A stretch of 64,000 nucleotides of DNA from Albidovulum sp. (GTDB lineage: Bacteria; Pseudomonadota; Alphaproteobacteria; Rhodobacterales; Rhodobacteraceae): contig JALSJQ010000045.1 of NCBI GenBank assembly GCA_026989275.1, forward strand, positions 62,001 through 126,000. The letters run 5' to 3'. How positions within the stretch are numbered: position 1 is the stretch's first letter; each line of letters begins with the position of its first letter. The position numbers were made by a program, and so were the translations under genes. The notes under the pieces were generated by a model that saw only the letters and a list, made by a program, of their open reading frames with translations, did not search any database and had not been told where the DNA came from. This document shows positions 1 to 64,000 of this stretch, piece by piece.

Positions 1-233
1 GGCCATGGCGGCTCTCTCCTCGATGTTTGCCCCTCTTTAGGCAGTCGGGGACGTGCTGACAAGCGGGGCCGGCATGGTGGCGGGGCGGGCCTGGTGCGGG
101 ATGCGGGGAAGCGCGAGGCCGGGTGCCGGGAGGATCACGGCCCGGCCCCCGCGGGCGGCGCGGCGTGCCGGCCTTCGCGGGAGCGCCCCGGCAGACAGGC
201 AGGCCGGGCGCGGGGCGTGGGAGTGGAGAGCGT
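1..233. other. Gene-free left edge
   Basis: No convincing coding region is seen before the first aminotransferase. Open frames crossing it are Arg/Pro-rich and continue as shadows opposite the aminotransferase gene. No terminator with a T run was recognised. Confidence 0.5.
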
Positions 234-1499
234 TCAGACCTCCCCGCCCCGGCCGAAGGCCGCGAGACGGCCGAAGGCTTCCCGGAGCCGCGCGGCGTCG
301 GCATTGGCATAGGCGAGGCGCAACCGTCCCTGTCCGGGAGCGGCCGCCGGGTCGGGCGCCGCCGGCACGAACATCTCGCCGGGCAGGAGCAGCAGGCCGG
401 TCTCGGCGAGAAGCCGCCGGGCCAGGGCCTCTCCACGAAGCGCGAAGGGTGGGCGCATCCAGGCGAAATAGGCGCCGAGCCCCTCGAGCCGCCAGCCCGG
501 CAGCGCTTCCATCGCCGCGCGGACGACGGCGGCGCGCTCGAGCGTCTCCTGCCGTTCTCCGGCCAGCCAGTCCTTCAGATGGGTGAGTCCCCAGAGCGCC
601 GCTTCCTGGCCGATGGGGGCGGGGCAGATGGTGACGGTGTCGAGAAACTTCTCCGCCTCGGCGAGCCGCGCCGGTGCGCACACCAGCGCACCGACACGGT
701 GCCCCGTCAGCCGGAAGACCTTGGAGAAGGAATAGAGGTGGATCACCACCTCGTCCCAGTCGGGGTCGGCGAATAGGGCATGGGGCGGGCCCTCGGCGGC
801 GCGGAAGTCGCGATAGGTCTCGTCGAGAACGAGTGCGAGTCCGTGGCGGGCCGCGAGCGCGGCGAAGGCCGCCAGCAGATCGGGCGGATATGCGACCCCG
901 GTCGGGTTGTTCGGGGTGACGAGCACGATCGCCCGCGTGCGCCCGTCGATCAGCCGGGCCGCATCCTCCGGGCGCGGCAGGAGATCGGGGCCGGCGACGA
1001 GGGGGCGGATGGCGATGCCGCTCTGGCTGAGCCACATGGCGTGGTTGAAATACCACGGTACCGGCAGGATGACGTTGTCGCCCGGGGCGGCAAGGGTGGC
1101 GATGGCGGCGGCGAAGGCTTCGTTGCAGCCGGCGGTGATGGCCACCTGGTCGGCGCGCACGGTGCCGCCATAGGTGGCGGAAATGTCGGCCGCCAGGGCC
1201 TCTCTCAGCGCAGGCAGGCCGAGAACGGGGCCGTAGAGATGCACGCTCTCCTTCTCGACCACCGCCCGGGCCAGCGCCTCGCGCAGCGGCCGCGGCGGCG
1301 GCAGGGCCGGAGCGGCCTGCGAGAGGTTGATGAGGGGCTTGCCCGCAGGAAGCGCCGTCTCGGCCAGCCAGCGGCGCGCCGCCATCACCGGCGGGGCGAT
1401 CGTCCGGCGGATATGGGGGTTGACCGGCCCGGCCATGCTCCCGTTGCCGCGTCCGTTTCCGTTCCCGATCACGTCTCCCTGCCCGAACGCTTCCGTCAT
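234..1499 (-). CDS. Pyridoxal-phosphate aminotransferase, class I/II
   Basis: The 421-residue product is a fold-type I aminotransferase that moves an amino group between an amino acid and a 2-oxo acid; the substrate cannot be read from sequence. Visible landmarks are a TAGCNEAF segment that should hold the cofactor phosphate, TPNNPTG in the middle, DETYRDF with the pyridine-binding Asp, and SFSKVFRLTGHRVG carrying the Schiff-base lysine. Length is normal for the class. The ATG at 1499 is chosen because GGGGGAGG lies just before it; the longer upstream frame is a GC-rich extension. The N-terminus holds a Gly-Asn run (GNGNGRGNG), so a start at the later MAGPVNPH is possible. It is divergent from the phosphoribosyltransferase gene. 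Confidence 0.88.
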   Translation of the reverse strand: MTEAFGQGDVIGNGNGRGNGSMAGPVNPHIRRTIAPPVMAARRWLAETALPAGKPLINLSQAAPALPPPRPLREALARAVVEKESVHLYGPVLGLPALREALAADISATYGGTVRADQVAITAGCNEAFAAAIATLAAPGDNVILPVPWYFNHAMWLSQSGIAIRPLVAGPDLLPRPEDAARLIDGRTRAIVLVTPNNPTGVAYPPDLLAAFAALAARHGLALVLDETYRDFRAAEGPPHALFADPDWDEVVIHLYSFSKVFRLTGHRVGALVCAPARLAEAEKFLDTVTICPAPIGQEAALWGLTHLKDWLAGERQETLERAAVVRAAMEALPGWRLEGLGAYFAWMRPPFALRGEALARRLLAETGLLLLPGEMFVPAAPDPAAAPGQGRLRLAYANADAARLREAFGRLAAFGRGGEV

Positions 1500-1645
1500 C
1501 GTTTCCTCCCCCTTGCCCGGCCCCCGTGGCCGGCTGCCGCGCCTTGCGGAAGGATGCGGGTTTGACCTGCCGCAAGGCAATCCCCAGATGAAAGGGGAAA
1601 GGAAGGAAGGGCGCAAGGCGCCGGATGAACGGAAGGGAGGGTGCC

Positions 1646-2320
1646 ATGTTCGAAGATCGCAGGGAGGCCGGGCGGCGGCTCGCGGCCGAGATCGCCCGCC
1701 GGAACTATGCCGAGCCGGTGGTGCTCGCCCTGCCGCGCGGCGGGGTGCCGGTGGCCTTCGAGGTGGCGAAGGCGCTGAAGGCGCCGCTCGATCTGGTGAT
1801 GGTCCGCAAGCTCGGCGTGCCCTTCAACCCCGAGGTCGCCGCCGGGGCGGTGGTGGACGGGGCGGCGCCCGACATCGTGCTCAACGAGGACGTGGTGCGC
1901 CGTGCCGGCATGACGATCGACGACATCCGCGCCATCGCCGCCCGCGAACTCGAGACCATACGCCGGCGCCGGGCGCTCTATCTCGGAGGGCGCAGCCCCG
2001 TCCCGGTGAAAGGGAAGACGGCGATCGTGGTCGATGACGGGGTGGCGACCGGCGCCACCGCCATGGCCGCGCTCAGGGCCGTGCGCGACAACGGGGCGAG
2101 GCAGGTGGTGCTGGCCGTGCCCGTGGCCCCGCCCGATGTCGTGCGTCGCCTGGCCGGGCTGGCCGACGAGGTGGTGGTGCTTTCCGTGCCCGAGCCCTTT
2201 CATGCCGTCGGTGCCCATTACCGGGTGTTCGACCAGACCGCCGACGAGGAGGTGATCCGCCTGCTCGACGAGGCGCGGCGCTGGGCCGGAGACGGAGAAG
2301 GGGGCGGGGAGCGGGGATGA
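1646..2320 (+). CDS. Phosphoribosyltransferase-domain protein
   Basis: The product (224 residues) belongs to the type I phosphoribosyltransferase fold. The PRPP-binding loop AIVVDDGVATGATA is intact near residue 135, with two acidic residues before the Gly-Thr stretch. Near the N-terminus LALPRGGVPVAFEVA and the RKLGVPFNPE segment match the stand-alone phosphoribosyltransferases often found beside erythromycin-esterase or dienelactone-hydrolase genes; no such fusion is present here. The substrate base is unknown. The start at 1646 follows AAGGGAGGG at good spacing; an upstream ATG at 1625 lacks a ribosome site. It is monocistronic, followed convergently by the TRAP transporter genes. Confidence 0.85.
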   Translation: MFEDRREAGRRLAAEIARRNYAEPVVLALPRGGVPVAFEVAKALKAPLDLVMVRKLGVPFNPEVAAGAVVDGAAPDIVLNEDVVRRAGMTIDDIRAIAARELETIRRRRALYLGGRSPVPVKGKTAIVVDDGVATGATAMAALRAVRDNGARQVVLAVPVAPPDVVRRLAGLADEVVVLSVPEPFHAVGAHYRVFDQTADEEVIRLLDEARRWAGDGEGGGERG

Positions 2321-2374
2321 GAGGGCGGACCGGCGGCCGGGCAGCCCTGTGCGCAAGGGCGCGCCCGCTCCCTC

Positions 2375-3787
2375 TCAGATCAGGCTCGGCAGCCACAGCA
2401 CGATGCCGGGGAAGGCGATCAGCACCAGCACCGTCACCACGTCGGCGATGAAGAAGGGCGAGGCGCCGCGGAACACGTCCTGCACCGACATGCGCATGCC
2501 GCTGTCCTGGCAGACCCCGGCGACCACGAAGCAGTTGAGGCCGATCGGCGGGGTGATGAGGCACAGCTCCGCCATCTTCACCACGATGATGCCGAACCAG
2601 ATGGCGCATTCCTCGGCCGACATGCCGAGCGCCGACGCCTCCGCCGTCACGTCCGGCCCGCCGTTGAGGGCGATCACCGCCGGGAAGGTGACGGGCAGCG
2701 TCAGGATCAGCATGCCGATCGCGTCCATGAACATGCCGAGGACGACATAGGCGCCGAGGATCATGAACAGGGTGACGAGCGGGGGCTGATGCAGCCCGGC
2801 CACCCAGGCGGCGAAGGCGTCCGGCAGGTCGGCGAAGCCGAGATAGCGCACATAGATCAGCACCCCCCAGATCATGGTGAAGATCATGGCGGTGAGCTTG
2901 GCCGATTCCATCAGCGCCGACTGGAGGTTCTTCCAGCGCATCCCCTGCCACACGGCCATCACGAGCACGATGAAGGCTCCGAGCGCGCCGGCCTCGGTCG
3001 GGGTCGCCCAGCCGAAATAGACCGAATAGATGATGATGAAGACGACGAGCAGGATCGGCGTCGTGCCGGGCAGGGCGCGGAAGCGGTCGGGCCAGGAAAA
3101 GCCCTTCACCGGCGGGCCGAGATCCTTGCGCAGGAGGGCAAGGCCCGTGATGAGCGCGGCGTAGATCAGCGCCGAGACCGCACCGGGGACGAAACCGGCC
3201 AGCAGCAGCTTGCCCACCGACTGTTCGACGATGATGGCATAGATAACGAGAATGGCCGAAGGCGGGATCAGCGAGGCGAGGGTGCCGCCCGCCGCCACCA
3301 CCCCGGCGGCGAAGCGCCGGTCGTAGCCTTCGCGCAGCATCTCGGGAATGGCGATGCGGGCGAAGACGGCCGAGGTGGCCACCGAGGCCCCCGAGACGGC
3401 CGCGAAGCCGGCGGTGGCGAAGACGGTGGCCACGGCCAGCCCTCCGGGCAGCCAGCCGATCCAGCGCTTGGCGGCCTCGAAGAGGTAGCGCGTCAGCCCG
3501 GCATGATAGGCCAGATAGCCGATGAGGATGAAGGTCGGGATCAGCGACAGCGCATAGGTGGTGGACTTGGAATGGGGGATCTGGCCGACGAGCTTCATCG
3601 CCGTGACCAGCCCCTTCTCGAAGCCCTGCTTCTGCATGAAGAACAGGGCGAGGCCGACGAAACCCGTGAGGGCGGCGGCGAAGGCCACCCGCATGCCGAG
3701 GAAGATCAGGATCACCATCGCGCCGGAGAGCCAGAGCGACATCTCGAACATGTCCACCCCGGCAAGAAGCGCCTTCATGTCGATCAT
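2375..3787 (-). CDS. dctM: TRAP transporter large permease (DctM family)
   Basis: This 470-residue integral membrane protein is the large permease of a tripartite ATP-independent periplasmic transporter, which imports an organic acid or similar solute with an ion gradient. It shows about a dozen hydrophobic segments, and typical DctM stretches such as LIPPSAILVIYAIIVEQSVGKL near the centre, TPTEAGALGAFIV, and a C-terminal TPPIGLNCFVVAGVC. Its ATG overlaps the TGA of the small permease gene by 4 bp (ATGA), so the two are translationally coupled. Frames extending further upstream lie inside dctQ and are not used. Substrate cannot be predicted; the C4-dicarboxylate label is only the family name. 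Confidence 0.93.
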   Translation of the reverse strand: MIDMKALLAGVDMFEMSLWLSGAMVILIFLGMRVAFAAALTGFVGLALFFMQKQGFEKGLVTAMKLVGQIPHSKSTTYALSLIPTFILIGYLAYHAGLTRYLFEAAKRWIGWLPGGLAVATVFATAGFAAVSGASVATSAVFARIAIPEMLREGYDRRFAAGVVAAGGTLASLIPPSAILVIYAIIVEQSVGKLLLAGFVPGAVSALIYAALITGLALLRKDLGPPVKGFSWPDRFRALPGTTPILLVVFIIIYSVYFGWATPTEAGALGAFIVLVMAVWQGMRWKNLQSALMESAKLTAMIFTMIWGVLIYVRYLGFADLPDAFAAWVAGLHQPPLVTLFMILGAYVVLGMFMDAIGMLILTLPVTFPAVIALNGGPDVTAEASALGMSAEECAIWFGIIVVKMAELCLITPPIGLNCFVVAGVCQDSGMRMSVQDVFRGASPFFIADVVTVLVLIAFPGIVLWLPSLI

Positions 3788-4494
3788 CGGTCCGTCTCCC
3801 TGCTGGCCTTCGTCTCGTCGTCCGCCGCCTTGAGGGCGCGGGCCCGGTCGGTGTCGGCGCTGCCCGCCTCGGTTTCCCGGATGAGGGCCGCTTCCTGGGC
3901 GGCGAGGGAAGCCGGATCTTCGGGCAGCGGCACCGCCGGCGGACGCCGCTCGCCGGTGGCGAGTGCCCGTCCATAGGCCCACAGCTGGATGACGAGCCGC
4001 AGCCACAGGAGCGCCATCGCGAAGGGCACGACCAGTTTCGAGGGCCACAGCGGCAGCGAGATGTCGATCGTGCTGTCACGGCTCCACAGCGGGGCGTTCC
4101 AGTCGAAGGAACGCTGGAAATGATACCAGGAGCCGTAGACGAGGGCGGTGACCACCACCAGCGTGAGCAGGGTCGTCAGCCCCTCGACGAGCCACAGCGT
4201 CCTTCCCCGCAGCCGGGTGACGAAGATGTCCATGCGGATATGTCCGCCCATGCGCTGGGTGTAGGAAAGGCCGAGAAAGGCGAAGGTGGCCATGAACTGT
4301 TCGGTCCAGTCCACGTAACCCGGCACCGGGGCGTTGAGAAACTTGCGCGAGAGCACATGGATGACGGCGAGCAGCACGAGGGCGAAGATGACGAAGCCGC
4401 CGAGAAGCGTCAGCCGCGCCTCGAGAAAGAGCAGGGCCCGGTCGATGCGCGACAGCAGGCTGTCGTCGGCGCCGACGGTGTTCGTTCCGGCCAT
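3784..4494 (-). CDS. dctQ: TRAP transporter small permease (DctQ family)
   Basis: The 236-residue product is the small four-helix membrane subunit that links the solute-binding protein to the large permease. Four hydrophobic segments are visible (for example LLGGFVIFALVLLAVIHVL, and WLVEGLTTLLTLVVVTALVY). The motif WTEQFMATFAFLGLSYTQRMGGHIRMD is typical of DctQ. The C-terminal 50 residues form a charged hydrophilic tail, longer than in many relatives. The ATG at 4494 is preceded by GAGGTG and gives a normal family N-terminus, whereas the upstream frame encodes an Arg-rich extension. Its stop overlaps the dctM start by 4 bp, and dctP lies upstream in the same direction. Confidence 0.9.
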   Translation of the reverse strand: MAGTNTVGADDSLLSRIDRALLFLEARLTLLGGFVIFALVLLAVIHVLSRKFLNAPVPGYVDWTEQFMATFAFLGLSYTQRMGGHIRMDIFVTRLRGRTLWLVEGLTTLLTLVVVTALVYGSWYHFQRSFDWNAPLWSRDSTIDISLPLWPSKLVVPFAMALLWLRLVIQLWAYGRALATGERRPPAVPLPEDPASLAAQEAALIRETEAGSADTDRARALKAADDETKASRETDR

Positions 4495-4759
4495 GAGAGC
4501 ACCTCGGAAGGGATGAACGACAAGGAAACGACAAGGGCAAGGAAGGCGCCGCGCCGGGTGGCGCGAGAGGATGCGGCGGTGGCGCGATGAACGTAACGCG
4601 GCGAAAGGCCGACCCATCGAACGACCGCCGCGGCCGTGCTCCGTCTGCGCCACCCGCCTTCGCCCCCCCGCTGCCACCGGCGGTGGGGCGCGCCCGGCCC
4701 CGGGGCGGTGGAAGCGGGAAGGGAATAGGGGGAAGGGCACACCCTTCCCCCGGGCAGCG

Positions 4760-5779
4760 TCAGCCGCCTCGCATCTTCTTCAGGGTCTCGATCACGAGGT
4801 CGTAGAGCTCCTGGGCCGGGAGCCCCTGGGCCGACATGTCACGGATCCACTTCTCGCGGATCGGGTCGGCGGCCATGGCCCGGAAGCGGGCGATCTCCTC
4901 GTCGGGGATGTGCACCACCTCGATGTTCTTCTCCTTGAGGATGCCGTCCCATTTGGCGAGAAGCCGGTTGTAGTTGTCGATGTAGTGCGCAAGGGCGGGG
5001 GCCACCGAATCGTCGAGCGCCTTGCGGAACTCGGGCGGCAGCGCCTCATAGGCGTCGATGTTGACCACCACCGGGCAGTTCACGGTGCCGGGGTTGAGGT
5101 TGTCGGTCCACCATTTGGCGATGTCGATGGTGCGGAAGGCGAGATGGGCATGGGGCGCGAAGGCCACCGCGTCGACCACGCCCGATTCGAGGGCGTTGTA
5201 GGCTTCGGTGGCGGTCACCGAGGTCGGCACCGCGCCGACCATCTTGAAGGCCTCGCCGATTCCGCCGGTGGCGCGGATCCGCATGCCCTTGAAGTCGTCG
5301 AGCTTCCTCGGCGGCTTGCCGGTGCCGGCCAGGTTGTATTGCGGCATCGGCGAGGGCATCAGCAGCCGGGCGTTCCAGCGGGCGAGATCCTTCCGCGTCG
5401 CGGGGTGGTTGTAGACCGCCATCGACACCGCGACCTCCTCGTCGAGGGTCTTCACCCCGAGGAAGGGCAGCTCGAGCACGGTGATGGTCGGGTTCTTGTC
5501 GCGATGATAGCCGGCGCAGAACTGGGCCATCTCGAAGGCCCCGATCGAGATGCCGTCGAGATTTTCCTTCGGCTTCGAGAGGCCGCCGTAATGGATCTTG
5601 ATCTCGAAGCGGCCGTTCGTGCGGTTCTTCACCTCCTCCGCGAGCTTCTCGACATGCTCGGTGAAGGCGCGGCGCTTGCCCCAGAGCGAGACGTTCCACG
5701 TCACCTCCTGGGCCGCCACCGAGCCGGCGGCGAGGGCCGCGAGGGCGAGGGCTGCGGTCGCTCCCTTCCAGTCGATCAT
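4760..5779 (-). CDS. dctP: TRAP transporter solute-binding protein (DctP family)
   Basis: The product (339 residues) is the secreted binding protein that captures the substrate in the periplasm and hands it to DctQM. It begins with a short signal peptide ending in AAGSVAAQ. Two DctP-type marks are seen: the central FKGMRIRATGGIGEAFKMVGA with the conserved Arg that usually contacts a substrate carboxylate, and the following TATEAYNALESGVVDA. The start is secure because AGGAGG stands at ideal distance before the ATG at 5779. It is first in a three-gene operon; a 265-bp gap separates it from dctQ, so the binding protein may be made in excess. Substrate is unknown. Confidence 0.93.
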   Translation of the reverse strand: MIDWKGATAALALAALAAGSVAAQEVTWNVSLWGKRRAFTEHVEKLAEEVKNRTNGRFEIKIHYGGLSKPKENLDGISIGAFEMAQFCAGYHRDKNPTITVLELPFLGVKTLDEEVAVSMAVYNHPATRKDLARWNARLLMPSPMPQYNLAGTGKPPRKLDDFKGMRIRATGGIGEAFKMVGAVPTSVTATEAYNALESGVVDAVAFAPHAHLAFRTIDIAKWWTDNLNPGTVNCPVVVNIDAYEALPPEFRKALDDSVAPALAHYIDNYNRLLAKWDGILKEKNIEVVHIPDEEIARFRAMAADPIREKWIRDMSAQGLPAQELYDLVIETLKKMRGG

Positions 5780-5948
5780 CTTGTCCTCCTGTCGGTGCTG
5801 TGATTGTTGGTTTCTTGATTCCCCCGAAGGGAACGGGGGGAATGTAGCACGAGGTCGGGTCTTGGCCACAGGAAATGACAAGAGGGCTGCCCTTTCATCC
5901 CCGGGCGGCGCCGGGGCAGCGGCCTCTGCCGCGCCCCGGGGCGCGCCG

Positions 5949-7151
5949 ATGGCGGCTGGACCGGAAGGAGGGGCGGCGGATGGCGGCCCGTTCCCGACGC
6001 CACCCGCGGAGGAGCGGGAGGGGAGGGCGGAGGAGACGGGGCCGCTTCCTCTCGGCGCCATCGAGGTGATCGCACCCAATTTCAAGCGCCGGCTCTCGGG
6101 CGTGACCTCCACCATCGTCCGCCTCGTGCCGTTGCAGGCGCGGAAGATCGCCATTCGCGCCACCGGCCTCGGCCTGCCGCCCCATGTGCCGCGGATCCCG
6201 CTCTGGCAGACCCTGTTCCTGCCGCGCCGGCGGGCCGGTCGGCCGGTCTGGCGGGTGTGGCATGCGCGGCGCAATGTCGAGATGCTTTTCGGGCTGATGC
6301 TGCGCCGGCTGTGCCGCCGCCGGCTGCGTCTTCTCTTCACTTCGGCCTCGCAGCGTCGGCACACCTGGCTGAGCCGGGCGCTCATCCGCCGCATGGATGC
6401 GGTGGTGGCGACGTCGGAGGCGACGCGGCGCTATCTCGAGGTGCCGGCGGTGGTCATCCGCCACGGGATCGACCTTGCCGGATTCCATCCCCGCGAGGGG
6501 GAGGCGAAGCGCGCGCTGCGCCGCCGGCTCGGCCTGCCGGAGGGGGCGCCGATCGTCGGCAATTTCGGCCGGATCCGCGCCCAGAAGGGGACCGACGTGT
6601 TCGTGGAGGCCATGCTGGAAGTGATGGTCGCACGGCCCGATGTGATCGGCATCGTTCTCGGTCGGGCGACCGGCAGACACGCCGCCTTTGCCGAGGATCT
6701 GGCGCGGCGGGTCGCGGCGGCCGGCATGGCGGAGCGGCTCCGGTTCCTGCCCGAAGTGCCGGTGCACGAGATCGCCGACTGGCATGGCGCGCTCGATCTC
6801 TTCGTGGCACCCCAGCGCTGGGAGGGGTTCGGCCTCACCCCGCTCGAGGCGATGGCCTCGGGCGTGCCGGTGGTGGCGACCACGGTCGGTGCCTTTCCCG
6901 AACTGCTGGCGCCGGGCGAGACGGGAATGCTGGTGCCGCCGGGAGACGCGGCGGCGATGGCGGCGGCGATCACCGCCTATCTCGACGACCCGCAGCGCCG
7001 CGCTCGCGAAGGGGCCGCAGGGCGGGCGCGGGTCGAACGGCATTTCCGTCTCGAGCAGGAAGCCGATGCGCTGATCGGTGTCTATCGTGCCCTGCTGGAC
7101 GGGCGGCGGCCCGCGGGCGAGCTTCCGCCGGAGCCGCCTTCCGCGGGGTGA
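5949..7151 (+). CDS. lpcC: Lipopolysaccharide-core mannosyltransferase (LpcC-like, GT4)
   Basis: This 400-residue GT-B glycosyltransferase closely resembles LpcC of rhizobia, which adds mannose to the Kdo of the lipopolysaccharide inner core. Family-specific stretches are DIEVIAPNxKRRLSGVTST-like (here IEVIAPNFKRRLSGVTST), the WHARRNVEM segment, LLFTSASQRRHTWLSR and RRMDAVVATSEATRRYLEVP. The C-terminal GT4 nucleotide-sugar site is present as EGFGLTPLEAMASGVPVVAT. The start is uncertain: the ATG at 5949 gives about 36 residues before the conserved block, has no clear ribosome site, and a non-ATG start nearer the block remains possible. No other lipopolysaccharide gene is adjacent except a pyruvyltransferase-like gene 1.5 kb away. 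It is divergent from dctP. Confidence 0.82.
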   Translation: MAAGPEGGAADGGPFPTPPAEEREGRAEETGPLPLGAIEVIAPNFKRRLSGVTSTIVRLVPLQARKIAIRATGLGLPPHVPRIPLWQTLFLPRRRAGRPVWRVWHARRNVEMLFGLMLRRLCRRRLRLLFTSASQRRHTWLSRALIRRMDAVVATSEATRRYLEVPAVVIRHGIDLAGFHPREGEAKRALRRRLGLPEGAPIVGNFGRIRAQKGTDVFVEAMLEVMVARPDVIGIVLGRATGRHAAFAEDLARRVAAAGMAERLRFLPEVPVHEIADWHGALDLFVAPQRWEGFGLTPLEAMASGVPVVATTVGAFPELLAPGETGMLVPPGDAAAMAAAITAYLDDPQRRAREGAAGRARVERHFRLEQEADALIGVYRALLDGRRPAGELPPEPPSAG

Positions 7152-7308
7152 AGGATGTCGGGGCCGCTGCTGCCGGCAAGGTTCTCGCCGCGGCCCTCGC
7201 CCCGGCGTGAGGGGCAGCCGGCGGGGCAGCCGCAGATGGGATCGGACGAGCATGCTCGCCTGCACATATCCGCATGCATGAAACCGGCGTCGTGCGGCGC
7301 GAAAACGG

Positions 7309-7337
7309 TTGCCGCCGCCTCCTCGCTGGCCTAACTC
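7309..7337 (+). promoter_or_regulatory. Candidate sigma-70 promoter for metY
   Basis: TTGCCG and TAACTC are separated by 17 bp, ending 35 bp before the metY ATG. The implied leader is only about 30 nt long. Confidence 0.4.
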
Positions 7338-7372
7338 TGCCCGCACCCGGGACAGAGGGAAGGGAGAGGATC

Positions 7373-8665
7373 ATGGCCCGTCAATACGGTTTCGACACGC
7401 TTCAGGTGCATGCCGGCAGCCAGCCCGACCCGGCGACCGGCGCCCGGCAGACGCCGATCTACCAGACCACCGCCTATGTCTTCCGCGATGCCGATCATGC
7501 CGCCGCCCTGTTCAACCTCCAGGAAGTCGGCTTCATCTATTCGCGGCTGACGAACCCGACCGTCGCCGTGCTGCAGGAGCGCATCGCCACGCTCGAGGGC
7601 GGCATCGGCGCGGTCTGCTGCTCCTCGGGCCATGCGGCGCAGCTCATGGCGCTCTTTCCGCTGATGGGGCCGGGCACCAACGTCGTCGCCTCGAACCGGC
7701 TCTATGGCGGCACGATCCAGCAGTTCACCAACACGATCCGCAAGTTCGGCTGGTCGGCGAAATTCGTCGATTTCCACGACATCGACGCGATCCGCGCCGC
7801 GATCGACGAGAACACCCGTGCCCTCTTCTGCGAGACCATCGCCAATCCGGGCGGGGTCATCACCGACATCGACGCCGTCGCCGGCGTGGCCGGGGAGGCG
7901 GGGCTGCCTCTCATCGTGGACAACACCTCGGCCACGCCCTGGCTCTGCCGGCCGATCGAGCACGGGGCGACGCTGGTCGTCCATTCGACGACGAAATACA
8001 TGACCGGCAACGGCACCGTCACCGGCGGTGCGGTGGTGGACAGCGGCAGCTTCGACTGGTCGGCCTCGGACCGCTTCCCCTCGCTCTCCGAGCCCGAACC
8101 GGCCTATCACGGGCTCCGGTTCCACGAGACCTTCGGCAATCTCGCCTTCACCTTCTACGGCATCGCCGTCGGGCTCAGGGACCTCGGCATGACGATGAAC
8201 CCGCAGGCGGCCCATTACACCCTTCTGGGGATCGAGACGCTTTCGCTGCGGATGAAGAAGCATGTCGAGAATGCCGAGCGCATCGCCGCCTGGCTCGAGG
8301 AACATCCGGCGGTGCGCGAGGTAAGCTATGCCGGCCTGCCCTCCTCGCCCTGGTATGGGCTGAAGGAGCGGATCTGCCCGAAGGGGGCGGGAGCGCTCTT
8401 CACCTTTGCGCTCAAGGGAGGCTACGAGGCCTGCGTGCGCTTCGTCGATGCGCTCGAGCTCTTCTCCCATGTCGCCAATCTCGGCGATACGCGCTCGCTG
8501 GTGATCCATCCCGCCTCGACCACCCACCGCCAGCTGACCGAGGCCCAGCAGATCGCCGCCGGTGCCGGGCCCGACGTGATCCGGGTCTCGATCGGCATCG
8601 AGGATGCCGAGGATCTGATCGCCGATCTCGAACAGGCGCTCGAGAAGGCGATGGCGACGGGTTGA
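7373..8665 (+). CDS. metY: O-acetylhomoserine sulfhydrylase (aminocarboxypropyltransferase)
   Basis: The enzyme makes homocysteine (or methionine) from O-acetylhomoserine and sulfide (or methanethiol) in the cytoplasm. The 430-residue product has the Cys/Met-metabolism PLP fold: FIYSRLTNPTVAVLQERIATLEGG near residue 65, the GGT loop in YGGTIQQF, PLIVDNTSATP with the PLP-binding Asp, and the Schiff-base lysine in VVHSTTKYMTGNGT. Length and the C-terminal GDTRSLVIHPASTTHRQL stretch fit the O-acetylhomoserine branch rather than cystathionine enzymes. GGGAGAGG precedes the ATG at 7373. It is the first gene of a same-strand run with the pyruvyltransferase-like gene (25 bp gap). Confidence 0.93.
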   Translation: MARQYGFDTLQVHAGSQPDPATGARQTPIYQTTAYVFRDADHAAALFNLQEVGFIYSRLTNPTVAVLQERIATLEGGIGAVCCSSGHAAQLMALFPLMGPGTNVVASNRLYGGTIQQFTNTIRKFGWSAKFVDFHDIDAIRAAIDENTRALFCETIANPGGVITDIDAVAGVAGEAGLPLIVDNTSATPWLCRPIEHGATLVVHSTTKYMTGNGTVTGGAVVDSGSFDWSASDRFPSLSEPEPAYHGLRFHETFGNLAFTFYGIAVGLRDLGMTMNPQAAHYTLLGIETLSLRMKKHVENAERIAAWLEEHPAVREVSYAGLPSSPWYGLKERICPKGAGALFTFALKGGYEACVRFVDALELFSHVANLGDTRSLVIHPASTTHRQLTEAQQIAAGAGPDVIRVSIGIEDAEDLIADLEQALEKAMATG

Positions 8666-8690
8666 GGCATCGCCGGGGCAGGGGAGAGGC

Positions 8691-9599
8691 ATGGACGAGG
8701 CGCCGACGCTCGACGAAGAGGCCTGCGGGCCCGACGGCACGGTGCGCTACCGGCCGGGGGTGGGCGAGGTGGCCGCCGCCGCTCTCGGCATCGATGCCGA
8801 TCGCTGCCTCTACTGGTGGGCGCATCCGGGCAAGGTGTTCAATTTCGGCGACTGGGTGGGCCCCTTCCTCCACGAATGCCTGACCGGCCGGCGACCGGTG
8901 CGCTACCGGCCGAAATTCTCGCCCTTCGGCCGGACGACGTTCACCGCCGGGTCGATCCTGCGCTGGATCCGCCGGCCCCGCTCGGCCGTGGTCTGGGGCA
9001 GCGGCATCATGTCGGCGGCGGACCGCTTTCCCGCGCCGCGGCGGGTGCTGGCGGTGCGCGGCCCCCGCACCCGGGCGCGCATGGTGGAACTGGGGTATGA
9101 CTGCCCCGCCATCCATGGCGACCCGGCGATCCTGCTGCCGCGCGTGTTCTCCCCCGAGCGGCGCGTGCGGCACGTTCTCGGCCTCGTTCCCCATTATCAC
9201 GATTTCGCCGCCGCCCGGCGACTTGCCGGGCAGAGCGACGAGATCCTCCTGATCGATGTGCGGCGGCCCGTGCGCGCCGTCATCCGCGACATCTGCGCCT
9301 GTGCGGCGGTGGCCTCGAGCTCGCTGCACGGCCTCATCGTCGCCCAGGCCTATGGCGTGCCGGCGCTCCGGGTCACCTTCGGCGCCCGGATCGGCGGCGA
9401 CGGCACCAAGTTCGCCGACCACTACCTCGCCGCCGGCCTGCCGGTGGCCGAGGCCGTGCCTGTCGCCCCCGGGGCGGCGCTTGCGCCGCTCGCATCGCGG
9501 GCCCGCGCCCAGCCGCTCCCCGATCTCGGGCCGCTTGCCGACGCCCTGATGCGGGTTTGCCCTTTTCCTCTGGCGGATCAGGGGCTAAACCTCGGGTGA
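8691..9599 (+). CDS. Polysaccharide pyruvyltransferase family protein
   Basis: The 302-residue product fits the polysaccharide pyruvyl transferase family (CsaB/GumL-like), which uses phosphoenolpyruvate to add ketal-linked pyruvate to sugars. Visible signatures are NFGDWVGPFL near residue 50, an AVWGSGIM strand, a VLAVRGPRTRARM segment and the C-terminal VASSSLHGLIVAQAYGVPAL, whose Ser-x-HG is the most conserved part of the family. The acceptor sugar is not predictable; a role in surface polysaccharide is likely, possibly with the LpcC-like enzyme nearby. GGGGAGAGG precedes the ATG. The gene lies 25 bp after metY and 42 bp before sdhB although the three functions are unrelated. Confidence 0.8.
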   Translation: MDEAPTLDEEACGPDGTVRYRPGVGEVAAAALGIDADRCLYWWAHPGKVFNFGDWVGPFLHECLTGRRPVRYRPKFSPFGRTTFTAGSILRWIRRPRSAVVWGSGIMSAADRFPAPRRVLAVRGPRTRARMVELGYDCPAIHGDPAILLPRVFSPERRVRHVLGLVPHYHDFAAARRLAGQSDEILLIDVRRPVRAVIRDICACAAVASSSLHGLIVAQAYGVPALRVTFGARIGGDGTKFADHYLAAGLPVAEAVPVAPGAALAPLASRARAQPLPDLGPLADALMRVCPFPLADQGLNLG

Positions 9600-9641
9600 A
9601 CGAGCGCTTGCATCACCCTTACTGGCCCAAGGAGACGCAGC

Positions 9642-10421
9642 ATGGTCGAGTTTGCCCTGCCAAGAAATTCCCGCATGGTCGAAGGTCGGGTCTGGCCGAA
9701 GCCCGAAGGGGCGAGGCGGATCAGGAAATTCCGCATCTATCGGTGGAACCCGGACAGCGGCGAGAACCCCCGCATCGACACCTATTTCATCGATCTCGAC
9801 GATTGCGGCCCGATGGTTCTCGACGCCCTCATCAAGATCAAGAACGAGATCGACCCGACGCTGACCTTCCGCCGTTCCTGCCGCGAGGGGATCTGCGGCT
9901 CCTGCGCGATGAACATCGACGGGGAGAACACCCTCGCCTGCATCAAGGGAATCGACGAGATCAGGGGGGACGTGCGGATCTACCCGCTGCCGCACATGCA
10001 TGTCGTGAAGGATCTCGTGCCCGATCTCACCCATTTCTACGCCCAGCACGCGGCGGTCGAGCCCTGGCTCCAGACCGAAACCCCTCCGCCCGAGCGCGAA
10101 TGGCGTCAGAGCCCCGAGGACCGCAAGAAGCTCGACGGCCTCTACGAATGCGTCCTCTGCGCCTGCTGCTCGACCTCCTGTCCGAGCTACTGGTGGAATT
10201 CCGACCGTTATTACGGCCCGGCGGCGCTGCTCCAGGCCTGGCGCTGGATCTCCGACAGCCGCGACGAGGCCACCGGTCACCGGCTCGACGAGCTCGAGGA
10301 TCCGTTCCGGCTCTATCGTTGCCACACCATCATGAACTGCACCCGCACCTGCCCGAAGGGCCTCAACCCGGCGAAGGCCATCGCCGAGATCAAGAAGCTG
10401 ATGGTCGAACGGCAGATGTGA
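9642..10421 (+). CDS. sdhB: Succinate dehydrogenase iron-sulfur subunit
   Basis: SdhB carries electrons from the FAD of SdhA to quinone through 2Fe-2S, 4Fe-4S and 3Fe-4S clusters at the inner face of the cytoplasmic membrane. The 259-residue product has the plant-type ferredoxin site [15 protein letters not shown] followed by ENTLACI, then [16 protein letters not shown] and [11 protein letters not shown] for the other two clusters. The Ser in CSTSCP-type context and length are normal. AGGAGACG precedes the ATG. The other sdh genes are not in the window: the upstream neighbour is the pyruvyltransferase-like gene and the downstream neighbour is convergent, so sdhB is split from sdhCDA by at least 9.6 kb upstream. 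Confidence 0.96.
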
Positions 10422-10487
10422 GGCGCCGTTCAGGCGTTGCGGCGCGGTCGAGGGGATCGGACGTGGCGGCGGCCGCGGCTCCGCCCG

Positions 10488-11204
10488 TCAGGGTGCGGCT
10501 TCGGGCGTCAGTGTCACCATGTCCCTGCCCGAGCGCAGCTCGATGCGGGCGAGGGTGCCGGCGCCGCCAGGCGGGGCGCGATAGCGCAGCGTGAGCGGAA
10601 ACACCCGCTGGCCGGGTCGCAGCGAATGGTCGGGGCCGCGGAGGATGACGTAGCTGCCACGGCAGAGAAAACCGTCGCTCGTCGTCTCGGGCGGGGCGAA
10701 GGCGATGCGCGCGATGCGCCGCCCGTCATACATCTCGGCCGCCTCGGGGCAGCGAGTTCGCGGGTGGAAGAGCTCGGCCAGCACCACCAGCGGATCGGGC
10801 CGCGCGCGGAGAACGGCATCCGGTGTCGAAAGCGGCGAACGGTCGCTTCGGGGGCTGATGGCGACGCGCACCGGCCGCCCGCCGGCATAGGCGATCCGCA
10901 CCTGCCGCTGCCGGAAGATCCGGTGCATGTCGTAGGCGAAGAGGCGGGGTCGCGCCGCCCCGCCCCGGCCGCGGCCGGTGCTCACGCCCCGGTAGCGGGC
11001 GCGCAGGAAGAAGCCGATCAGCTCCGAGGCGCGTCCCTGCACCTGCACCTCGTAACGCGCCCCGCGGCGCCTTTCCCGCACTGTCATTTCGCCGAAGGGG
11101 ATGCCGTCCACGGCGATCTTCATCCGCCAGAGCGCCACCTCGCCGGCGGGGGCGGGAAGCGGGAAGAAGGCAGCGAGGAGGGCGAGGCACAGCAATGAGC
11201 GCAT
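10488..11204 (-). CDS. DUF3108 family exported protein
   Basis: The 238-residue product starts with a clear signal peptide (MRSLLCLALLAAFFPLPAPAG) and is expected in the periplasm or outer membrane. The mature part is a predicted beta-rich domain resembling DUF3108, a family of unknown role found near envelope genes. Recognisable parts are YEVQVQGRASELIGFFLRARYRG near the N-terminus and the FPLTLRYRAPPGG block near the end. The ATG at 11204 is chosen because it puts the signal peptide first; an ATG at 11255 would add 17 residues, and neither has a strong ribosome site. It is convergent with sdhB. Confidence 0.7.
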   Translation of the reverse strand: MRSLLCLALLAAFFPLPAPAGEVALWRMKIAVDGIPFGEMTVRERRRGARYEVQVQGRASELIGFFLRARYRGVSTGRGRGGAARPRLFAYDMHRIFRQRQVRIAYAGGRPVRVAISPRSDRSPLSTPDAVLRARPDPLVVLAELFHPRTRCPEAAEMYDGRRIARIAFAPPETTSDGFLCRGSYVILRGPDHSLRPGQRVFPLTLRYRAPPGGAGTLARIELRSGRDMVTLTPEAAP

Positions 11205-11277
11205 GGGCCGGAACGCGGCGGACGGAAGCGTCGTTCGAAAAGTCCCCGCGACCATGCCATGCCCTGCGGCCTGTGGG

Positions 11278-11298
11278 AAGGGCGGCCCGCAGGCCGCC
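11278..11298 (-). terminator. GC hairpin after the DUF1931 gene
   Basis: GGCGGCC and GGCCGCC (11281-11298) pair around a 4-nt loop 55 bp downstream of the DUF1931 stop. There is no strong T run, so it may be a weak or Rho-assisted terminator. Confidence 0.3.
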
Positions 11299-11352
11299 TC
11301 CTCACGCGCCGGCCGGAACCGGCATTTTCCTGCCTGATGCGGAAAAGCGCGA

Positions 11353-11799
11353 TCACATCAGGATGTCGTAGATCCGCTCGACCCGCTCCCAGTGCTCCGA
11401 GGAGGGATTCTTCACCTGCGGATCGACCACCGGGAAGAGCTCGGCCATCGACAGGATGATGGCGCCCATGATGACGGGCAGCCTTTCCTCGACATCGGCC
11501 GCCAGATCGGCCCCGACGGGGGGCAGCTCCGCCAGCTTCTCGAGAATGTCGGCAAGCCTGAGCGTTTCGTCGAGCGCCTCGAACTTCTTCATCCGCGCCT
11601 CGAGACCGGCGGTGATCGGCAGATCGGCTTCGGTGATGATGTCGCGCCCGTTCATCTTCGCGGCGCGACGGGCCATGACGAGGAAGCGGTGCATCTGGCG
11701 GTTGGCCAGATCGTCGATGCGCCGGATGTCGGTCTTGTCGATGTCGAGCCCGGCGGCCTCGCGGAAGAATTTCTCGAACTGGGCGATGCCTGCGATCAT
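11353..11799 (-). CDS. DUF1931 histone-fold protein
   Basis: The 148-residue product matches DUF1931, a family whose Aquifex member Aq_328 has a structure with two histone folds in one chain. Visible are a first helical unit (IAQFEKFFREAAGLDI), the segment DKTDIRRIDDLANRQMHRFLVMARRAAKMNGRD, and the phrase IITEADLPIT, which reads like the loop-helix ending of a histone fold; a second helical half follows (LEARMKKFEALDE). It has no signal peptide or membrane segment and is not strongly basic. DNA binding is not shown by sequence. AGAGGGAC precedes the ATG at 11799, preferred over an upstream ATG at 11838. It sits 95 bp after deoD's end on the same strand order. Confidence 0.8.
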   Translation of the reverse strand: MIAGIAQFEKFFREAAGLDIDKTDIRRIDDLANRQMHRFLVMARRAAKMNGRDIITEADLPITAGLEARMKKFEALDETLRLADILEKLAELPPVGADLAADVEERLPVIMGAIILSMAELFPVVDPQVKNPSSEHWERVERIYDILM

Positions 11800-11894
11800 G
11801 GTATGTCCCTCTGGATGGTGTTCGCTGTCGTCTTCCATCTGTGACGGGGACGGGCGTTTTCAAGCGCCGGGTGCGAAAATGCCGACGGGTCGCC

Positions 11895-12599
11895 TCAACC
11901 GAAGGCGGCCTCGAGGGCGATCTCGACCATTTCGCCGAAGCTGCGCTCGCGTGCCTCGGGGGGCAGGGCCTCGCCGGTGGCGAGATGGTCGGAAATGGTC
12001 AGCACCGACAGCGCCTCGACCCCGTGCCGGGCGGCGACGGTGTAAAGCTCGGCCGTCTCCATCTCGACCGCGAGGCAGCCGTGACGGGTGAGCGTGCGGG
12101 CGAGATCGTCGCGCTCGTCATAGAAGAGATCGGCCGAGTAGATGCCGCCGACATGGAAGCGCGCCCCCCTGGTGCGCGCTGCGGCCACGGCCCGCTCGAG
12201 AAGGGGCCAGCTGGCCGCAGGCGCGAAGGTCATCTCGCGAAAGAGCGGCTTCGAGGGCATCGAGACATAGGAGGCCGTCAGGGCGATGACGATGTCGCGG
12301 ATGCCGACATGCGCCGCCATCCCCCCGGCCGAGCCGATGCGGATCAGCCTTTTCGCGCCATGATCGTTGACGAGTTCATGGGCGTAGATCGAGAGCGAGG
12401 GCATCCCCATGCCGGAGCCGTGGATCGTCACCTCGTTGCCGCGCCAGCGACCGGTGAAGCCGAGCATGCCGCGCACCCCGTTGACCGGGCGCGGCGCATC
12501 GAGAAAGCTCTCGGCGGCCCATTTCGCCCGCAGCGGATCGCCCGGCATCAGCACCGTTTCGGCGATCTCCCCCGGCGCGGCCTTGACGTGAACCCCCAT
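11895..12599 (-). CDS. deoD: Purine nucleoside phosphorylase, DeoD type
   Basis: DeoD splits purine (deoxy)nucleosides with phosphate to free base and (deoxy)ribose 1-phosphate, in nucleoside salvage. The 234-residue length is exactly that of hexameric bacterial DeoD. Motifs: GDPLRAKW near residue 20 (phosphate site), RIGSAGGM near 88, the VEMETAELY block near 180 that contacts ribose, and [10 protein letters not shown] near 203, where the catalytic Asp sits. GGGAGG precedes the ATG at 12599. It is downstream of ecm on the same strand with a 104-bp gap, so partial co-transcription is possible but not required. Confidence 0.95.
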
Positions 12600-12703
12600 G
12601 AAGCGCCTCCCTTGCGTCGATGAACCGGACTGCGGCCGAGCCTATCGGGGGGTGGATCGAATGGGAAGACGCCGCAAGGGCAGGACGCGGCACGGCGGCG
12701 GGC

Positions 12704-14722
12704 TCAGGCGGCACGGCCGGTGCCGCTTCCGGGTGCCTTGTCGGGATCGACCAGATCGACGATGTCGAACAGCATGCGGTTGAGGGCGTAGTCCTTTGGC
12801 GTGTAGATGCGGGCGACGCCCATCGCCCTGAGTGCCGCGGCGTCCTCCTCGGGGATGATGCCGCCGACGATCACCGGCACATGGCCGAGCCCTTCGCCGC
12901 GCATCCGCTCGAGCACCTCCGCCACCAGCGGCAGATGGGAGCCCGACAGGATCGAGAGGCCGACGACATGGGCCCGGTCCGCCTTCGCCCGGGCGACGAT
13001 CTCCGCGGGGGTGAGGCGGATGCCCTCATAGGTGATGTCGATGCCGGCGTCGCGGGCCCGGGCGGCGATCTGCTCGGCGCCGTTGGAATGCCCGTCGAGG
13101 CCGGGTTTGCCGACAAGGAACTTGAGCCGCCGGCCGAGCTTCTCGGACACGGCATCGACAGCGGCGCGGAGCTCCTCGAGCCCCTCGGTCCGGTTGGAGG
13201 GGGCGGGGGAGACGCCGGTCGGGCCGCGATACCGGCCGAGAACGGTGCGCATCACCTCGGCCCATTCGCCGGTGGTGACCCCGGCCCTGGCGCATTCGAT
13301 CGAGGGCGGCATGATGTTGCGCCCTTCGGCCGCGGCGGTCCGCAGCGCCGCCAGGGCCTTGTGGACCGCCCTGTCGTCGCGGCTCTCGCGCCAGGCCTCG
13401 AGCCGGGCGATCTGTTCGCGCTCGGCGGCCTCGTCCACCTTGAGCACGGCCATGCCGTCGGCGGTGAGGGGCGAGGGTTCGGTTTCGGTCCAGCGATTGA
13501 CGCCGACCACCACCGTCTCGCCCCGCTCGATCTTCGCGAGCCGCGCGGCATTGGCCTCGACCAGCTGCCGCTTCATGTAGTCGATCGCCTCGACCGCCCC
13601 GCCCATCGCCTCGATCTGGGCGAGTTCGGCCCGGGCGGCGGCCTTGAGCTCCTCGGTCTTGCGGTCGATGGCGGGGTTGCCGTCGAAGATGTCGTCGAAC
13701 TCGAGCAGGTCGGTCTCGTAGGCGAGGATCTGCTGCATCCTGAGCGACCATTGCTGGTCCCAGGGCCGGGGCAGGCCGAGCGCCTCGTTCCATGCCGGGA
13801 GCTGCACCGCCCGTGCCCGCGCCCGCTTCGAGAGGGTGACGGCCAGCATCTCGATCAGGATGCGATGGACGTTGTTTTCGGGCTGCTGTTCTGTCAGGCC
13901 GAGGGAGTTGACCTGCACCCCGTAGCGGAAACGGCGGAATTTCGGTTCCTCGACACCGTAGCGCGTGCGGGTGATCTCGTCCCACAGATCGACGAAGGCC
14001 CGCATCTTGCAGATCTCGGTGACGAAGCGGATGCCGGCATTGACGAAGAAGGAGATGCGCCCGACGAGACGCGGAAAGTCCGCCGCGGGGATGCGGGCGC
14101 GCATCTCGTCGAGCACGGCGATGGCGGTCGCGAGGGCGTAGGCCAGCTCCTGTTCCGGGGTCGCGCCGGCTTCCTGCAGATGGTAGGAACAGACGTTCAT
14201 CGGGTTCCAGCGCGGGATTTCCGCATGGCAGAACTCGGCGACATCGCCGATGAGGCGCAAGGAGGGTCGCGGCGGGAAGATATACGTTCCGCGCGAAAGA
14301 TACTCCTTCATGATGTCGTTCTGCACCGTTCCTTGCAGTTTTCGAACATCCGCTCCCTGCTCTTCGGCCACGGCGACATAGAGCGCCAGCAGCCAGGCGG
14401 CCGGGGCGTTGATGGTCATCGAGGTGTTCATCTCCTCGAGGGGGATGCCCTCGAACAGGGTGCGCATGTCCCCGAGATGACAGATCGGCACCCCGACCTT
14501 GCCGACTTCGCCGCGTGCCAGCGGGTGATCGCTGTCATAGCCGGTCTGGGTCGGCAGGTCGAAGGCGACCGAAAGCCCGGTCTGCCCCTTGGCGAGGTTC
14601 CGGCGATAAAGCGCGTTCGAGGCCGCGGCCGTCGAGTGGCCGGCATAGGTGCGAAAGAGCCAGGGGCGGTCGCGGGACGGGGTCTCGCGGCCGGTGGCGA
14701 GGGCCTTCTCGGGCTCGGACAT
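12704..14722 (-). CDS. ecm: Ethylmalonyl-CoA mutase (MeaA-type)
   Basis: Ecm converts (2R)-ethylmalonyl-CoA to methylsuccinyl-CoA with adenosylcobalamin in the ethylmalonyl-CoA pathway for growth on C2 units. The 672-residue single-chain mutase has the TIM-barrel part first (SVAFDLPTQTGYDSDHP near residue 50, YLSRGTYIFPPRPSLR near 140) and a C-terminal B12 domain with DxHxxG at 543-548 (His545 should ligate cobalt). Length and the YDSDHP context fit Ecm/MeaA rather than methylmalonyl-CoA mutase large subunits. The ATG at 14722 has GGAG in front; a TTG 12 bp upstream is less likely. The partner enzyme gene ccrA is 1.7 kb away, divergent. Confidence 0.93.
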   Translation of the reverse strand: MSEPEKALATGRETPSRDRPWLFRTYAGHSTAAASNALYRRNLAKGQTGLSVAFDLPTQTGYDSDHPLARGEVGKVGVPICHLGDMRTLFEGIPLEEMNTSMTINAPAAWLLALYVAVAEEQGADVRKLQGTVQNDIMKEYLSRGTYIFPPRPSLRLIGDVAEFCHAEIPRWNPMNVCSYHLQEAGATPEQELAYALATAIAVLDEMRARIPAADFPRLVGRISFFVNAGIRFVTEICKMRAFVDLWDEITRTRYGVEEPKFRRFRYGVQVNSLGLTEQQPENNVHRILIEMLAVTLSKRARARAVQLPAWNEALGLPRPWDQQWSLRMQQILAYETDLLEFDDIFDGNPAIDRKTEELKAAARAELAQIEAMGGAVEAIDYMKRQLVEANAARLAKIERGETVVVGVNRWTETEPSPLTADGMAVLKVDEAAEREQIARLEAWRESRDDRAVHKALAALRTAAAEGRNIMPPSIECARAGVTTGEWAEVMRTVLGRYRGPTGVSPAPSNRTEGLEELRAAVDAVSEKLGRRLKFLVGKPGLDGHSNGAEQIAARARDAGIDITYEGIRLTPAEIVARAKADRAHVVGLSILSGSHLPLVAEVLERMRGEGLGHVPVIVGGIIPEEDAAALRAMGVARIYTPKDYALNRMLFDIVDLVDPDKAPGSGTGRAA

Positions 14723-14763
14723 GGGGTGCTCCAATTGCTGCGCAAGAAGATTTCACCTCTCCG

Positions 14764-14793
14764 TCGTTAGCCGACAGATTGTAAGCTTGTCAA
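14764..14793 (-). promoter_or_regulatory. Candidate sigma-70 promoter for ecm
   Basis: On the reverse strand TTGACA (14793-14788) and TAACGA (14769-14764) are 18 bp apart, 40 bp before the ecm ATG. The shared motif at 14795-14812 abuts the -35 box on its upstream side. Confidence 0.55.
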
Positions 14794-14794
14794 T

Positions 14795-14812
14795 TCGCCG
14801 CATTGCAGCAAG
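14795..14812 (-). promoter_or_regulatory. Shared CTTnCTGCAATGCnGC motif, ecm copy
   Basis: Read toward ecm this is CTTGCTGCAATGCGGCGA. It matches the ccrA upstream copy in 14 of 18 positions and sits immediately upstream of the ecm -35 box, the position expected for an activator site. Confidence 0.4.
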
Positions 14813-14921
14813 AGCTGCGTTGCCGTCGCCATGTCCGTTGCCGCGGTTCCTTTTGCTGCCAGCCGACCCCATATCCTGCAGGAGGGGACGAGGGCAGGGG
14901 GAACCAGCGACGGAGGGGAGC

Positions 14922-15611
14922 ATGGAAGCGGATTTCCTGCATGTCGAGGTGCCGGCCGAGGCGGGGCGCGTGCGGCTGCCGGGCGATCTCTGCCTGCCCG
15001 CGGCGGCGAAGGGGATCGTCATCTTTGCCCACGGCTCGGGTTCGTCGCGCCTGAGCCCGCGCAACCGGGCGGTGGCGCGGGCGCTCTGCCGGGCCGGGTT
15101 CGCCACGCTTCTGTTCGATCTCCTGACCGAAGGAGAAGCGACGGACCGGGCCAATGTGTTCGACATAGCCCTTCTGGCGCGGCGGCTCGTCGATGCGATC
15201 GGCTTCGTGCGGGCCACGCCGGCGCTTGCGGGCTTGCCGATCGGCCTTTTCGGAGCTTCGACGGGCGCGGCGGCGGCACTGGTGGCGGCGGCTGCGGTGC
15301 CCGGCGAGGTGCGGGCCGTCGTCTCCCGCGGCGGGCGGCCCGATCTGGCGGGCGAGGCGCTCTCCCGTGTGAGGGCGCCGACGCTGCTGATCGTCGGCGG
15401 GGCCGACAGGCCGGTGATCCCGCTCAACGGGGCCGCCCGGGCGCGGATCGGCGCTCCGGCCGAACTTGTGATCGTGCCCGGGGCGGGGCATCTCTTCGAG
15501 GAGCCCGGCACGCTCGAGGAGGTGGTGCGGCTTGCCGGCGCCTGGTTCCTGCGCCACCTCGCGGGTGCGGCCGGGGCGGAAGGCGGGGGCGCGGCGGAAG
15601 AAGAAGGCTGA
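14922..15611 (+). CDS. Alpha/beta hydrolase, dienelactone-hydrolase-like
   Basis: The 229-residue cytoplasmic protein has an alpha/beta-hydrolase fold. Visible elements are the oxyanion strand IVIFAHGSGSS near residue 30, the nucleophile elbow GLFGASTGAAAAL near 110, an acidic residue in LLIVGGADRPVIP near 170 and the histidine in IVPGAGHLFEEPG near 195, together a Ser-Asp-His triad. The substrate is unknown; small hydrolases of this type are often found beside phosphoribosyltransferases, but here the neighbours are ecm (divergent) and a membrane protein. GGAGGGGAG stands before the ATG at 14922. The last 15 residues are a Gly/Glu-rich tail. Confidence 0.82.
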   Translation: MEADFLHVEVPAEAGRVRLPGDLCLPAAAKGIVIFAHGSGSSRLSPRNRAVARALCRAGFATLLFDLLTEGEATDRANVFDIALLARRLVDAIGFVRATPALAGLPIGLFGASTGAAAALVAAAAVPGEVRAVVSRGGRPDLAGEALSRVRAPTLLIVGGADRPVIPLNGAARARIGAPAELVIVPGAGHLFEEPGTLEEVVRLAGAWFLRHLAGAAGAEGGGAAEEEG

Positions 15612-15752
15612 TCCGGGGCGGGCCCGCCAATTCCGCGACCCGATCCCATCTCCGGCCCGGCCGGGGGACATTTTCCATTTGCCGGCGCGCCTCAAGATGG
15701 CATGATCGCCGGCGAAGAAGGCCGCTGCGGCGGCCGCCCCTTTCGGAAGGAC

Positions 15753-16178
15753 ATGCCGATGACCCACGATCTCCTGCTCTGGCTTCATTTCGTTTCCCTG
15801 GCCTTGGGAGGAGCCTCGACCTTCGGCAATGCGGTGGTCGGCGCTGCCGTCGCGCGGCAGGGCGAAGCCGCCCGCCCGCATCTGCTGCCGGTGGCCCGCA
15901 GCCTCGGCCGACTCGGCCACGTCGCCCTTGCCCTGCTGATCCTGACCGGGGGCGCCCTGGTCGAGATGGGGCCGGGCTGGAGCGGGGTCGGCCTGTGGTT
16001 CTGGGTGAAGATGGCGCTGGTGGCGACGTTGACGGTCAGCGTGGTGCTCGTCACCCGGGCTGCCCGCATGGCGGCCGGGGGCGATGCGGCCGCGGGGCGG
16101 CGTGCGCGGCTTCTGGGCAGGCTCAACATGCTGCTGATCCCCCTCATCGTGCTGACGGCGGTGTTCGAGTTCGGCTGA
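15753..16178 (+). CDS. Small four-helix membrane protein
   Basis: The 141-residue product is mostly hydrophobic with four probable membrane helices: LLLWLHFVSLALGGASTFG, LGHVALALLILTGGALVEMG, VGLWFWVKMALVATLTVSVV and LLGRLNMLLIPLIVLTAVF. A conserved-looking His (LWLHF) in helix 1, and His and Lys residues further along (LGHVAL, WVKMA), recall small DUF2269-like or copper/haem-related membrane proteins, but no family is firmly recognised. The start at 15753 follows GGAAGGAC; a second ATG two codons later is possible. It follows the hydrolase gene on the same strand with a 141-bp gap and may be co-transcribed. Confidence 0.7.
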   Translation: MPMTHDLLLWLHFVSLALGGASTFGNAVVGAAVARQGEAARPHLLPVARSLGRLGHVALALLILTGGALVEMGPGWSGVGLWFWVKMALVATLTVSVVLVTRAARMAAGGDAAAGRRARLLGRLNMLLIPLIVLTAVFEFG

Positions 16179-16213
16179 TCGCGCTGCCGCCCTCCCTTTT
16201 CGATACTTCTTGC

Positions 16214-16245
16214 GGCGGGTGCGGCCCTTCGGGGCCGCATCCCGC
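16214..16245 (+). terminator. UUCG-loop hairpin after the membrane protein gene
   Basis: TGCGGCCC and GGGCCGCA pair around TTCG (16220-16239), and the flanks GCGGG/CCCGC extend the stem across a small bulge. No T run follows, so termination strength is uncertain. Confidence 0.45.
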
Positions 16246-16355
16246 ACCGGTCTGTGGCTCGCCCGAAGTCGTAGGGTCAGAATGTTTCGATGCCGGGCAG
16301 GACGGTGGAAGAATCCTGCGCGGCCCCCTTTCCCTCGCCGGCGGGATCGACTATT

Positions 16356-16373
16356 CTTTCTGCAATGCAGCAT
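16356..16373 (+). promoter_or_regulatory. Shared CTTnCTGCAATGCnGC motif, ccrA copy
   Basis: The sequence CTTTCTGCAATGCAGCAT includes the perfect palindrome CTGCAATGCAG around a central A. It lies 94 bp before the ccrA ATG in the same gene-relative orientation as the ecm copy. Confidence 0.4.
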
Positions 16374-16467
16374 CCGGTGCGATTCTCCGCGAAACGCACG
16401 GGGCACCCGCAGGCGGGGCATCCGCAATCGGGACAAGGGAAGCGAGACAAAGGACGGGAGAGACGCC

Positions 16468-17760
16468 ATGGCGCTTGATGCCGAGGCCCGCAGCATCGAT
16501 TACCGGGCGGAGAAGAAGGATCTGTACGAGATCGGCGAGATTCCGCCGCTCGGCCATGTGCCCGAAAAGATGTATGCCTGGACCATCCGCCGGGAGCGCC
16601 ACGGCGAACCCGGGGACGCGATGCAGGTCGAGGTGGTCGATACCTGGAAGCTCGACAGCCACGACGTTCTCGTTCTCGTCCTCGCGGCCGGGGTGAACTA
16701 CAACGGCGTCTGGGCCGCGCTCGGCAAGCCGATCTCGGTGCTCGACGTGCACGGCCACCCCTATCACATCGCCGGTTCCGACGCGGCCGGCATCGTCTGG
16801 GCGGTGGGCGACAAGGTCAGGCGCTGGAAGGTCGGCGACGAGGTGGTGGTGCACTGCAACCAGGACGACGGCGACGACGAGGAGTGCAACGGCGGCGATC
16901 CGATGTTCTCCCCGTCGCAGCGGATCTGGGGCTACGAGACGCCGGACGGCTCCTTCGCCCAGTTCGCTCGCGTGCAGTCGCAGCAGCTGATGCCGCGTCC
17001 GCAGCATCTGACGTGGGAGGAAAGCGCCTGCTACACGCTGACGCTCGCCACCGCCTACCGGATGCTCTTCGGTCACCGGCCCCATACGCTGAAGCCGGGG
17101 CAGAACGTGCTGGTATGGGGCGCTTCGGGAGGGCTCGGGTCCTTCGCCATCCAGCTGGCCAACACCGCCGGGGCCAACGCCATCGGCATCATTTCCGACG
17201 AATCGAAGCGCGATTTCGTGCTGGGCCTCGGCGCGAAGGGGGTCATAAACCGCAAGGAGTTCGATTGCTGGGGGCAGATGCCCCGGGTCGGCACGCCGGA
17301 ATACAAGGCATGGTTCAACGAGGTGCGCCGCTTCGGCAAGGCGATCTGGGACATCACCGGCAAGGGGGTCAATGTCGATGTGGTGTTCGAGCATCCGGGC
17401 GAAGCGACCTTCCCGGTCTCGGTCTTCGTCGTCAAGCGCGGCGGCATGGTGGTGATCTGCGCCGGCACCACCGGTTACAATCTCACGCTCGACGCCCGCT
17501 ATCTGTGGATGCACCAGAAGCGGGTGCAGGGGTCGCATTTCGCCAATCTCAAGCAGGCCTCCGCAGCCAACAAGCTGGTGCTCGAGCGGCGCATCGATCC
17601 GTGCATGTCGGAAGTCTTCCCTTGGGCGCAGATCCCCGAGGCGCACATGAAGATGTATCGCAACGAGCACAAGCCGGGCAACATGGCGGTGCTGGTGCAG
17701 TCGCCCCGCACCGGGCTGAGGACCTTCGCCGACGTGCTGGAGGCCTCGGGGCAGATCTGA
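16468..17760 (+). CDS. ccrA: Crotonyl-CoA carboxylase/reductase
   Basis: Ccr reductively carboxylates crotonyl-CoA with NADPH and CO2 to (2S)-ethylmalonyl-CoA, the key step of the ethylmalonyl-CoA pathway. The 430-residue protein is a medium-chain dehydrogenase/reductase: AAGVNYNGVWA near residue 75 holds the conserved Asn of the CO2 pocket, RIWGYETPDGSFAQFARV near 155 holds the Tyr/Glu pair, VLVWGASGGLGSFAIQLA near 215 is the NADPH-binding loop, and MHQKRVQGSHFANL near 350 supplies the conserved His. Length is full. The ATG at 16468 lies after GGGAGAGACGCC. It encodes the step before the epimerase and Ecm; ecm lies divergently across two small genes. A strong terminator follows. Confidence 0.96.
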   Translation: MALDAEARSIDYRAEKKDLYEIGEIPPLGHVPEKMYAWTIRRERHGEPGDAMQVEVVDTWKLDSHDVLVLVLAAGVNYNGVWAALGKPISVLDVHGHPYHIAGSDAAGIVWAVGDKVRRWKVGDEVVVHCNQDDGDDEECNGGDPMFSPSQRIWGYETPDGSFAQFARVQSQQLMPRPQHLTWEESACYTLTLATAYRMLFGHRPHTLKPGQNVLVWGASGGLGSFAIQLANTAGANAIGIISDESKRDFVLGLGAKGVINRKEFDCWGQMPRVGTPEYKAWFNEVRRFGKAIWDITGKGVNVDVVFEHPGEATFPVSVFVVKRGGMVVICAGTTGYNLTLDARYLWMHQKRVQGSHFANLKQASAANKLVLERRIDPCMSEVFPWAQIPEAHMKMYRNEHKPGNMAVLVQSPRTGLRTFADVLEASGQI

Positions 17761-17878
17761 GCGCCCCGGCCGGATGAGGTTTGCGTCTCGACAGTCTGAA
17801 ACGGCGGCATGTTTCCTGCGTCAGGCCGGGAACGGCCGCCGTTGACCGCAGCAAGGTCGGCATGAAGAAGGCCGGAGG

Positions 17879-17901
17879 AAGGGCCCTTCGAGGGCCCTTT
17901 T
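17879..17901 (+). terminator. Intrinsic terminator after ccrA
   Basis: AAGGGCCC and GGGCCCTT form an 8-bp stem around TTCGA, followed by TTTT. It lies 119 bp beyond the ccrA stop. Confidence 0.8.
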
Positions 17902-17923
17902 CGTGTTCTGCTTCAACTTCGGC

Positions 17924-18967
17924 TCATCTGGAGCTGTTTTCGCTGCCCTTTTCGCTCCTGCCGAGCATCCAGCGCCCCTTCGGGTGATGGGCGGTGAAGG
18001 CGAAGGCGAACATCTCGTCGTGCCGGAGCGGCCGGCCCGTGGCGGCATCCGTCACCTCGACCCAGCCGATTTCGCGCCCCTTCGTGATGTCACGGCTGTC
18101 GAGCGGCGAGCCCATGCCCTCGTGCCAGACGAGCCGCACCCCCTCCTCGACGATCGCGCCCTCCCGGCGCAGACGCGCGAGCGGCCAGGCCCGCTCTCCC
18201 ACCGCCACCACCCGCGCAAGGGCGGGGATGCCGTGGGGCGGTGCATCGCCGCGATAGAGATAGGGCCAGTTGAAGCTGTCGTAGCGCGTGTAGGGGTTGC
18301 GGCCATAGCCGATCTTGCGGGCGGGTTTCTTCATCACCTCGGCCCCGGCGCGCCGCCGGAAGGCGCCCCAGCTCTCGGTGAAGGAGAGGACCGGCGCGAG
18401 CCGCTTGCCGGCAAGGGTGCCGAGAATCGCCCGGCCGTCGGCCTGTTGCCACCAGCTCTCGGTTTCGCGGTCATACATGACGAGATTGGCCTTGCGCAGC
18501 CGGCCGGTGACGCCGAAGGTCAACGCTCTGCCATCCACCCGCCGGTCCCAGCCGAGGCCGGTATTGCACAGCGGACACCAGCTGGCGAGGACGGGCACGG
18601 CGCCGATGCGGTCGTTGATGATCTCGTGCCACATCAGATAGCGGAATGGGTAGGCCCGCGGCGGCGCCCCGTCGATGAGGATGACGAGGACGGGTTCGCG
18701 ATCGTCAAGGCCGCTTTCCTCCGCGGCCGGGATCGCCTCGGCGGAGTCGAGCGCCGGGATGCCGTCGCGCGGTGGTCCGCCATCGCCGATTTCCTCGATT
18801 GGCACCACCCGCTTCGTGAAATCGGTCCGGGGGAATTCGCGCTGCCAGTATTTCACCTGGTCCTTGACGAAGAACTGCGCGCCCGCCGCTCCGGGCAGGG
18901 CGAAGGGGGCAAGGGCGGCCACGGACAGGGTGGCGAGAAGCTGGCGGCGGCTGGGGCTGATCCGCAT
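17924..18967 (-). CDS. DUF3179 family exported protein
   Basis: The 347-residue product begins with a signal resembling a Tat signal (SRRQLLATLSVAALAPFALPGAAGA), so it probably reaches the periplasm folded. The mature part is DUF3179: the hallmark VLASWCPLCNTGLGWDRRVDG near residue 150 carries two conserved Cys, and VMYDRETESWWQQADGRAI near 180 follows. The function of the family is unknown; a cysteine pair and Tat export hint at a cofactor or metal. The ATG at 18967 follows AAGGGACG and places the twin-Arg motif at the N-terminus. It is convergent with ccrA and separated from it by that gene's terminator. Confidence 0.85.
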   Translation of the reverse strand: MRISPSRRQLLATLSVAALAPFALPGAAGAQFFVKDQVKYWQREFPRTDFTKRVVPIEEIGDGGPPRDGIPALDSAEAIPAAEESGLDDREPVLVILIDGAPPRAYPFRYLMWHEIINDRIGAVPVLASWCPLCNTGLGWDRRVDGRALTFGVTGRLRKANLVMYDRETESWWQQADGRAILGTLAGKRLAPVLSFTESWGAFRRRAGAEVMKKPARKIGYGRNPYTRYDSFNWPYLYRGDAPPHGIPALARVVAVGERAWPLARLRREGAIVEEGVRLVWHEGMGSPLDSRDITKGREIGWVEVTDAATGRPLRHDEMFAFAFTAHHPKGRWMLGRSEKGSENSSR

Positions 18968-19138
18968 CGGGCGTCCCTTCGTGCTGGTTGCTGACAGGCG
19001 ACTACGGCCGGCGGAAGCGCCGGCGGGCCGTTCCGGCCTCCATCCTGCACCCGTGCGGAAACAAGGCAAGGGGGCTCACGCGATCCTGAACTGCGACAGA
19101 TGGCCCGCGGCGGCCCCGAGCGCGGGCCGCCCCGTTCC

Positions 19139-19690
19139 CTACCGTCCGGCAAGGTCGGCGGCCACGCGCACCCGCTTCATCACGTCGGGCGCGGCCGGCG
19201 GCTGGCCGCGGGCGATGCCGTCCACCACGTCCATCCCCGCGATCACCCGGCCGAAGACGGTATATTGCCCGTCGAGATGGGGCGCCGGGGCGAACATGAT
19301 GAAGAATTGCGAATTGGCCGAATTCGGGTCCATCGCCCGGGCCATGCCGACCGTGCCGCGCTCGAAGGGCAGGCCGGAGAATTCGGCCTCGAGATCGGGC
19401 CGTTCCGAACCGCCGGTTCCGGCCATGGGCGAGAGCCGCCCTCCTTCGAGCCGGCCATGCCGCACGTCGCCGGTCTGGGCCATGAAGCCCTCGATCACCC
19501 GGTGGAAGGCGACCCCGTCATAGGCGCCTTCGCGCGTCAGCGCCTTGATCTGCGCCACATGCCGCGGGGCGATCTCGGGCAGGAGGCGGATGAGAATGAC
19601 ACCGCCCTTCGCGAGCTCGATGACGAGCACGTTTTCGGGATCCTCGATGCCTTCGAGGCGGGCGGCGATGTCGGTCGCGGTCTCGCTCAT
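19139..19690 (-). CDS. ppiB: Peptidyl-prolyl cis-trans isomerase, cyclophilin type
   Basis: The enzyme speeds proline isomerisation in protein folding. The 183-residue protein has no signal peptide, so it is cytoplasmic. Catalytic cyclophilin marks are FHRVIEGFMAQTGD near residue 62 (Arg, Phe, Met, Gln), GMARAMDPNSANSQFFI near 113, and LDGQYTVFGRVIAGMDVVD near 140, where a Tyr replaces the Trp/Leu found in many cyclophilins. It follows coaD on the same strand with a 72-bp gap, a pairing seen in many alphaproteobacteria. GGAAAGGAAAC stands before the ATG. Confidence 0.93.
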   Translation of the reverse strand: MSETATDIAARLEGIEDPENVLVIELAKGGVILIRLLPEIAPRHVAQIKALTREGAYDGVAFHRVIEGFMAQTGDVRHGRLEGGRLSPMAGTGGSERPDLEAEFSGLPFERGTVGMARAMDPNSANSQFFIMFAPAPHLDGQYTVFGRVIAGMDVVDGIARGQPPAAPDVMKRVRVAADLAGR

Positions 19691-19762
19691 GGCGCTGTTT
19701 CCTTTCCACTCTTTCGGTCGTTCCCGCCAGATAGGGTTGCCGGGACCGAAAGGGAAGGTGCC

Positions 19763-20275
19763 TCAGCCGGAGAATTTCGCCTTCAGCGCCGCGGCGACCG
19801 GTTCGGGGACGAACCGGCCGACATCGCCGCCAAGACGTGCGATCTCCTTCACGAGTCGCGAGGCGATGGCCTGATACTGGGCGTCGGCCATGAGGAAGAC
19901 GGTCTCGATTCGGGGGTCGAGCGCCCGGTTCATGCCCACCATCTGGAACTCGTATTCGAAATCCGACACCGCCCGCAGGCCGCGGATGATGACATCGGCG
20001 CCGACATCATGGGCGCATTCGATCAGGAGGTTCTCGAAGGGATGCACGTCGATGGTGGTGCCGGTCGCGGTGCAGAGCGGGGCGGTGACCTCGCGGATCA
20101 TCGCCACGCGCTCCTCGAGGGTGAAGAGCGGGCCCTTGTCGCGGTTGATGGCGACCCCGATCACCAGCCGGTCGAACAGGTTGCAGGCGCGGCGAAAGAT
20201 GTCGAGATGGCCGAGGGTGACCGGGTCGAAGGTGCCGGGGTAGAGGGCGATGCGCGGTTTGCGGGGCGCGGTCAT
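19763..20275 (-). CDS. coaD: Phosphopantetheine adenylyltransferase
   Basis: CoaD transfers AMP from ATP to 4'-phosphopantetheine, the penultimate step to coenzyme A. The 170-residue length is standard. The nucleotidyltransferase motif is complete in YPGTFDPVTLGHLDIFRRA near residue 10-28 (T/HxGH). Further marks are IIRGLRAVSDFEYEFQM near 90, which binds substrate, and the AIASRLVKEIARLGGDV block near 130 (ISSTxVRE-like). GGGAGAC precedes the ATG at 20275; a frame running upstream is rejected because a perfect palindrome and an operator-like motif occupy it. It heads a coaD-ppiB unit. Confidence 0.96.
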   Translation of the reverse strand: MTAPRKPRIALYPGTFDPVTLGHLDIFRRACNLFDRLVIGVAINRDKGPLFTLEERVAMIREVTAPLCTATGTTIDVHPFENLLIECAHDVGADVIIRGLRAVSDFEYEFQMVGMNRALDPRIETVFLMADAQYQAIASRLVKEIARLGGDVGRFVPEPVAAALKAKFSG

Positions 20276-20292
20276 GGCTGTCTCCCTGGATG

Positions 20293-20314
20293 GGCCCGTG
20301 CCCGGGCACGGGCC
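20293..20314. repeat. Perfect 22-bp palindrome upstream of coaD
   Basis: Two 11-bp arms (GGCCCGTGCCC and its complement) meet without spacer, ending 18 bp before the coaD ATG and just before its ribosome site. As RNA it could form a hairpin next to the start; as DNA it could be an operator. Confidence 0.6.
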
Positions 20315-20367
20315 GGCATGGCGCGGTCTCGCCGCACGCTGCCCCGAAGATGCGGCGAATGCAAGAT

Positions 20368-20385
20368 CTTTCTGCATTGCGGCAT
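20368..20385 (+). promoter_or_regulatory. Shared CTTnCTGCAATGCnGC motif, coaD/tRNA-Leu copy
   Basis: CTTTCTGCATTGCGGCAT matches the ccrA copy in 16 of 18 positions. It lies in the spacer between divergent coaD and tRNA-Leu. AATGCA (20358-20363) and TGCATT (20373-20378) also form an inverted repeat across it. Confidence 0.35.
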
Positions 20386-20479
20386 GACCCGTCGGTGTGC
20401 CGCGGCCGTGCTCATGGGCACGCATGGGAGAAGAAGCGGGGCAGGGGGGAGGGAGCGGTGCGGGAGAGGCTTGCGGACC

Positions 20480-20507
20480 TTGACCCGGCGCGTGCGGCTG
20501 CTAGATC
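20480..20507 (+). promoter_or_regulatory. Promoter of tRNA-Leu
   Basis: TTGACC and TAGATC are 16 bp apart, with the -10 box ending 17 bp before the tRNA. A G-rich stretch lies between, as at stringently controlled stable-RNA promoters. Confidence 0.6.
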
Positions 20508-20524
20508 GGGGGCGGTTCTGGCAT

Positions 20525-20609
20525 GCGGGTGTGGCGGAACTGGCAGACGCAGCAGGTTTAGGTCCTGCCGCCGCAAGGCGTGGGGGTTCGAGTCCCTCCA
20601 CCCGCACCA
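20525..20609 (+). tRNA. tRNA-Leu(UAG)
   Basis: The 85-nt gene folds as a class II tRNA. The 7-bp acceptor pairs GCGGGTG with CACCCGC, followed by A and an encoded CCA. The anticodon loop is TTTAGGT between GCAGG and CCTGC, giving UAG, which reads CUN leucine codons. A long variable arm and GGTTCGAGTCC of the T arm are present. It is transcribed toward tig. Confidence 0.97.
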
Positions 20610-20767
20610 CACCGCCCCGCCACCCGTCACCTCGCCACGCAGCACCAGCACGGGACGATGGCCGTGCCGGCGCTTCCTCCACCGTCCGCCGCGCCGGGCC
20701 TATCCGCCGTCGCCGTGCCGTCCGGCGTTTCCGCCGGTCGCGATCCGCCCCATGCGCCGCTTTGCCC

Positions 20768-20796
20768 TTGCACAGCCCTGCCGCCCTCAATAGAAG
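20768..20796 (+). promoter_or_regulatory. Candidate tig promoter
   Basis: TTGCAC and TAGAAG are separated by 17 bp, placing transcription start about 60 nt before the tig ATG. Confidence 0.5.
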
Positions 20797-20862
20797 GGCC
20801 CGTGATTTTTCCACTCCGCCGGGGGTGGACGGCTCCCATATTTGCGAACGAAGGACGACGGC

Positions 20863-22188
20863 ATGCAGGTCAGCGAAACCCTCAATGACGGCCTCAGGCG
20901 CGCTTACGAGATCGCCATTCCCGCCAGCGAGCTCGATGCGAAGGTTGAGGACAAGCTCAAGGAGATCCAGCCCAGGGTGCAGATGAAGGGCTTTCGCAAG
21001 GGCAGGGTGCCTCTTGCTCTGCTCAAGCGGCAGTATGGCCGCGAGGTGCTGGGCGAGACGCTTCAGGAGACCATCGACGCGGCGGTGAAGAAGCTCCTCG
21101 CCGACAACGATCATCGCCCCGTTGGCCGTCCCGACGTGCGGATGAAGGACGAGGACTGGGAGCCGGGCCGGGATGTGGTGCTGGTGGTCGAATACGAGCT
21201 GATGCCCGAGATGCCCGAGGTCGATCTCGGCAAGATCGCCGTCCGGCGGCCGGTGGTCGAGGTGGCCGAAAGGGATGTCGAGGAAGCCCTCGAGAAGCTG
21301 GCTGCCGAGGCCAGGGTGTTCGAGGAGAAGGACGGGCCGGCCGAGGAGGGCGACCAGGTCGTGATCGACTTCGTCGGCAAGCGTGACGGCGAGCCTTTCG
21401 AGGGTGGCGCCGCCACCAATTATCCGCTCGAGATCGGCTCGGGCCAGTTCATCCCCGGTTTCGAGGAACAGCTGATCGGTGCCCGGGCCGGCGAGAGCCG
21501 CGAGGTGAAGGTGACCTTCCCCGAGGATTACGGTGCCGAGCACCTTGCCAGCAAGGAGGTGGTGTTCGACGTCACCGTCAAGGAGGTGAAGAAGCCGGCC
21601 GAGGCCAGGGTCGATGACGCGCTCGCCAGGCAGTTCGGCATGGAAAGCCTCGATCAGCTCAAGGAGAAGATTCGCGAGCAGATGGCCGAGGACCTGGCCG
21701 GCGGCGCGCGTGCCGTCGTCAAGCGCCGGCTTCTCGATGCGCTCAACGAGGCGGTGACCTTCGATCTGCCGCCCTCGCTGGTCGAGACCGAGGCGAAGGA
21801 AATCGCCCATCAGCTGTGGCACGAGGAGCACCCCGACCATCAGGGCCACGATCACCCCGAGATCGAGGTGACCGACGAGCACCGCAAGCTTGCCGAGCGG
21901 CGCGTCAAGCTCGGCCTGTTCCTCGCCCATCTCGGCGAGAAGGCCGGGATCGAGGTCACCGAGGAGGAGATGCGCAACGCGATCCTGGCCGAAGCCCGTC
22001 GCTATCCGGGCCAGGAGGCGCAGTTCCTGCAGTTCGTCCAGCAGAACCCGCAGATGCAGCAGCAGCTGCGCGCCCCGATCTTCGAGGACAAGGTGGTGGA
22101 CTACGTCCTCGAGCTGGCCGATGTCGAGGACGAGCCGATGGATCGCGAAGGGCTGCAGAAGGTCATCGACGAGATGGAGAACGAGTGA
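20863..22188 (+). CDS. tig: Trigger factor
   Basis: Trigger factor binds the ribosome at the exit tunnel and shields nascent chains. The 441-residue protein has the three expected parts: an N-terminal ribosome-binding domain with the signature GFRKGRVPLALLKRQYG near residue 43-59, a central FKBP-like isomerase domain near 150-240 (EEGDQVVIDFVGKRDGEPFEGG), and a helical C-terminal chaperone domain rich in Glu/Gln. A His-rich turn (HEEHPDHQGHDHPE) near 320 is unusual and could bind metal. AAGGACGACGGC precedes the ATG at 20863. It is followed by a terminator-like hairpin, then clpP and clpX, the usual proteostasis order. Confidence 0.97.
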   Translation: MQVSETLNDGLRRAYEIAIPASELDAKVEDKLKEIQPRVQMKGFRKGRVPLALLKRQYGREVLGETLQETIDAAVKKLLADNDHRPVGRPDVRMKDEDWEPGRDVVLVVEYELMPEMPEVDLGKIAVRRPVVEVAERDVEEALEKLAAEARVFEEKDGPAEEGDQVVIDFVGKRDGEPFEGGAATNYPLEIGSGQFIPGFEEQLIGARAGESREVKVTFPEDYGAEHLASKEVVFDVTVKEVKKPAEARVDDALARQFGMESLDQLKEKIREQMAEDLAGGARAVVKRRLLDALNEAVTFDLPPSLVETEAKEIAHQLWHEEHPDHQGHDHPEIEVTDEHRKLAERRVKLGLFLAHLGEKAGIEVTEEEMRNAILAEARRYPGQEAQFLQFVQQNPQMQQQLRAPIFEDKVVDYVLELADVEDEPMDREGLQKVIDEMENE

Positions 22189-22247
22189 GCCGCCGTCCGG
22201 CGCGGCCCGTTCGGGTGCAGGATGCGCCGGGACGGTCGAACGGGTGA

Positions 22248-22281
22248 GGGGGTCGCCTGCGTGCGGGCGACCCCCTTGCTT
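22248..22281 (+). terminator. Terminator between tig and clpP
   Basis: A 10-bp stem (GGGGGTCGCC with GGCGACCCCC) closes an 8-nt loop and is followed by TTGCTT, 60 bp beyond the tig stop. Confidence 0.7.
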
Positions 22282-22395
22282 CATGCGGATATGCGGGCCG
22301 GCCGGTGCCGCGGGCGGCGGTGCGGATGGCGCAGAGCGTTTCTTCCGCGGCGGCCGGCCCCTCTCGCGGGAAGCGGCCGCACCCTGCCGCGCCAC

Positions 22396-22426
22396 CTTGA
22401 AACCCCGGCGCGGCGCGGAGTAGGAG
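22396..22426 (+). promoter_or_regulatory. Possible heat-shock-like promoter of clpP
   Basis: CTTGAAA, close to the -35 element used by alphaproteobacterial RpoH, lies about 75 bp before the clpP start. The -10 region is GC-rich and does not match well, so this is tentative. Confidence 0.25.
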
Positions 22427-22474
22427 GGGAGCGAGGCAACAGGCGGCAAGGGCCGCGCAACAGTCAGGTGCGTG

Positions 22475-23101
22475 ATGAAGGATCCGATCGACGTTTACAT
22501 GAACACCCTCGTGCCGATGGTGGTCGAGCAGACCTCCCGCGGCGAAAGGGCCTACGACATCTTCTCCCGCCTCCTCAAGGAACGCATCATCTTCGTATCC
22601 GGCCCGGTGCACGACGCGATGGCGACGCTGATCGTCGCCCAGCTCCTGTTCCTCGAGGCGGAGAACCCGGACAAGGAGATCTCGATGTACATCAACAGCC
22701 CCGGCGGCGTGGTGACATCGGGGCTCGCGATCTACGACACCATGCAATACATCCGCCCCAAGGTCTCGACGCTGGTCGTGGGGCAGGCGGCTTCGATGGG
22801 CTCGCTCCTCCTGGCGGCGGGCGAGCCGGGGATGCGCTATGCGCTGCCCAATTCCCGCATCATGGTCCACCAGCCTTCGGGCGGCTTTCAGGGGCAGGCG
22901 ACCGACATCGCCCTGCATGCCGAGGAGATCCTCAAGCTCAAGGACCGGCTCAACCGGATCTACGTCAGGCATACCGGCCAGCCGCTCAAGAAGGTGGAAC
23001 AGGCGCTCGAGCGCGACAACTTCATGGATCCCGAACAGGCCCGGGAATTCGGCCTGATCGACGAGATCGTCGAGGCCCGCGGCAAATCCTCGGGCGGGTG
23101 A
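22475..23101 (+). CDS. clpP: ATP-dependent Clp protease proteolytic subunit
   Basis: ClpP is the self-compartmentalised serine protease that degrades proteins fed by ClpX or ClpA. The 208-residue product has the full triad at Ser107 (GQAASMGS), His132 ([10 protein letters not shown]) and Asp181 (ERDNFMD), spaced exactly as in Escherichia coli ClpP, and the oligomerisation signature [18 protein letters not shown] near 74-90. The ATG at 22475 is preferred to the GTG directly before it because AGGTG fits its spacing; both give nearly the same protein. clpX follows after 274 bp, far enough that it may have its own promoter. Confidence 0.97.
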
Positions 23102-23375
23102 GCCGGGCATGAAGGCGGCAGCGGACAGGCCGGCCGGGCGCCCCCTCGCGGTCGCCCGGATGCCGCGAAAGGCACGCATTTCCGACATTGTGCCTCCCCG
23201 ATTTCTGTCCTACCTTGTGGCCGTGAGGATCGACCGGCCCCGCGGCCTTGCGGCATGCAGGCGAACCGAAGCGAGCGGTGGGCGAGGCAGGCGCAGGCGG
23301 TGCGGCCCGGGAAGGGGCCGCCTTCTCCGGGGGGCGGAGCCGGGCGGGTCGAGACAGAAAAGGCGAGGTTGAGGC

Positions 23376-24641
23376 ATGTCCAAGTCGAAGGGTGACAGCA
23401 AGAACACGCTCTACTGCTCCTTCTGCGGCAAGAGTCAGCACGAGGTGCGCAAGCTCATTGCCGGGCCGACCGTGTTCATCTGCGACGAATGCGTCGAGCT
23501 GTGCATGGACATCATCCGCGAGGAAACCAAGTCTTCCGAGCTCAAGTCGGGGGAAGGGGTGCCGACGCCCGAGGAGATCAAGCGGGTGCTCGACGAATAC
23601 GTCATCGGCCAGGAACATGCCAAGCGGGTGCTCGCCGTTGCCGTCCACAACCACTACAAGCGGCTCGAGCATTCGGGCAAGACCGGCGACGATGTCGAGC
23701 TCGCCAAGTCGAACATCCTGCTCATCGGCCCGACCGGCTGCGGCAAGACCCTTCTCGCCCAGACCCTCGCCCGCATCCTCGACGTGCCCTTCACCATGGC
23801 CGACGCCACCACGCTGACCGAGGCCGGCTATGTCGGTGAGGATGTCGAGAACATCATCCTCAAGCTCCTGCAGGCCGCCGAATACAATGTCGAGCAGGCC
23901 CAGCGCGGCATCGTCTATATCGACGAGGTGGACAAGATCACCCGCAAGTCGGAGAACCCCTCGATCACCCGCGACGTGTCGGGCGAAGGGGTGCAGCAGG
24001 CGCTCCTGAAGATCATGGAAGGCACGGTGGCCTCGGTGCCGCCCCAGGGGGGGCGCAAGCACCCCCAGCAGGAATTCCTCCAGGTCGATACCACCAACAT
24101 CCTGTTCATCTGCGGCGGTGCCTTCGCCGGTCTCGAGAAGATCATCGCCCAGCGGCAGAAGGGATCTGCCATGGGCTTCGGTGCCGACGTCAAGGCCGAG
24201 AAGGACCAGACCACCGGCGAGCTTCTCGAGAAGCTCGAGCCGGAGGATCTCCTGAAATTCGGCCTCATTCCCGAATTCGTCGGCCGTCTGCCGGTGATCG
24301 CCACGCTGCACGATCTCGACGAGGATGCCCTCGTGCGGATTCTCACCGAGCCGAAGAACGCCCTCGTCAAGCAGTATCAGAAACTGTTCGAGCTCGAGAA
24401 CGTGAAGCTCACCTTCACCCCCGAAGCCCTGCGGGCCATCGCCCGCAAGGCCATCGCCCGCAAGACCGGCGCACGCGGGCTGCGCTCGATCCTCGAGGAC
24501 ATCCTGCTCGACACCATGTTCGAGCTGCCCTCGATGGAGGGGGTCGAGGAAGTGGTGGTCAACGAGGAGGCGGTGGAGAAACAGGCCAAGCCGCTCCTGA
24601 TCTACAGCGAGAGCAAGGAGGAGCCGGCAACCGCCTCCTGA
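23376..24641 (+). CDS. clpX: Clp protease ATP-binding subunit ClpX
   Basis: ClpX unfolds tagged substrates and threads them into ClpP. The 421-residue protein has an N-terminal zinc-binding domain with Cys14, Cys17, Cys36 and Cys39, then one AAA+ module: Walker A GPTGCGKT at about 118-125, Walker [11 protein letters not shown] near 183, pore loop GYVGEDVE near 151, the LLKIMEGT stretch, the IGF-type ClpP-contact loop here read in [10 protein letters not shown], and the sensor 2 GARGLRSI near 368. GAGGTTGAGG precedes the ATG. In many alphaproteobacteria lon follows clpX; here the next gene is NDUFA12. Confidence 0.98.
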
Positions 24642-24836
24642 GCCGGCACCGCCGGGCGGAACCCCGGGCGGATGCGGAGATGCAGGGATCGGGGCCATGT
24701 GTCGCGCCCGTCTTCCGTCTCTGGACCTTGCCCGCGCTTTGCGGCAAAAGAACGCGGGCGCCCCGGCAGACGACACGGGAAAGGACGGGGGAAGGACGAG
24801 GAAGGAAGGACGCAGGGTGAGGCGAGGACAGGGACG

Positions 24837-25214
24837 ATGCGGAAACTCCTCAAGCTGATCTTCATCTGGTGGGACACGGCCACGCTCGGAACCTTGCTCT
24901 TCACCCGCCGCAAGGGGGTGCTCGTCGGCGAGGACGAGCAGGGCAACCGCTACTATCGCGACCGCGAGGACCGGCGCCGCTGGGTGATCTACAACGGCGA
25001 GACGGAAGCCTCGCGCGTGCCGCCCGAATGGCATGGCTGGCTGCATCACAGCTGGGACCGGCCGCCGACCGAGGCGCCGTTGCGCCATCCGGCCTGGGAA
25101 AAACCGCATCTGCCGAACCTGACCGGCACGGCCGACACCCATGTGCCGGCGGGCTCGCTCTTCCGGATCCGGCCGAAGGAATATCGCGACTACGAGGCCT
25201 GGCAGCCCGAGTGA
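24837..25214 (+). CDS. NDUFA12 family NADH:ubiquinone oxidoreductase accessory subunit
   Basis: NDUFA12 is a small supernumerary subunit of respiratory complex I shared by mitochondria and alphaproteobacteria, bound at the peripheral arm. The 125-residue protein contains the family blocks [18 protein letters not shown] near the N-terminus, [36 protein letters not shown] in the middle, and the [10 protein letters not shown] and YEAWQP segments near the end. No other nuo gene is in the window, as is usual for this gene. The ATG at 24837 matches the family N-terminus; AGGGAC is a weak ribosome site. Confidence 0.94.
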
Positions 25215-25523
25215 GGCTGCCGCGCCGCGCCGCCACGACGAAAGCCGCGTGCAGGGCGCCCGGCCCGGGCCGACGGAATGTCGCGTGAGACGGGCGCGCC
25301 CCCTTCGACCGCTTCCCGGACGCAGCGGGCACCGCATGGGAGCCGGCTCCCGCTCGTCTGCATGTCCGGTTTGCACATCTGCTTTCTTCGCCCAGGCCGC
25401 ATGACCGATCGCCACCGATTCCCGGCATCGGATCCTGCCGGGCATTGCCCTTCCGCCCCGCTCGTGCGATTTTCGCCCTGCCTGCCGGGAGGATGCCGCG
25501 GGCGCGAGCGAGGAGGCACGGCC
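25215..25523. other. 309-bp gap between NDUFA12 and mlaD
   Basis: No gene is supported here. The sequence is GC-rich and holds no T-run terminator; the mlaD promoter presumably lies in it but no clear box pair was found. Confidence 0.4.
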
Positions 25524-25982
25524 ATGTCGGAAAATCTGACCGAAACCCTGATCGGGGCGCTGGTGCTCGCTCTGGCGGGGGCATTCTTCCTCTTTGCCGC
25601 TTCGAGCACCGGCAACGGTTTCGGCGGGCAGGAGAGCTATGTGTTGCGGGCGCGCTTCGATTCGATCGAAGGGGTCGGGGTCGGCACCGATGTGCGCCTT
25701 GCCGGGGTCAAGATCGGCCGCGTTGCCGCGGTCGGTCTCGACCGGGAAACCTATCTCGCCGAAACCACGCTCGCGATCGACCGTTCGGTGGCGATCCCGG
25801 CCGACAGTTCCGCCGTCATCGCTTCCGAGGGGCTCTTGGGCGACAATTTCGTCCAGATCGTGCCGGGCGGCGACGACAGGATGCTCAAGCCCGGCGAGGA
25901 GATCGAAGATACCCAGGGCGCGGTCTCGATCATCAACCTGATGCTGAAATTCGCCAGCGGCAACGGGGGGAGCGATGGCTGA
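25524..25982 (+). CDS. mlaD: Outer membrane lipid asymmetry protein MlaD
   Basis: MlaD is the membrane-anchored MCE-domain protein of the Mla system that moves phospholipids between outer and inner membrane. The 152-residue protein has one N-terminal membrane helix (LIGALVLALAGAFFLFAAS) and one MCE domain starting near residue 38 (YVLRARFDSIEGVGVGTDVRLAGVKIGRV), followed by SEGLLGDNFVQIVPGG near 105. The rest of mla (mlaFE) is not here, as is common in alphaproteobacteria where mlaD sits with NDUFA12 and DUF2155. GGAGG precedes the ATG at 25524. Its stop overlaps the next gene by 8 bp. Confidence 0.94.
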   Translation: MSENLTETLIGALVLALAGAFFLFAASSTGNGFGGQESYVLRARFDSIEGVGVGTDVRLAGVKIGRVAAVGLDRETYLAETTLAIDRSVAIPADSSAVIASEGLLGDNFVQIVPGGDDRMLKPGEEIEDTQGAVSIINLMLKFASGNGGSDG

Positions 25983-26598
25983 GCGGAGACACCGTCCGCG
26001 GGCCGGGAGGTCTTTCCCCCGCCCCTTCGGCCTTCGGCGTTTTCTCCGGTCCGTTCTTGACGGACGGAAAGGGACATGCCGGCAGGTGGGGCGGGTTCTC
26101 GCTCCGGTCATCCTTCTTCTTGCGCTGACGGCGCCCCTTGCCCGGGCCGAGATCCGCCAGGTGGTGACGATCCCTGCCGATAAGGCGCATCTCCGGCTGG
26201 TCGATTACATCAATCGCCGCCGCCACGACATCACCCTTGCCCCGGGAGAGGCCGCCCGCTTTCGCTATCTCGACATCCGCTTCGGCGAATGCCGCGTGCC
26301 GCGCGACGACCCGGCGAGGGACGCCTATGCCTGGCTCGACATCACCGACAGCCGCACCGGCCGCACCATCTTCTCCGGCTGGATGATCGCCTCTTCGCCG
26401 GCGCTCTCGGCGATGGACCATCTGCGCTTCGATCTCTGGGTGGTGGGGTGCACCGTGCCGGGCCTGGCGGCGGCAGAGGGTGAGGGAAGCGCACAGGCGG
26501 AGGAGACACCCCCGCCCGGGGCGCCGGCCGAGGGTGCCGCGCTGCGGCCGCCGCCGCGCCCCTTCCTCATTCCGGCCGAGGAACCGCCCGACGGCTGA
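25975..26598 (+). CDS. DUF2155 family protein
   Basis: The 207-residue protein belongs to DUF2155, a family of unknown role tied to alphaproteobacterial envelope or complex I gene neighbourhoods. The conserved core spans about residues 60-160, with LRLVDYINRRRHDITLAPGEAARFR-like start and FGECRV...AYAWLDI, TIFSGWMIASSPALSAMDHLRFDLWVVGC further on; the two Cys may pair. A hydrophobic stretch (VLAPVILLLALTAPLARA) looks like a signal peptide but is preceded by about 40 basic residues, so a GTG nearer that segment could be the true start. The ATG at 25975 has GGGGGG AG in front and overlaps mlaD. Its 3' end overlaps aat by 32 bp. Confidence 0.82.
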   Translation: MAERRHRPRAGRSFPRPFGLRRFLRSVLDGRKGTCRQVGRVLAPVILLLALTAPLARAEIRQVVTIPADKAHLRLVDYINRRRHDITLAPGEAARFRYLDIRFGECRVPRDDPARDAYAWLDITDSRTGRTIFSGWMIASSPALSAMDHLRFDLWVVGCTVPGLAAAEGEGSAQAEETPPPGAPAEGAALRPPPRPFLIPAEEPPDG

Positions 26599-27259
26599 GG
26601 GTGATCCGCCTGAGGGAACGGGCCGCTTCGGCCGGGGCGATCTCGTCGATGGGCCGCGCCGCGAGATCGGCGCGACGGGAAAGGGCCTTCTCGAGCCGGG
26701 CCCGGTAGGTTCCCGCCGGAAGCGTCACCGCCCCCATCCGTTCGAGATGGGGCGTCATGAACTGGGCGTCGAGCAGCACGAACCCCGTCCGCCGCATCTG
26801 ATGCACCAGCATGACGAGCGCGGCCTTCGAGCCGTCGGGCCGGTTGGAGAACATGCTTTCGGCGAAGAAGGCACCGCCGAGGGCGACGCCGAAGAGCCCG
26901 CCGGCGAGTTGCCCTTCGTGCCAGATCTCGACCGAATGGGCATGGCCCGCCTCGTGCAGCACGCGATAGGCGGCTTCGAGCCGGTGACTGATCCAGGTCT
27001 CCTCGGTCTCGGGCCGCTCGGCGCATCGGCGCACCACCGCACCGAAGGCGGCATCGAGCGTCACCCGCGGCGCCTCCCGCCGCAGCCTGCGGATGAGCGA
27101 GCGCGAGACGCGAAGCCCGTCGAGCGGGATCACGGCCCGCTGCCGCGCCCCATACCAGCCGATCTCGGGGTCGCTGCGGCCGTGCGCCATCGGAAAGGCG
27201 CCCTCGGCGTAGGCGGCGAGCATCGAGCGGGCGAGCCGGATGTCCTCTCGCTCAACCAT
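26567..27259 (-). CDS. aat: Leucyl/phenylalanyl-tRNA--protein transferase
   Basis: Aat adds Leu or Phe from charged tRNA to proteins with N-terminal Arg or Lys, marking them for ClpS-ClpAP degradation (N-end rule). The 230-residue product shows the family marks AYAEGAFPMAHGRSDPEIGWYGARQRAVIPL near residue 20-50, TWISHRLEAAYRVLHEAGHAHSVEIW near 100, and GGAFFAESMFSNRPDGSKAAL near 135-155 with the active-site Glu/Ser region. The ATG at 27259 gives the usual N-terminus; an upstream TTG is less likely. It is convergent with and overlaps the DUF2155 gene. Confidence 0.95.
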   Translation of the reverse strand: MVEREDIRLARSMLAAYAEGAFPMAHGRSDPEIGWYGARQRAVIPLDGLRVSRSLIRRLRREAPRVTLDAAFGAVVRRCAERPETEETWISHRLEAAYRVLHEAGHAHSVEIWHEGQLAGGLFGVALGGAFFAESMFSNRPDGSKAALVMLVHQMRRTGFVLLDAQFMTPHLERMGAVTLPAGTYRARLEKALSRRADLAARPIDEIAPAEAARSLRRITLSRRAVPRPE

Positions 27260-27397
27260 CGGATTCCGGGTGCGGGGCGCCGTCGTCAATGGCCGGAGAC
27301 AGGAACAATTCCGTGAAAATGAACAGCATTTCCGCGCGCCGCTTTACCGGTTGGCAATCTTTCCCCTTCATCCTGCCTGTTCAGGGAGGCAGGGCAA

Positions 27398-28168
27398 GTG
27401 GGTTTTTTCGATTTTCTCGCATCCGAACCGCCCTACAGCCAGGAGCCGCTTTCGGTGCTGCGGCTCAATCGGCGCCACGGGTTTCTGATCGCTCCGTTCA
27501 CGGAGACGATCAGGGGGGCACGGGTGCTCGATCTCGCGGCGCATGACGGGCGCTGGTCGCTGGCTTTCGCCGCGGCCGGGGCATGCGAGGTCGTCGGCAT
27601 CGAGGGCCGGGCGGAGCTCGTCGCCCGCTTCGCGCGCTGGCGGCACGTGCCGGGGCATGAGCGCGTCAGCCTGCGCCGGGGCGACATCTTCGCGGCGCTC
27701 GAGGAAATGGTGGCCGAAGGCACGCATTTCGACATCGTCGCCCTGTTCGGCATTCTCTACCATGTGATGGATCACATGCGGCTGATGCTGCTGGTGCGGG
27801 CGCTCGCACCGCGCCTTGTCATCGTCGACGGCGAATTTCTCTGCCGCCCCGGGCCGGTGATCGGGCTGGTGCGGGAGCGGACCGACAACCCCCTCAACGC
27901 GATGCCGCAATATCCGGGGCAGAAGGTGGCGCTCAAAGGCGTTCCTTCCTTTCCGGCCTTCGAACGCATCGCCGAGGCGGCCGGTTTTGCCGTCGAATGG
28001 CAGGACTGGTCCGTTCTCGAGAAAGGGCGGCGCCAGGGCGTGCGCGATTATTTCCGCCCCGGCGACATGCGCCGCGCGAGCTGCACGCTGCGGCCGCTGG
28101 AGGAACGGGTGCGGATGCCGTCGCCCCGCCGCCGGGCACCGGTCATTCGAGCCGACCGTCCGCCGTGA
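27398..28168 (+). CDS. SAM-dependent methyltransferase, class I
   Basis: The 256-residue protein has a Rossmann methyltransferase core: motif I is [19 protein letters not shown] near residue 42-60, an acidic end of strand 2 is VVGIEGRAE, and [16 protein letters not shown] near 110 corresponds to motif IV. These features resemble tRNA-wobble-uridine and DUF1698 enzymes (CmoB-like YH in ILYHV), but the substrate is not identified. A C-terminal Arg/Pro tail is low complexity. The start is GTG at 27398, directly after GGGAGGCAGGGCAA, with no better ATG. Its last 26 bp overlap the end of serS on the other strand. Confidence 0.78.
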
Positions 28169-29435
28169 GCCGTTGCGCGCCGCCGAGATAGGGGGCGAGC
28201 GCTTCGGGCAGGGTGACCGAGCCGTCCGCTTCCTGGCCGTTCTCGAGCACGGCGATCAGCGTGCGGCCGACGGCGAGGCCCGAACCGTTGAGCGTATGGA
28301 CGAATTCGGGTTTCGCCTCCGGGGCGGGGCGGTAGCGGGCATTCATGCGCCGGGCCTGAAAATCGCCGCAGACCGAGACCGAGCTGATCTCGCGATACCG
28401 GCCCTGCCCGGGCAGCCAGACCTCGATGTCATGGGTTCTCCGGGCCGAGAAGCCCATGTCGCCCGTGCACAGCACCACGGTGCGGTAGGGCAGGGAGAGC
28501 CGCTCGAGTATTCCTTCGGCGGCCCGGGTCATGCGCTCGAGCTCGTCCCGGCTTTCCTCGGGACGGGTGATCGACACCATCTCGACCTTCTCGAACTGGT
28601 GCTGGCGCAACATGCCCTTGGTATCGCGCCCGGCCGAGCCGGCCTCGGAACGGAAGCACTGGGAATGGCCCGCGAGCCGCATAGGCAGCGCCTCGCGGGA
28701 AAGGATCTCGCCCGCGACCAGGTTGGTCAGCGGCACCTCGGCTGTCGGGATCAGCCACAGCCCGTCCTCGGTGCGATAGCTGTCTTCGGCGAATTTCGGC
28801 AATTGCCCGGTGCCGATCATCGCCTCCTCGCGCACGAGCACCGGGACCCAGACTTCCTCGAGGCCGTTCTCCCGCGTATGGACATCGAGCATGAACTGGG
28901 CAAGGGCGCGGTGGATCCGGGCGATCGGCCCCCGGAGGACGACGAAGCGGGCGCCGGAGATGCGGGCGGCACGTTCGAAATCCATCGCCCGCGCCACGGC
29001 CGGGATCTCGAAATGCTCTTTCGGGGTGAAGTCGAAGGCCCGGGGCGTGCCCCAGCGGTGCAGCTCGACATTGTCGTTCTCGTCGGCACCGTCGGGCACA
29101 TCCTCGGCCGGCAGGTTGGGAATGGTGAGAAGCAGCGCGCGCAGGGCGCTCTCGGCCTCGCGCAGCGTTTCCTCGAGACGGGCGATCTCGTCCTTCATCT
29201 CGGCCACGCGCATGCGCAGGCGCCGAAACGCCTCCTCGTCCCCTGCCGCCCTGGCCTTGCCGATCTCCCTCGAGAGGCGGTTGCGTTCCGCCTTGAGATT
29301 CTCGAGCTGCGCGATCAGGCGCCGGCGCCGGTCGTCGAGAGCGATGACCTGTGTCGCCACCGGCGGCTCGCCGCGGCGGGCAAGGGCGCGATCGAAGGCC
29401 TCCGGGTGTTCGCGAATGAAGCGGATGTCGTGCAT
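28143..29435 (-). CDS. serS: Seryl-tRNA synthetase
   Basis: SerS charges tRNA-Ser (and tRNA-Sec where present) with serine. The 430-residue class II synthetase has an N-terminal coiled-coil arm (about residues 28-110, rich in Glu, Arg and Leu) and a catalytic domain with motif 2 in [30 protein letters not shown] near 265 and motif 3 in [18 protein letters not shown] near 385. The serine-binding block TAEVPLTN near 228 is intact. AGAGGACG precedes the ATG at 29435; frames extending beyond lie in a gene-free region. It is convergent with the methyltransferase gene. Confidence 0.97.
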
Positions 29436-30677
29436 GGTCGTCCTCTGGAACGATTCCCAACCTGCTCCTTCTATGACCGATTTGCCGCGGCGAGGGTAGC
29501 GCAGGTGGCGGGAAAATCGCCCGGCACCGCAACAAGGGGCGGCGTCGCGCGACAGGGGAGCGGCCGCGGGATGCGCGCCCGGTCGGAGGCCCGGGCTGCC
29601 GGGGCAGGCGCATTGCCCGGAGGCCGGCGAAAGGCCGGAGCGGTCGCGAGAGGCACTCTGGAGAACCGCCGATCCGGCATGGCAGCCGCCCCGACGGCAG
29701 CATTGCCGCCGAGGAACAGTGCGCGGCCGCGCTCCGCGACCTGCCGGATCGCGGGAAATTGCGGCGGGTGGGGGCTTTCCCACGGGGCAAGAGGCAGGAC
29801 GGTGGGTGGACGGCTGGTCATGCGCCGCGCGCGGCAAGGGATGGGCGGCGTGGCGGCGCGCGATCCCCGCTCTCTCTTCCCGAGGGGCGGGTCGTCGGGG
29901 GCGGAGCCGTGGGACCTTCCTCCGGCATTGCTGATGCGCGCGGTCGGAAAGGCGGAGACGGGCCGCGCCCCGATTCGTGCCGGAAGAGTGGTGCGATCGT
30001 CGGGCAGGGGATGCCGGAGAGGGCGGCTATCCGGTTTCATATGGCAGCATGTTCAGGAAAGCGACCGCCATTGTCGCCATCGCGGCGAGGTCTGGTATCC
30101 GGTTTCGTATGGGAACATGGCACCGCGAAGAGGGGCTCCCGGGAAGAAGCGGCAACGCCCGGTGGCGAGCAGGTGCCGCATCCCCCGGCAGGCAGGGGTT
30201 TTCGACGGAAGAACGCGAAGCCGTATCGGCACGCCGGCGCGGTGGGCGCAGATCTCGAAGGCAGCGTCCTTCGAGGAAGAGTGAAGACGATGCCGTTTCA
30301 TGGCAAGGCGCGACGGGACGGTTCTTCCCCTCGAAAACAGCGAGCGGCTGCATCAGGCCGAACATTTGGCAAGGTTCAAGGAGAGCGTCTTTCCCCTCGG
30401 GGAGCGCCGCATCCGTGCTCCGGGAACGAATGGGAGGAGGTGGAGCAGGGCGCGGAAAATCCTGCATGCATGCGGTCCCGGACTCGGGATGTGCCGGGGA
30501 GAGGCGGGAAAGCGGCGGATGGCCCCGGTGGCCACAGTCGGCAATGTGGCGCGGGCGAAAGCAGCCGCATCCACCCCGCCGGCAGCCTGAAGGCACCCCC
30601 GAGGCGGCATGCCTGCCGGTCCCGCAGATCCTGGGCCCCGCCCGCCCTCACCCTCTCTGTCTGTCTCCGGGTGCTTA
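29436..30677. other. 1.24-kb gene-free region between serS and lexA
   Basis: No open frame here resembles a known family; the long frames are Arg/Gly/Pro-rich and lack ribosome sites. The region holds a 24-bp imperfect direct repeat (30028-30051 and 30096-30119). The right part (30150-30500) is slightly less GC-rich than the left. A small RNA or degraded gene cannot be excluded. Confidence 0.5.
30028..30119 (+). repeat. Imperfect 24-bp direct repeat pair
   Basis: Copies at 30028-30051 and 30096-30119 match in 21 of 24 positions and begin 68 bp apart. Each starts TATCCGGTTTC and ends CATG. Both lie in the gene-free spacer between serS and lexA. Confidence 0.7.
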
Positions 30678-31322
30678 TCAGTAGCGGCGCAGCAGCGCCG
30701 CGAGCCTGCCCTGGATGTCCACCCGGTGTTCGGGGAGAACACGGGTCTCGTAATTCGGGTTGGCCGGCTCGAGGGCGATCATCGCGCCCCGGCGGCGATA
30801 TTTCTTCAGCGTGGCTTCCTCGCCGTCGATCAGCGCGACGACGATATCGCCATTCACGGCCTGCCGGCCGCGCCGCACGATGACGATGTCCCCGTCGAGA
30901 ATGCCGGCTTCGATCATGGAATCGCCCTGCACCTCGAGGGCGAAATGGTCGGCCGAGTCGGAGCCGACGAGTTGCGGCGGCACGGCGATGTCGTCGGAAT
31001 GGTCGCGGATCGCCTCGATCGGCACGCCGGCGGCAATCCGCCCCATGAGCGGCACACGCGCGACGTTATCCCCATGGGTGAGGTCGATCTCGGGCGCGGG
31101 CGCCAGCCCGTCGGGGCGCCTGATGATCTCGATCGCCCGGGCCTTGTGCGGCAACCGGCGGATGAAGCCGCGTTCCTCAAGGGCGGAGATCAGCCGGTGA
31201 ATCCCGGATTTCGAGCGCAATCCCAGCTCGTCCTTCATCTCCTCGAAGGAGGGGGGAATGCCATCCCTCCGCAAACGCGCATCGATGAAGTCGAGAAGCT
31301 GTTTCTGCTTGCGCGTCAGCAT
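30678..31322 (-). CDS. lexA: SOS repressor LexA
   Basis: LexA represses DNA-damage genes and cleaves itself when RecA is activated. The 214-residue protein has an N-terminal winged-helix domain ([15 protein letters not shown]; recognition helix region [24 protein letters not shown] near 33-56) and a C-terminal S24 latent protease with the cleavage pair Ala98-Gly99, Ser135 ([10 protein letters not shown]) and Lys173. AAGGGCG precedes the ATG at 31322. A 15-bp SOS box overlaps its promoter 180 bp upstream, showing autoregulation. It follows moeA in the trp-mo operon direction, with a 219-bp gap. Confidence 0.97.
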
Positions 31323-31503
31323 GTCAACGCCCTTTCCTCGCCTGTCCGCCCACCATGCTCCCCGCCCTCTCGTCTCCGGATTCGCCGGGGATGTGCCCGA
31401 TCCGGTCGCGGCCTCCCGCTCCGTGACTTCGTCCCCGAGGCCCGCCCCGTGGCGGTGCCAGATCGGGTGCTGGCCACGCGAGAACGGCAATCAATCATGT
31501 ATT

Positions 31504-31532
31504 GTTCTATTCATGTTCCCTGTTTGTGTCAA
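31504..31532 (-). promoter_or_regulatory. lexA promoter with LexA box
   Basis: On the reverse strand TTGACA (31532-31527) and TAGAAC (31509-31504) are 17 bp apart. The spacer and -10 box contain GAAC-N7-GAAC (31518-31504; GTTC-N7-GTTC on the other strand), the alphaproteobacterial LexA site, so bound LexA would cover the -10 element. The leader is about 175 nt. Confidence 0.85.
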
Positions 31533-31541
31533 GAAGATCCT

Positions 31542-32741
31542 TCAAATTCGAATGATTTCGACCGTTTCTCCTGCGGAACGGGCCGGATCGCCGATCGGGC
31601 GGACGAGAAAGGCGTCGGCGCCGGCCAGGAGGCGCAGAAGCGCGCTGTCCTGGCTCGAGAAGGGCCGGACCCGGACCGCGCCATCGGCCCCGCTCTCGAG
31701 CGTGGCGCGCATGTAGTGCTCGCGCGGCCCGTTGGCCGGCAGATCGACAGCCAGCAGCGCCCGTTCACGCGGCAGGGGGCCGGCCGGCAGTCCGAGGAGC
31801 GCACGGATCGCCGGGCGGATGAAGACATGGGTGCAAACGATTGACGAAACGGGATTTCCCGGAAGTCCGATCATTGGCGTATCGCCCATGCGGCCGGCCA
31901 TGAGCGGCTTTCCCGGCCGGATCCGCACCTTGTAGAAGGAGGCTTCGAGGCCCATCTCGCTCGCCACTTCGTGAACGAGGTCGTAATCGCCGACCGAGGC
32001 GCCGCCGATCGTCAGCACGAGGTCGAACCCTTCGGCCGAGGCGAAGACCTCGCGCAGGGCGGCCGGGTCATCCCGTGCGATCGGCAGCAGCGTGGCGGCG
32101 GCCCCCTCCTCCTCGACGATTCCCTTGATGGCAAATCCGTTCGAGGCGACGATCTGCGCCGGACCGGGCTCTTCGCCGGGCCAGACAAGTTCGTTGCCGG
32201 TGGCAATGATGGCGATGCGTGGTCGCCGGCGGACCGTCAGCCGCGGCACGTTCATCGCCGCGGCGAGTGCCACCTCGGCCGGCTTCAGGCGGCGGGGCGG
32301 GGCGACCTCCTCGCCGACGGCGAAATCGCTCCCCCGGGGGCGGATGAAGCGACTCTCCTCGAGGCCGTCGGAGAGGCGGATCATGTCGCCCTCGCGGATC
32401 ACGTCCTCCTGCATGACCACCCGGTCGGCGCCCGCGGGCACCGGCGCGCCGGTGAAGATGCGAACCGCCTCGCCGGGCCCGACCGGGCGGGCGAGGCGGC
32501 CGCCGGCCGGCACCTCGCCGATGACGCGGAAGCGGGCGCCGGGTCGCGCTTCTTCGTGCCGCAGCGCATAGCCGTCCATCTGCGATGCATCGAAAGGCGG
32601 CTGGTCGCGACGGGCGCGAAAGGGCGCGGCCAGAACGCGGCCGGCGGCTTCGTCGAGCGGGACGCTCTCGCTGCCGACCGGCTCCATCAGGGCGAGGATC
32701 CGCGCGAGCGCCTCGTCCACCGTGATCATGGATGCTTTCAT
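31542..32741 (-). CDS. moeA: Molybdopterin molybdenumtransferase
   Basis: MoeA inserts molybdate into adenylylated molybdopterin to finish the molybdenum cofactor. The 399-residue protein shows the expected order: N-terminal [33 protein letters not shown] near 28-60 with the conserved Asp/Asp region, [19 protein letters not shown] near 95-112, [12 protein letters not shown] near 185, [14 protein letters not shown] near 245 with the conserved Gly-rich loop, and [18 protein letters not shown] near 275-300. Its ATG overlaps the moaC stop by 4 bp. The final gene lexA is separated by 219 bp holding its own promoter. Confidence 0.96.
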
Positions 32742-33214
32742 GTCGCCTCGTAACGTCCTGATTTCCCGCCGTCCTTGAAGACAAGACGGATCGCGCCGAT
32801 CTCCATTCCCTTCTCGGCGGCCTTGAGCATGTCATAGATCGTGAGAGCGGCGACCGATACCGCCGTGAGCGCCTCCATCTCGACGCCGGTTTTGCCGGTT
32901 GTCTCCACCCGGGCCTCGATCTCGACCCGGCTTTCGGCCCGGTTGCAGACGAGATCGAGCGCCACCCGCGTCAGGGCCAGCGGATGACAAAGGGGGATGA
33001 GATCGGCGGTGCGCTTGGCCGCCATGATGCCCGCAAGACGGGCCACCCCGAGCACGTCGCCCTTCCTGGCCGTCCCTTTCTCGACAAGCTCGAGCGTGCG
33101 TAGCGCCATCTTCACATGCCCGCGGGCGATGGCGATGCGCTTCGTCTCGGCCTTGGTGCCGACATCGACCATATGGGCCGCGCCTTTCCTGTCGAAATGG
33201 GTGAGTTCGCTCAT
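32738..33214 (-). CDS. moaC: Cyclic pyranopterin monophosphate synthase
   Basis: MoaC completes cyclic pyranopterin monophosphate from the MoaA product in molybdenum-cofactor synthesis. The 158-residue length is typical. Conserved marks are [18 protein letters not shown] near residue 15-32, [20 protein letters not shown] near 66-84 with the catalytic HP context, and [20 protein letters not shown] near 113-132 (catalytic Lys follows in [10 protein letters not shown]). The ATG at 33214 overlaps the trpC stop by 4 bp, with AGGAGATC in front. moaA is not in the window. Confidence 0.97.
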
Positions 33215-34029
33215 GGGATCTCCTGTCCGGTCGTGGCGCTGGCGCCCTCGAGAAGGGTGCGTGTCGCGGCGGTGACGTCCTCCTGCCGCATCAGGCTTTC
33301 GCCCACGAGGAAGCTGCGGGTGCCGTGAGCGGCGAGATCGACGAGATCGGCATGGGTGAAGATGCCCGATTCGGCAATGCGGATCCGGTCGGCCGGGATC
33401 CGCGGGGCGAGGCGGCGGGTGGTATCGAGGCTGACCTCGAAACTGCGCAGATCGCGGTTGTTGATGCCGACGAGGCGCGAAGGCAGGCGCAGCGCGCGTG
33501 CGAGCTCGTCCGCATCGTGCACTTCGAGCAGCGCGTCCATCCCCCATTCGCGGGCGGCGGCCACCAGCTCCTCGGCGAGGCCGTCGGAGACGGCGGCCAT
33601 GATGACGAGGATGCAGTCGGCGCCGAGCGCCCGGCTTTCGATCACCTGCCAGGGATCGAAGATGAAGTCCTTGCGCAGGACCGGCAGGCGGGCGGCGGCG
33701 CGCGCGGCCACGAGATAGTCCTCGTGGCCCTGGAAGGAAGGGGCGTCGGTCAGCACCGAAAGGCAGGTGGCGCCGCCGTCGGCGTAGGCGCGGGCGAGGG
33801 CGGGCGGGTCGAAATCGGGGCGGATCAGCCCGCGCGACGGGCTTGCCTTCTTGATCTCGGCAATGAGGCCGAAGCCGCTCCGCTGCGCCCGTTCGAGCGC
33901 ATCGGCGAAGGGGCGGACGGCGGGCGCGGCCCGGGCCTCCTCCTCGATGGCGGCCAGGGGGCGCGCGCGCTTGCGGGCGGCGATCTCCTCGAGCTTGTAG
34001 GTACGGATGCGGTCGAGAACGTCACTCAT
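33211..34029 (-). CDS. trpC: Indole-3-glycerol phosphate synthase
   Basis: TrpC closes the indole ring from CdRP, the fourth step of tryptophan synthesis. The 272-residue monofunctional TIM-barrel protein has all catalytic strands: [21 protein letters not shown] near residue 54 (Glu, Lys, Ser), [17 protein letters not shown] near 91 (the Thr-Asp/Glu site), [14 protein letters not shown] near 115 (Lys-Asp), [14 protein letters not shown] near 165, [12 protein letters not shown] near 187 and [12 protein letters not shown] near 217. It is not fused to trpF. Its ATG overlaps the end of ung by 8 bp and its stop overlaps moaC by 4 bp. Confidence 0.97.
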
Positions 34030-34798
34030 GGGGCCGCTCCTCCGATGATCCGGTCCAGTCGATCGGCCTGTCGCCGCGCTCGGCGAGCCAGCGGTTCACC
34101 CGCGAGAAGGGCCGCGCGCCGAAGAAGCCGCGCCGGGCCGAGAGCGGCGACGGGTGCGGCGTCTCGATTCGCAGATGATGGCCGTGGACGAGGTGCCGGT
34201 CGGCGAGGCGGGCCGCGTCGCGCCCCCAGAGGAGGAAGGCCCGCGGGCGCTCGTCGAGGCGGCGGAGGATCTCGCCGGTGAGTCGCTCCCAGCCGAGGCC
34301 GCGATGGCCGCCCGCCTCCCCCGCCGGCACGGTCAGCACGGTGTTGAGAAGGAGCACGCCCTGCCGGGCCCAGAAGGAGAGATCGCCGGTCGCGGGACGG
34401 GCGCCGAGGTCGGCCTCGAGCTCGCGGAAGATGTTGGCGAGCGAGCGGGGCAGGGGGGCGACATCGGGCCTGACCGAGAAGGCCAGTCCGTTCGCATGGC
34501 CCGGCGTCGGGTAGGGATCCTGACCGAGGATCACGACCTTCACCCCGTCGGGTCCTTGCGGGCGCAGCGCATTGAAGACGTCGCTTGCCGCCGGCAGCAC
34601 CGGCCGCGTCTCCTGCCTCAATGCTTCAATTATCTGCGGCAACTGTCTGGAAAAGAAGGAAAGGTCTCGCCATTCCCCAAGGCTTTGCACCGCTTGTGCC
34701 ACTGCAGCCGCATAGACGGTGCCGACCATCTCCGGGGCCGGGGCGGGGCCGGCTGTGCGTGGAGAAGGGGCTGTGGGGGCGGACATCGCGGCGGACAT
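34022..34798 (-). CDS. ung: Uracil-DNA glycosylase, family 1
   Basis: Ung removes uracil from DNA, starting base-excision repair. The 258-residue protein has the family 1 active site [18 protein letters not shown] near residue 90-107 (catalytic Asp) and the C-terminal HPSPLSA leucine-loop region near 213-219. Internal marks are [16 protein letters not shown] near 148 and [11 protein letters not shown] near 188. The N-terminal 25 residues are Ala/Pro-rich and variable; an inner start at MVGTVYAA is possible as no strong ribosome site precedes the ATG at 34798. It is inserted between trpD (6-bp gap) and trpC (8-bp overlap), so it must be made from the trp transcript. Confidence 0.93.
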
Positions 34799-34804
34799 GG
34801 CGGC

Positions 34805-35842
34805 TCACCCGCCACCCCTGGCGGCGGCCGCTTTGCGCGTGAAGCGCGCCAGGGCCTCGATTCGTGCCAGCGCCCGGCCCGAATCGATGCTTTCGGCCGC
34901 CCTCTCGACTCCTTCGGCAAGATCGGCCGCCTTGCCGGCGATCCGGAGCGCGGCGGCGGCGTTGAGGAGCACCGCGTCGCGATAGGCCGAGCGCTCCCCC
35001 TCGAAGAGCCGGCGCATGGCGGCGGCGTTCTCCGCGGGCGTGCCGCCGAGGATCTCCTCGAAGGGATGCACCGGCAGCCCGGCTTCCTCGGGGTGGATCT
35101 CGGTCAGCGTGACGGTGCCGTTCTCGAGCATCGCCACCCGGCTCGGCCCGGCGATGGAAAGCTCGTCGGTGCCGTCGGCGCCGTGCACGAGCCAGGCGGC
35201 CTCGGTGCCGAGCGCGGCCAGGGTCTCGGCCATGGGGCGCAGGAGGTCGGGGGAGAAGGCGCCGGTGAGCTGCCGTTTCACCCCTGCCGGATTGGTCAGC
35301 GGGCCGAGAATGTTGAAGATGGTGCGGGTGCCGAGTTCCTGGCGTGCCGGCATGACATGGCGCATCGCCGGATGGTGCATCGGCGCCATCATGAAGGCGA
35401 TGCCGACCTCCTCCAGGGCCTGCTCGACGATCTCGGCCGGCAACATCACCTCGACCCCGAAGGCGGCAAGGGCATCGGCCGCGCCCGATTTCGACGACAG
35501 GTTGCGATTGCCGTGCTTGGCGACCGGCACGCCCGCCCCGGCGACGACGAAGGCCGTGGCCGTCGAGATGTTGAGCGTGCCCTTGCCGTCCCCGCCGGTG
35601 CCGACGATGTCGATCGCCTCCGCGGGTGCCCGCACCTTCCTCGCGCGTGCGCGCATGGCGGCGGCTGCGGCGGCGATCTCGTCCACGGTCTCGCCGCGGG
35701 TCCGCAGCGCCATGAGGAAACCGCCGATCTGGGCCGGGGTCGCGTTGCCGTCCATCAGCGCGGCGAAGGCCCGTTCGGCTTCCTCGCGCGTCAGGGGCCG
35801 CTCGGCGGCGAGCCCGATGAGGGGTCTGAGATCCTCGCTCAT
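34805..35842 (-). CDS. trpD: Anthranilate phosphoribosyltransferase
   Basis: TrpD joins anthranilate and PRPP in the second step of tryptophan synthesis. The 345-residue protein is full length. Motifs are [40 protein letters not shown]-type (here starting near residue 78; GTGGDG binds PRPP and KHGNR binds anthranilate), [36 protein letters not shown] near 150-185, and [14 protein letters not shown] near 220. The ATG at 35842 overlaps the trpG stop by 4 bp. Confidence 0.97.
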
Positions 35843-36474
35843 GCGATCGCTCCTTCGCGGAAGGGGGTGTCTCGTGGGGGGATGGTCTCGTCGGTCAGGT
35901 TCTCGCCGGTGCGGCGGAGGAAATTGCGCAGGAGGGCGTGGCCGTGTTCGGAGGCGATGCTTTCGGGGTGGAACTGCACCCCCTCGATCGGCAGATCGCG
36001 GTGACGCAGCCCCATGATGGTGCCGTCCTCGAGCCAGCCGGTGATCTCGAGTTCGCCGGGCAGCCCCTCCCGCGCCACGATCAGCGAATGATAGCGCGTG
36101 GCATGAAGCGGCGAGGGCAGGCCCTCGAAGACACCGGCGCCCTCATGGTGGATGGTGCCGAGCTTGCCATGGACGATCTCCCCCGCCTGCACCACCCGCC
36201 CCCCGAAGGCGGCGCCGATGGTCTGATGGCCGAGGCAGATGCCGAAAAGCGGGATTCGGGACGCGGCCGCCGCCCGCACCAGTTCGAGGGAGATGCCGGC
36301 CTCGGCCGGGGTGCAGGGGCCGGGCGAGAGAACGATGCCCGACGGCCCCGTCGCCAGCGCCTCCGCCACGGTGATCTCGTCGTTGCGGACGACGCGGGTC
36401 CGGGCGCCCAGCTCGCCGAGATAATGCACCACGTTCCAGGTGAAGCTGTCGTAATTGTCGATCAGGAGCAGCAT
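35839..36474 (-). CDS. trpG: Anthranilate synthase glutamine amidotransferase subunit
   Basis: TrpG releases ammonia from glutamine for the TrpE subunit of anthranilate synthase (and, in many bacteria, also serves PabB). The 211-residue class I amidotransferase starts [19 protein letters not shown] and has the catalytic triad at the Cys in [11 protein letters not shown] near residue 84 and the His and Glu in [13 protein letters not shown] near 174. Oxyanion and substrate regions [12 protein letters not shown] near 52 are intact. It heads the trpG-trpD-ung-trpC-moaC-moeA chain; trpE is not seen within the window. The ribosome site (GGGGAACG) is moderate. Confidence 0.96.
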
Positions 36475-36910
36475 GCGCGTTCCCCGGCTCGTGGCCCGTG
36501 ACGGCTGATGGCGGTTGCGCCCCCCGGCAGGGGCTGTAATCATGCCCTTAGATGGGCGATCGGGGCGGGCAGGGTCAAGGGGCGAAGCTGTAGCGCCTCC
36601 GGGGATGAGAGAGGGGGGGCGGGCGAAAGCGAGGCCGCCCCGGCACCGGCAGGGGGCGAAGGCGGGGATGCGGGCAGCCTGCGGCGCGCTCTTCCGGTCG
36701 GTGCCCCGGAATGGCCGCAGGCAGGATCGACAGGGTTGCGGGCAGGGGCAAGACGAAGATGCGGGACAGGGAACGGGAGAAGGTCGAGGTGGGGAAGCGG
36801 CGCACAGGCGGTGCAGCGGCGATGAGGGCGCAGGTTCCACCGGCAGGGGCGAGGTGGTTCCGGCCGATTTCCGCAGCCGTGCGGTGCGTCTGCCGAGGGG
36901 GGAAGGTCCG
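36475..36910. other. 436-bp spacer between divergent trpG and deacetylase gene
   Basis: Divergent promoters must lie here, but no convincing box pair or trp leader peptide with tandem Trp codons was found. Frames crossing it are Arg/Gly-rich and appear spurious. Confidence 0.4.
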
Positions 36911-38494
36911 ATGCTGCGGTTTCTGACCGGTTTTCTCCGGGGGCTGGTCGTCGCGCTCGGTGCGGCCGTGCTGATCTCGCTCTTTCTGCCGCTGCCGCCG
37001 GTGGTGGTGCGCGAGGAAGCGCCGGCGACGCTCGAGGCGCCGTTGCCGGATGCGCACCCGGCACTGCCGACCCCGCCCGGCAAAGCCGCCGGCAGCGCCC
37101 CGTCCGCGCCGCCGCCCGCCGCGCCGCCCATGCCGGCGCCGCCATCCGCTTCCGAAGGGGAAGAGGCGCCCGGTGCCGACGCGCCGCTTGCGCCGCCGAA
37201 GCCGGCGCTTCCGCCTCCGCCGCCCCCCGGCACCGCCGGGCAGGATATGCGGGCGGACCGGGAGACACCCCCACCTGCCGGCCCCGACGATCAGGGTGAC
37301 AGGGCCGGCCGGGAGAAGGTCGCGCCCCCGTCCGCACCCCCGCTTGCTCCTTCGGCCGCTTCCCCGTTCATCCCCGGGGCGACCGGGGTGGAGAAGCCGC
37401 AGATGGCCGGCATTTCGCCCGACGTGTCGGAAGCGCCGGAGAGGGCGTCCGCCCCGGCGCCGCGGGCCACCCTTCCCCCTGCGCTGGCGACGGGGGACGC
37501 CGGCAGGAAGGAGATGGTGCGTGTCGCCCCGCCCCCTCAGCCGGCTTCCCCCTCTTCCTCTGCCATTGCCCGGATGCCGGCCGCACCCGCGGCGCCCGGC
37601 GGGGAAGGGGCCGGTCCGGCGGTCGAGACCCGAAGCGCGCCGGTGCCGGATGCGGCGACGCTGCCCAGGCCGTCCGCATCGGCGCGTGACAGGGCGGATG
37701 CCCCGGTACCGGGCCGTACCGAACTCGCGGAGGAAACCGCGCCGTCCACCCCCGGCGCCGCGGCTCTGCAACCGCCCTCCTCACCGAAGGAGTCGCCTCC
37801 CGAGGCCGACCGGCCGCTGCCGCCGCCCGTCGCTCCCGAGGCGCTGCCGGCCTTCATCCGCTTCGCCCTGCCCACGAGCCCCGCAGCCGGTGCTCCGCGC
37901 ATGGCGGTCCTGATTCTCGATATCGGTCCCGAAGGCATGCCGGCGGAGGCGCTGGCGAAGCTGCCGGCCGGCATCAGCTTCGTGGTCGATCCGCGCCGGG
38001 GCGGGGCCGGGGAGCGGGCCGCCTTCTGGCGCGCTGCCGGCCACGAGGTCGCCGTGCTGGTGCCGACCAGCCTGGCGCCCTCCGCCTTTGCCGAGGAGAT
38101 CGCCGACTGGCCGGTGGTCGCCCTCGTCGATCTCGCCCGGCCCGATCCGGCCCGCAGCGAAGGTCTTGCTCGGCTGGCGACGCGCCTCGGTCTCGGCCTT
38201 GTCCTCGGCCCGGATGCGGAGCCGGGAGAGGTGCTCGCCTTTCGCGGCCGTGGTCTGCCGGCGGGGCGGATCTTCCAGATTCTCGATGACGAGGGCGAGA
38301 GCGGGCTTGCCATGCGTCGGATCCTCAACCGCTCGGCGCTCAAGGCGAAGAAGGAGGGCGGGGTGATTCTCGCTGCCCATTCGCTGGCCCCGAGCATCGC
38401 GGCCGTTCGCAAGTGGCTGGAAACGCTCTCGGCCCGGCAGGTGCAGCTGGCGCCGCTCACGAGCGCGCTTCTCGATGCCGCAGGCGGGAAGTAG
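36911..38494 (+). CDS. Divergent polysaccharide deacetylase family protein with long Pro-rich linker
   Basis: The 527-residue protein has an N-terminal membrane anchor ([23 protein letters not shown]), then about 285 residues of Pro/Ala/Ser-rich low complexity (roughly 35-320), and a C-terminal domain from about 331 (MAVLILDIG...). That domain resembles the divergent polysaccharide deacetylase family of Rhodobacteraceae, with [29 protein letters not shown] and [33 protein letters not shown]. The Asp and His metal ligands of true deacetylases are not all evident, so catalytic activity is doubtful. It probably lies in the periplasm, tethered to the inner membrane and spanning toward the wall. 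GGAAGG precedes the ATG at 36911. Confidence 0.75.
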
Positions 38495-38839
38495 GGGCGC
38501 TTTCGTCGGAAAGCCGCCCGGAACCCGGAGCGGGGCCGTGGCCGCCGCCGAGAGGGGGCACCTCGCCTGCCCCCGGCCACCATGCCCGCCTGCCGCACGC
38601 AACGGTGTCTGTCGATCCGCTTGTTTTCCGCCTCCGGTGGCATGCCGGTGTCGCGGGACCGGGGCTCTTTTTCGGCGTTTCGGAACCCCGTTCTCCCCGC
38701 CCTTCCGCCATCCCCGCCTGCCGGAGCGAAGAAGGGCCGAGAGGTAGCACGCCGCGCATGGCGGGGCCGGTCCGCTTCTCCGCTGCCCATCACGGGCGCA
38801 GGGCGGGCCCTTTCGCGCGGGCCTCCCGGCGGCTGCGGC
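38495..38839. other. 345-bp convergent spacer
   Basis: Lies between the deacetylase-like gene and the end of the DUF502 gene. No gene, hairpin with T run or repeat was recognised. Confidence 0.4.
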
Positions 38840-39547
38840 TCAGCCGCTTTCGTTCGCGGTGTCGGCGGCGGGGCGGGCGGTGACGGAACCGTCCGGGTGA
38901 TATTCGGGCACGACGAGACCGGCGGAGATGACCAGCTTGGCGGCGTCCTCCACGCTCATGTCGAGCATGATCACGTCATCGGCCGGCACGAAGAGCAGGA
39001 AGCCCGATGTCGGGTTCGGGGTCGTCGGCAGGAAGACCGAGAGGATCTCCCCTTCGGCCGGTGCCCGGTGGCAGATCTCGCCCTTCGTGCGGGTGGCGAC
39101 GAAGGCGACGGCCCAGATTCCCCGGCGGGGATATTCCACCAGGCAGGCCTTCTCGAAATTGGCCTCCGACTGGGAGAGCACCGTCTCGACGATCTGTTTC
39201 AGCCCGCGATAGACCGAACGGACCACGGGCATCTTCGCCACCATGTCCTCGCCCCAGCGGATCAGCGTGCGGCCGAGAAAGCCCCGCGTGAGCGCCCCCA
39301 CGAGGATGGTGAAGAGCAGGAAGATGACCACCCCGTAACCGGGAATGTAATAGCCGTATGTCGCCGGCTGATACTTGGCCGGGATCCAGGGCAGCACCCA
39401 GTTGTCGATGATCTCGATGGCGGTCCAGATGATGTAGATCGTCAGCGCCGCGGGAGCGATCACCACCAGACCGGTGAAGAAGGTGCTGCGCAGGCTCGCG
39501 AAGAACCCGCGCCTTTCGCTTCGTGCCTCTTCCTTCCTGCCGTCCAT
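38840..39547 (-). CDS. DUF502 family membrane protein
   Basis: The 235-residue protein has two strong membrane helices (FFTGLVVIAPAALTIYIIWTAI near residue 23 and GYGVVIFLLFTILVGALTRGFLG near 70) and a soluble C-terminal domain of about 120 residues. Family marks are MPVVRSVYRGLKQIVETVLS near 105, VEYPRRGIWAVAFVATRT near 138, and FLPTTPNPTSGFLLFVPADDVIMLDMSVEDAAKLVISAG near 170-207. The biochemical role of DUF502 is unknown. The ATG at 39547 is weakly supported by GGAACC. It lies 56 bp after psuG on the same strand, so it is probably the last gene of the pseudouridine cluster transcript. Confidence 0.9.
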   Translation of the reverse strand: MDGRKEEARSERRGFFASLRSTFFTGLVVIAPAALTIYIIWTAIEIIDNWVLPWIPAKYQPATYGYYIPGYGVVIFLLFTILVGALTRGFLGRTLIRWGEDMVAKMPVVRSVYRGLKQIVETVLSQSEANFEKACLVEYPRRGIWAVAFVATRTKGEICHRAPAEGEILSVFLPTTPNPTSGFLLFVPADDVIMLDMSVEDAAKLVISAGLVVPEYHPDGSVTARPAADTANESG

Positions 39548-39603
39548 GCCGGTTCCGATCCGTCAGTTCCTCTCCGTGCGGCGACGCTGCCGCCGATCCC
39601 TTC

Positions 39604-40560
39604 TTATGGAGCGCCTTGCGCGGCGGCAATCCCGCTTTGCCGCTCGCTGCAGATGGCACCGGCGATCTCGGCGGCAAGCCGCGCATTGTCGAGCACCAGT
39701 GCCCGGTTGGCGTGCAGTGACCGGCCGGCGCTCAGCTCGGCGATGCGCCCGAGGAGGAAGGGCGTGACGGCCTTGCCGGCGATGCCCCTCTTCCGGGCTT
39801 CGGCCGCGGCGATCCATTCCTCGACGAGCGCGCGCGGCAGGGCCACCGCTTCCGGGATCGGGTTGGCGACGAGCTGCCCGCCGCCGATGCCGAGCGCCTG
39901 CCGGCAGAGATGGGATCGGGCGATTTCGGCCACCGTGTCCATGCGGATCGGCACGGAGAGCCCCGAATCGCGGCACCAGAAAGCCGGAAAGGTATCGGTC
40001 CGCCAGCCGATCACCGTCACCCCCGCGGTTTCGAGCACCTCGAGGGTCTTCGGCAGGTCGAGAATCGCCTTGGCGCCGGCGGCGACGACGGTGACGGCGG
40101 TGCGCCCGAGCTCGACGAGATCGGCCGAGATGTCGAAATCCGTCTCGGCGCCGCGATGGACCCCGCCGATGCCGCCGGTGGCGAAGACGTCGATCCCGGC
40201 CAGGCGGGCGAGGATCATGGTGGCGGCAACGGTGGTCGCCCCGTTCCGGCCGCAGGCGAGGGCGGGGGCGAGGTCGGCCCGCGAGAGCTTGGCGACGGCA
40301 CCGGTCGGCGCGCGTGCGAGATGGGCGAGCGCGGATTCGTCGAGTCCGATGCGGATGCGCCCGCCGAGAACGGCGATCGTGGCCGGCACCGCCCCGGCCT
40401 TGCGCACCTCCGCCTCGATCGCGCGGGCGATGGCCAGATTGTCGGGCCAAGGCAGGCCGTGGCTGATGATGGTGCTCTCGAGGGCGACGACGGGCCGGTT
40501 GTCGGCCAAGGCCGCCGCCACCTCGGAAGCGATGTCGAGCGGCAGGGGAATCGGGTTCAC
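39604..40560 (-). CDS. psuG: Pseudouridine-5'-phosphate glycosidase
   Basis: PsuG splits pseudouridine 5'-phosphate into uracil and ribose 5-phosphate by breaking a C-C glycosidic bond. The 318-residue product aligns by eye with the family throughout: NRPVVALESTIISHGLPWPDNL near residue 22-44, AVPATIAVLGGRIRIGLD near 58, KLSRADLAPAL near 90, the metal-site and catalytic region TVAATMILARLAGIDVFATGGIGGVHRGAE near 108-137, and NPIPE near 230. The start is GTG at 40560 (VNPIPLPLDIA), because no in-frame ATG lies near the conserved N-terminus. The kinase gene psuK lies 528 bp upstream on the same strand. Confidence 0.95.
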   Translation of the reverse strand: MNPIPLPLDIASEVAAALADNRPVVALESTIISHGLPWPDNLAIARAIEAEVRKAGAVPATIAVLGGRIRIGLDESALAHLARAPTGAVAKLSRADLAPALACGRNGATTVAATMILARLAGIDVFATGGIGGVHRGAETDFDISADLVELGRTAVTVVAAGAKAILDLPKTLEVLETAGVTVIGWRTDTFPAFWCRDSGLSVPIRMDTVAEIARSHLCRQALGIGGGQLVANPIPEAVALPRALVEEWIAAAEARKRGIAGKAVTPFLLGRIAELSAGRSLHANRALVLDNARLAAEIAGAICSERQSGIAAAQGAP

Positions 40561-41088
40561 GTCAACGCTTTCTTCATTTTCGGGACCGATGATGGTGATG
40601 GGCGAATCGGGCGCCCGCGTCAACGCACCCCTTGATGTGAATGGCAGACATGAAAATGGGGGCAGGGAAAGAGCGTCGGGTGACGGGGACGGAACGGAAG
40701 GGCGGAAACGCGGCGTCGTCGCGGTGATGGGAAAGCGGCCCGGGCGCACCGAAGAGAGCGGATGATCCTGGCGGTGCGGGCCGGGCAGGCGCAGGGCGGC
40801 TCCCGTCGCGGGATGCGACAGGGGAAAGAGCCGGGGCTGCCTCGGCCGTATCCGGGGGCTGCATCCGTGTTTCGACGTGCGGCGTGCGTCACCCCATGCG
40901 TCACCCGTCGTGCGACCGAACCTGCGCAGGTTCCGGACGTTGGGGGAGAGTTGACCGCCCGGCCCCGGCATCCGGGGAGGACGCGCGCATCGCCGGGAGT
41001 GCGGGTGTGCCCCACTGGATCATCGGGAATGGCCGGATCGAGAGGCCGCCTTTCTGGGAGGGCAGTGTGACAGTGCGACGTGTCGTCG
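40561..41088. other. 528-bp gap between psuK and psuG
   Basis: No gene is supported. In other bacteria these two genes are usually close or overlapping, so the gap is unusual. Its composition looks like the low-complexity inserts inside psuK. No terminator with T run was found. Confidence 0.4.
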
Positions 41089-43644
41089 TCAGGCAGGTGC
41101 ATCCTCCGGCCCGGTGGCGTGCCCGGCGACATGGGCGGCGGCGGCCTCGCAGGCCGCCCGCAGGGCGTGTGCGCGAAGTGCCCGCGACGGCAGGGCGCTG
41201 CCGGAGAGCGCCCTGTCGCGGGAAAGGGGCGCCGCTTCGTCGCTCGGGGCGGGGCGGGCGGCTTCCGGGTTCGGCATCCGTGCCCGGCATGCGTGCGACC
41301 GGTGCACGGGCCCTGCCTCCGGCGATCCGGTGGCCCGCGGAGCGCCGGGCGACAGGCTCTTGAAGGACGGGGGCGTCTCGGGCGAGGGTGTCTCTGCGTC
41401 TTTGGCAAGCGCCGTTTCCGGACGCAGCGACGGCGAGCCTTCGGCTGCCGCATCCGGCGGCTCTGGGGGGCGCTGCGATGGGGCTCGGTGCTTCGTGGCG
41501 GCAGCCGTCGGGAGCCTGGGCGAAGGCTGGTTGCGGAAGAAGGGGCCGGGATGCGACTCCGATGGCCCCGGAGACATGGAGGCCGGAGACATGGAAGAAG
41601 GCTCCGCGAATGGTGCACGCCTGCATGTATCGATCGCCGGTTCCGCGTATGAAGAAGAGGGATTCCTCCGTGCCGGGCCCTTGTGGGCGACCGATGTCGT
41701 GGCGGGCACGCAAGGCGGATGCCCGGCGGGGTCCGCGTCCTCGTGACGCGCCGGCGCCCCTGCCGGCGCGGAAGAGGGGCTTTCGTTGTCCTTGTTCGAT
41801 GTCGCGGGCACCGGCGGGAACGTCACCACGGGTCCGTGGTCGCTTCCCGGGGCCGAGGGGGGAGTGCTGAGGGCTTCGCCCACGGGCAGATGGGCGCTGG
41901 CGTTTTCCGGGACAGCCGTCGCGGAACGCTCCTTCCCTCCGCCGGGAAGGGGCCCCTCCGGCACGCCACCGCCGCTCTTCGTCGATGCAGGGATCCGGCC
42001 GTCGCCAGTCGGGCTGCTCCGGGGCCGGGTGCTGTTGTTGTCGTCCGCGACTTCTCGGTTCCGGTTCCGATGCAGCGTCTGTCGGAAACAACCGGCGCCT
42101 GCCACGGTGGGGAGAGGTGCGGAAAGGCGCGCCGGTAGAGGATCGTCACATGCCCGTTCCGGAAAGGGGGCGGAAGCGGCCGCGATCTCCGCCGCGACAT
42201 GGGCGGCGATGAAGCAGTCGCCCGCGCCGGTCACCTGCCGCGGGGTGATCCGGGGCGGGGTGACCGTGAGCGGCATCGCCTCCCCGGTGGCGAGATCGGC
42301 CACCGTCGCCGGTCCGTCGGTGACGATGGCGCGCGCAAGGCCGCACGCGACGAGCGCCCGGGCTGCCGCAGCCGCATCGGCCAGGCGTCGCCCCAGAAGG
42401 ATCTCGGCTTCGTGACGGTTGAGATAGATCGTCGGACCTGTCGTCATCGGTCCGCGTGTCGCGCTGCTTTCCGTTTCCGCCTTGCCGGTCGGTGCGGAGC
42501 CGGCTCCGGGTGCAGCGGATGCGGGGCCCGGGCTCGAGATGTCAGGGGCCGGCCCCTCCTTCGCCGCCGCGATGTCCGCCGAGGACGGGGGATCGTCGGG
42601 AGGGGCAGGTGGCGTGCCGGAGGGAGCACAGAGGGGGCGGGGCTCCGGTGCCGACCGGAGCGGGAACGCGGAGGTGGTGCCCGGACTGCCGCTTGACATG
42701 TCTTGCGTCAGGGGGGTGCTGTCGGGCGCTCCCGCTTCTGCCGACGACGGATGCGCCGGGGCGCTTCGGGTCGCGGTCGCATGCCTCTCGGCCGTTCTCC
42801 TGGCGCACGGGACCGGGGCCGGATCATCCTGCCCGGGCCATGTCCGTTCGCGTCTCTGGTCACCTTGTGCCGATGATGGGGCTGCATCTTCGCGGCCGGC
42901 TGCCGGTGGTTGGCGGGCGGGGGCTCTCCCGTTCGCGGAGGGGTGCCCTTCGGCCGCCGTCTCGTCGATGCGGGACGGACCGGGGGAGCGGTTCGGGCCG
43001 GAGTGTCCGGCGAGGAAGGGGGCGAGACGGTCGACCTTGCCCGGCGAGGCCGGCACGAGGCGCAGATCGCACCACGGGGCGAGGCGGCCACGGGCGAGGC
43101 GTGCCAGCACCGGGGCGGGCAGGTTGCCGTCGACGAGGACGATCACCCGCCCGTCCGGGCCGGGGGCGAGGGGCGGGGTCTCGGCGAAGAGCGGGGCGAC
43201 GAGTGCCGCCCCCGCCGCCTCGAGAGTCGCCGCGTCGGCAATCGCGGCCACCAGTCGCCCGGCCGCCTCGATCGCCATGTAGCGGTCGGCGCGACGGCCC
43301 GGCAGACGCAGGGCGAGGCGGGTATCGACCCCGGCCGCGACCAGGCGCATCTCGAGCACCCGGCTTTCCTCGTCGTCCCCGAAGGCGGTGCGCAGCGCCG
43401 GACGCAAGCCGCGTGCGGCCAGCGCAATGGCGATGTTGGCCGCCACCCCGCCCGGCCGCATGACGACCCGCCCCGGCACGTCGGGCGCCGCATCCAGCCT
43501 CTCGTCGGTGGTGCCGATCACGTCCCACATGGCCGAACCGATACAAAGAACCGGCGGTGCCGGCGCCGTCCTCGCCCTGGTATCTTCCGACCGGGTGTCT
43601 TCCGGGACGGATCGCACCGCTTCGCTTTTCCCTTGGCCGTTCAT
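41089..43644 (-). CDS. psuK: PfkB-family (pseudouridine) kinase interrupted by two low-complexity inserts
   Basis: PsuK phosphorylates pseudouridine to give the substrate of PsuG. The uninterrupted frame is 851 codons; PfkB kinases normally have 300-340. Residues 1-213 give the N-terminal half ([36 protein letters not shown] at 64-80), 403-490 continue the fold ([14 protein letters not shown], then [15 protein letters not shown]-type end with GAGD at 473-476 and catalytic Asp476), and 818-851 match the last helix. Between them, residues 214-402 and 491-817 are Pro/Ser/Ala-rich and unlike any domain. Without both, about 335 residues remain. Sampled insert codons are less GC-biased at position 3 (28 of 37) than core codons (26 of 29). 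GGAGAATGC precedes the ATG at 43644. The assignment to PsuK rests on the psuG neighbour. Confidence 0.8.
41194..42174 (-). other. In-frame low-complexity insert 2 of psuK
   Basis: About 327 codons between the GAGD helix and the C-terminal helix of the kinase. It is rich in Pro, Ser, Ala and charged residues without tandem periodicity, has no stop codon, and shows no intein or domain motif. Confidence 0.65.
42439..43005 (-). other. In-frame low-complexity insert 1 of psuK
   Basis: About 189 codons between the strand [21 protein letters not shown] and [14 protein letters not shown]. In ordinary PfkB kinases these elements are joined directly (the kinase continues from a VSPGK-like turn to a N-x-x-E loop). 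Confidence 0.65.
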
Positions 43645-44283
43645 GCATTCTCCGGACACGCTGCGGGCGAATCCGCCCCTTCCCGCCCCGAGCATCGCCC
43701 GCCGTCCCTGCCGGGGCAAGTCTGCCGGTTTCCGCCACCCGCATGCCGCCTTGGCCGGGGGCGGCGGGGAGAGGGCGGCGTCCGGGAGCCCGGCCGGGCC
43801 AGCGCGAGCGCGGAATGCACGCCGGGTTTTCTCCGCGCACCGGGGATTGCGGTCACGATCGGCGGTCTTTTCTCGCCGCTCCCGACCTGCTCGGCCCCGA
43901 CTTGCGCGGCAACGGGTGCTGCAACGCCCCGTTCTCCTCGCGGGCCATGTCCCGGCCACGCGGGAAAGCTCTCCCGTCGCGCCCGGGCCGATCACCGAAG
44001 GGGGGGTGTCTCATGCAAGGGATCACCCGTTTTCCTCGCGTTCGGGTCGGTCCTGCCATCGGCCGCTCCAGCTACTTCCCGCCCCGTTCTCCCCGCACGC
44101 GCGGGTCGATCCGGTGTCCATCGGTCGCGAGGGGCGAGACGCGCCCCGTCGCGCCGGCCCTGTGCGGAAGGGGAGATGCGGTTGACAAGGGCGGCGGGGC
44201 CGCTAAAAGGCACGCCTGAATTGCTGCGCCCGATCGTCCGACCGACGGCCGGTGCGCCGGACGAGCGACGCCAGGAGAGCGAC
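43645..44283. other. 639-bp spacer between psuK and rpmG
   Basis: Divergent spacer without a recognisable gene apart from the rpmG promoter at 44182-44209. No psuK promoter was identified with confidence. Confidence 0.4.
44182..44209 (+). promoter_or_regulatory. rpmG promoter
   Basis: TTGACA and TAAAAG are separated by 16 bp, about 75 bp before the rpmG ATG. The -35 box is a perfect match. Confidence 0.7.
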
Positions 44284-44451
44284 ATGGCCAAACCGACAAC
44301 CATCAAGATCCGCCTGAATTCCACCGCCGGGACCGGGTATTTCTACGTCACCAAGAAGAATGCCCGCACCATGACCGACAAGATGGTGGTGCGGAAATAC
44401 GACCCGGTCGTGCGCAAGCACGTCGAGTTCAGGGAAGGCAAGATCAAGTAG
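44284..44451 (+). CDS. rpmG: 50S ribosomal protein L33
   Basis: L33 is a small protein of the large ribosomal subunit near the E site. The 55-residue product has the standard length and sequence ([24 protein letters not shown], then [22 protein letters not shown]). The four-Cys zinc motif found in C+ forms is absent, so it is the C- (zinc-independent) type. AGGAGAG precedes the ATG at 44284; promoter and terminator make it a single-gene unit. Confidence 0.97.
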
Positions 44452-44533
44452 GCCCGCCGCTGCCGCACCGGGAGAGCGCGCCAGGGGCTGCATGCCGCTG
44501 CTCATGCGCGGCGAGTGATCGTGCACGACGGAG

Positions 44534-44560
44534 AAAGGGGAGGGCCTGCCCTCCCTTTTT
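44534..44560 (+). terminator. Intrinsic terminator of rpmG
   Basis: AAAGGGGAGGG pairs with CCCTCCCTTTT around CCTG, followed by a run of five T, 82 bp beyond the rpmG stop. Confidence 0.85.
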
Positions 44561-44890
44561 GCGTTGCCGCAGCGCCCGCATGTCGCCCCTTGCAGGCCGC
44601 TCCTGCCCGCTGACCGGGTCCGCTACCCCGAACCGCCCCGTCGGCAGTTTTCTTCCCGGTGCGTGACGGGCGGCCCTGGCCATGCCGAGGGCGGCGGCCG
44701 ATCCCCGATTTCGTCCTCTTCCGCTGTCGCGGCCTTGGCCATGCCGCCGATCCGTGCGGTGGTCGGCTCTCTTCGCGGCATGTGACGGGCAGCCCCCTCG
44801 CCCGGGCAGAAGAGCGGGAAAGCCCCCGATCATGACGCTCGCCCTCTCCTGCAGGGGGGCTCGGGAGCGGAAGCGGCGGTGAAGCGGCCT
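44561..44890. other. 330-bp gap after rpmG
   Basis: No gene or further signal is seen between the rpmG terminator and the convergent hisN-like gene. Confidence 0.4.
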
Positions 44891-45715
44891 TCAGTCGCAA
44901 GCGCCGGCGAGGACGGCGAGAGCGGCGGCGTGCAGGGCGGTGTTGGCCGCGGCCAGCACCCGCCCGCCCCCGTGGGCCGGCCGGCCTTCCCAGTCGGTGA
45001 CGATGCCGCCGGCCGCCTCGATGACGGCGATCGGCGCCTGGATGTCGTAGGGCTTGAGCCCCGCCTCGATCACGAGATCGACATGGCCGGCGGCAAGAAG
45101 CCCGTAGGCGTAGCAGTCGAGACCGAAGCGCACGAGCCGGCAGCGTCGCGCCACCTGCTCGAAGGCGCGGCGCTCCCCGGCCGTGCCGATCTCGGGGAAG
45201 GTGGAATAGAGAATCGCGTCGGCGAGGTCCTTCGTCGGCGCGGTCCGCAGCGGGGTCTCGCCGCGCGGTCCCGTCAGCCTGGCGGTGCCGAGCCCCCCCT
45301 CGAAACGCTCGCCGATATGGGGCTGGTCGATGAGCCCGTGGAACGGGCCGGCCGCGTCGGTCACGGCGATCAGCACCCCCCAGGTGGGGGTGCCGGAGAT
45401 GTAGCCGCGCGTGCCGTCGATCGGGTCGATCACCCAGGTCAGACCCGAGATCGAGGGGGTGTCGGGGAATTCCTCGCCGAGGATCCCGTCTTCGGGGCGC
45501 CGCTCGGCGAGGATCGCCCGCATGGCGGTTTCGGCCTCGCGATCGGCGGCGGTGACCGGATCGAAGCCGCCGGTCACGTCCTTGTTGTCACGCGCAAGAC
45601 CCGGACGGCGGAAATGGCGCAGCGTGGCGCTGCGGGCCGCGTCCGCCAGGGCATGGGCCGTGGCGCGGATCTCGGCGCGGGTGTCGGCGTCGAGCCTGTC
45701 GAGAAGGCGGGCCAT
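44891..45715 (-). CDS. hisN: Inositol-monophosphatase-family protein, probable histidinol-phosphatase
   Basis: The 274-residue protein belongs to the lithium-sensitive metal phosphatase family. Metal-binding motifs are complete: FDPVTAADREAE near residue 45, GEEF near 72, and DPIDGTRGYISGTPTWGVLIA near 90-110; the C-terminal GLKPYDIQAPIAVIEAAGGIVTDWEG near 225 supplies the last Asp. The segment FGLDCYAYGLLAAGHVDLVIEAGL is characteristic of HisN-type histidinol-phosphatases that remove phosphate from L-histidinol phosphate in histidine synthesis, so that role is favoured over inositol or CysQ-type activity. GGGAGATC precedes the ATG at 45715. No his gene is adjacent. Confidence 0.87.
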   Translation of the reverse strand: MARLLDRLDADTRAEIRATAHALADAARSATLRHFRRPGLARDNKDVTGGFDPVTAADREAETAMRAILAERRPEDGILGEEFPDTPSISGLTWVIDPIDGTRGYISGTPTWGVLIAVTDAAGPFHGLIDQPHIGERFEGGLGTARLTGPRGETPLRTAPTKDLADAILYSTFPEIGTAGERRAFEQVARRCRLVRFGLDCYAYGLLAAGHVDLVIEAGLKPYDIQAPIAVIEAAGGIVTDWEGRPAHGGGRVLAAANTALHAAALAVLAGACD

Positions 45716-46139
45716 GCGGATCTCCCGAACCTCCGGCGCCGGTCGGCCGCCGGGCTGTCCTGTGCCGGGGCGGGCATGATCCCCGCACCCTTGCGGGCAC
45801 GGGGATGGCATGTCCGGTCCGGGAGGTCAAACGGCGGAGGAGCGAAGGGGGAGATCGACAGGCGCGGCATCATCCGCTCCGGCCCGCCCCTTCGATCCGC
45901 CCGATCTGTCGGCCCGGTCCGCCGGCCCGTTCGGGGGGCGGTCCGCACCGTGCCCCGCAGACTTTTCGGCGCCCCGATCCGCGGGCGACGCCGGCCGGAG
46001 AAGCTGCCGGAACGCTCCGGTGGTTGCAGCGCTCCCGTGTTCCGACCGGACCGCGGCGCCGCCTCTTCGGCACGCGATTCCACACGCCCCACCCACGCCC
46101 CGACCGGCCCGGGCGCCGCCTCTCCTCCGGGTTCCCCCC
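45716..46139. other. 424-bp gap between XRE regulator and hisN
   Basis: No supported gene or T-run terminator. Frames crossing it are Arg/Pro-rich shadows. Confidence 0.4.
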
Positions 46140-46505
46140 TCAGGCGGCGGAAGATTCGGAAAGCACGCGTGCCAGCTCGAACAGCCGCTTCCGCTGGGGC
46201 TCGGGAATGGCGTAATAGGCCTTGACGAGTTCGAGCGCCTCCTTGTCGGCGAGAAGGTCGCCGGCCGCGCTGTCGGTCCGGTCGGCCCCTTCGAGCCCTT
46301 CGAAGAAGAAGGAGATCGGCACGTCGAGCGCCTTCGAGATGTCCCATAGCCGCGAGGCGGAAATCCGGTTCATGCCGGTTTCGTATTTCTGGATCTGCTG
46401 GAACTTGATGCCGACCTGTTCGGCGAGCTGTTGCTGGGTCATGCCGATCATCCAGCGGCGCTGGCGCACGCGCTTGCCGACATGCACATCAACCGGATGC
46501 TTCAT
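46140..46505 (-). CDS. XRE-family transcriptional regulator
   Basis: The 121-residue protein has an N-terminal helix-turn-helix (residues about 8-63): VGKRVRQRRWMIGMTQQQLAEQVGIKFQQIQKYETGMNRISASRLWDISKALDVPI, in which QQLAEQVG and FQQIQKYETG form the turn and recognition helix, followed by FFFEGLEG. The C-terminal half ends with LELVKAYYAIPEPQRKRLFELARVL, a helical extension common to short alphaproteobacterial regulators of this type. Targets are unknown. GAGGAGC precedes the ATG at 46505. The upstream region is distinctly poorer in GC, fitting promoters. Confidence 0.92.
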   Translation of the reverse strand: MKHPVDVHVGKRVRQRRWMIGMTQQQLAEQVGIKFQQIQKYETGMNRISASRLWDISKALDVPISFFFEGLEGADRTDSAAGDLLADKEALELVKAYYAIPEPQRKRLFELARVLSESSAA

Positions 46506-47023
46506 GGTTTGCTCCTCGGTTTCCCTTGAGTGGTGGACATGGTGGTTGAAACGAGTGGTGGCTCGACGGAAAAAGATCCCGCAGCGGTTTAGTAACGCAT
46601 TTCGCCACCGCATGCAGCCATTTTTTTCCGTCCAGCCATCATCCGGTAGACAGTTTCCGCATCTTTCTGTCCTGGAAGGAAAAAATGTCGGAATGCCTTT
46701 TCTATCCCGTGGCTGTTCCGGCCTTCGGATGGTTCTCGCGAAGGTTGACCGTCGGTCAGGGGGGGTGAGTCGGTTTTGCAGATGGAAAAATTTTCCGAAA
46801 CGAATTGTGCAGTATGGGGAGATATTTGCGGAACGCGAATTCCTCCGGCCGGAGGTGATTCGCCGCGGCTTGCGGAGGCGGGGCGCGATGCGGGCCGGCC
46901 CCGTGCCGCAAGGTCGGCATTGCCGAGAGGCGCCGGTGGCGCCATGCTGGGCAAGGGCGCGGCCGGGCGGGCAGGCCGGCAGGTCGGGCCGACATGTCTC
47001 CGAAACGGTGCGAGGGAGGGAAA
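46506..47023. other. 518-bp AT-richer divergent spacer
   Basis: The stretch about 46590-46830 has runs such as TTTTTTT and GGAAAAATTTTCC (46784-46796, a near-palindrome), unusual in this genome. It lies between the divergent XRE and quinone oxidoreductase genes and probably contains both promoters. No gene is supported. Confidence 0.55.
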
Positions 47024-48007
47024 ATGACGGACAGGATGCGGGCGATGCAGGTGAGGGCGCTCGGGGCGCCGCTCGCGCCCGCCACGCTGCCGCGGCCCGA
47101 GCCGGGGCCCGGCGAGGTGCGGGTGGCGGTGCGGGCCGCCGGGATCAATTTCGCCGATCTTCTCCTGCGCGAGGGGCGCTATCAGGAGCGGCCCGAGCTG
47201 CCCTTCACCCTCGGCATGGAAGCGAGCGGCATCGTCGATGCGGTGGGGGCGGGGGTCGCCGATCTCCGGCCGGGGATGCGGGTGATGGGCTATGGCGGCA
47301 CCGGCGCGCTGGCCGAGAGCGCGATCTTCCCGGCCGCGCTGGTCGTGCCGATTCCCGACGCGATGTCCTTCATCGAAGCGGCGGCCTTTCCGATCGCCTA
47401 TGGCACTTCCCATGTCGCCCTGGCGCATCGGGCGAGGCTCCGGCCGGGAGAGAGGCTGCTCGTTCTCGGTGCGGCGGGTGGGGTCGGGCTCACGGCCGTC
47501 GAGATCGGCCGGCTGATGGGGGCCGAGGTGATCGCCGTGGCCCGCGGCAAGGCGCGGCTCGAGGTGGCGCGCGCCGCCGGCGCCCGTCATCTGATCGACA
47601 GCGAAACCGCCGATCTGCGCGAGGCGGTGAAGGCGCTGGGCGGGGCCGACGTGGTCTATGATCCGGTGGGGGGCGAGGCCTTCCGGGCGGCGCTCCGGGC
47701 CACCAACCCCGAGGGCCGGCTGATCCCGATCGGTTTCGCCTCGGGCGAGATCCCGCAGATCCCGGCGAACATCCTCCTCGTGAAGAACCTGACCGTGATC
47801 GGCCTCTACTGGGGCGGTTATGCGAAGTTTCGCCCCGAGGTGATCGGCGAAAGCTTCCGCCAGCTGCTCGACTGGTATCGCGCCGGCCATCTGAAGCCCC
47901 ATGTGAGCCATGTGCTGCCGCTCGAGCGCGCCGAGGAGGCGCTGGCCCTGCTCGGGGAACGCAAGGCGACCGGCAAGGTGGTGGTGCGGGTGCAGGCGGA
48001 AGAATGA
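47024..48007 (+). CDS. NADPH:quinone oxidoreductase family protein (zinc-free MDR)
   Basis: The 327-residue protein is a medium-chain dehydrogenase/reductase of the quinone oxidoreductase branch. Marks are GINFADLLLREGRYQERPELPFTLGMEASGIVDAVGAGV near residue 38-78, the NADPH loop LVLGAAGGVGLTAVEIGRLMGAEVIAVAR near 145-173, and VYDPVGGEAFRAALRA near 215. No catalytic or structural zinc cysteines are visible. Substrates may be quinones or enoyl compounds. GGGAGGGAA precedes the ATG at 47024, preferred to an ATG at 46994. It is divergent from the XRE regulator, which could control it. Confidence 0.9.
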   Translation: MTDRMRAMQVRALGAPLAPATLPRPEPGPGEVRVAVRAAGINFADLLLREGRYQERPELPFTLGMEASGIVDAVGAGVADLRPGMRVMGYGGTGALAESAIFPAALVVPIPDAMSFIEAAAFPIAYGTSHVALAHRARLRPGERLLVLGAAGGVGLTAVEIGRLMGAEVIAVARGKARLEVARAAGARHLIDSETADLREAVKALGGADVVYDPVGGEAFRAALRATNPEGRLIPIGFASGEIPQIPANILLVKNLTVIGLYWGGYAKFRPEVIGESFRQLLDWYRAGHLKPHVSHVLPLERAEEALALLGERKATGKVVVRVQAEE

Positions 48008-48406
48008 GCCGCCGCACCGCGTGCCGCTGCATCGCGTAATCTGACGAAAAGTTTATCGCAAATCCGCGGCACCAGGCGGTTGAAACGGTCCGGGCTGCGC
48101 CGATATCCTTGGGGCGACCCGTTTCCGGTCGGTCGGAGGAAGGAACGATCGGGGGCACCGGGCAGCCGGGAGACGGCTCTTGCGCCCCGGAGTAAGGGCT
48201 TCGGCAAAGGAATGGCGCCCGAGCGATGAATAGAGGGTGAAATGACCGACGAAACATGTCAGGATATGCGCGAGAGAAGCGGAGCCTGACCGCGAGGGGC
48301 ACGGCCCGGCCGTCGCGGAGCGACAGCAAGGGCGGCCTTTCCCCGCGGCGCCGAAGAAGCGCCTCAACCATTCGCCATCGGATCGAAATTCAAGGAGCGA
48401 GCAGAC
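48008..48406. other. 399-bp upstream region of the Bax-inhibitor gene
   Basis: No gene supported. A candidate promoter lies at 48080-48109; the remaining 290 bp would be leader. A small upstream peptide or RNA is possible but not recognised. Confidence 0.4.
48080..48109 (+). promoter_or_regulatory. Candidate promoter upstream of Bax-inhibitor gene
   Basis: TTGAAA and TATCCT are 18 bp apart. The implied leader of about 290 nt is long; the -35 box also resembles a heat-shock type. Confidence 0.3.
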
Positions 48407-49132
48407 ATGGCAGACTATGAAACCATCCGCACCCGCAGCGCCGGCGAGGGCCGGGTCGGCGTGATCGACGAGGGCCTGCGGGCCTACATGAACCGCGTCT
48501 ACATGACGATGGGCATCGGCATGGCCATCACCGGCCTGATCGCCTGGTTCGTCGGCACCAACCCGGCCATGCTGCAGGCGATCTACGGCACCGGTCTCAA
48601 ATGGGTGGTGATGTTCGCACCGCTGATCGTGGTCTTCGCCTTCGGCGCCACGATCCACCGCATGAGCCCGCAGACGGCGACGCTGGTCTTCTACGGCTAT
48701 TCGGCGCTGATGGGGCTGTCGCTCTCCTTCATCTTCGCGGTCTATACCGGCATCTCCATCGCCCAGACCTTCTTCGTGACCGCCATCGCCTTCCTGGCGC
48801 TCAGCCTCTACGGCTACACGACGAAGCGCGATCTTTCGGGGTTCGGCACATTCCTCTTCATGGGGCTGATCGGCCTGCTGGTGGCTTCGGTCGTCAACAT
48901 CTTCCTCGGCTCGCCGGCGGTGCAGTTCGCCATTTCGGTGATCGGCGTGTTGATCTTCGCGGGGCTCACCGCCTATGACACCCAGGCGATCAAGGCGCTC
49001 TACATCGAGATGGCCGCATCGAGCGACGAAGCGACGATCTCGCGCATGGCGATCATGGGAGCGCTCAAGCTCTACCTCGATTTCCTCAACATGTTCATGT
49101 TCCTGCTCCAGTTCCTCGGCAATCGCGAGTAA
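48407..49132 (+). CDS. Bax inhibitor-1/YccA family membrane protein
   Basis: The 241-residue protein is a seven-helix BI-1 family membrane protein, thought to act as a pH-sensitive calcium leak channel or to modulate membrane proteases such as FtsH. Helices are plain in VYMTMGIGMAITGLIAWFVG, WVVMFAPLIVVFAFG, TLVFYGYSALMGLSLSFIFAVY, TFFVTAIAFLALSLYGY and later. The C-terminal signature AYDTQAIKALYIE and ALKLYLDFLNMFMFLLQFLG is intact, with the conserved Asp residues. AAGGAGCG precedes the ATG. A strong terminator follows, so it is a single-gene unit. Confidence 0.96.
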   Translation: MADYETIRTRSAGEGRVGVIDEGLRAYMNRVYMTMGIGMAITGLIAWFVGTNPAMLQAIYGTGLKWVVMFAPLIVVFAFGATIHRMSPQTATLVFYGYSALMGLSLSFIFAVYTGISIAQTFFVTAIAFLALSLYGYTTKRDLSGFGTFLFMGLIGLLVASVVNIFLGSPAVQFAISVIGVLIFAGLTAYDTQAIKALYIEMAASSDEATISRMAIMGALKLYLDFLNMFMFLLQFLGNRE

Positions 49133-49164
49133 CGGAGCGGGCCGCTCGTCCAGCGGAAGAACGC

Positions 49165-49193
49165 AAGGGGCCGGCTTCGTGCCGGCCCCTTTT
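49165..49193 (+). terminator. Intrinsic terminator after the Bax-inhibitor gene
   Basis: AAGGGGCCGGC pairs with GCCGGCCCCTT around TTCGT, followed by TTTT. Confidence 0.88.
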
Positions 49194-49380
49194 CGCATGG
49201 CATGGGATGGTGGCGGAAGGCGGGGCGGGCTCTTTCCGGCGGAAGGGGCACGCCGTCGAACTCCCGGCGGACCCTGTCGAACGCTCCGCCGACACCCCGT
49301 CGGGTCGTCGGCCGTCGCCCCTAGGCGCGCCTCTGTCGGCCAGCGGATCGAATGCCTCGTCGGAGGCCTGCCGCCACCCC

Positions 49381-50385
49381 TCAACCCTCCTCGGCGCGGG
49401 CGAAGGTGTCGATGGCCGTGGCGATGAAATGCTGCCGCACCGGCGGCAGCTCCATGAAGATCTCGTGCCGCGCGGCCGGCACCTCGATCAGCCTGGCGCC
49501 GGGGCGGGCGGCGCCCCAGCGGGCCATGTGCCGCCGGACGGCGACCGGATCGACCACCTGCTCGTCGCTGCCGAGGAAGGTCACGGCCGGTTGCGGCGGC
49601 GGGTCGAGGCGGGCGAAGAGGGCCGCTTCGCGCAGCGCCTCGGCCACCCAGCGGATCGAGGCGCCGCCGATCTCGAGTTCGGGATGGGCCCGGATCATCC
49701 GCCCCATCCAGTCCCACATCTCGCGGTCGCGGGTGAGGGTGTTGTCCGCGAAGGGCGCGGTGAGCACGTAGCTGCGCGGCCCGGTGGTCGGTGTGCGCAG
49801 GAGCGACAGGCCGAGCGCATCGGCCGCCCGGATCGCCCATTTGAGCGCCAGGGCGAATGCGCCGGGGCCCGGCAGGTCCCACATCGGCGCCGAGAAGACC
49901 ACGCCCGTAACCGGCAGCCCGTCATGGAGCGCCCGGAGGGCGATCATCCCGCCCATCGAATGGGCAAGGAGATGCCACGGCCGCGGCGCGCCCCGCCGGG
50001 CGAGGAAGGCCGTCAGGGCCGCGACATCGCGCTGATAGTCGGGAAAGCGATCGACATGGCCGAGAAGCGGATCGGGGGCGAGCCGGTCCGCCAGCCCCTG
50101 GCCGCGCCAGTCGATCGCCGCCACCTGCCAGCCGGCCCCGGTGAAAGCCTCGGCGAGGGGGGCGTATTTCTCGACATGCTCGGTGCGCCCCGGAAAGAGC
50201 AGCACCGTGCCGCGCGTCCCCTCGGGCCAGTGGGCGACGCGCAGCCGCACCCCGTCGGCGGCCCGGAGCCAGCGGCTCTCGGGCGCCGGGCCGGGGGCGA
50301 CATCGGCGAACCAGGGGGCGGGTGCCGCCTCGCTCGCAGATGTCGTTCCGCCCGCGGGGGGCGGTGTCTCGGCCGGGGCCGTCAT
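49381..50385 (-). CDS. Alpha/beta hydrolase (lysophospholipase/monoacylglycerol-lipase-like)
   Basis: The 334-residue protein is a serine hydrolase of the lysophospholipase type. Marks are VLLFPGRTEHVEKYAPLAEAF near residue 60 (oxyanion strand), DWRGQGLADR near 92, LLAHSMGGMIALRAL near 140 with the nucleophile Ser, VTFLGSDEQVVDP near 270 with the acid, and AARHEIFMEL near 303 with the His. The first 25 residues are Ala/Pro-rich and variable. No signal peptide is present. It starts 6 bp after the SCP2 gene stop, so the two form an operon that may handle lipids together. Confidence 0.88.
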   Translation of the reverse strand: MTAPAETPPPAGGTTSASEAAPAPWFADVAPGPAPESRWLRAADGVRLRVAHWPEGTRGTVLLFPGRTEHVEKYAPLAEAFTGAGWQVAAIDWRGQGLADRLAPDPLLGHVDRFPDYQRDVAALTAFLARRGAPRPWHLLAHSMGGMIALRALHDGLPVTGVVFSAPMWDLPGPGAFALALKWAIRAADALGLSLLRTPTTGPRSYVLTAPFADNTLTRDREMWDWMGRMIRAHPELEIGGASIRWVAEALREAALFARLDPPPQPAVTFLGSDEQVVDPVAVRRHMARWGAARPGARLIEVPAARHEIFMELPPVRQHFIATAIDTFARAEEG

Positions 50386-50391
50386 GCCGCC

Positions 50392-50679
50392 TCAGACCAG
50401 CGCCGAGCCGAGACGCATCGCCGTGCTCATGTCGCCATCGAGCTGCAGCCGGCCCGACATGAAGGCGGCGGTCGGGTTGAGGTCGCCGGCGAGGATCTCC
50501 CTGAAGGTGTCGGCATCGGCCTTGAGGGTGACATCGGCCGGCCCGTCGCCGACCTCGATGCCGTTCTGACCGATCAGGATGGCGCCGACGCCCTCGATCT
50601 CGAATTTCACCGTGCCGTCGAACCCGGCCGGCAGCTTTTCCCTGAGGGCCGCGACGGCCTCGTTCAGAATGTCGCTCAT
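50392..50679 (-). CDS. SCP2 sterol-binding domain protein
   Basis: The 95-residue protein is a stand-alone SCP2 domain, a hydrophobic pocket that binds fatty acids, acyl-CoA or similar lipids. The pattern FDGTVKFEIEGVGAILIGQNGIEVGDGPADVTLKADADTFREILAGDLNPTAAFMSGRLQLDGDMSTAMRL is the full family core. AAGGAGCG precedes the ATG at 50679. It is followed 6 bp later by a lipase-like hydrolase, suggesting lipid handling. Confidence 0.94.
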   Translation of the reverse strand: MSDILNEAVAALREKLPAGFDGTVKFEIEGVGAILIGQNGIEVGDGPADVTLKADADTFREILAGDLNPTAAFMSGRLQLDGDMSTAMRLGSALV

Positions 50680-50822
50680 TTCACGCTCCTTCACATCTGG
50701 TCCGGTTCCCGTTCCTGCCGGCGGTGGGGAGAGGCCGCGACGGCGGTGCCGCTTTCCTTCCTGTTCCCATGGTTTAAACTCGGAACAGATTCCTTCGGCG
50801 GGTGCACGGGTGCAGACGAGAT

Positions 50823-51485
50823 ATGGCCCCTTCGACACGAATTTCCAACAGTGCCGTGGCGGCAGCTTCCCTGCCGCGGGGTGCCAACCGGTGGCGGCGT
50901 GCCGGGCGCTTTCTCCTGATCGGGACACTTGTCGGCACGGCGATGGCGGCAGGTGCCGGGGAAGGCGGGGACGCTTCGCAAGGTGGAAGGGCCGTGACGG
51001 CGCCGGCGACGCAATCGCTCGATGCCATGCTCGCCCGACTGGCCGATCCCGCCACAAGGAACGGCATGGCGCTCGCGGCCGAGATCCGCGCCCGCTGGGC
51101 CCGTTCGGGTTCGCCGACGCTCGATCTGCTGCTGGCCCGCGGCCGCGCCGCCCTGGCCGAAGGGGATGCGCGCGCGGCGGTGGGGCACCTGACCGCGCTT
51201 CTCGACACCGCTCCCGGCTTCGTCGAGGGTCGCTTCACCCGTGCCGAGGCCTTTCTCGCTCTCGGGCGGCCCGGCATCGCTCTCGACGATCTCGCCCGTG
51301 CCCTTGCCGTCGAGCCGCGACATTTCCCTTCCTGGGCGCTGACCGGGGCGATCCTGGCCGAGATCGGGGATCTCGACGGGGCGCGGGAGGCCCTGCGCCG
51401 GGCACGCGCGCTCAACCCCCATGATCGCGAGATCGCCCGGGCGCTCGCGCGCATCGAGAGGCGGATCCGGGGCGATGCCGCCTGA
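50823..51485 (+). CDS. TPR-repeat exported protein
   Basis: The 220-residue product has a basic start followed by a hydrophobic stretch (FLLIGTLVGTAMAAGAG), either a signal peptide or membrane anchor. The rest is helical with at least three tetratricopeptide-like repeats: LLLARGRAALAEGDARAAVGHLTALLDTAP, VEGRFTRAEAFLALGRPGIALDDLARALAVEP and FPSWALTGAILAEIGDLDGAREALRRARALNP. It likely acts as a periplasmic scaffold; partner unknown. Such a small TPR gene beside the helicase-fdxA-carD block recurs in related bacteria. The ATG at 50823 lacks a strong ribosome site. Confidence 0.82.
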   Translation: MAPSTRISNSAVAAASLPRGANRWRRAGRFLLIGTLVGTAMAAGAGEGGDASQGGRAVTAPATQSLDAMLARLADPATRNGMALAAEIRARWARSGSPTLDLLLARGRAALAEGDARAAVGHLTALLDTAPGFVEGRFTRAEAFLALGRPGIALDDLARALAVEPRHFPSWALTGAILAEIGDLDGAREALRRARALNPHDREIARALARIERRIRGDAA

Positions 51486-51584
51486 AACGGGGCGGCCGGC
51501 CATGCCGGGTGAAGCGCATCCGGCGACGAAGTAAGGAAGAGGGACGGGGCGCCTTCTCCGCAGGGCAGAGGGAGGCGAGGCAGG

Positions 51585-54554
51585 ATGAGGCAGGGGATGA
51601 TCACCGCGGTCCTGGGGCCGACCAACACCGGCAAGACCCATTACGCCATCGAGCGGATGCTGGCCCACCGCACCGGCGTCATCGCGCTGCCGCTGCGGCT
51701 CCTGGCCCGTGAGGTCTATGACAGGATCGTCTCCCTGAGAGGGCCTTCGGTGGTCGCGCTCGTCACCGGCGAGGAACGGATCGTGCCGCCCCGGGCGCAA
51801 TACTGGGTCGCCACCACCGAGGCCATGCCCGAGGCCACCGGCGCCGACTTTCTCGCCATCGACGAGATCCAGATGGCGGCCGATCCCGAGCGCGGGCACG
51901 TATTCACCGACCGGCTCCTGCGCGCGCGGGGGCAGAAGGAGACGATGTTTCTCGGAGCCGACACCATGCGCCCGCTCCTCGCCCGGCTCGTGCCCGAGGC
52001 CCGCTTCGTCCGCCGCGAACGCTTTTCGCCTCTCGCCTATACCGGCCGCAAGAAGATCTCGCGCATGCCGCGCCGCTCGGCCATCGTCGGCTTCTCGGTG
52101 GACAGCGTCTATGCCATTGCCGAGCTGCTGCGCCGCCAGAAGGGCGGGGCCGCGGTCGTGCTCGGGGCGCTCAGCCCGCGCACGCGCAACGCCCAGGTCG
52201 CCCTCTACCAGAATGGTGACGTCGATTATCTGGTGGCGACCGACGCCATCGGCATGGGGCTCAATCTCGACATCGACCATGTGGCCTTCTTCTCGCGGCG
52301 CAAGTTCGACGGCGTCCGGATGCGGGATCTGACCCCGGCCGAGATGGGGCAGATCGCCGGACGGGCGGGCCGCTACATGCGCCCCGGCTCCTTCGGCGTG
52401 ACGGGGGATGCCCCCGATCTCTCCCCCGAGCTTGCCGAGGCGCTCGAGAGCCACAGCTTCGCCCCGATCGAGCGGCTGCAATGGCGCAACGCCCGTCTCG
52501 ACTTCGCTTCGCCCGAGCGGCTCATCGCCTCGCTCGAGCGCACGAGCGACAACCCGCTCCTGATGCGCGCCCGCGAAGCCGAGGATCTGCGCACCTTGCG
52601 CATGCTCGCGGCCGATTCGCTCATTCGTGCCCGCATCGGCCATGCCCGCGACGTGCGGCTGCTGTGGGAGACCTGCCAGATCCCCGACTTCCGCAACACC
52701 ATGCCGGCCGAGCACGCCCGCCTCGTCGGCGAGATCTTCACCTTCCTGCACGAGAAGGGGCGGATCCCCGAAAGCTGGCTGGCGCTGCGGCTCGCCCGCA
52801 TCGACCGCACCGACGGCGACATCGACACGCTGTCGAAGAGGCTGGCCTATGTGCGCACATGGACGTATGTTGCCCAGCGTCCCGACTGGCTCGAGGACCG
52901 GGACCACTGGCGCGGCGTCACGCGCGATCTCGAGGACCGCCTGTCGGATGCGCTCCATGCGCGGCTGACCCAACGTTTCGTCGATCGGCGCACGAGCGTG
53001 CTCATGCGCCGGCTGAAGGAGAAGGAGAGCCTGGTGGCCGAGGTGAACGAGAAGGGCGAGGTGACGGTCGAGGGCGAACATGTCGGCCGTCTCGAAGGGT
53101 TCCGCTTTCATCAGGACAGGGCGGCCGGCGCCGAGGAAGGCAAGACGCTGCGCGCAGCGGCGTTCAAGGCCCTCGGGCCGCAGTTCCGCCTCAGGGCCGA
53201 ACGGCTCTATCGCGCACCCGATACCGAGTTCGACATCACCGAGCAGGGTGGGCTCATGTGGGGCGCCGATGCGGTGGGGCGGCTCGCGCCGGGCGAAGGG
53301 GCGCTTCGGCCGCGGGTGGTCGCCTTCGTGGACGACGAGGCCGGGGCGGAAGTCAGGGAGATGGTCGAGCGGCGGCTCGGGCACTTCGTCGAGCGGCGCA
53401 TCGCCACCTTGTTCGAGCCGCTTCTTGCCATGGCGAAGGACGAGGAGATCACCGGCCTTGCCCGGGGACTTGCCTTCCGCCTCGAGGAGGCGATGGGGGT
53501 GCTGCCGCGGACCGAGGTGGCCGCGGAGGTCAAGGCGCTCGGTCAGGAGGAGCGCGGCAAGCTGCGCCGCCACGGGGTGCGCTTCGGCCAGTTCACCATC
53601 TTCATGCCGGCGTTGCTCAAGCCGGCGCCGACGCGGTTGCGCCTCGTTCTCTGGGCGCTGGCGCGGGGGCTCGACGAATTCCCGCCCGCCCCGCCTGCGG
53701 GCTTCGTCACCGTCGAGTTGCCGGACCGTCCCATGCCCGGCGGCTACTGGCAGATGGCGGGTTACCGGCCCGCGGGCCGGCGGGCGATCCGGGTGGACAT
53801 GCTCGAGCGGCTCGCCGATCTCGTTCGCGACAGGGATACCCGCGGCGGTTTCGAGGCCACGGCCGACATGCTGTCGATCACCGGCCTGACCCTCGAGCAG
53901 TTTGCCGATCTCATGCAGGGGTTGGGCTACCGGGCCGAGCGGGGCGAACGGCCAAGACCGGTGCGGCGACAGGACGGGCAGGGAGGAGAGGGGGATCCGT
54001 CCTCGGGGGCGCCGGCGGGCGGAGGAGCGGCCGAGGCCGCCCGCGATCCGCTTCTCGAGGATGCCGACTGCCCCGATTGTGCCGGAAAGGCCGGGGCCGA
54101 GGCCGGCGGCGGTGCGGCCGTCGCGGCGGAGGAGGCGGTTTCTTCTTCAGGCAATGCGGGGACGGTGGAAGCGGAGACGGCAGGAGAGGTGAGCCGCGCC
54201 GCTCCGGCTCCGGCCGCCGGAACCTCTGCCGCCGGAGCGGCCGATGCGGATCTGGCGGCGCCGGCGACGGACGAAGAAGGTGCACCCGGCAAGAAGAAGA
54301 CAGCTTCCGGAGAGGAGATCGAGGTCTTCTACGTCTTCACCTGGCAGCCGAAGCGGCGGGGACGACAGGCCGGGGCGGATCGGTCGGCGGCGAAATCCGC
54401 CGGCAAGGGGCCCAGGAGACGCAAGGGCGGGGCGGCTTCCGCAGGAGCGGCGGAGCGTGGATCGGCGCGCGCTGGCAAGCCGCCGCGGCGCGAGCGGCCC
54501 GTCGATCCCGACAACCCCTTCGCCGTGCTTCAGTCCCTCAAGGATCGTCTCTGA
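51585..54554 (+). CDS. SUV3-like superfamily 2 RNA helicase
   Basis: The 989-residue protein is a DExH-type helicase like mitochondrial SUV3 and alphaproteobacterial MgpS, acting on RNA. Motifs are [10 protein letters not shown] at 11-19, II DEIQ at 93-96, IV/V region [21 protein letters not shown] near 210-230 and [11 protein letters not shown] near 267-275. A middle helical region and a SUV3-type C-terminal core follow to about 780. The last 200 residues are a Gly/Ala-rich low-complexity tail with a CPDC pair, then a conserved [15 protein letters not shown] and the terminal [16 protein letters not shown]. The ATG at 51585 is used; the next Met is four codons on. It heads the helicase-S4-fdxA-carD block. 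Confidence 0.93.
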
Positions 54555-54560
54555 ACGGTG

Positions 54561-54902
54561 ATGGCCCGGCGGCGCGGCGAAAGGAGGGAGCCGGGCGGCG
54601 CGGGCGTCGCACCCCAGACGCTCCGCATCGACCGTTTTCTCTGGCAGACCCGGTTCTTTCGCAGCCGTGCCCTTTCGGCCCGATTCGTCGCCGCCGGCAG
54701 GGTCCGCGTCAATGCCCGCAGGATCGTGCGGCCCGCCGCGCCGGTGCGTGTCGGGGACGTGCTGACCTTTCCTCTCGGGCCGCGGGTGCGGGTGATCCGC
54801 GTTCTCGCTCTCCCCGAGCGGCGCGGCCCGGCTGCCGAGGCGCGCAGGCATTACGAGGATCTTGCCGAGGGAGAGAGGGAAGCGCCGCCGCGGATATGCT
54901 AG
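54561..54902 (+). CDS. hslR: S4-domain RNA-binding protein (Hsp15-like)
   Basis: The 113-residue basic protein has an S4 domain starting near residue 20: [51 protein letters not shown]. This matches Hsp15, which binds stalled 50S subunits with nascent tRNA and helps recycle them. The start is taken as the ATG at 54561, 6 bp after the helicase stop; a GTG just before is possible. Its coupling to the helicase suggests RNA or ribosome quality control, as in other alphaproteobacteria. Confidence 0.9.
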
Positions 54903-55002
54903 GCAGGACATGGAGGGAGAGTGCACTCCCTCCGCCCCGTGCCGGTGCCGGGGGCACGCTCCGGGGCGATCGGCCGGCCGCCTTCTGCGGGATCGCCGGG
55001 GC

Positions 55003-55031
55003 TTGCAACCACCCCGCGGCGCTCCTAAAAC
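55003..55031 (+). promoter_or_regulatory. fdxA promoter
   Basis: TTGCAA and TAAAAC are 17 bp apart, ending 77 bp before the fdxA ATG. Confidence 0.6.
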
Positions 55032-55108
55032 CCGCACGATGCCCGAGGGGGCCCGAACGGGGGCTCGGGGAGGCCGGGCAGGGGCCGCCATCGAGGAGAG
55101 ATCTCATC

Positions 55109-55447
55109 ATGACCTATGTCGTCACCGAGAACTGCATCGCCTGCAAATACACCGATTGCGTCGAGGTCTGCCCGGTCGATTGCTTCTACGAGGGCGAAAA
55201 CATGCTCGTCATCCACCCCGACGAGTGCATCGATTGCGGCGTCTGCGAGCCCGAATGCCCGGCCGATGCCATCCGCCCCGACACCGAGCCCGGCATGGAA
55301 TTCTGGGTCGAATTCAACCGCAAATATGCCGAGATGTGGCCGGTGATCCTGTGCAAGAAGGATCCGCTGCCCGAGGCCGATGCCCATGATGGCGAACCGG
55401 ACAAGATGAAGAAGTATTTCTCCGAAAAGCCCGGGGACGGCTGCTGA
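55109..55447 (+). CDS. fdxA: Ferredoxin FdxA, 7Fe type
   Basis: FdxA is a small electron carrier with one 3Fe-4S and one 4Fe-4S cluster. The 112-residue protein has the family start [25 protein letters not shown] near residues 2-26, in which the spacing between the first Cys and the later ones fits the 3Fe cluster, and [14 protein letters not shown] near 37-50 for the 4Fe cluster. The C-terminal extension ([13 protein letters not shown], then [11 protein letters not shown]) is typical of the alphaproteobacterial form. GGAGAGA precedes the ATG at 55109. carD follows 585 bp later. Confidence 0.97.
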
Positions 55448-55593
55448 GCGGGCCGCCGCGAGCGGGGTCCCCCGGAGCCGAACGGGCAATGACGGCGCTT
55501 TCGGGATGCCTTCTTGACGCCATGATGCGCACGATTCTGGGTGAATGTTCGGTATTCGGCCCGGTCGTCCCCGGTGTTGCTGCGTCGCAGCAC

Positions 55594-55622
55594 TTCATTC
55601 CTGCCCGATTCTGTGCTATATG
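55594..55622 (+). promoter_or_regulatory. Candidate carD promoter
   Basis: TTCATT and TATATG are 17 bp apart. A TATAT stretch is rare in this GC-rich genome, which is the main reason for the call. Confidence 0.35.
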
Positions 55623-55796
55623 AGAACAAGAAGAACCTGCCTGTCCCTTCATGCCGACCTGTGTTCCTGCCAGGGCGATGGTTTCGGTGCGGGCGCCTGC
55701 GGCGTTCCGACTTGATGTCGGTCTGGCGAGGGGCGGCGCGCGTTTCGCGGAAAGGCCCGACGAGCCACGCTGCGGGTGCGGTCCGTGAGCGAGGGG

Positions 55797-55838
55797 GTCG
55801 CGAGGGTGGCGTCGCGAGATGGTCGTCGCGAGAGTGCG
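55797..55838 (+). repeat. Three-copy 14-bp tandem repeat in carD leader
   Basis: GTCGCGAG begins at 55797, 55811 and 55825, exactly 14 bp apart, with partly conserved following bases. It lies in the probable carD leader. Confidence 0.65.
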
Positions 55839-56032
55839 AGCGACGATTCGCCCTGCGATCCGCCCCGCGGCGGGTGAAGCGCGTGCGGCGCGGGTGGCGA
55901 AGCAGGCGCTGCCGGTCTCGCCGGTCGCCACGGAGGCGCGGACCGGGGAGGAAAGAGCCGGGGAGATTCGGCGGAAAGAGGCGGGCAGGGGGATTTCGGA
56001 CGGTCTGCGGTCGCGCAAGGATGGAAGGTGAC

Positions 56033-56545
56033 ATGACGAAGAAGAACAGATCCCACGAATTTCGCCCCGATCAGTATGTGGTCTATCCCGCCCACGGTGT
56101 GGGCCGGATCGTCTCGATCGAGGAGCAGGAAGTCGCCGGGATGAAGCTGGAGATGTTCGTCATCTCCTTCGAGAAGGAAAAGATGACCCTGCGCGTGCCC
56201 ACCAACAAGGCGCGGCAGGTCGGCATGCGCGGCCTCGCCAGCCGCGACGTGGTCGAGAAGGCACTCGAGACGCTCAAGGGGCGGGCGCGGGTCAAGCGGG
56301 CCATGTGGTCGCGGCGGGCTCAGGAATACGAGCAGAAGATCAATTCGGGCGATCTCATCTCCATCGCCGAAGTGGTGCGCGACCTGCACCGCAAGGACGA
56401 CCAGCGTGAACAGTCCTATTCGGAACGGCAGCTCTACGAGGCGGCGCTCGAGCGTCTCGCGCGCGAGGTGGCCGCGGTGGACGGGGTGGACGAGGAAACG
56501 GCCCTCAGGCGGGTGGACGAGGCCCTCACCGGCCGCGCCGCCTGA
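56033..56545 (+). CDS. carD: CarD-family transcription regulator
   Basis: CarD-family proteins bind RNA polymerase beta subunit through a Tudor-like N-terminal domain and stabilise open promoter complexes. The 170-residue protein has YVVYPAHGVGRIVSIEEQEVAGMKLEMFVISFEKEKMTLRVPTNKA near residues 15-60, the RNA-polymerase-interacting domain, followed by a basic helical C-terminal domain (LETLKGRARVKRAMWSRRAQEYEQKINSGDLISIAEVVRDL). GGAAGGTGAC precedes the ATG at 56033; an ATG four codons earlier is less likely. The fdxA-carD order is conserved in alphaproteobacteria. The long leader suggests regulation of its own synthesis. Confidence 0.95.
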   Translation: MTKKNRSHEFRPDQYVVYPAHGVGRIVSIEEQEVAGMKLEMFVISFEKEKMTLRVPTNKARQVGMRGLASRDVVEKALETLKGRARVKRAMWSRRAQEYEQKINSGDLISIAEVVRDLHRKDDQREQSYSERQLYEAALERLAREVAAVDGVDEETALRRVDEALTGRAA

Positions 56546-57149
56546 ACCGCGATGGCAGGGAGCCGCCTCGCCGGCTCCTTGCATGACCGCTCTTGCGTGA
56601 TGGTGATGTAAGGCGCTGCTTCCCGAAGCGTCGGGGCCGGGTGCTTCTCGGGCCTCATCCGCTCGGCGACCTTGTCCGCGAGGGACGCGCCCCGTTCCTC
56701 GGCGGATTTGCCATTGGCCATGCCGTCCGAAAGGCGTCGTTCCCATGAGCCGGGACACGCCCGGTGACGGCTGGCGTGGCGGCACGGGCGCCGAGGACGC
56801 CCATCGGAAGAGCCCACCGGCCGGAGAGGGCGGCAGGGCGAAGATCGGCCCATGGTCGGATGACGAACATTGCGATGGCGGCAGCCGCGATCGCTTTTCG
56901 CGGGGAAGGGTCGCCTTCGGGCGGCCCTTTCGCATGGGCTCCCGCATGGCGGCTCGGGGGCGGAGCCGGGGAATGGGGGAAACGCGATCGGGTTCGTCGT
57001 GTCGCCCCGGGATCGAAAGACACCGGATCGGGCCATGCGCATGACGGGCGAGCGCCGACGTTTCCCTCTTCCCCGCAGGCTTTCGGTCGAGTTTCGGGTC
57101 CGGCAGGATCCGCCGCCAGCCGGTCTTCCGGTGTCGGCGGGGGATCGTC
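56546..57149. other. 604-bp convergent gap between carD and cobS
   Basis: Only a small hairpin at 56559-56580 (GGAGCCG/CGGCTCC followed by TT) could act as a carD terminator. No gene is supported in the remainder. Confidence 0.4.
56559..56580 (+). terminator. Weak hairpin after carD
   Basis: A 7-bp stem (GGAGCCG with CGGCTCC) with a 6-nt loop and only two following T residues, 13 bp beyond the carD stop. Confidence 0.4.
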
Positions 57150-57941
57150 TCACCCTGCGGCGGCGCCGGCCAGGGTGGCGAGGAAGGCCATCTCCGCGAT
57201 CTGCTGCGAGGCGCCGAGCACGTCCCCCGTCTGCCCGCCGATCCGGGCGCGTGCCCAGGCGAAGAGCGGCGCGGTGGCAAGGAGCGCAAGCAGGAAGGCG
57301 AGAAGCCCGGTGCCGCCGGCGGCAAGAAGGGCGAGGGTGAGGGCGATCGCAAGGGCCGCAAGGGCGTTCTCGACCGGCGGTTTTCCCAGGCCGTGGGCGA
57401 GACCGTCGCTGCGGGCCGCGGTCAGGGCCAGGAGGGCGAGACCCATCGGCAGGCGCGAAACCGCGGCGGCGGCCAGGAGCCCGAGGGCCGGGGAGAGCGC
57501 GGTGTCTGCCGTCGGGGCCGTCAGGACCGTCGTGAGAGCCGACCAGCGGGCGATGGTGACGAGGATCAGCGCCAGCGCCCCGAAACTGCCGATGCGGCTG
57601 TCGCGCATGATCTCGAGCCGTTCGGCGCGGGTGCGCCCGCCGGCCAGACCGTCGAAGGTATCGGCCAGCCCGTCCTCGTGCAGCGCGCCGGTGACGAGCG
57701 CCATCGTCGCGAGGATCACCGCCGCCGCCACGCCCCCCGAGGCGCCCAGAACCGCCGCCACCGCCCCTGCCAGCCCGCCGAGCAGCCCGATCAGAGCGCC
57801 CGCGACCGGCCAGGCCCAGACGGCGCGCGCGCCGCGCAGGCGAAAGGCCGGCTCCCGCGCCTGCACCGGCAGGCGGGTGAGGAAGGCCAGGGCGAGACCG
57901 ATATCGGACAGGCGGAAGGGCAGCTCGCGCTGGTCGTGCAT
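57150..57941 (-). CDS. cobS: Adenosylcobinamide-GDP ribazoletransferase (cobalamin synthase)
   Basis: CobS joins adenosylcobinamide-GDP and alpha-ribazole (phosphate) at the membrane, near the end of cobalamin synthesis. The 263-residue protein is very hydrophobic with about seven membrane segments and contains the family signature LATMALVTGALHEDGLADTFDGLAGGRTRAERLEIMRDSRIGSFGALALIL near residues 75-125, with the acidic DGLAD and DxxDG pair that binds metal. GGGGAGAGAG precedes the ATG at 57941. It is divergent from cobT, with which it works. Confidence 0.96.
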   Translation of the reverse strand: MHDQRELPFRLSDIGLALAFLTRLPVQAREPAFRLRGARAVWAWPVAGALIGLLGGLAGAVAAVLGASGGVAAAVILATMALVTGALHEDGLADTFDGLAGGRTRAERLEIMRDSRIGSFGALALILVTIARWSALTTVLTAPTADTALSPALGLLAAAAVSRLPMGLALLALTAARSDGLAHGLGKPPVENALAALAIALTLALLAAGGTGLLAFLLALLATAPLFAWARARIGGQTGDVLGASQQIAEMAFLATLAGAAAG

Positions 57942-58051
57942 GGCTCTCTCTCCCCCTCGAGGCCGCAGGCGCACCACGTTCGGCCGCGATCGGCTCTTTT
58001 CATCCCTCCCCGGAAAGGTAAAGGAGAGGACGAACAAGACAAGCCCGGCCG

Positions 58052-59107
58052 ATGCATTTCGACGAGAAAACGATGGTGACAGAAACTGCCGACGCCCCTT
58101 TCTCATCGCTGACCGCGTTTCGCGACCTGCTTGCGGGCATGCCGCCGCCCGACGAGGCCGCGCGCGAGCAGGCCCGTGTGCGCAACGGGCAGCTGACCAA
58201 GCCGCCCGGCGCGCTCGGCCGGCTCGAGGAGCTGGCGATCTGGCTTGCGGGCTGGCAGGGGTGCGAGAAGCCGCGCATCGCCGCACCGCAGATCGTCGTC
58301 TTCGCCGGCAATCACGGGGTGGTGGCGCGCGGCGTGTCCGCCTTTCCCGCCGAGGTGACGGCGCAGATGGTGGCGAATTTCGCCGCCGGCGGCGCCGCCA
58401 TCAACCAGCTGGCAGGGCTGGCAGGGGCCCGACTCGATGTGATTCCCCTCGATCTCGAGCGGCCGACCGCCGATTTCACCCGCGCCCCGGCCATGAGCGA
58501 GGCCGAGGCGGTGGCCGCTCTTGCCGCGGGCTGGCAGGCGGTCGATCCGCAGGCCGATCTGCTCGTGACCGGCGAGATGGGAATCGGCAACACCACTGCC
58601 GCCGCCGCCATCTCCCATGCCCTGTTCGGAGGAGCGGCGGAAGACTGGGTGGGGCGCGGCACCGGCGTGGATGATGCCGCTCTCGCCCTCAAGCGCCAGG
58701 TCGTGGCGGAGGGCGTGGCGCGCCACGGCGCGGCGGTGGCGCAGGAGCCGCTCGCGGCGCTCGCCCTTCTGGGAGGGCGCGAACTGGCGGCCATGGCTGG
58801 TGCGGTGGCCCGGGCGCGGGCCGAGGGCATTCCCGTCATTCTCGACGGCTTCATCGCCACGGCGGCGGTTGCGCCGCTCGAGAGGGCCGTTTCCGGTGCG
58901 CTCGATCATGCGGTGGCGGGCCATGTTTCGGCCGAGGCGGCCCATCGGCGCCTGCTCGCCGCGCTCGGCAAGGAACCTCTGCTCGATCTCGGCATGCGCC
59001 TTGGCGAAGGGTCGGGCGCGGCGGTGGCGATCCAGATCCTCAAGGCCGCCTGCGCCACCCATTCGGGCATGGCGACCTTTGCCGAGGCCGGCGTGAGCGA
59101 AGGGTGA
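58052..59107 (+). CDS. cobT: Nicotinate-nucleotide--dimethylbenzimidazole phosphoribosyltransferase
   Basis: CobT makes alpha-ribazole 5'-phosphate, the lower ligand precursor of cobalamin. The 351-residue protein shows [23 protein letters not shown] near residue 48-70, [25 protein letters not shown] near 83-107, [15 protein letters not shown] near 172-186, and the C-terminal [12 protein letters not shown] near 322 with the catalytic Glu. Two starts are possible (58052 and 58073); neither has a strong ribosome site. It is divergent from cobS. Product cobalamin is needed by Ecm at the other end of the window. Confidence 0.96.
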
Positions 59108-59335
59108 CGGCGCGCCGGTGCCGCAGGCTCCGGGAGCACGGGGCCGCGCGGCGCGGCCAGCCCCGGACAGGCGGCCCGGAATGTGGCCGGGCGGTGCGGC
59201 CGGTCGTAGAAGGCGCGGCGACCGCCGATGCGTCGTCCTTCTCCGGCCTGTCGCGGGAAGCCGTCGGGGGAGGGAGACCTTGCGTTGCTCCGCCGTCGCT
59301 TCACCCGGAGGGAGAGGAGAACTGCCGTCGCCGCC

Positions 59336-60094
59336 TCAGCCCGTCCTTTCCTCGTCCGGATGAGCACCGGTGACGGGGCAGCGGGCAAGCGGGGCGGCGG
59401 CACCGAGAGGGGCGGCGGCATGCGGCCGCCCCGCTTCGGTCGTGATCAGCCGCATGACGAGATCGAGCACGACGGCCGGCAGGCGCTCCTTGTCGCTCGC
59501 GGCCAGATCTTCCCAGCGGGCAAGGGCCCAGTTGTCCACCGCCATGCCGGTGGCGAGCACCAGTTCGGTGAGGAGCGAGGCGTCGAGATCGGTGCGGACC
59601 ACGCCGAGCGCCTGACCGCGACGGATCATGGTGGCGAGCCATTCGCGCACCGCCTGCATGATGCGGGCGGCCGGGTTGGCGGCCTCGTCGCCGATGAAGG
59701 GGCAGGAGGCGCTGTCGGCCAGCGACCGGTAGAACATGCGGCCGGTATCGGCGAGATCGGGATGGTGCAGCAGCATCGCGGCGATGCGCTCGGTGATGGT
59801 CCGGGCCTCGGTCCAGAAGGTTTCGGCCGTCAGCGTTTCGGGCCGCAGGGAGGTGACGACCTCGATCATTTCTCCCAGCACATCCTCGAGACAGGCGAGA
59901 AAGAGCGCGCTCTTGTCGTCGAAGAAATGGTAGAAGGAGCTTTTCGACATGCCGGCCTCGGCCAGGATCCGGTTGAGCGAGGCACGCGAGAAACCGTGAC
60001 GGGCGAATTCCTGCCGCGCGATGGCGAAAAGCCGCTTCCGGCGCTCGGCCGGCATGGTGTGGTGGTGGGCCCTGGTGGCGGCGCTGCGGCTCAT
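59336..60094 (-). CDS. TetR-family transcriptional regulator
   Basis: The 252-residue protein has an N-terminal TetR helix-turn-helix: RKRLFAIARQEFARHGFSRASLNRILAEAGMSKSSFYHFFDDKSALF near residues 19-65, followed by an all-helical ligand-binding domain with a Phe/Trp-rich middle (FWTEARTITERIAAMLLHHPDL). The C-terminal 25 residues are variable. Its ATG at 60094 overlaps the stop of the BKACE-family gene by 4 bp, so regulator and enzyme are made from one transcript and the regulator most likely controls this unit. Ligand unknown. Confidence 0.92.
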   Translation of the reverse strand: MSRSAATRAHHHTMPAERRKRLFAIARQEFARHGFSRASLNRILAEAGMSKSSFYHFFDDKSALFLACLEDVLGEMIEVVTSLRPETLTAETFWTEARTITERIAAMLLHHPDLADTGRMFYRSLADSASCPFIGDEAANPAARIMQAVREWLATMIRRGQALGVVRTDLDASLLTELVLATGMAVDNWALARWEDLAASDKERLPAVVLDLVMRLITTEAGRPHAAAPLGAAAPLARCPVTGAHPDEERTG

Positions 60095-60942
60095 GGGGCG
60101 GGTTCCTTCATGGCGGTGTCGCCGGTCCGGTTCGCGCGGCGGGTGCGGGCGGCGTCGAGCCGGGCAAGCCGTTCGGCCACCTCGCGCACCCGCTCGGCAT
60201 TGTCGAGGGCGAGGCGGCCGTCGGCGTTCCACAGCGAGTTCTCGAAACCGACCCGCACCTTGCCGCCGCGATGGGCGCCATAGACGAGGCAGGCGGTTTC
60301 CTCGGGTCCGAAGGCGCAGACGGCCCAGTCGAGGGGGCGGTCGGGGGGCAGGCGCGCCAGGAACGGGTCGAGATCGGCGGGGCGCGATCGCTGACCGGCG
60401 CTGTGACGGCCGAGAACGAAGAGAAGCTGCATCCCGCCTTCGGGAAGGATTCCCTCGTCCTGAAGGCGAAGCAGGCGCTCGAGCTCGGCCGGCGCATAGA
60501 GGATGTGCTGAAGCGCGATGCCTTCCTCCCGTGCCCAGTGGTAGAAGTCGCGTGCGGGGCCCGGATCGGCACCGGCGGGCAGCAGTTCGCCGAGAGCGAC
60601 GGAGGCGGCCGGCGGATGCGCCGCCCGCAGGACGGCGATCTGCTCGTCCGGGCCGTAGCGGCCGACGGCCTCGCTCGTTATCTGGATGAAGAAACCGGGC
60701 ACCGCGTCGGAAATCGCGGCGACGAGGCCGCGATAGCGCGCCGCATCGAGCACATGCCTTCCCTCTTCGTCGCGCAGGTGCAGATGGATGCCGCCGGCCC
60801 CGGCGGCGCGGCAGGCGATGGCGGTTTCGACGAGCTCGTTCTCGCTCAGCGGCAGGCGCGGATGATCGGCCCTGGTGCGGCGGGCGCCGTTGGGGGCGAC
60901 CATGATGCGCGGCAGCGGCGGGATGGCGGGCAGATCGGGCAT
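60091..60942 (-). CDS. BKACE (3-keto-5-aminohexanoate cleavage enzyme, DUF849) family protein
   Basis: BKACE enzymes condense a beta-keto acid with acetyl-CoA and cleave it to acetoacetate plus an acyl-CoA, using zinc. The 283-residue TIM-barrel protein has the zinc-binding GGIHLHLRDEEGRH near residue 48, ITSEAVGRYGPDEQIAVL near 87, and the C-terminal VRVGFENSLWNADGRLALDNAERV near 230 with the third metal ligand Glu. The keto-acid substrate differs among subgroups and cannot be named; this is one of the shorter members. AGGACGCC precedes the ATG at 60942. It is co-transcribed with the TetR gene. Confidence 0.88.
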   Translation of the reverse strand: MPDLPAIPPLPRIMVAPNGARRTRADHPRLPLSENELVETAIACRAAGAGGIHLHLRDEEGRHVLDAARYRGLVAAISDAVPGFFIQITSEAVGRYGPDEQIAVLRAAHPPAASVALGELLPAGADPGPARDFYHWAREEGIALQHILYAPAELERLLRLQDEGILPEGGMQLLFVLGRHSAGQRSRPADLDPFLARLPPDRPLDWAVCAFGPEETACLVYGAHRGGKVRVGFENSLWNADGRLALDNAERVREVAERLARLDAARTRRANRTGDTAMKEPAP

Positions 60943-61127
60943 GGCGTCCTGACAGTGTCTTCGTGGCGAGCGGGCCAAGAATGCCCTCTCGCAGCGCCGG
61001 GAGCAAGGGCGGCGGCTCGCGCGTATCGCGGCGGACGGAGACTGTGGCCCTTTCGCGGCTGATCGGGCGGTTCTCTCGCGGCGGGGCGCCCCGAGCTGAA
61101 GCGGTCCGGGACCGGGTCCGTCGCGGC

Positions 61128-62198
61128 TTAGACGGCCCCGGCCCGCAATCCCTCGATCAGCTGCCGCAACCCGAAGGCGGCGCCGGCGATGATGGCGAGG
61201 AAGGTGACGGGGGCGGAGAAGGCCAGCAGCGAGAAGGCCGAAAGCCCCTGGCCGATCGAGCAGCCGAGCGCGGTGACGGCGCCGACGCCCATCAGCGCCG
61301 CGCCGAGGATCTGTCGGCGCAATTCGCGCGGGTCCTCGCAGGCTTCCCAGCGGAAATGCCCCCTGAGCAGGGAGCCGAGGAAGGCGCCGAGAACGACCCC
61401 GGCCACCGAGCCGATGCCGAAATTGATCCGGCTGCCGGTCGAGGTCATGAGATAGAGCAGCGTGTCGCCCAGCGGCCGCGAATAGGTATGGGAGACGACG
61501 GGGACTTCCTCGAAGCCGTTGTCATGGATCCACTGGGTGCCGGCCCAGCCGAGGATGACGGCGGCGGCTACCACCAGCGACCAGAAGATGCGGGAAGGTT
61601 CGGCCAGCATCCGGCGCGAAAGCCCCGCCAGCAGCATCACCGCGCCGATGCCGATGCCGAGGATCACCGGCTGCACCCCGGACAGCCGGCCCAGAAGATG
61701 GGCGATGCCGGGCAGGGCCGATCCCTCGACGGGGGGGGAAGGGAAGAGGGCGGCACGCAGGGGGGCGATCGGCCCGGCGATGGTCATGTAGGCGAAGACC
61801 CCCATCACCAGCACGATCACGAAGGAACGCAGATCGCCGCCGCCGAGCCGGGCAAGGGCGCCGTAGCCGCAATTGCCCGCCAGCGCCATGCCGTAGCCGA
61901 ACATCAGCCCGCCGACGATCGATCCCAGCGGGTTCCAGCGCAGCGAGAGATACATCGTGTCTTCGGGAACGAGCAGCCCCGCGCCGATGAGGCCGAAGCT
62001 GCCGATGACGGCACCGCCGATGGCGATGAGCCACATGCGCATCCGGCGCGTGTCCTGCCCGTAGAGCCAGTCCTCGATCGCACCCATGGTGCAGAAACGT
62101 CCGAGCCGGGCGGCAAGACCGAGCATCCCCCCGCCCAGAAGGCCGACGAGAGCGGCCAGCACATGATCGCCGAATGTCTCGAGCAGCGTTTCCATCAT
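61128..62198 (-). CDS. YeeE/YedE sulfur transport family protein
   Basis: The 356-residue membrane protein resembles the YeeE/YedE family, whose members import thiosulfate or similar sulfur compounds. About nine or ten membrane segments are visible. Two internally repeated halves each keep the family Cys motif: GRFCTMGAIEDWLYGQD and AGNCGYGALARLGGGDLRSFVIV in the first, and TALGCSIGQGLSAFSLLAFSAP in the second. Those Cys residues form the substrate relay in characterised relatives. No tusA-like or other sulfur gene is adjacent. It is followed divergently by prfB, with 200 bp between. Confidence 0.9.
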   Translation of the reverse strand: MMETLLETFGDHVLAALVGLLGGGMLGLAARLGRFCTMGAIEDWLYGQDTRRMRMWLIAIGGAVIGSFGLIGAGLLVPEDTMYLSLRWNPLGSIVGGLMFGYGMALAGNCGYGALARLGGGDLRSFVIVLVMGVFAYMTIAGPIAPLRAALFPSPPVEGSALPGIAHLLGRLSGVQPVILGIGIGAVMLLAGLSRRMLAEPSRIFWSLVVAAAVILGWAGTQWIHDNGFEEVPVVSHTYSRPLGDTLLYLMTSTGSRINFGIGSVAGVVLGAFLGSLLRGHFRWEACEDPRELRRQILGAALMGVGAVTALGCSIGQGLSAFSLLAFSAPVTFLAIIAGAAFGLRQLIEGLRAGAV

Positions 62199-62398
62199 CG
62201 CGTCACTCCCACCGCCGGCCCACGGCGTCTCCGGGGCTGCGGGCGGCCTTTCCGTTCCTGTCTGCCGCGATTATGGCAAAAGCCGCCCCCAAAGGCTACC
62301 GGCGCCGCGAAGGCGGCCCCCCCCGTCGCGGCGGTCTTCAGATTGAGCATTTCGCTCCCATGTTCTAGAGAGCGGAGCGGAGCCACGAGAGGTGCATC

Positions 62399-63526
62399 AT
62401 GCGCGCGGAAACCCAGAACACGGTCGAGGCGATCGGGAAATCGCTCCAGCTTCTCAAGGAGCGGGTGGGCTGGGACACGGCCCGCCATCGGCTCGAGGAA
62501 TTCAATGCCATGGTCGAGGATCCCGATCTGTGGAACGATCAGGCCAAGGCCCAGAAGCTGATGCGCGAGCGGCAGAAGCTGGCCGACCAGATCGCTCTCG
62601 TCGAGGAGATCGAGCGCGAGCTTGCGGACAATGTCGAGCTGATCGAACTCGGCGAGGCCGAGGGCGACCCGGAAGTGGTGGCCGAGGCCGAGGCGGCGCT
62701 GGCCGCGCTCCGGGAGAAGGCCGCCAAGAAGGAGATCGAGGCGCTCCTGTCGGGCGAGGCCGATGCCAACGACTGCTTCCTCGAGATCAACGCCGGCGCC
62801 GGCGGCACCGAGAGCTGCGACTGGGCGGCGATGCTGGCGCGGATGTATGTCCGCTGGGCCGAGGATCACGGCTACAGGGTCGAGCTGATCTCGGAGAACC
62901 CCGGCGAGGAGGCCGGCATCCGCTCGGCGACCTACAAGATCATCGGCGAGAACGCCTATGGCTGGCTGAAGAGCGAATCGGGAGTGCACCGGCTGGTGCG
63001 GATCTCGCCCTTCGACAGTTCGGCCCGCCGACACACCTCCTTTGCCAGCGTCTGGGTCTATCCGGTGGTCGATGACAATATCGAGATCGAGATCAACCCG
63101 GCCGACATCCGCATCGACACCTATCGCTCCTCCGGTGCCGGCGGGCAGCACGTCAACACCACCGATTCGGCGGTGCGGATCACCCACCTGCCGACGGGGA
63201 TCGTCGTCACCTCGTCGGAGAAGTCCCAGCATCAGAACCGGGCCAATGCCATGGCGGCGCTGAAGGCGCGGCTCTATCAGCTCGAGCTCGAGAAGCGCAA
63301 CGCCGAGATCCAGGCCCAGCACGAGGCCAAGGGCGAAGCGGCCTGGGGCAACCAGATCCGCTCCTATGTGCTGCATCCCTACCAGATGGTGAAGGATCTG
63401 CGCACGGGGGTGGAAACCTCCGACACCCAGGGCGTGCTCGACGGCGATCTCGACCGCTTCATGGCGGCCGCTCTTGCCAAGGACGTTGCCGGCAAGAGCC
63501 GCGCCGAGGCCCGGGCGGAAGGGTAG
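62399..63526 (+). CDS. prfB: Peptide chain release factor 2
   Basis: RF2 ends translation at UGA and UAA. The 375-residue protein has the tripeptide anticodon SPF in [24 protein letters not shown] near residue 200-223 and the catalytic GGQ in [22 protein letters not shown] near 240-262, followed by [19 protein letters not shown]. The frame is uninterrupted: the programmed +1 frameshift (in-frame UGA near codon 25) of the Escherichia coli gene is absent, so it does not use autoregulatory frameshifting. GAGAGGTG precedes the ATG at 62399. Confidence 0.97.
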
Positions 63527-63547
63527 GGCACGGCCTGCCCTCCTTCC
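63517..63547 (+). terminator. Hairpin overlapping the prfB stop codon
   Basis: AGGGCA and TGCCCT pair around CGGCC, and GGAAGG/CCTTCC extend the stem past a 2-nt bulge. The TAG stop lies inside the left arm. No T run follows. Confidence 0.4.
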
Positions 63548-64000
63548 CGGCGCTTCCATGCGCCCGGGCGCCCCAGGAGCACGGACGCAGGAGCGGGGCC
63601 GGTTCCGGGTTTGCCGGAGATGCGGAAGCGGACCTCGCGAGCGCATCGCGTGCAGGAACGTGACATCATGCTCCGGCTTGCCGGAAGGGTTTGCCGGAGA
63701 GTGGGGAAACCCCGGTGCCTGAAGGCCCGGATGCCTGGCGCCGGGCGTGGACCGGTGGTTCTCGGCAACGGGCTCCGGTGGTATGCCGTTTTTGTCGCCC
63801 GGCAGGTTCGAGAGCCCGGCCAAGCTCCACCGTCGCAGGCATGCTGCGGCCATGAAACATGCCCGGTATGGGAAGAAGGCGCGGGGACAACGCGCTGCAT
63901 GTTATAAACTTCGTTATATTTCAGCTAATTGAAGGGCGGTTTTCTTGTGAAGTGCGTATTGCGGGTTTGCAGTGCCAAGGACGCGGACTCCCTGCCGTCT
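63527..64000. other. Right-edge gap after prfB
   Basis: No gene is supported. A 14-bp direct repeat (GGGTTTGCCGGAGA at 63607-63620 and 63687-63700) lies here. The last part, about 63895-63960, is AT-rich with ATTTCAGCTAATT and is probably the promoter region of a gene beyond the window. Confidence 0.45.

Follow-up and report, generated by a model that had tools for sequence, protein, structure and literature searches.

A kinase gene of Albidovulum sp. (Rhodobacteraceae) was found to encode a PsuK-like member of the PfkB family whose fold is interrupted by two large, in-frame inserts rich in proline, serine and alanine, as a preliminary description of this DNA had rightly proposed. The two inserts together are longer than the kinase domain. 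As judged from sequence, this lineage-restricted pair of inserts is real, and the loops that they form are probably translated and disordered within a kinase that is probably active. The explanation that we favour, and consider fairly likely, is that an active PsuK-like kinase tolerates two lineage-specific disordered loops which grew from little-constrained DNA. The kinase would be made whole, as one protein of 851 residues with a normally folded core, and two of its loops would have been expanded in this genus by DNA resembling the local non-coding spacers. One of these is the turn that leads from a helix into the NxxE strand, and the other connects the GAGD helix to the last helix. The inserts would hang out from the core as soluble, proline/serine/alanine-rich disordered loops with no specific function of their own. 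Selection would maintain the open frame and a hydrophilic, arginine-poor composition of the inserts while hardly constraining their actual sequence, which seems to change faster than the silent sites of neighbouring genes.

Organization of the gene and its neighbourhood

The gene is located on contig JALSJQ010000045.1 of assembly GCA_026989275.1. The stretch analysed, referred to as the window, covers positions 62,001-126,000 of the forward strand (64,000 nt), and all positions below are counted within it. The features discussed are as follows.

41089-43644, minus strand: psuK-like PfkB kinase gene with two in-frame inserts (851 codons and a stop)
43650-43653, minus strand: likely Shine-Dalgarno sequence GGAG, five bases before the ATG at 43644; presumed ribosome site
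42997-43566, minus strand: kinase core N, residues 27-216; substrate-binding part with D41, N70, Y122, N174, S200 and K203
42439-42996, minus strand: insert 1, about residues 217-402 (borders good to a few codons); rich in P, A and S, predicted as coil, not present in the relatives examined
42154-42438, minus strand: kinase core M, residues 403-497; NxxE strand (N409, E412) and GAGD helix (D476)
41173-42153, minus strand: insert 2, about residues 498-824; rich in P, A and S, predicted as coil; the congener G001 shows the end of an insert at this site (L035:2-226)
41107-41172, minus strand: last helix of the kinase (region of 22 protein letters, not shown); conserved in G001
40624-41088, no strand assigned: psuK-psuG spacer; no periodicity; unalignable with the longer spacer of G001 (about 0.9 kb)
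39604-40560, minus strand: psuG, pseudouridine-5'-phosphate glycosidase (Indigoidine_A family; Pfam PF04227, E=6.4e-120); start codon uncertain

The single open frame of 851 codons noticed in the preliminary description, which gave no strand, was confirmed on the minus strand, where it reads from 43644 to 41089 with no internal stop. Upstream the frame stays open to 43995, from a GTG, and the ATG at 43644 is the preferred start with its GGAG upstream at a distance of five bases. The kinase gene is followed downstream, also on the minus strand, by psuG, whose product is the partner of PsuK in E. coli according to PMC9247573. In this genome rpmG is also a neighbour of psuK.

Kinase core and substrate-binding residues

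The PfkB fold is split by the inserts into three pieces, formed by residues 27-216, residues 403-497 and the last helix. Pfam PF00294 (PfkB) matches the product in two stretches (E=1.3e-21; 77.7 bits against a gathering cut-off of 25.8). The PfkB landmarks occur in the order described before, with GGVAANIA at residues 65-72, DGN at 172-174, YLNRHEAE at 407-414 and GAGD at 473-476. The GAGD residues as well as N409 and E412 were each observed to be identical in all 37 of the relatives' loci; we take GAGD to be the catalytic motif and NxxE a strand motif of the PfkB family.

A profile built from 15 relatives found E. coli PsuK (EcPsuK) as its best match in the PDB (E=4e-30). Twelve EcPsuK residues that touch pseudouridine are named, with their roles, in PMC9247573, and nine of these are retained here when counted onto the alignments. 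Residues D16, G41, V42, N45 and Y97 of EcPsuK correspond to D41, G66, V67, N70 and Y122, and N143, S167, K170 and D256 correspond to N174, S200, K203 and D476. Each of the nine was found to be identical in 37/37 relatives' loci. The three changed contacts are N14, M114 and V166 of EcPsuK, which are replaced by M39, A138 and A199. The Arabidopsis kinase AtPUKI also replaces N14 and M114 (by Ile and Val), and according to PMC9247573 these changes have no effect. The same source describes S30 of EcPsuK and T26 of AtPUKI, in the nucleoside-binding loop, as important for pseudouridine recognition. This position is occupied here by D55 (43480-43482) and by Asp in 37 of 37 relatives' loci, and nucleoside recognition may therefore differ in the whole family. 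In addition, the NCBIfam pseudouridine kinase equivalog NF007355 scored 45.9 of 540 bits and its cut-off was missed. We therefore use the label PsuK-like only and do not claim membership of PsuK. Since D55 and the NCBIfam score speak against a firm PsuK label, it is psuG and the other contact residues that suggest pseudouridine as the likely substrate.

Near-invariant columns of the core were retained at 54 of 61 positions, and two of the seven losses fall in the misaligned last helix. As the key residues and most of these columns are in place, decay does not offer the best explanation of the gene, even though its core evolves fast.

Position of the inserts in the fold

In the AlphaFold model, insert 1 is located between a predicted helix (201-211) and a predicted strand (405-409), and insert 2 between two predicted helices (474-488 and 821-842). 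Residues 212-404 and 489-820 are predicted as coil, and the last helix returns at 821-842. The model was computed with three sequences in the alignment and has a mean pLDDT of 38.1, and it was used for the order of secondary structure only. Counted on the alignment, the insert sites correspond to about I181/H182 and D268-M270 of EcPsuK. The preliminary description had placed inserts of 189 and 327 codons at fold junctions; this agrees with the positions and with the lengths of about 190 and 330 codons observed here. Loops of this kind lie away from the active site in this fold, and the same would be expected of both inserts.

Coding character of the inserts

The G+C content at third codon positions was 0.88 and 0.83 in the two core regions and 0.75 and 0.76 in the inserts. 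The lower value previously estimated from sampled insert codons thus holds over the whole regions, and together with it the suggestion of a different origin or relaxed selection is judged to be right. By codon position the G+C content is nearly flat in the inserts (0.70/0.77/0.75 in insert 1 and 0.70/0.69/0.76 in insert 2) as compared with 0.82/0.58/0.88 in core N. Most insert blocks also score below zero in codon usage, and are in this respect similar to non-coding DNA.

Dinucleotide shuffling gives a probability of 0.02 that the 513 codons of the inserts contain no stop. With the stop frequency of the spacers of this window the value is 0.013, and with that of the five other frames of the inserts (14 stops in 2561 codons) it is 0.06. 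At the overall G+C of the inserts, which is 72-74%, the absence of stops is only suggestive of coding. The 3-base periodicity of the inserts was reached by 0 and 1 of 2000 shuffles respectively, whereas that of the psuK-psuG spacer was reached by 1855 of 2000. Three other spacers (221-261 bp), taken unshuffled, have a raw periodicity equal to or higher than that of the inserts.

The amino acid composition of eight insert chunks of 60 codons, with borders set by us, was compared with that of 246 spacer chunks, each translated in every frame. As read in the kinase frame, the inserts contain fewer hydrophobic residues (0.09 against 0.17, p=6e-4), more proline, serine, threonine and alanine (0.54 against 0.37, p=3e-5) and less arginine (0.08 against 0.17, p=1e-4), and glycine and Cys/Trp are also scarcer than in the spacer chunks. 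Furthermore, the sum of proline, serine and threonine is highest in the kinase frame among the six frames of insert 1, insert 2 and the piece from G001. The periodicity and the kinase-frame composition, the latter measured on eight chunks only, point to translation and to selection for soluble disorder. The possibility that a gene is hidden in a different frame was considered and rejected, as the best segments of the other frames score 8-14 against 53.6 for core N.

Relatives without inserts

A search of 121 genomes gave matches in 72. In all 37 relatives' loci examined (35 genomes, two of them occurring twice) the kinase has 292-305 amino acids and neither insert. In the family genomes with both parts, a match to about residues 27-214 is followed within about 20 bases, as read by eye, by a match to residues 403-490; in G023 the two kinase matches overlap, with a stop. 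A second draw of family genomes gave a match in at least 138 of 149. Relatives with the kinase split or frameshifted and the region non-coding had been named beforehand as evidence against such inserts; the relatives examined were found to be intact and insert-free. In 35 of the 37 loci less than or at most 120 bp separate the stop of psuK from the start of the psuG match. The exceptions are L021, where the distance is 903 bp, and L024, where no psuG was found in the stretch examined. The corresponding gap is about 0.5 kb here and about 0.9 kb in G001.

The frequency of such insertions was examined in 0.39 Mb of this genome (about 15%) and 0.4 Mb of the relative G059. Frame pairs below 60 bits or 30% identity were left out, giving 173 reciprocal-best pairs out of 209, of which 77 remain after overlapping, mostly antisense, frames are dropped. 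Insert 1 of psuK was the only insertion of at least 40 residues on either side of the 173 pairs. Insert 2 escaped this test owing to the shortness of the last helix, which gives no match, and other near-terminal inserts could escape it too. Spacers were observed to be longer here than in G059 in 26 of 37 conserved neighbour pairs (median +56 bp), a set that includes the psuK-psuG pair itself with insert 2. At one place (L070, 4874-6225) conserved neighbours are 1352 bp apart here and 154 bp apart in G059.

Comparison with the congener G001

G001 was the only genome of the same genus in the 121-genome search. Its contig C155 begins inside an insert at the site of insert 2 (L035 1-330 is the start region of the contig), from where 75 codons rich in proline, alanine and arginine run in frame into the conserved last helix and are followed by the stop. 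The last helix aligns with G001 over a stretch of 73 bases with 82% match. For insert 2 the local alignment score was 56 against a shuffled mean of 43.8, and 13 of 300 shuffles were as good. The psuK-psuG spacer gave no alignment with G001. Four neighbouring genes have a dS of 0.21-0.31 between the two genomes, with an identity of 0.79-0.80 at 4-fold sites and a protein identity of 83-96%. At a dS of only 0.21-0.31, unconstrained DNA that changes by substitution alone should still align. The comparison, of one species pair and one truncated gene, thus suggests that both insert 2 and the spacer between psuK and psuG change more rapidly than silent sites, probably by insertions and deletions, with the caveat that silent sites may themselves be constrained at high G+C. 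A general hypervariability of spacers, suspected at first, became less likely, as 14 of 20 spacers of at least 60 bp align with G001 over at least half of their length; the psuK-psuG spacer is among the six that fail to align.

The rest of psuK was searched for in G001 with the N-terminal 215 residues at E up to 10, and the search found only another kinase, a 646-residue frame that we read as IolC-like. The rpmG gene was likewise not found in G001, while it was found in the three other genomes compared. As rpmG is missing too, the G001 assembly probably has a gap at this place. As the contig of G001 starts inside insert 2, the comparison covers the end of that insert and the last helix, and not insert 1.

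Search for repeats and mobile elements

No further copies of the insert DNA were found in the genome itself at E≤0.001, as judged from the scores of 15 out of 100 and 11 out of 97 initial candidates, and no repeat pair was found to frame either insert. Shared words across the borders of the inserts have lengths of 6 and 7 nt, which is also what shuffled sequences give. A mobile element, a target-site duplication and tandem slippage were all rejected as sources, since the inserts have no second copy, no framing repeats and no tandem array inside them. The sole tandem row in the kinase gene (43072-43106) is located in the core. The further copies and terminal inverted repeats typical of RPE- or MITE-type elements were not observed. 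No intein domain was detected in the inserts, and the product matches only PfkB in Pfam at E≤0.001. At gathering thresholds Rfam gave no match on the kinase gene, and its only match in the window was a tRNA at 20525.

A perfect inverted repeat of 17 nt (41954-41970 and 42608-42624) has its arms in insert 2 and insert 1, respectively, with the middle core between them. A shared word of 17 nt between the inserts occurred in 2 of 1000 shuffled pairs. Perfect inverted pairs of at least 16 nt within 3 kb number two in the window, eight in 330 kb of this genome and six in 400 kb of G059, and the 17-nt pair, being at genome background, is probably due to chance. An invertible switch was rejected because repeat pairs are at background and the inverted state reaches a stop at codon 494. 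The predicted fold of the mRNA from 42700 to 41900 is better than that of 20 shuffles (z -2.87) and pairs the 17-nt arms. Such a stem would enclose the middle core and thus does not fit with removal of the inserts.

Evolutionary rate and alternative explanations

Trees of psuK and psuG were built from 35 sequences, with two genomes represented twice and after exclusion of three loci that lack a long psuG match. The terminal psuK branch of this genome is the longest of its tree (0.84 against a median of 0.26), and the psuG branch of the same genome is the third longest (0.363 against a median of 0.171). The ratio of psuK to psuG distance is 1.96, which is third of 35, and the median of the relatives' pairs is 1.45. 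The higher ratios belong to L032 and L041, both of which are insert-free. Among the insert-free relatives, the most divergent ones show changes in 7 to 10 of 65 to 69 near-invariant columns. The long psuK branch is compatible with relaxed selection, and we would read the pattern as faster evolution rather than loss.

The main alternative is strongly relaxed selection on the kinase, or an early stage of its decay, so that inserts accumulated while the enzyme was unneeded and the high G+C content kept stops rare. This agrees with the longest psuK branch of 35, the third-highest psuK/psuG ratio, the probabilities of 0.013-0.06 for the absence of stops and a psuK-psuG spacer that is also longer than in most relatives. 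The nine retained substrate residues, the 54 of 61 intact columns and the last helix conserved with G001 argue against it, as do the composition and periodicity of the inserts at the protein level, which are absent from the adjoining spacer, and the fact that L032 and L041 exceed the ratio without inserts. We therefore regard relaxed selection or decay, the latter offered as one alternative in the preliminary description, as rather unlikely. The inserts may instead have been selected as disordered regions with a role of their own, for example in binding a partner, forming condensates or regulating the kinase, which would explain why they are in frame in two species, as far as can be seen, and have a non-random composition. 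This appears still less likely, as there is almost no sequence conservation between congeners whose proteins are 83-96% identical (four genes) and no Pfam family is found in the inserts.

The other alternative raised in the preliminary description, removal of the inserts from RNA or protein (by an intron, an intein-like element or bypass), would yield a kinase of normal length and has likewise lost weight. Neither Rfam (at gathering thresholds) nor Pfam matches anything on the gene except PfkB, no repeats frame the inserts, the border words of 6 and 7 nt resemble those of shuffles, and both inserts are open in frame with a protein-level composition that an RNA to be removed would not need. We consider removal very improbable. 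An assembly artefact that fused unrelated DNA into the gene is given the same very small chance. The sequence comes from a single assembly, and the contig of G001 itself breaks inside insert 2; yet the three core pieces stay in one frame across both inserts, no second match to the insert DNA was found in this genome, and G001, a separate assembly, has the end of insert 2 in frame. Tolerance by an active kinase of two loops grown from little-constrained DNA thus remains the preferred reading. A further-reaching version of it, which we put forward only tentatively and think more doubtful than probable, is that the loops are a nursery of new coding sequence, where non-coding-like DNA is captured in frame, translated, screened only for an open frame and for solubility, and altered more rapidly than silent sites. 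If this is true, an enzyme has gained, within one genus, more new protein than its own domain holds.

Comparison with known systems

EcPsuK (PDB 7vkp and 7vsk; PMC9247573) is the best PDB match of the profile of relatives and is similar to the present kinase in nine of twelve contact residues and in the presence of an adjacent psuG. It differs in having 313 residues, with no inserts at these loops, and in S30, which is D55 here. As compared with EcPsuK, the pseudouridine kinase PUKI of Arabidopsis (PDB 7c1y) contains two insertions, of which one is long and disordered (PMC9247573). These add only 65 residues in total according to that account and are located elsewhere, in the alpha8-alpha9 loop and at beta12-beta13, and T26 of AtPUKI is Asp here. 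The Rickettsia palindromic elements are also DNA inserted in frame into coding genes of bacteria, and the proteins are predicted to accommodate them in fold and function (PMC10969869). They form families of elements of about 150 bp found in many genes. The present inserts, unlike these, are longer, have no second copy and no framing inverted repeats, and occur in one gene of the sample. No published parallel for disordered or low-complexity inserts in PfkB enzymes, or in proteobacterial enzymes or high-GC bacterial proteins, was found in the open-licence literature; the disordered insertion of AtPUKI and the Rickettsia elements, as described in these sources, are the nearest precedents.

If the protein is whole and active, it would be a natural test of how much disordered, little-constrained sequence a small bacterial enzyme can tolerate. 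It would also be a case, restricted to a single genus, in which DNA similar to non-coding sequence has come to be translated through insertion rather than as a new gene. This would be of interest to students of new protein sequence, without being revolutionary.

Other regions of the window

Two further regions of the window were noticed in the comparison with the congener. Positions 29436-30677 form a stretch of 1.2 kb in which no strongly coding frame was found, and at which the congener has about 0.45 kb of unalignable sequence. A divergent polysaccharide deacetylase with long P/A/S-rich linkers is encoded at 36515-38494; parts of its linkers are unalignable with the congener and its C-terminal part aligns.
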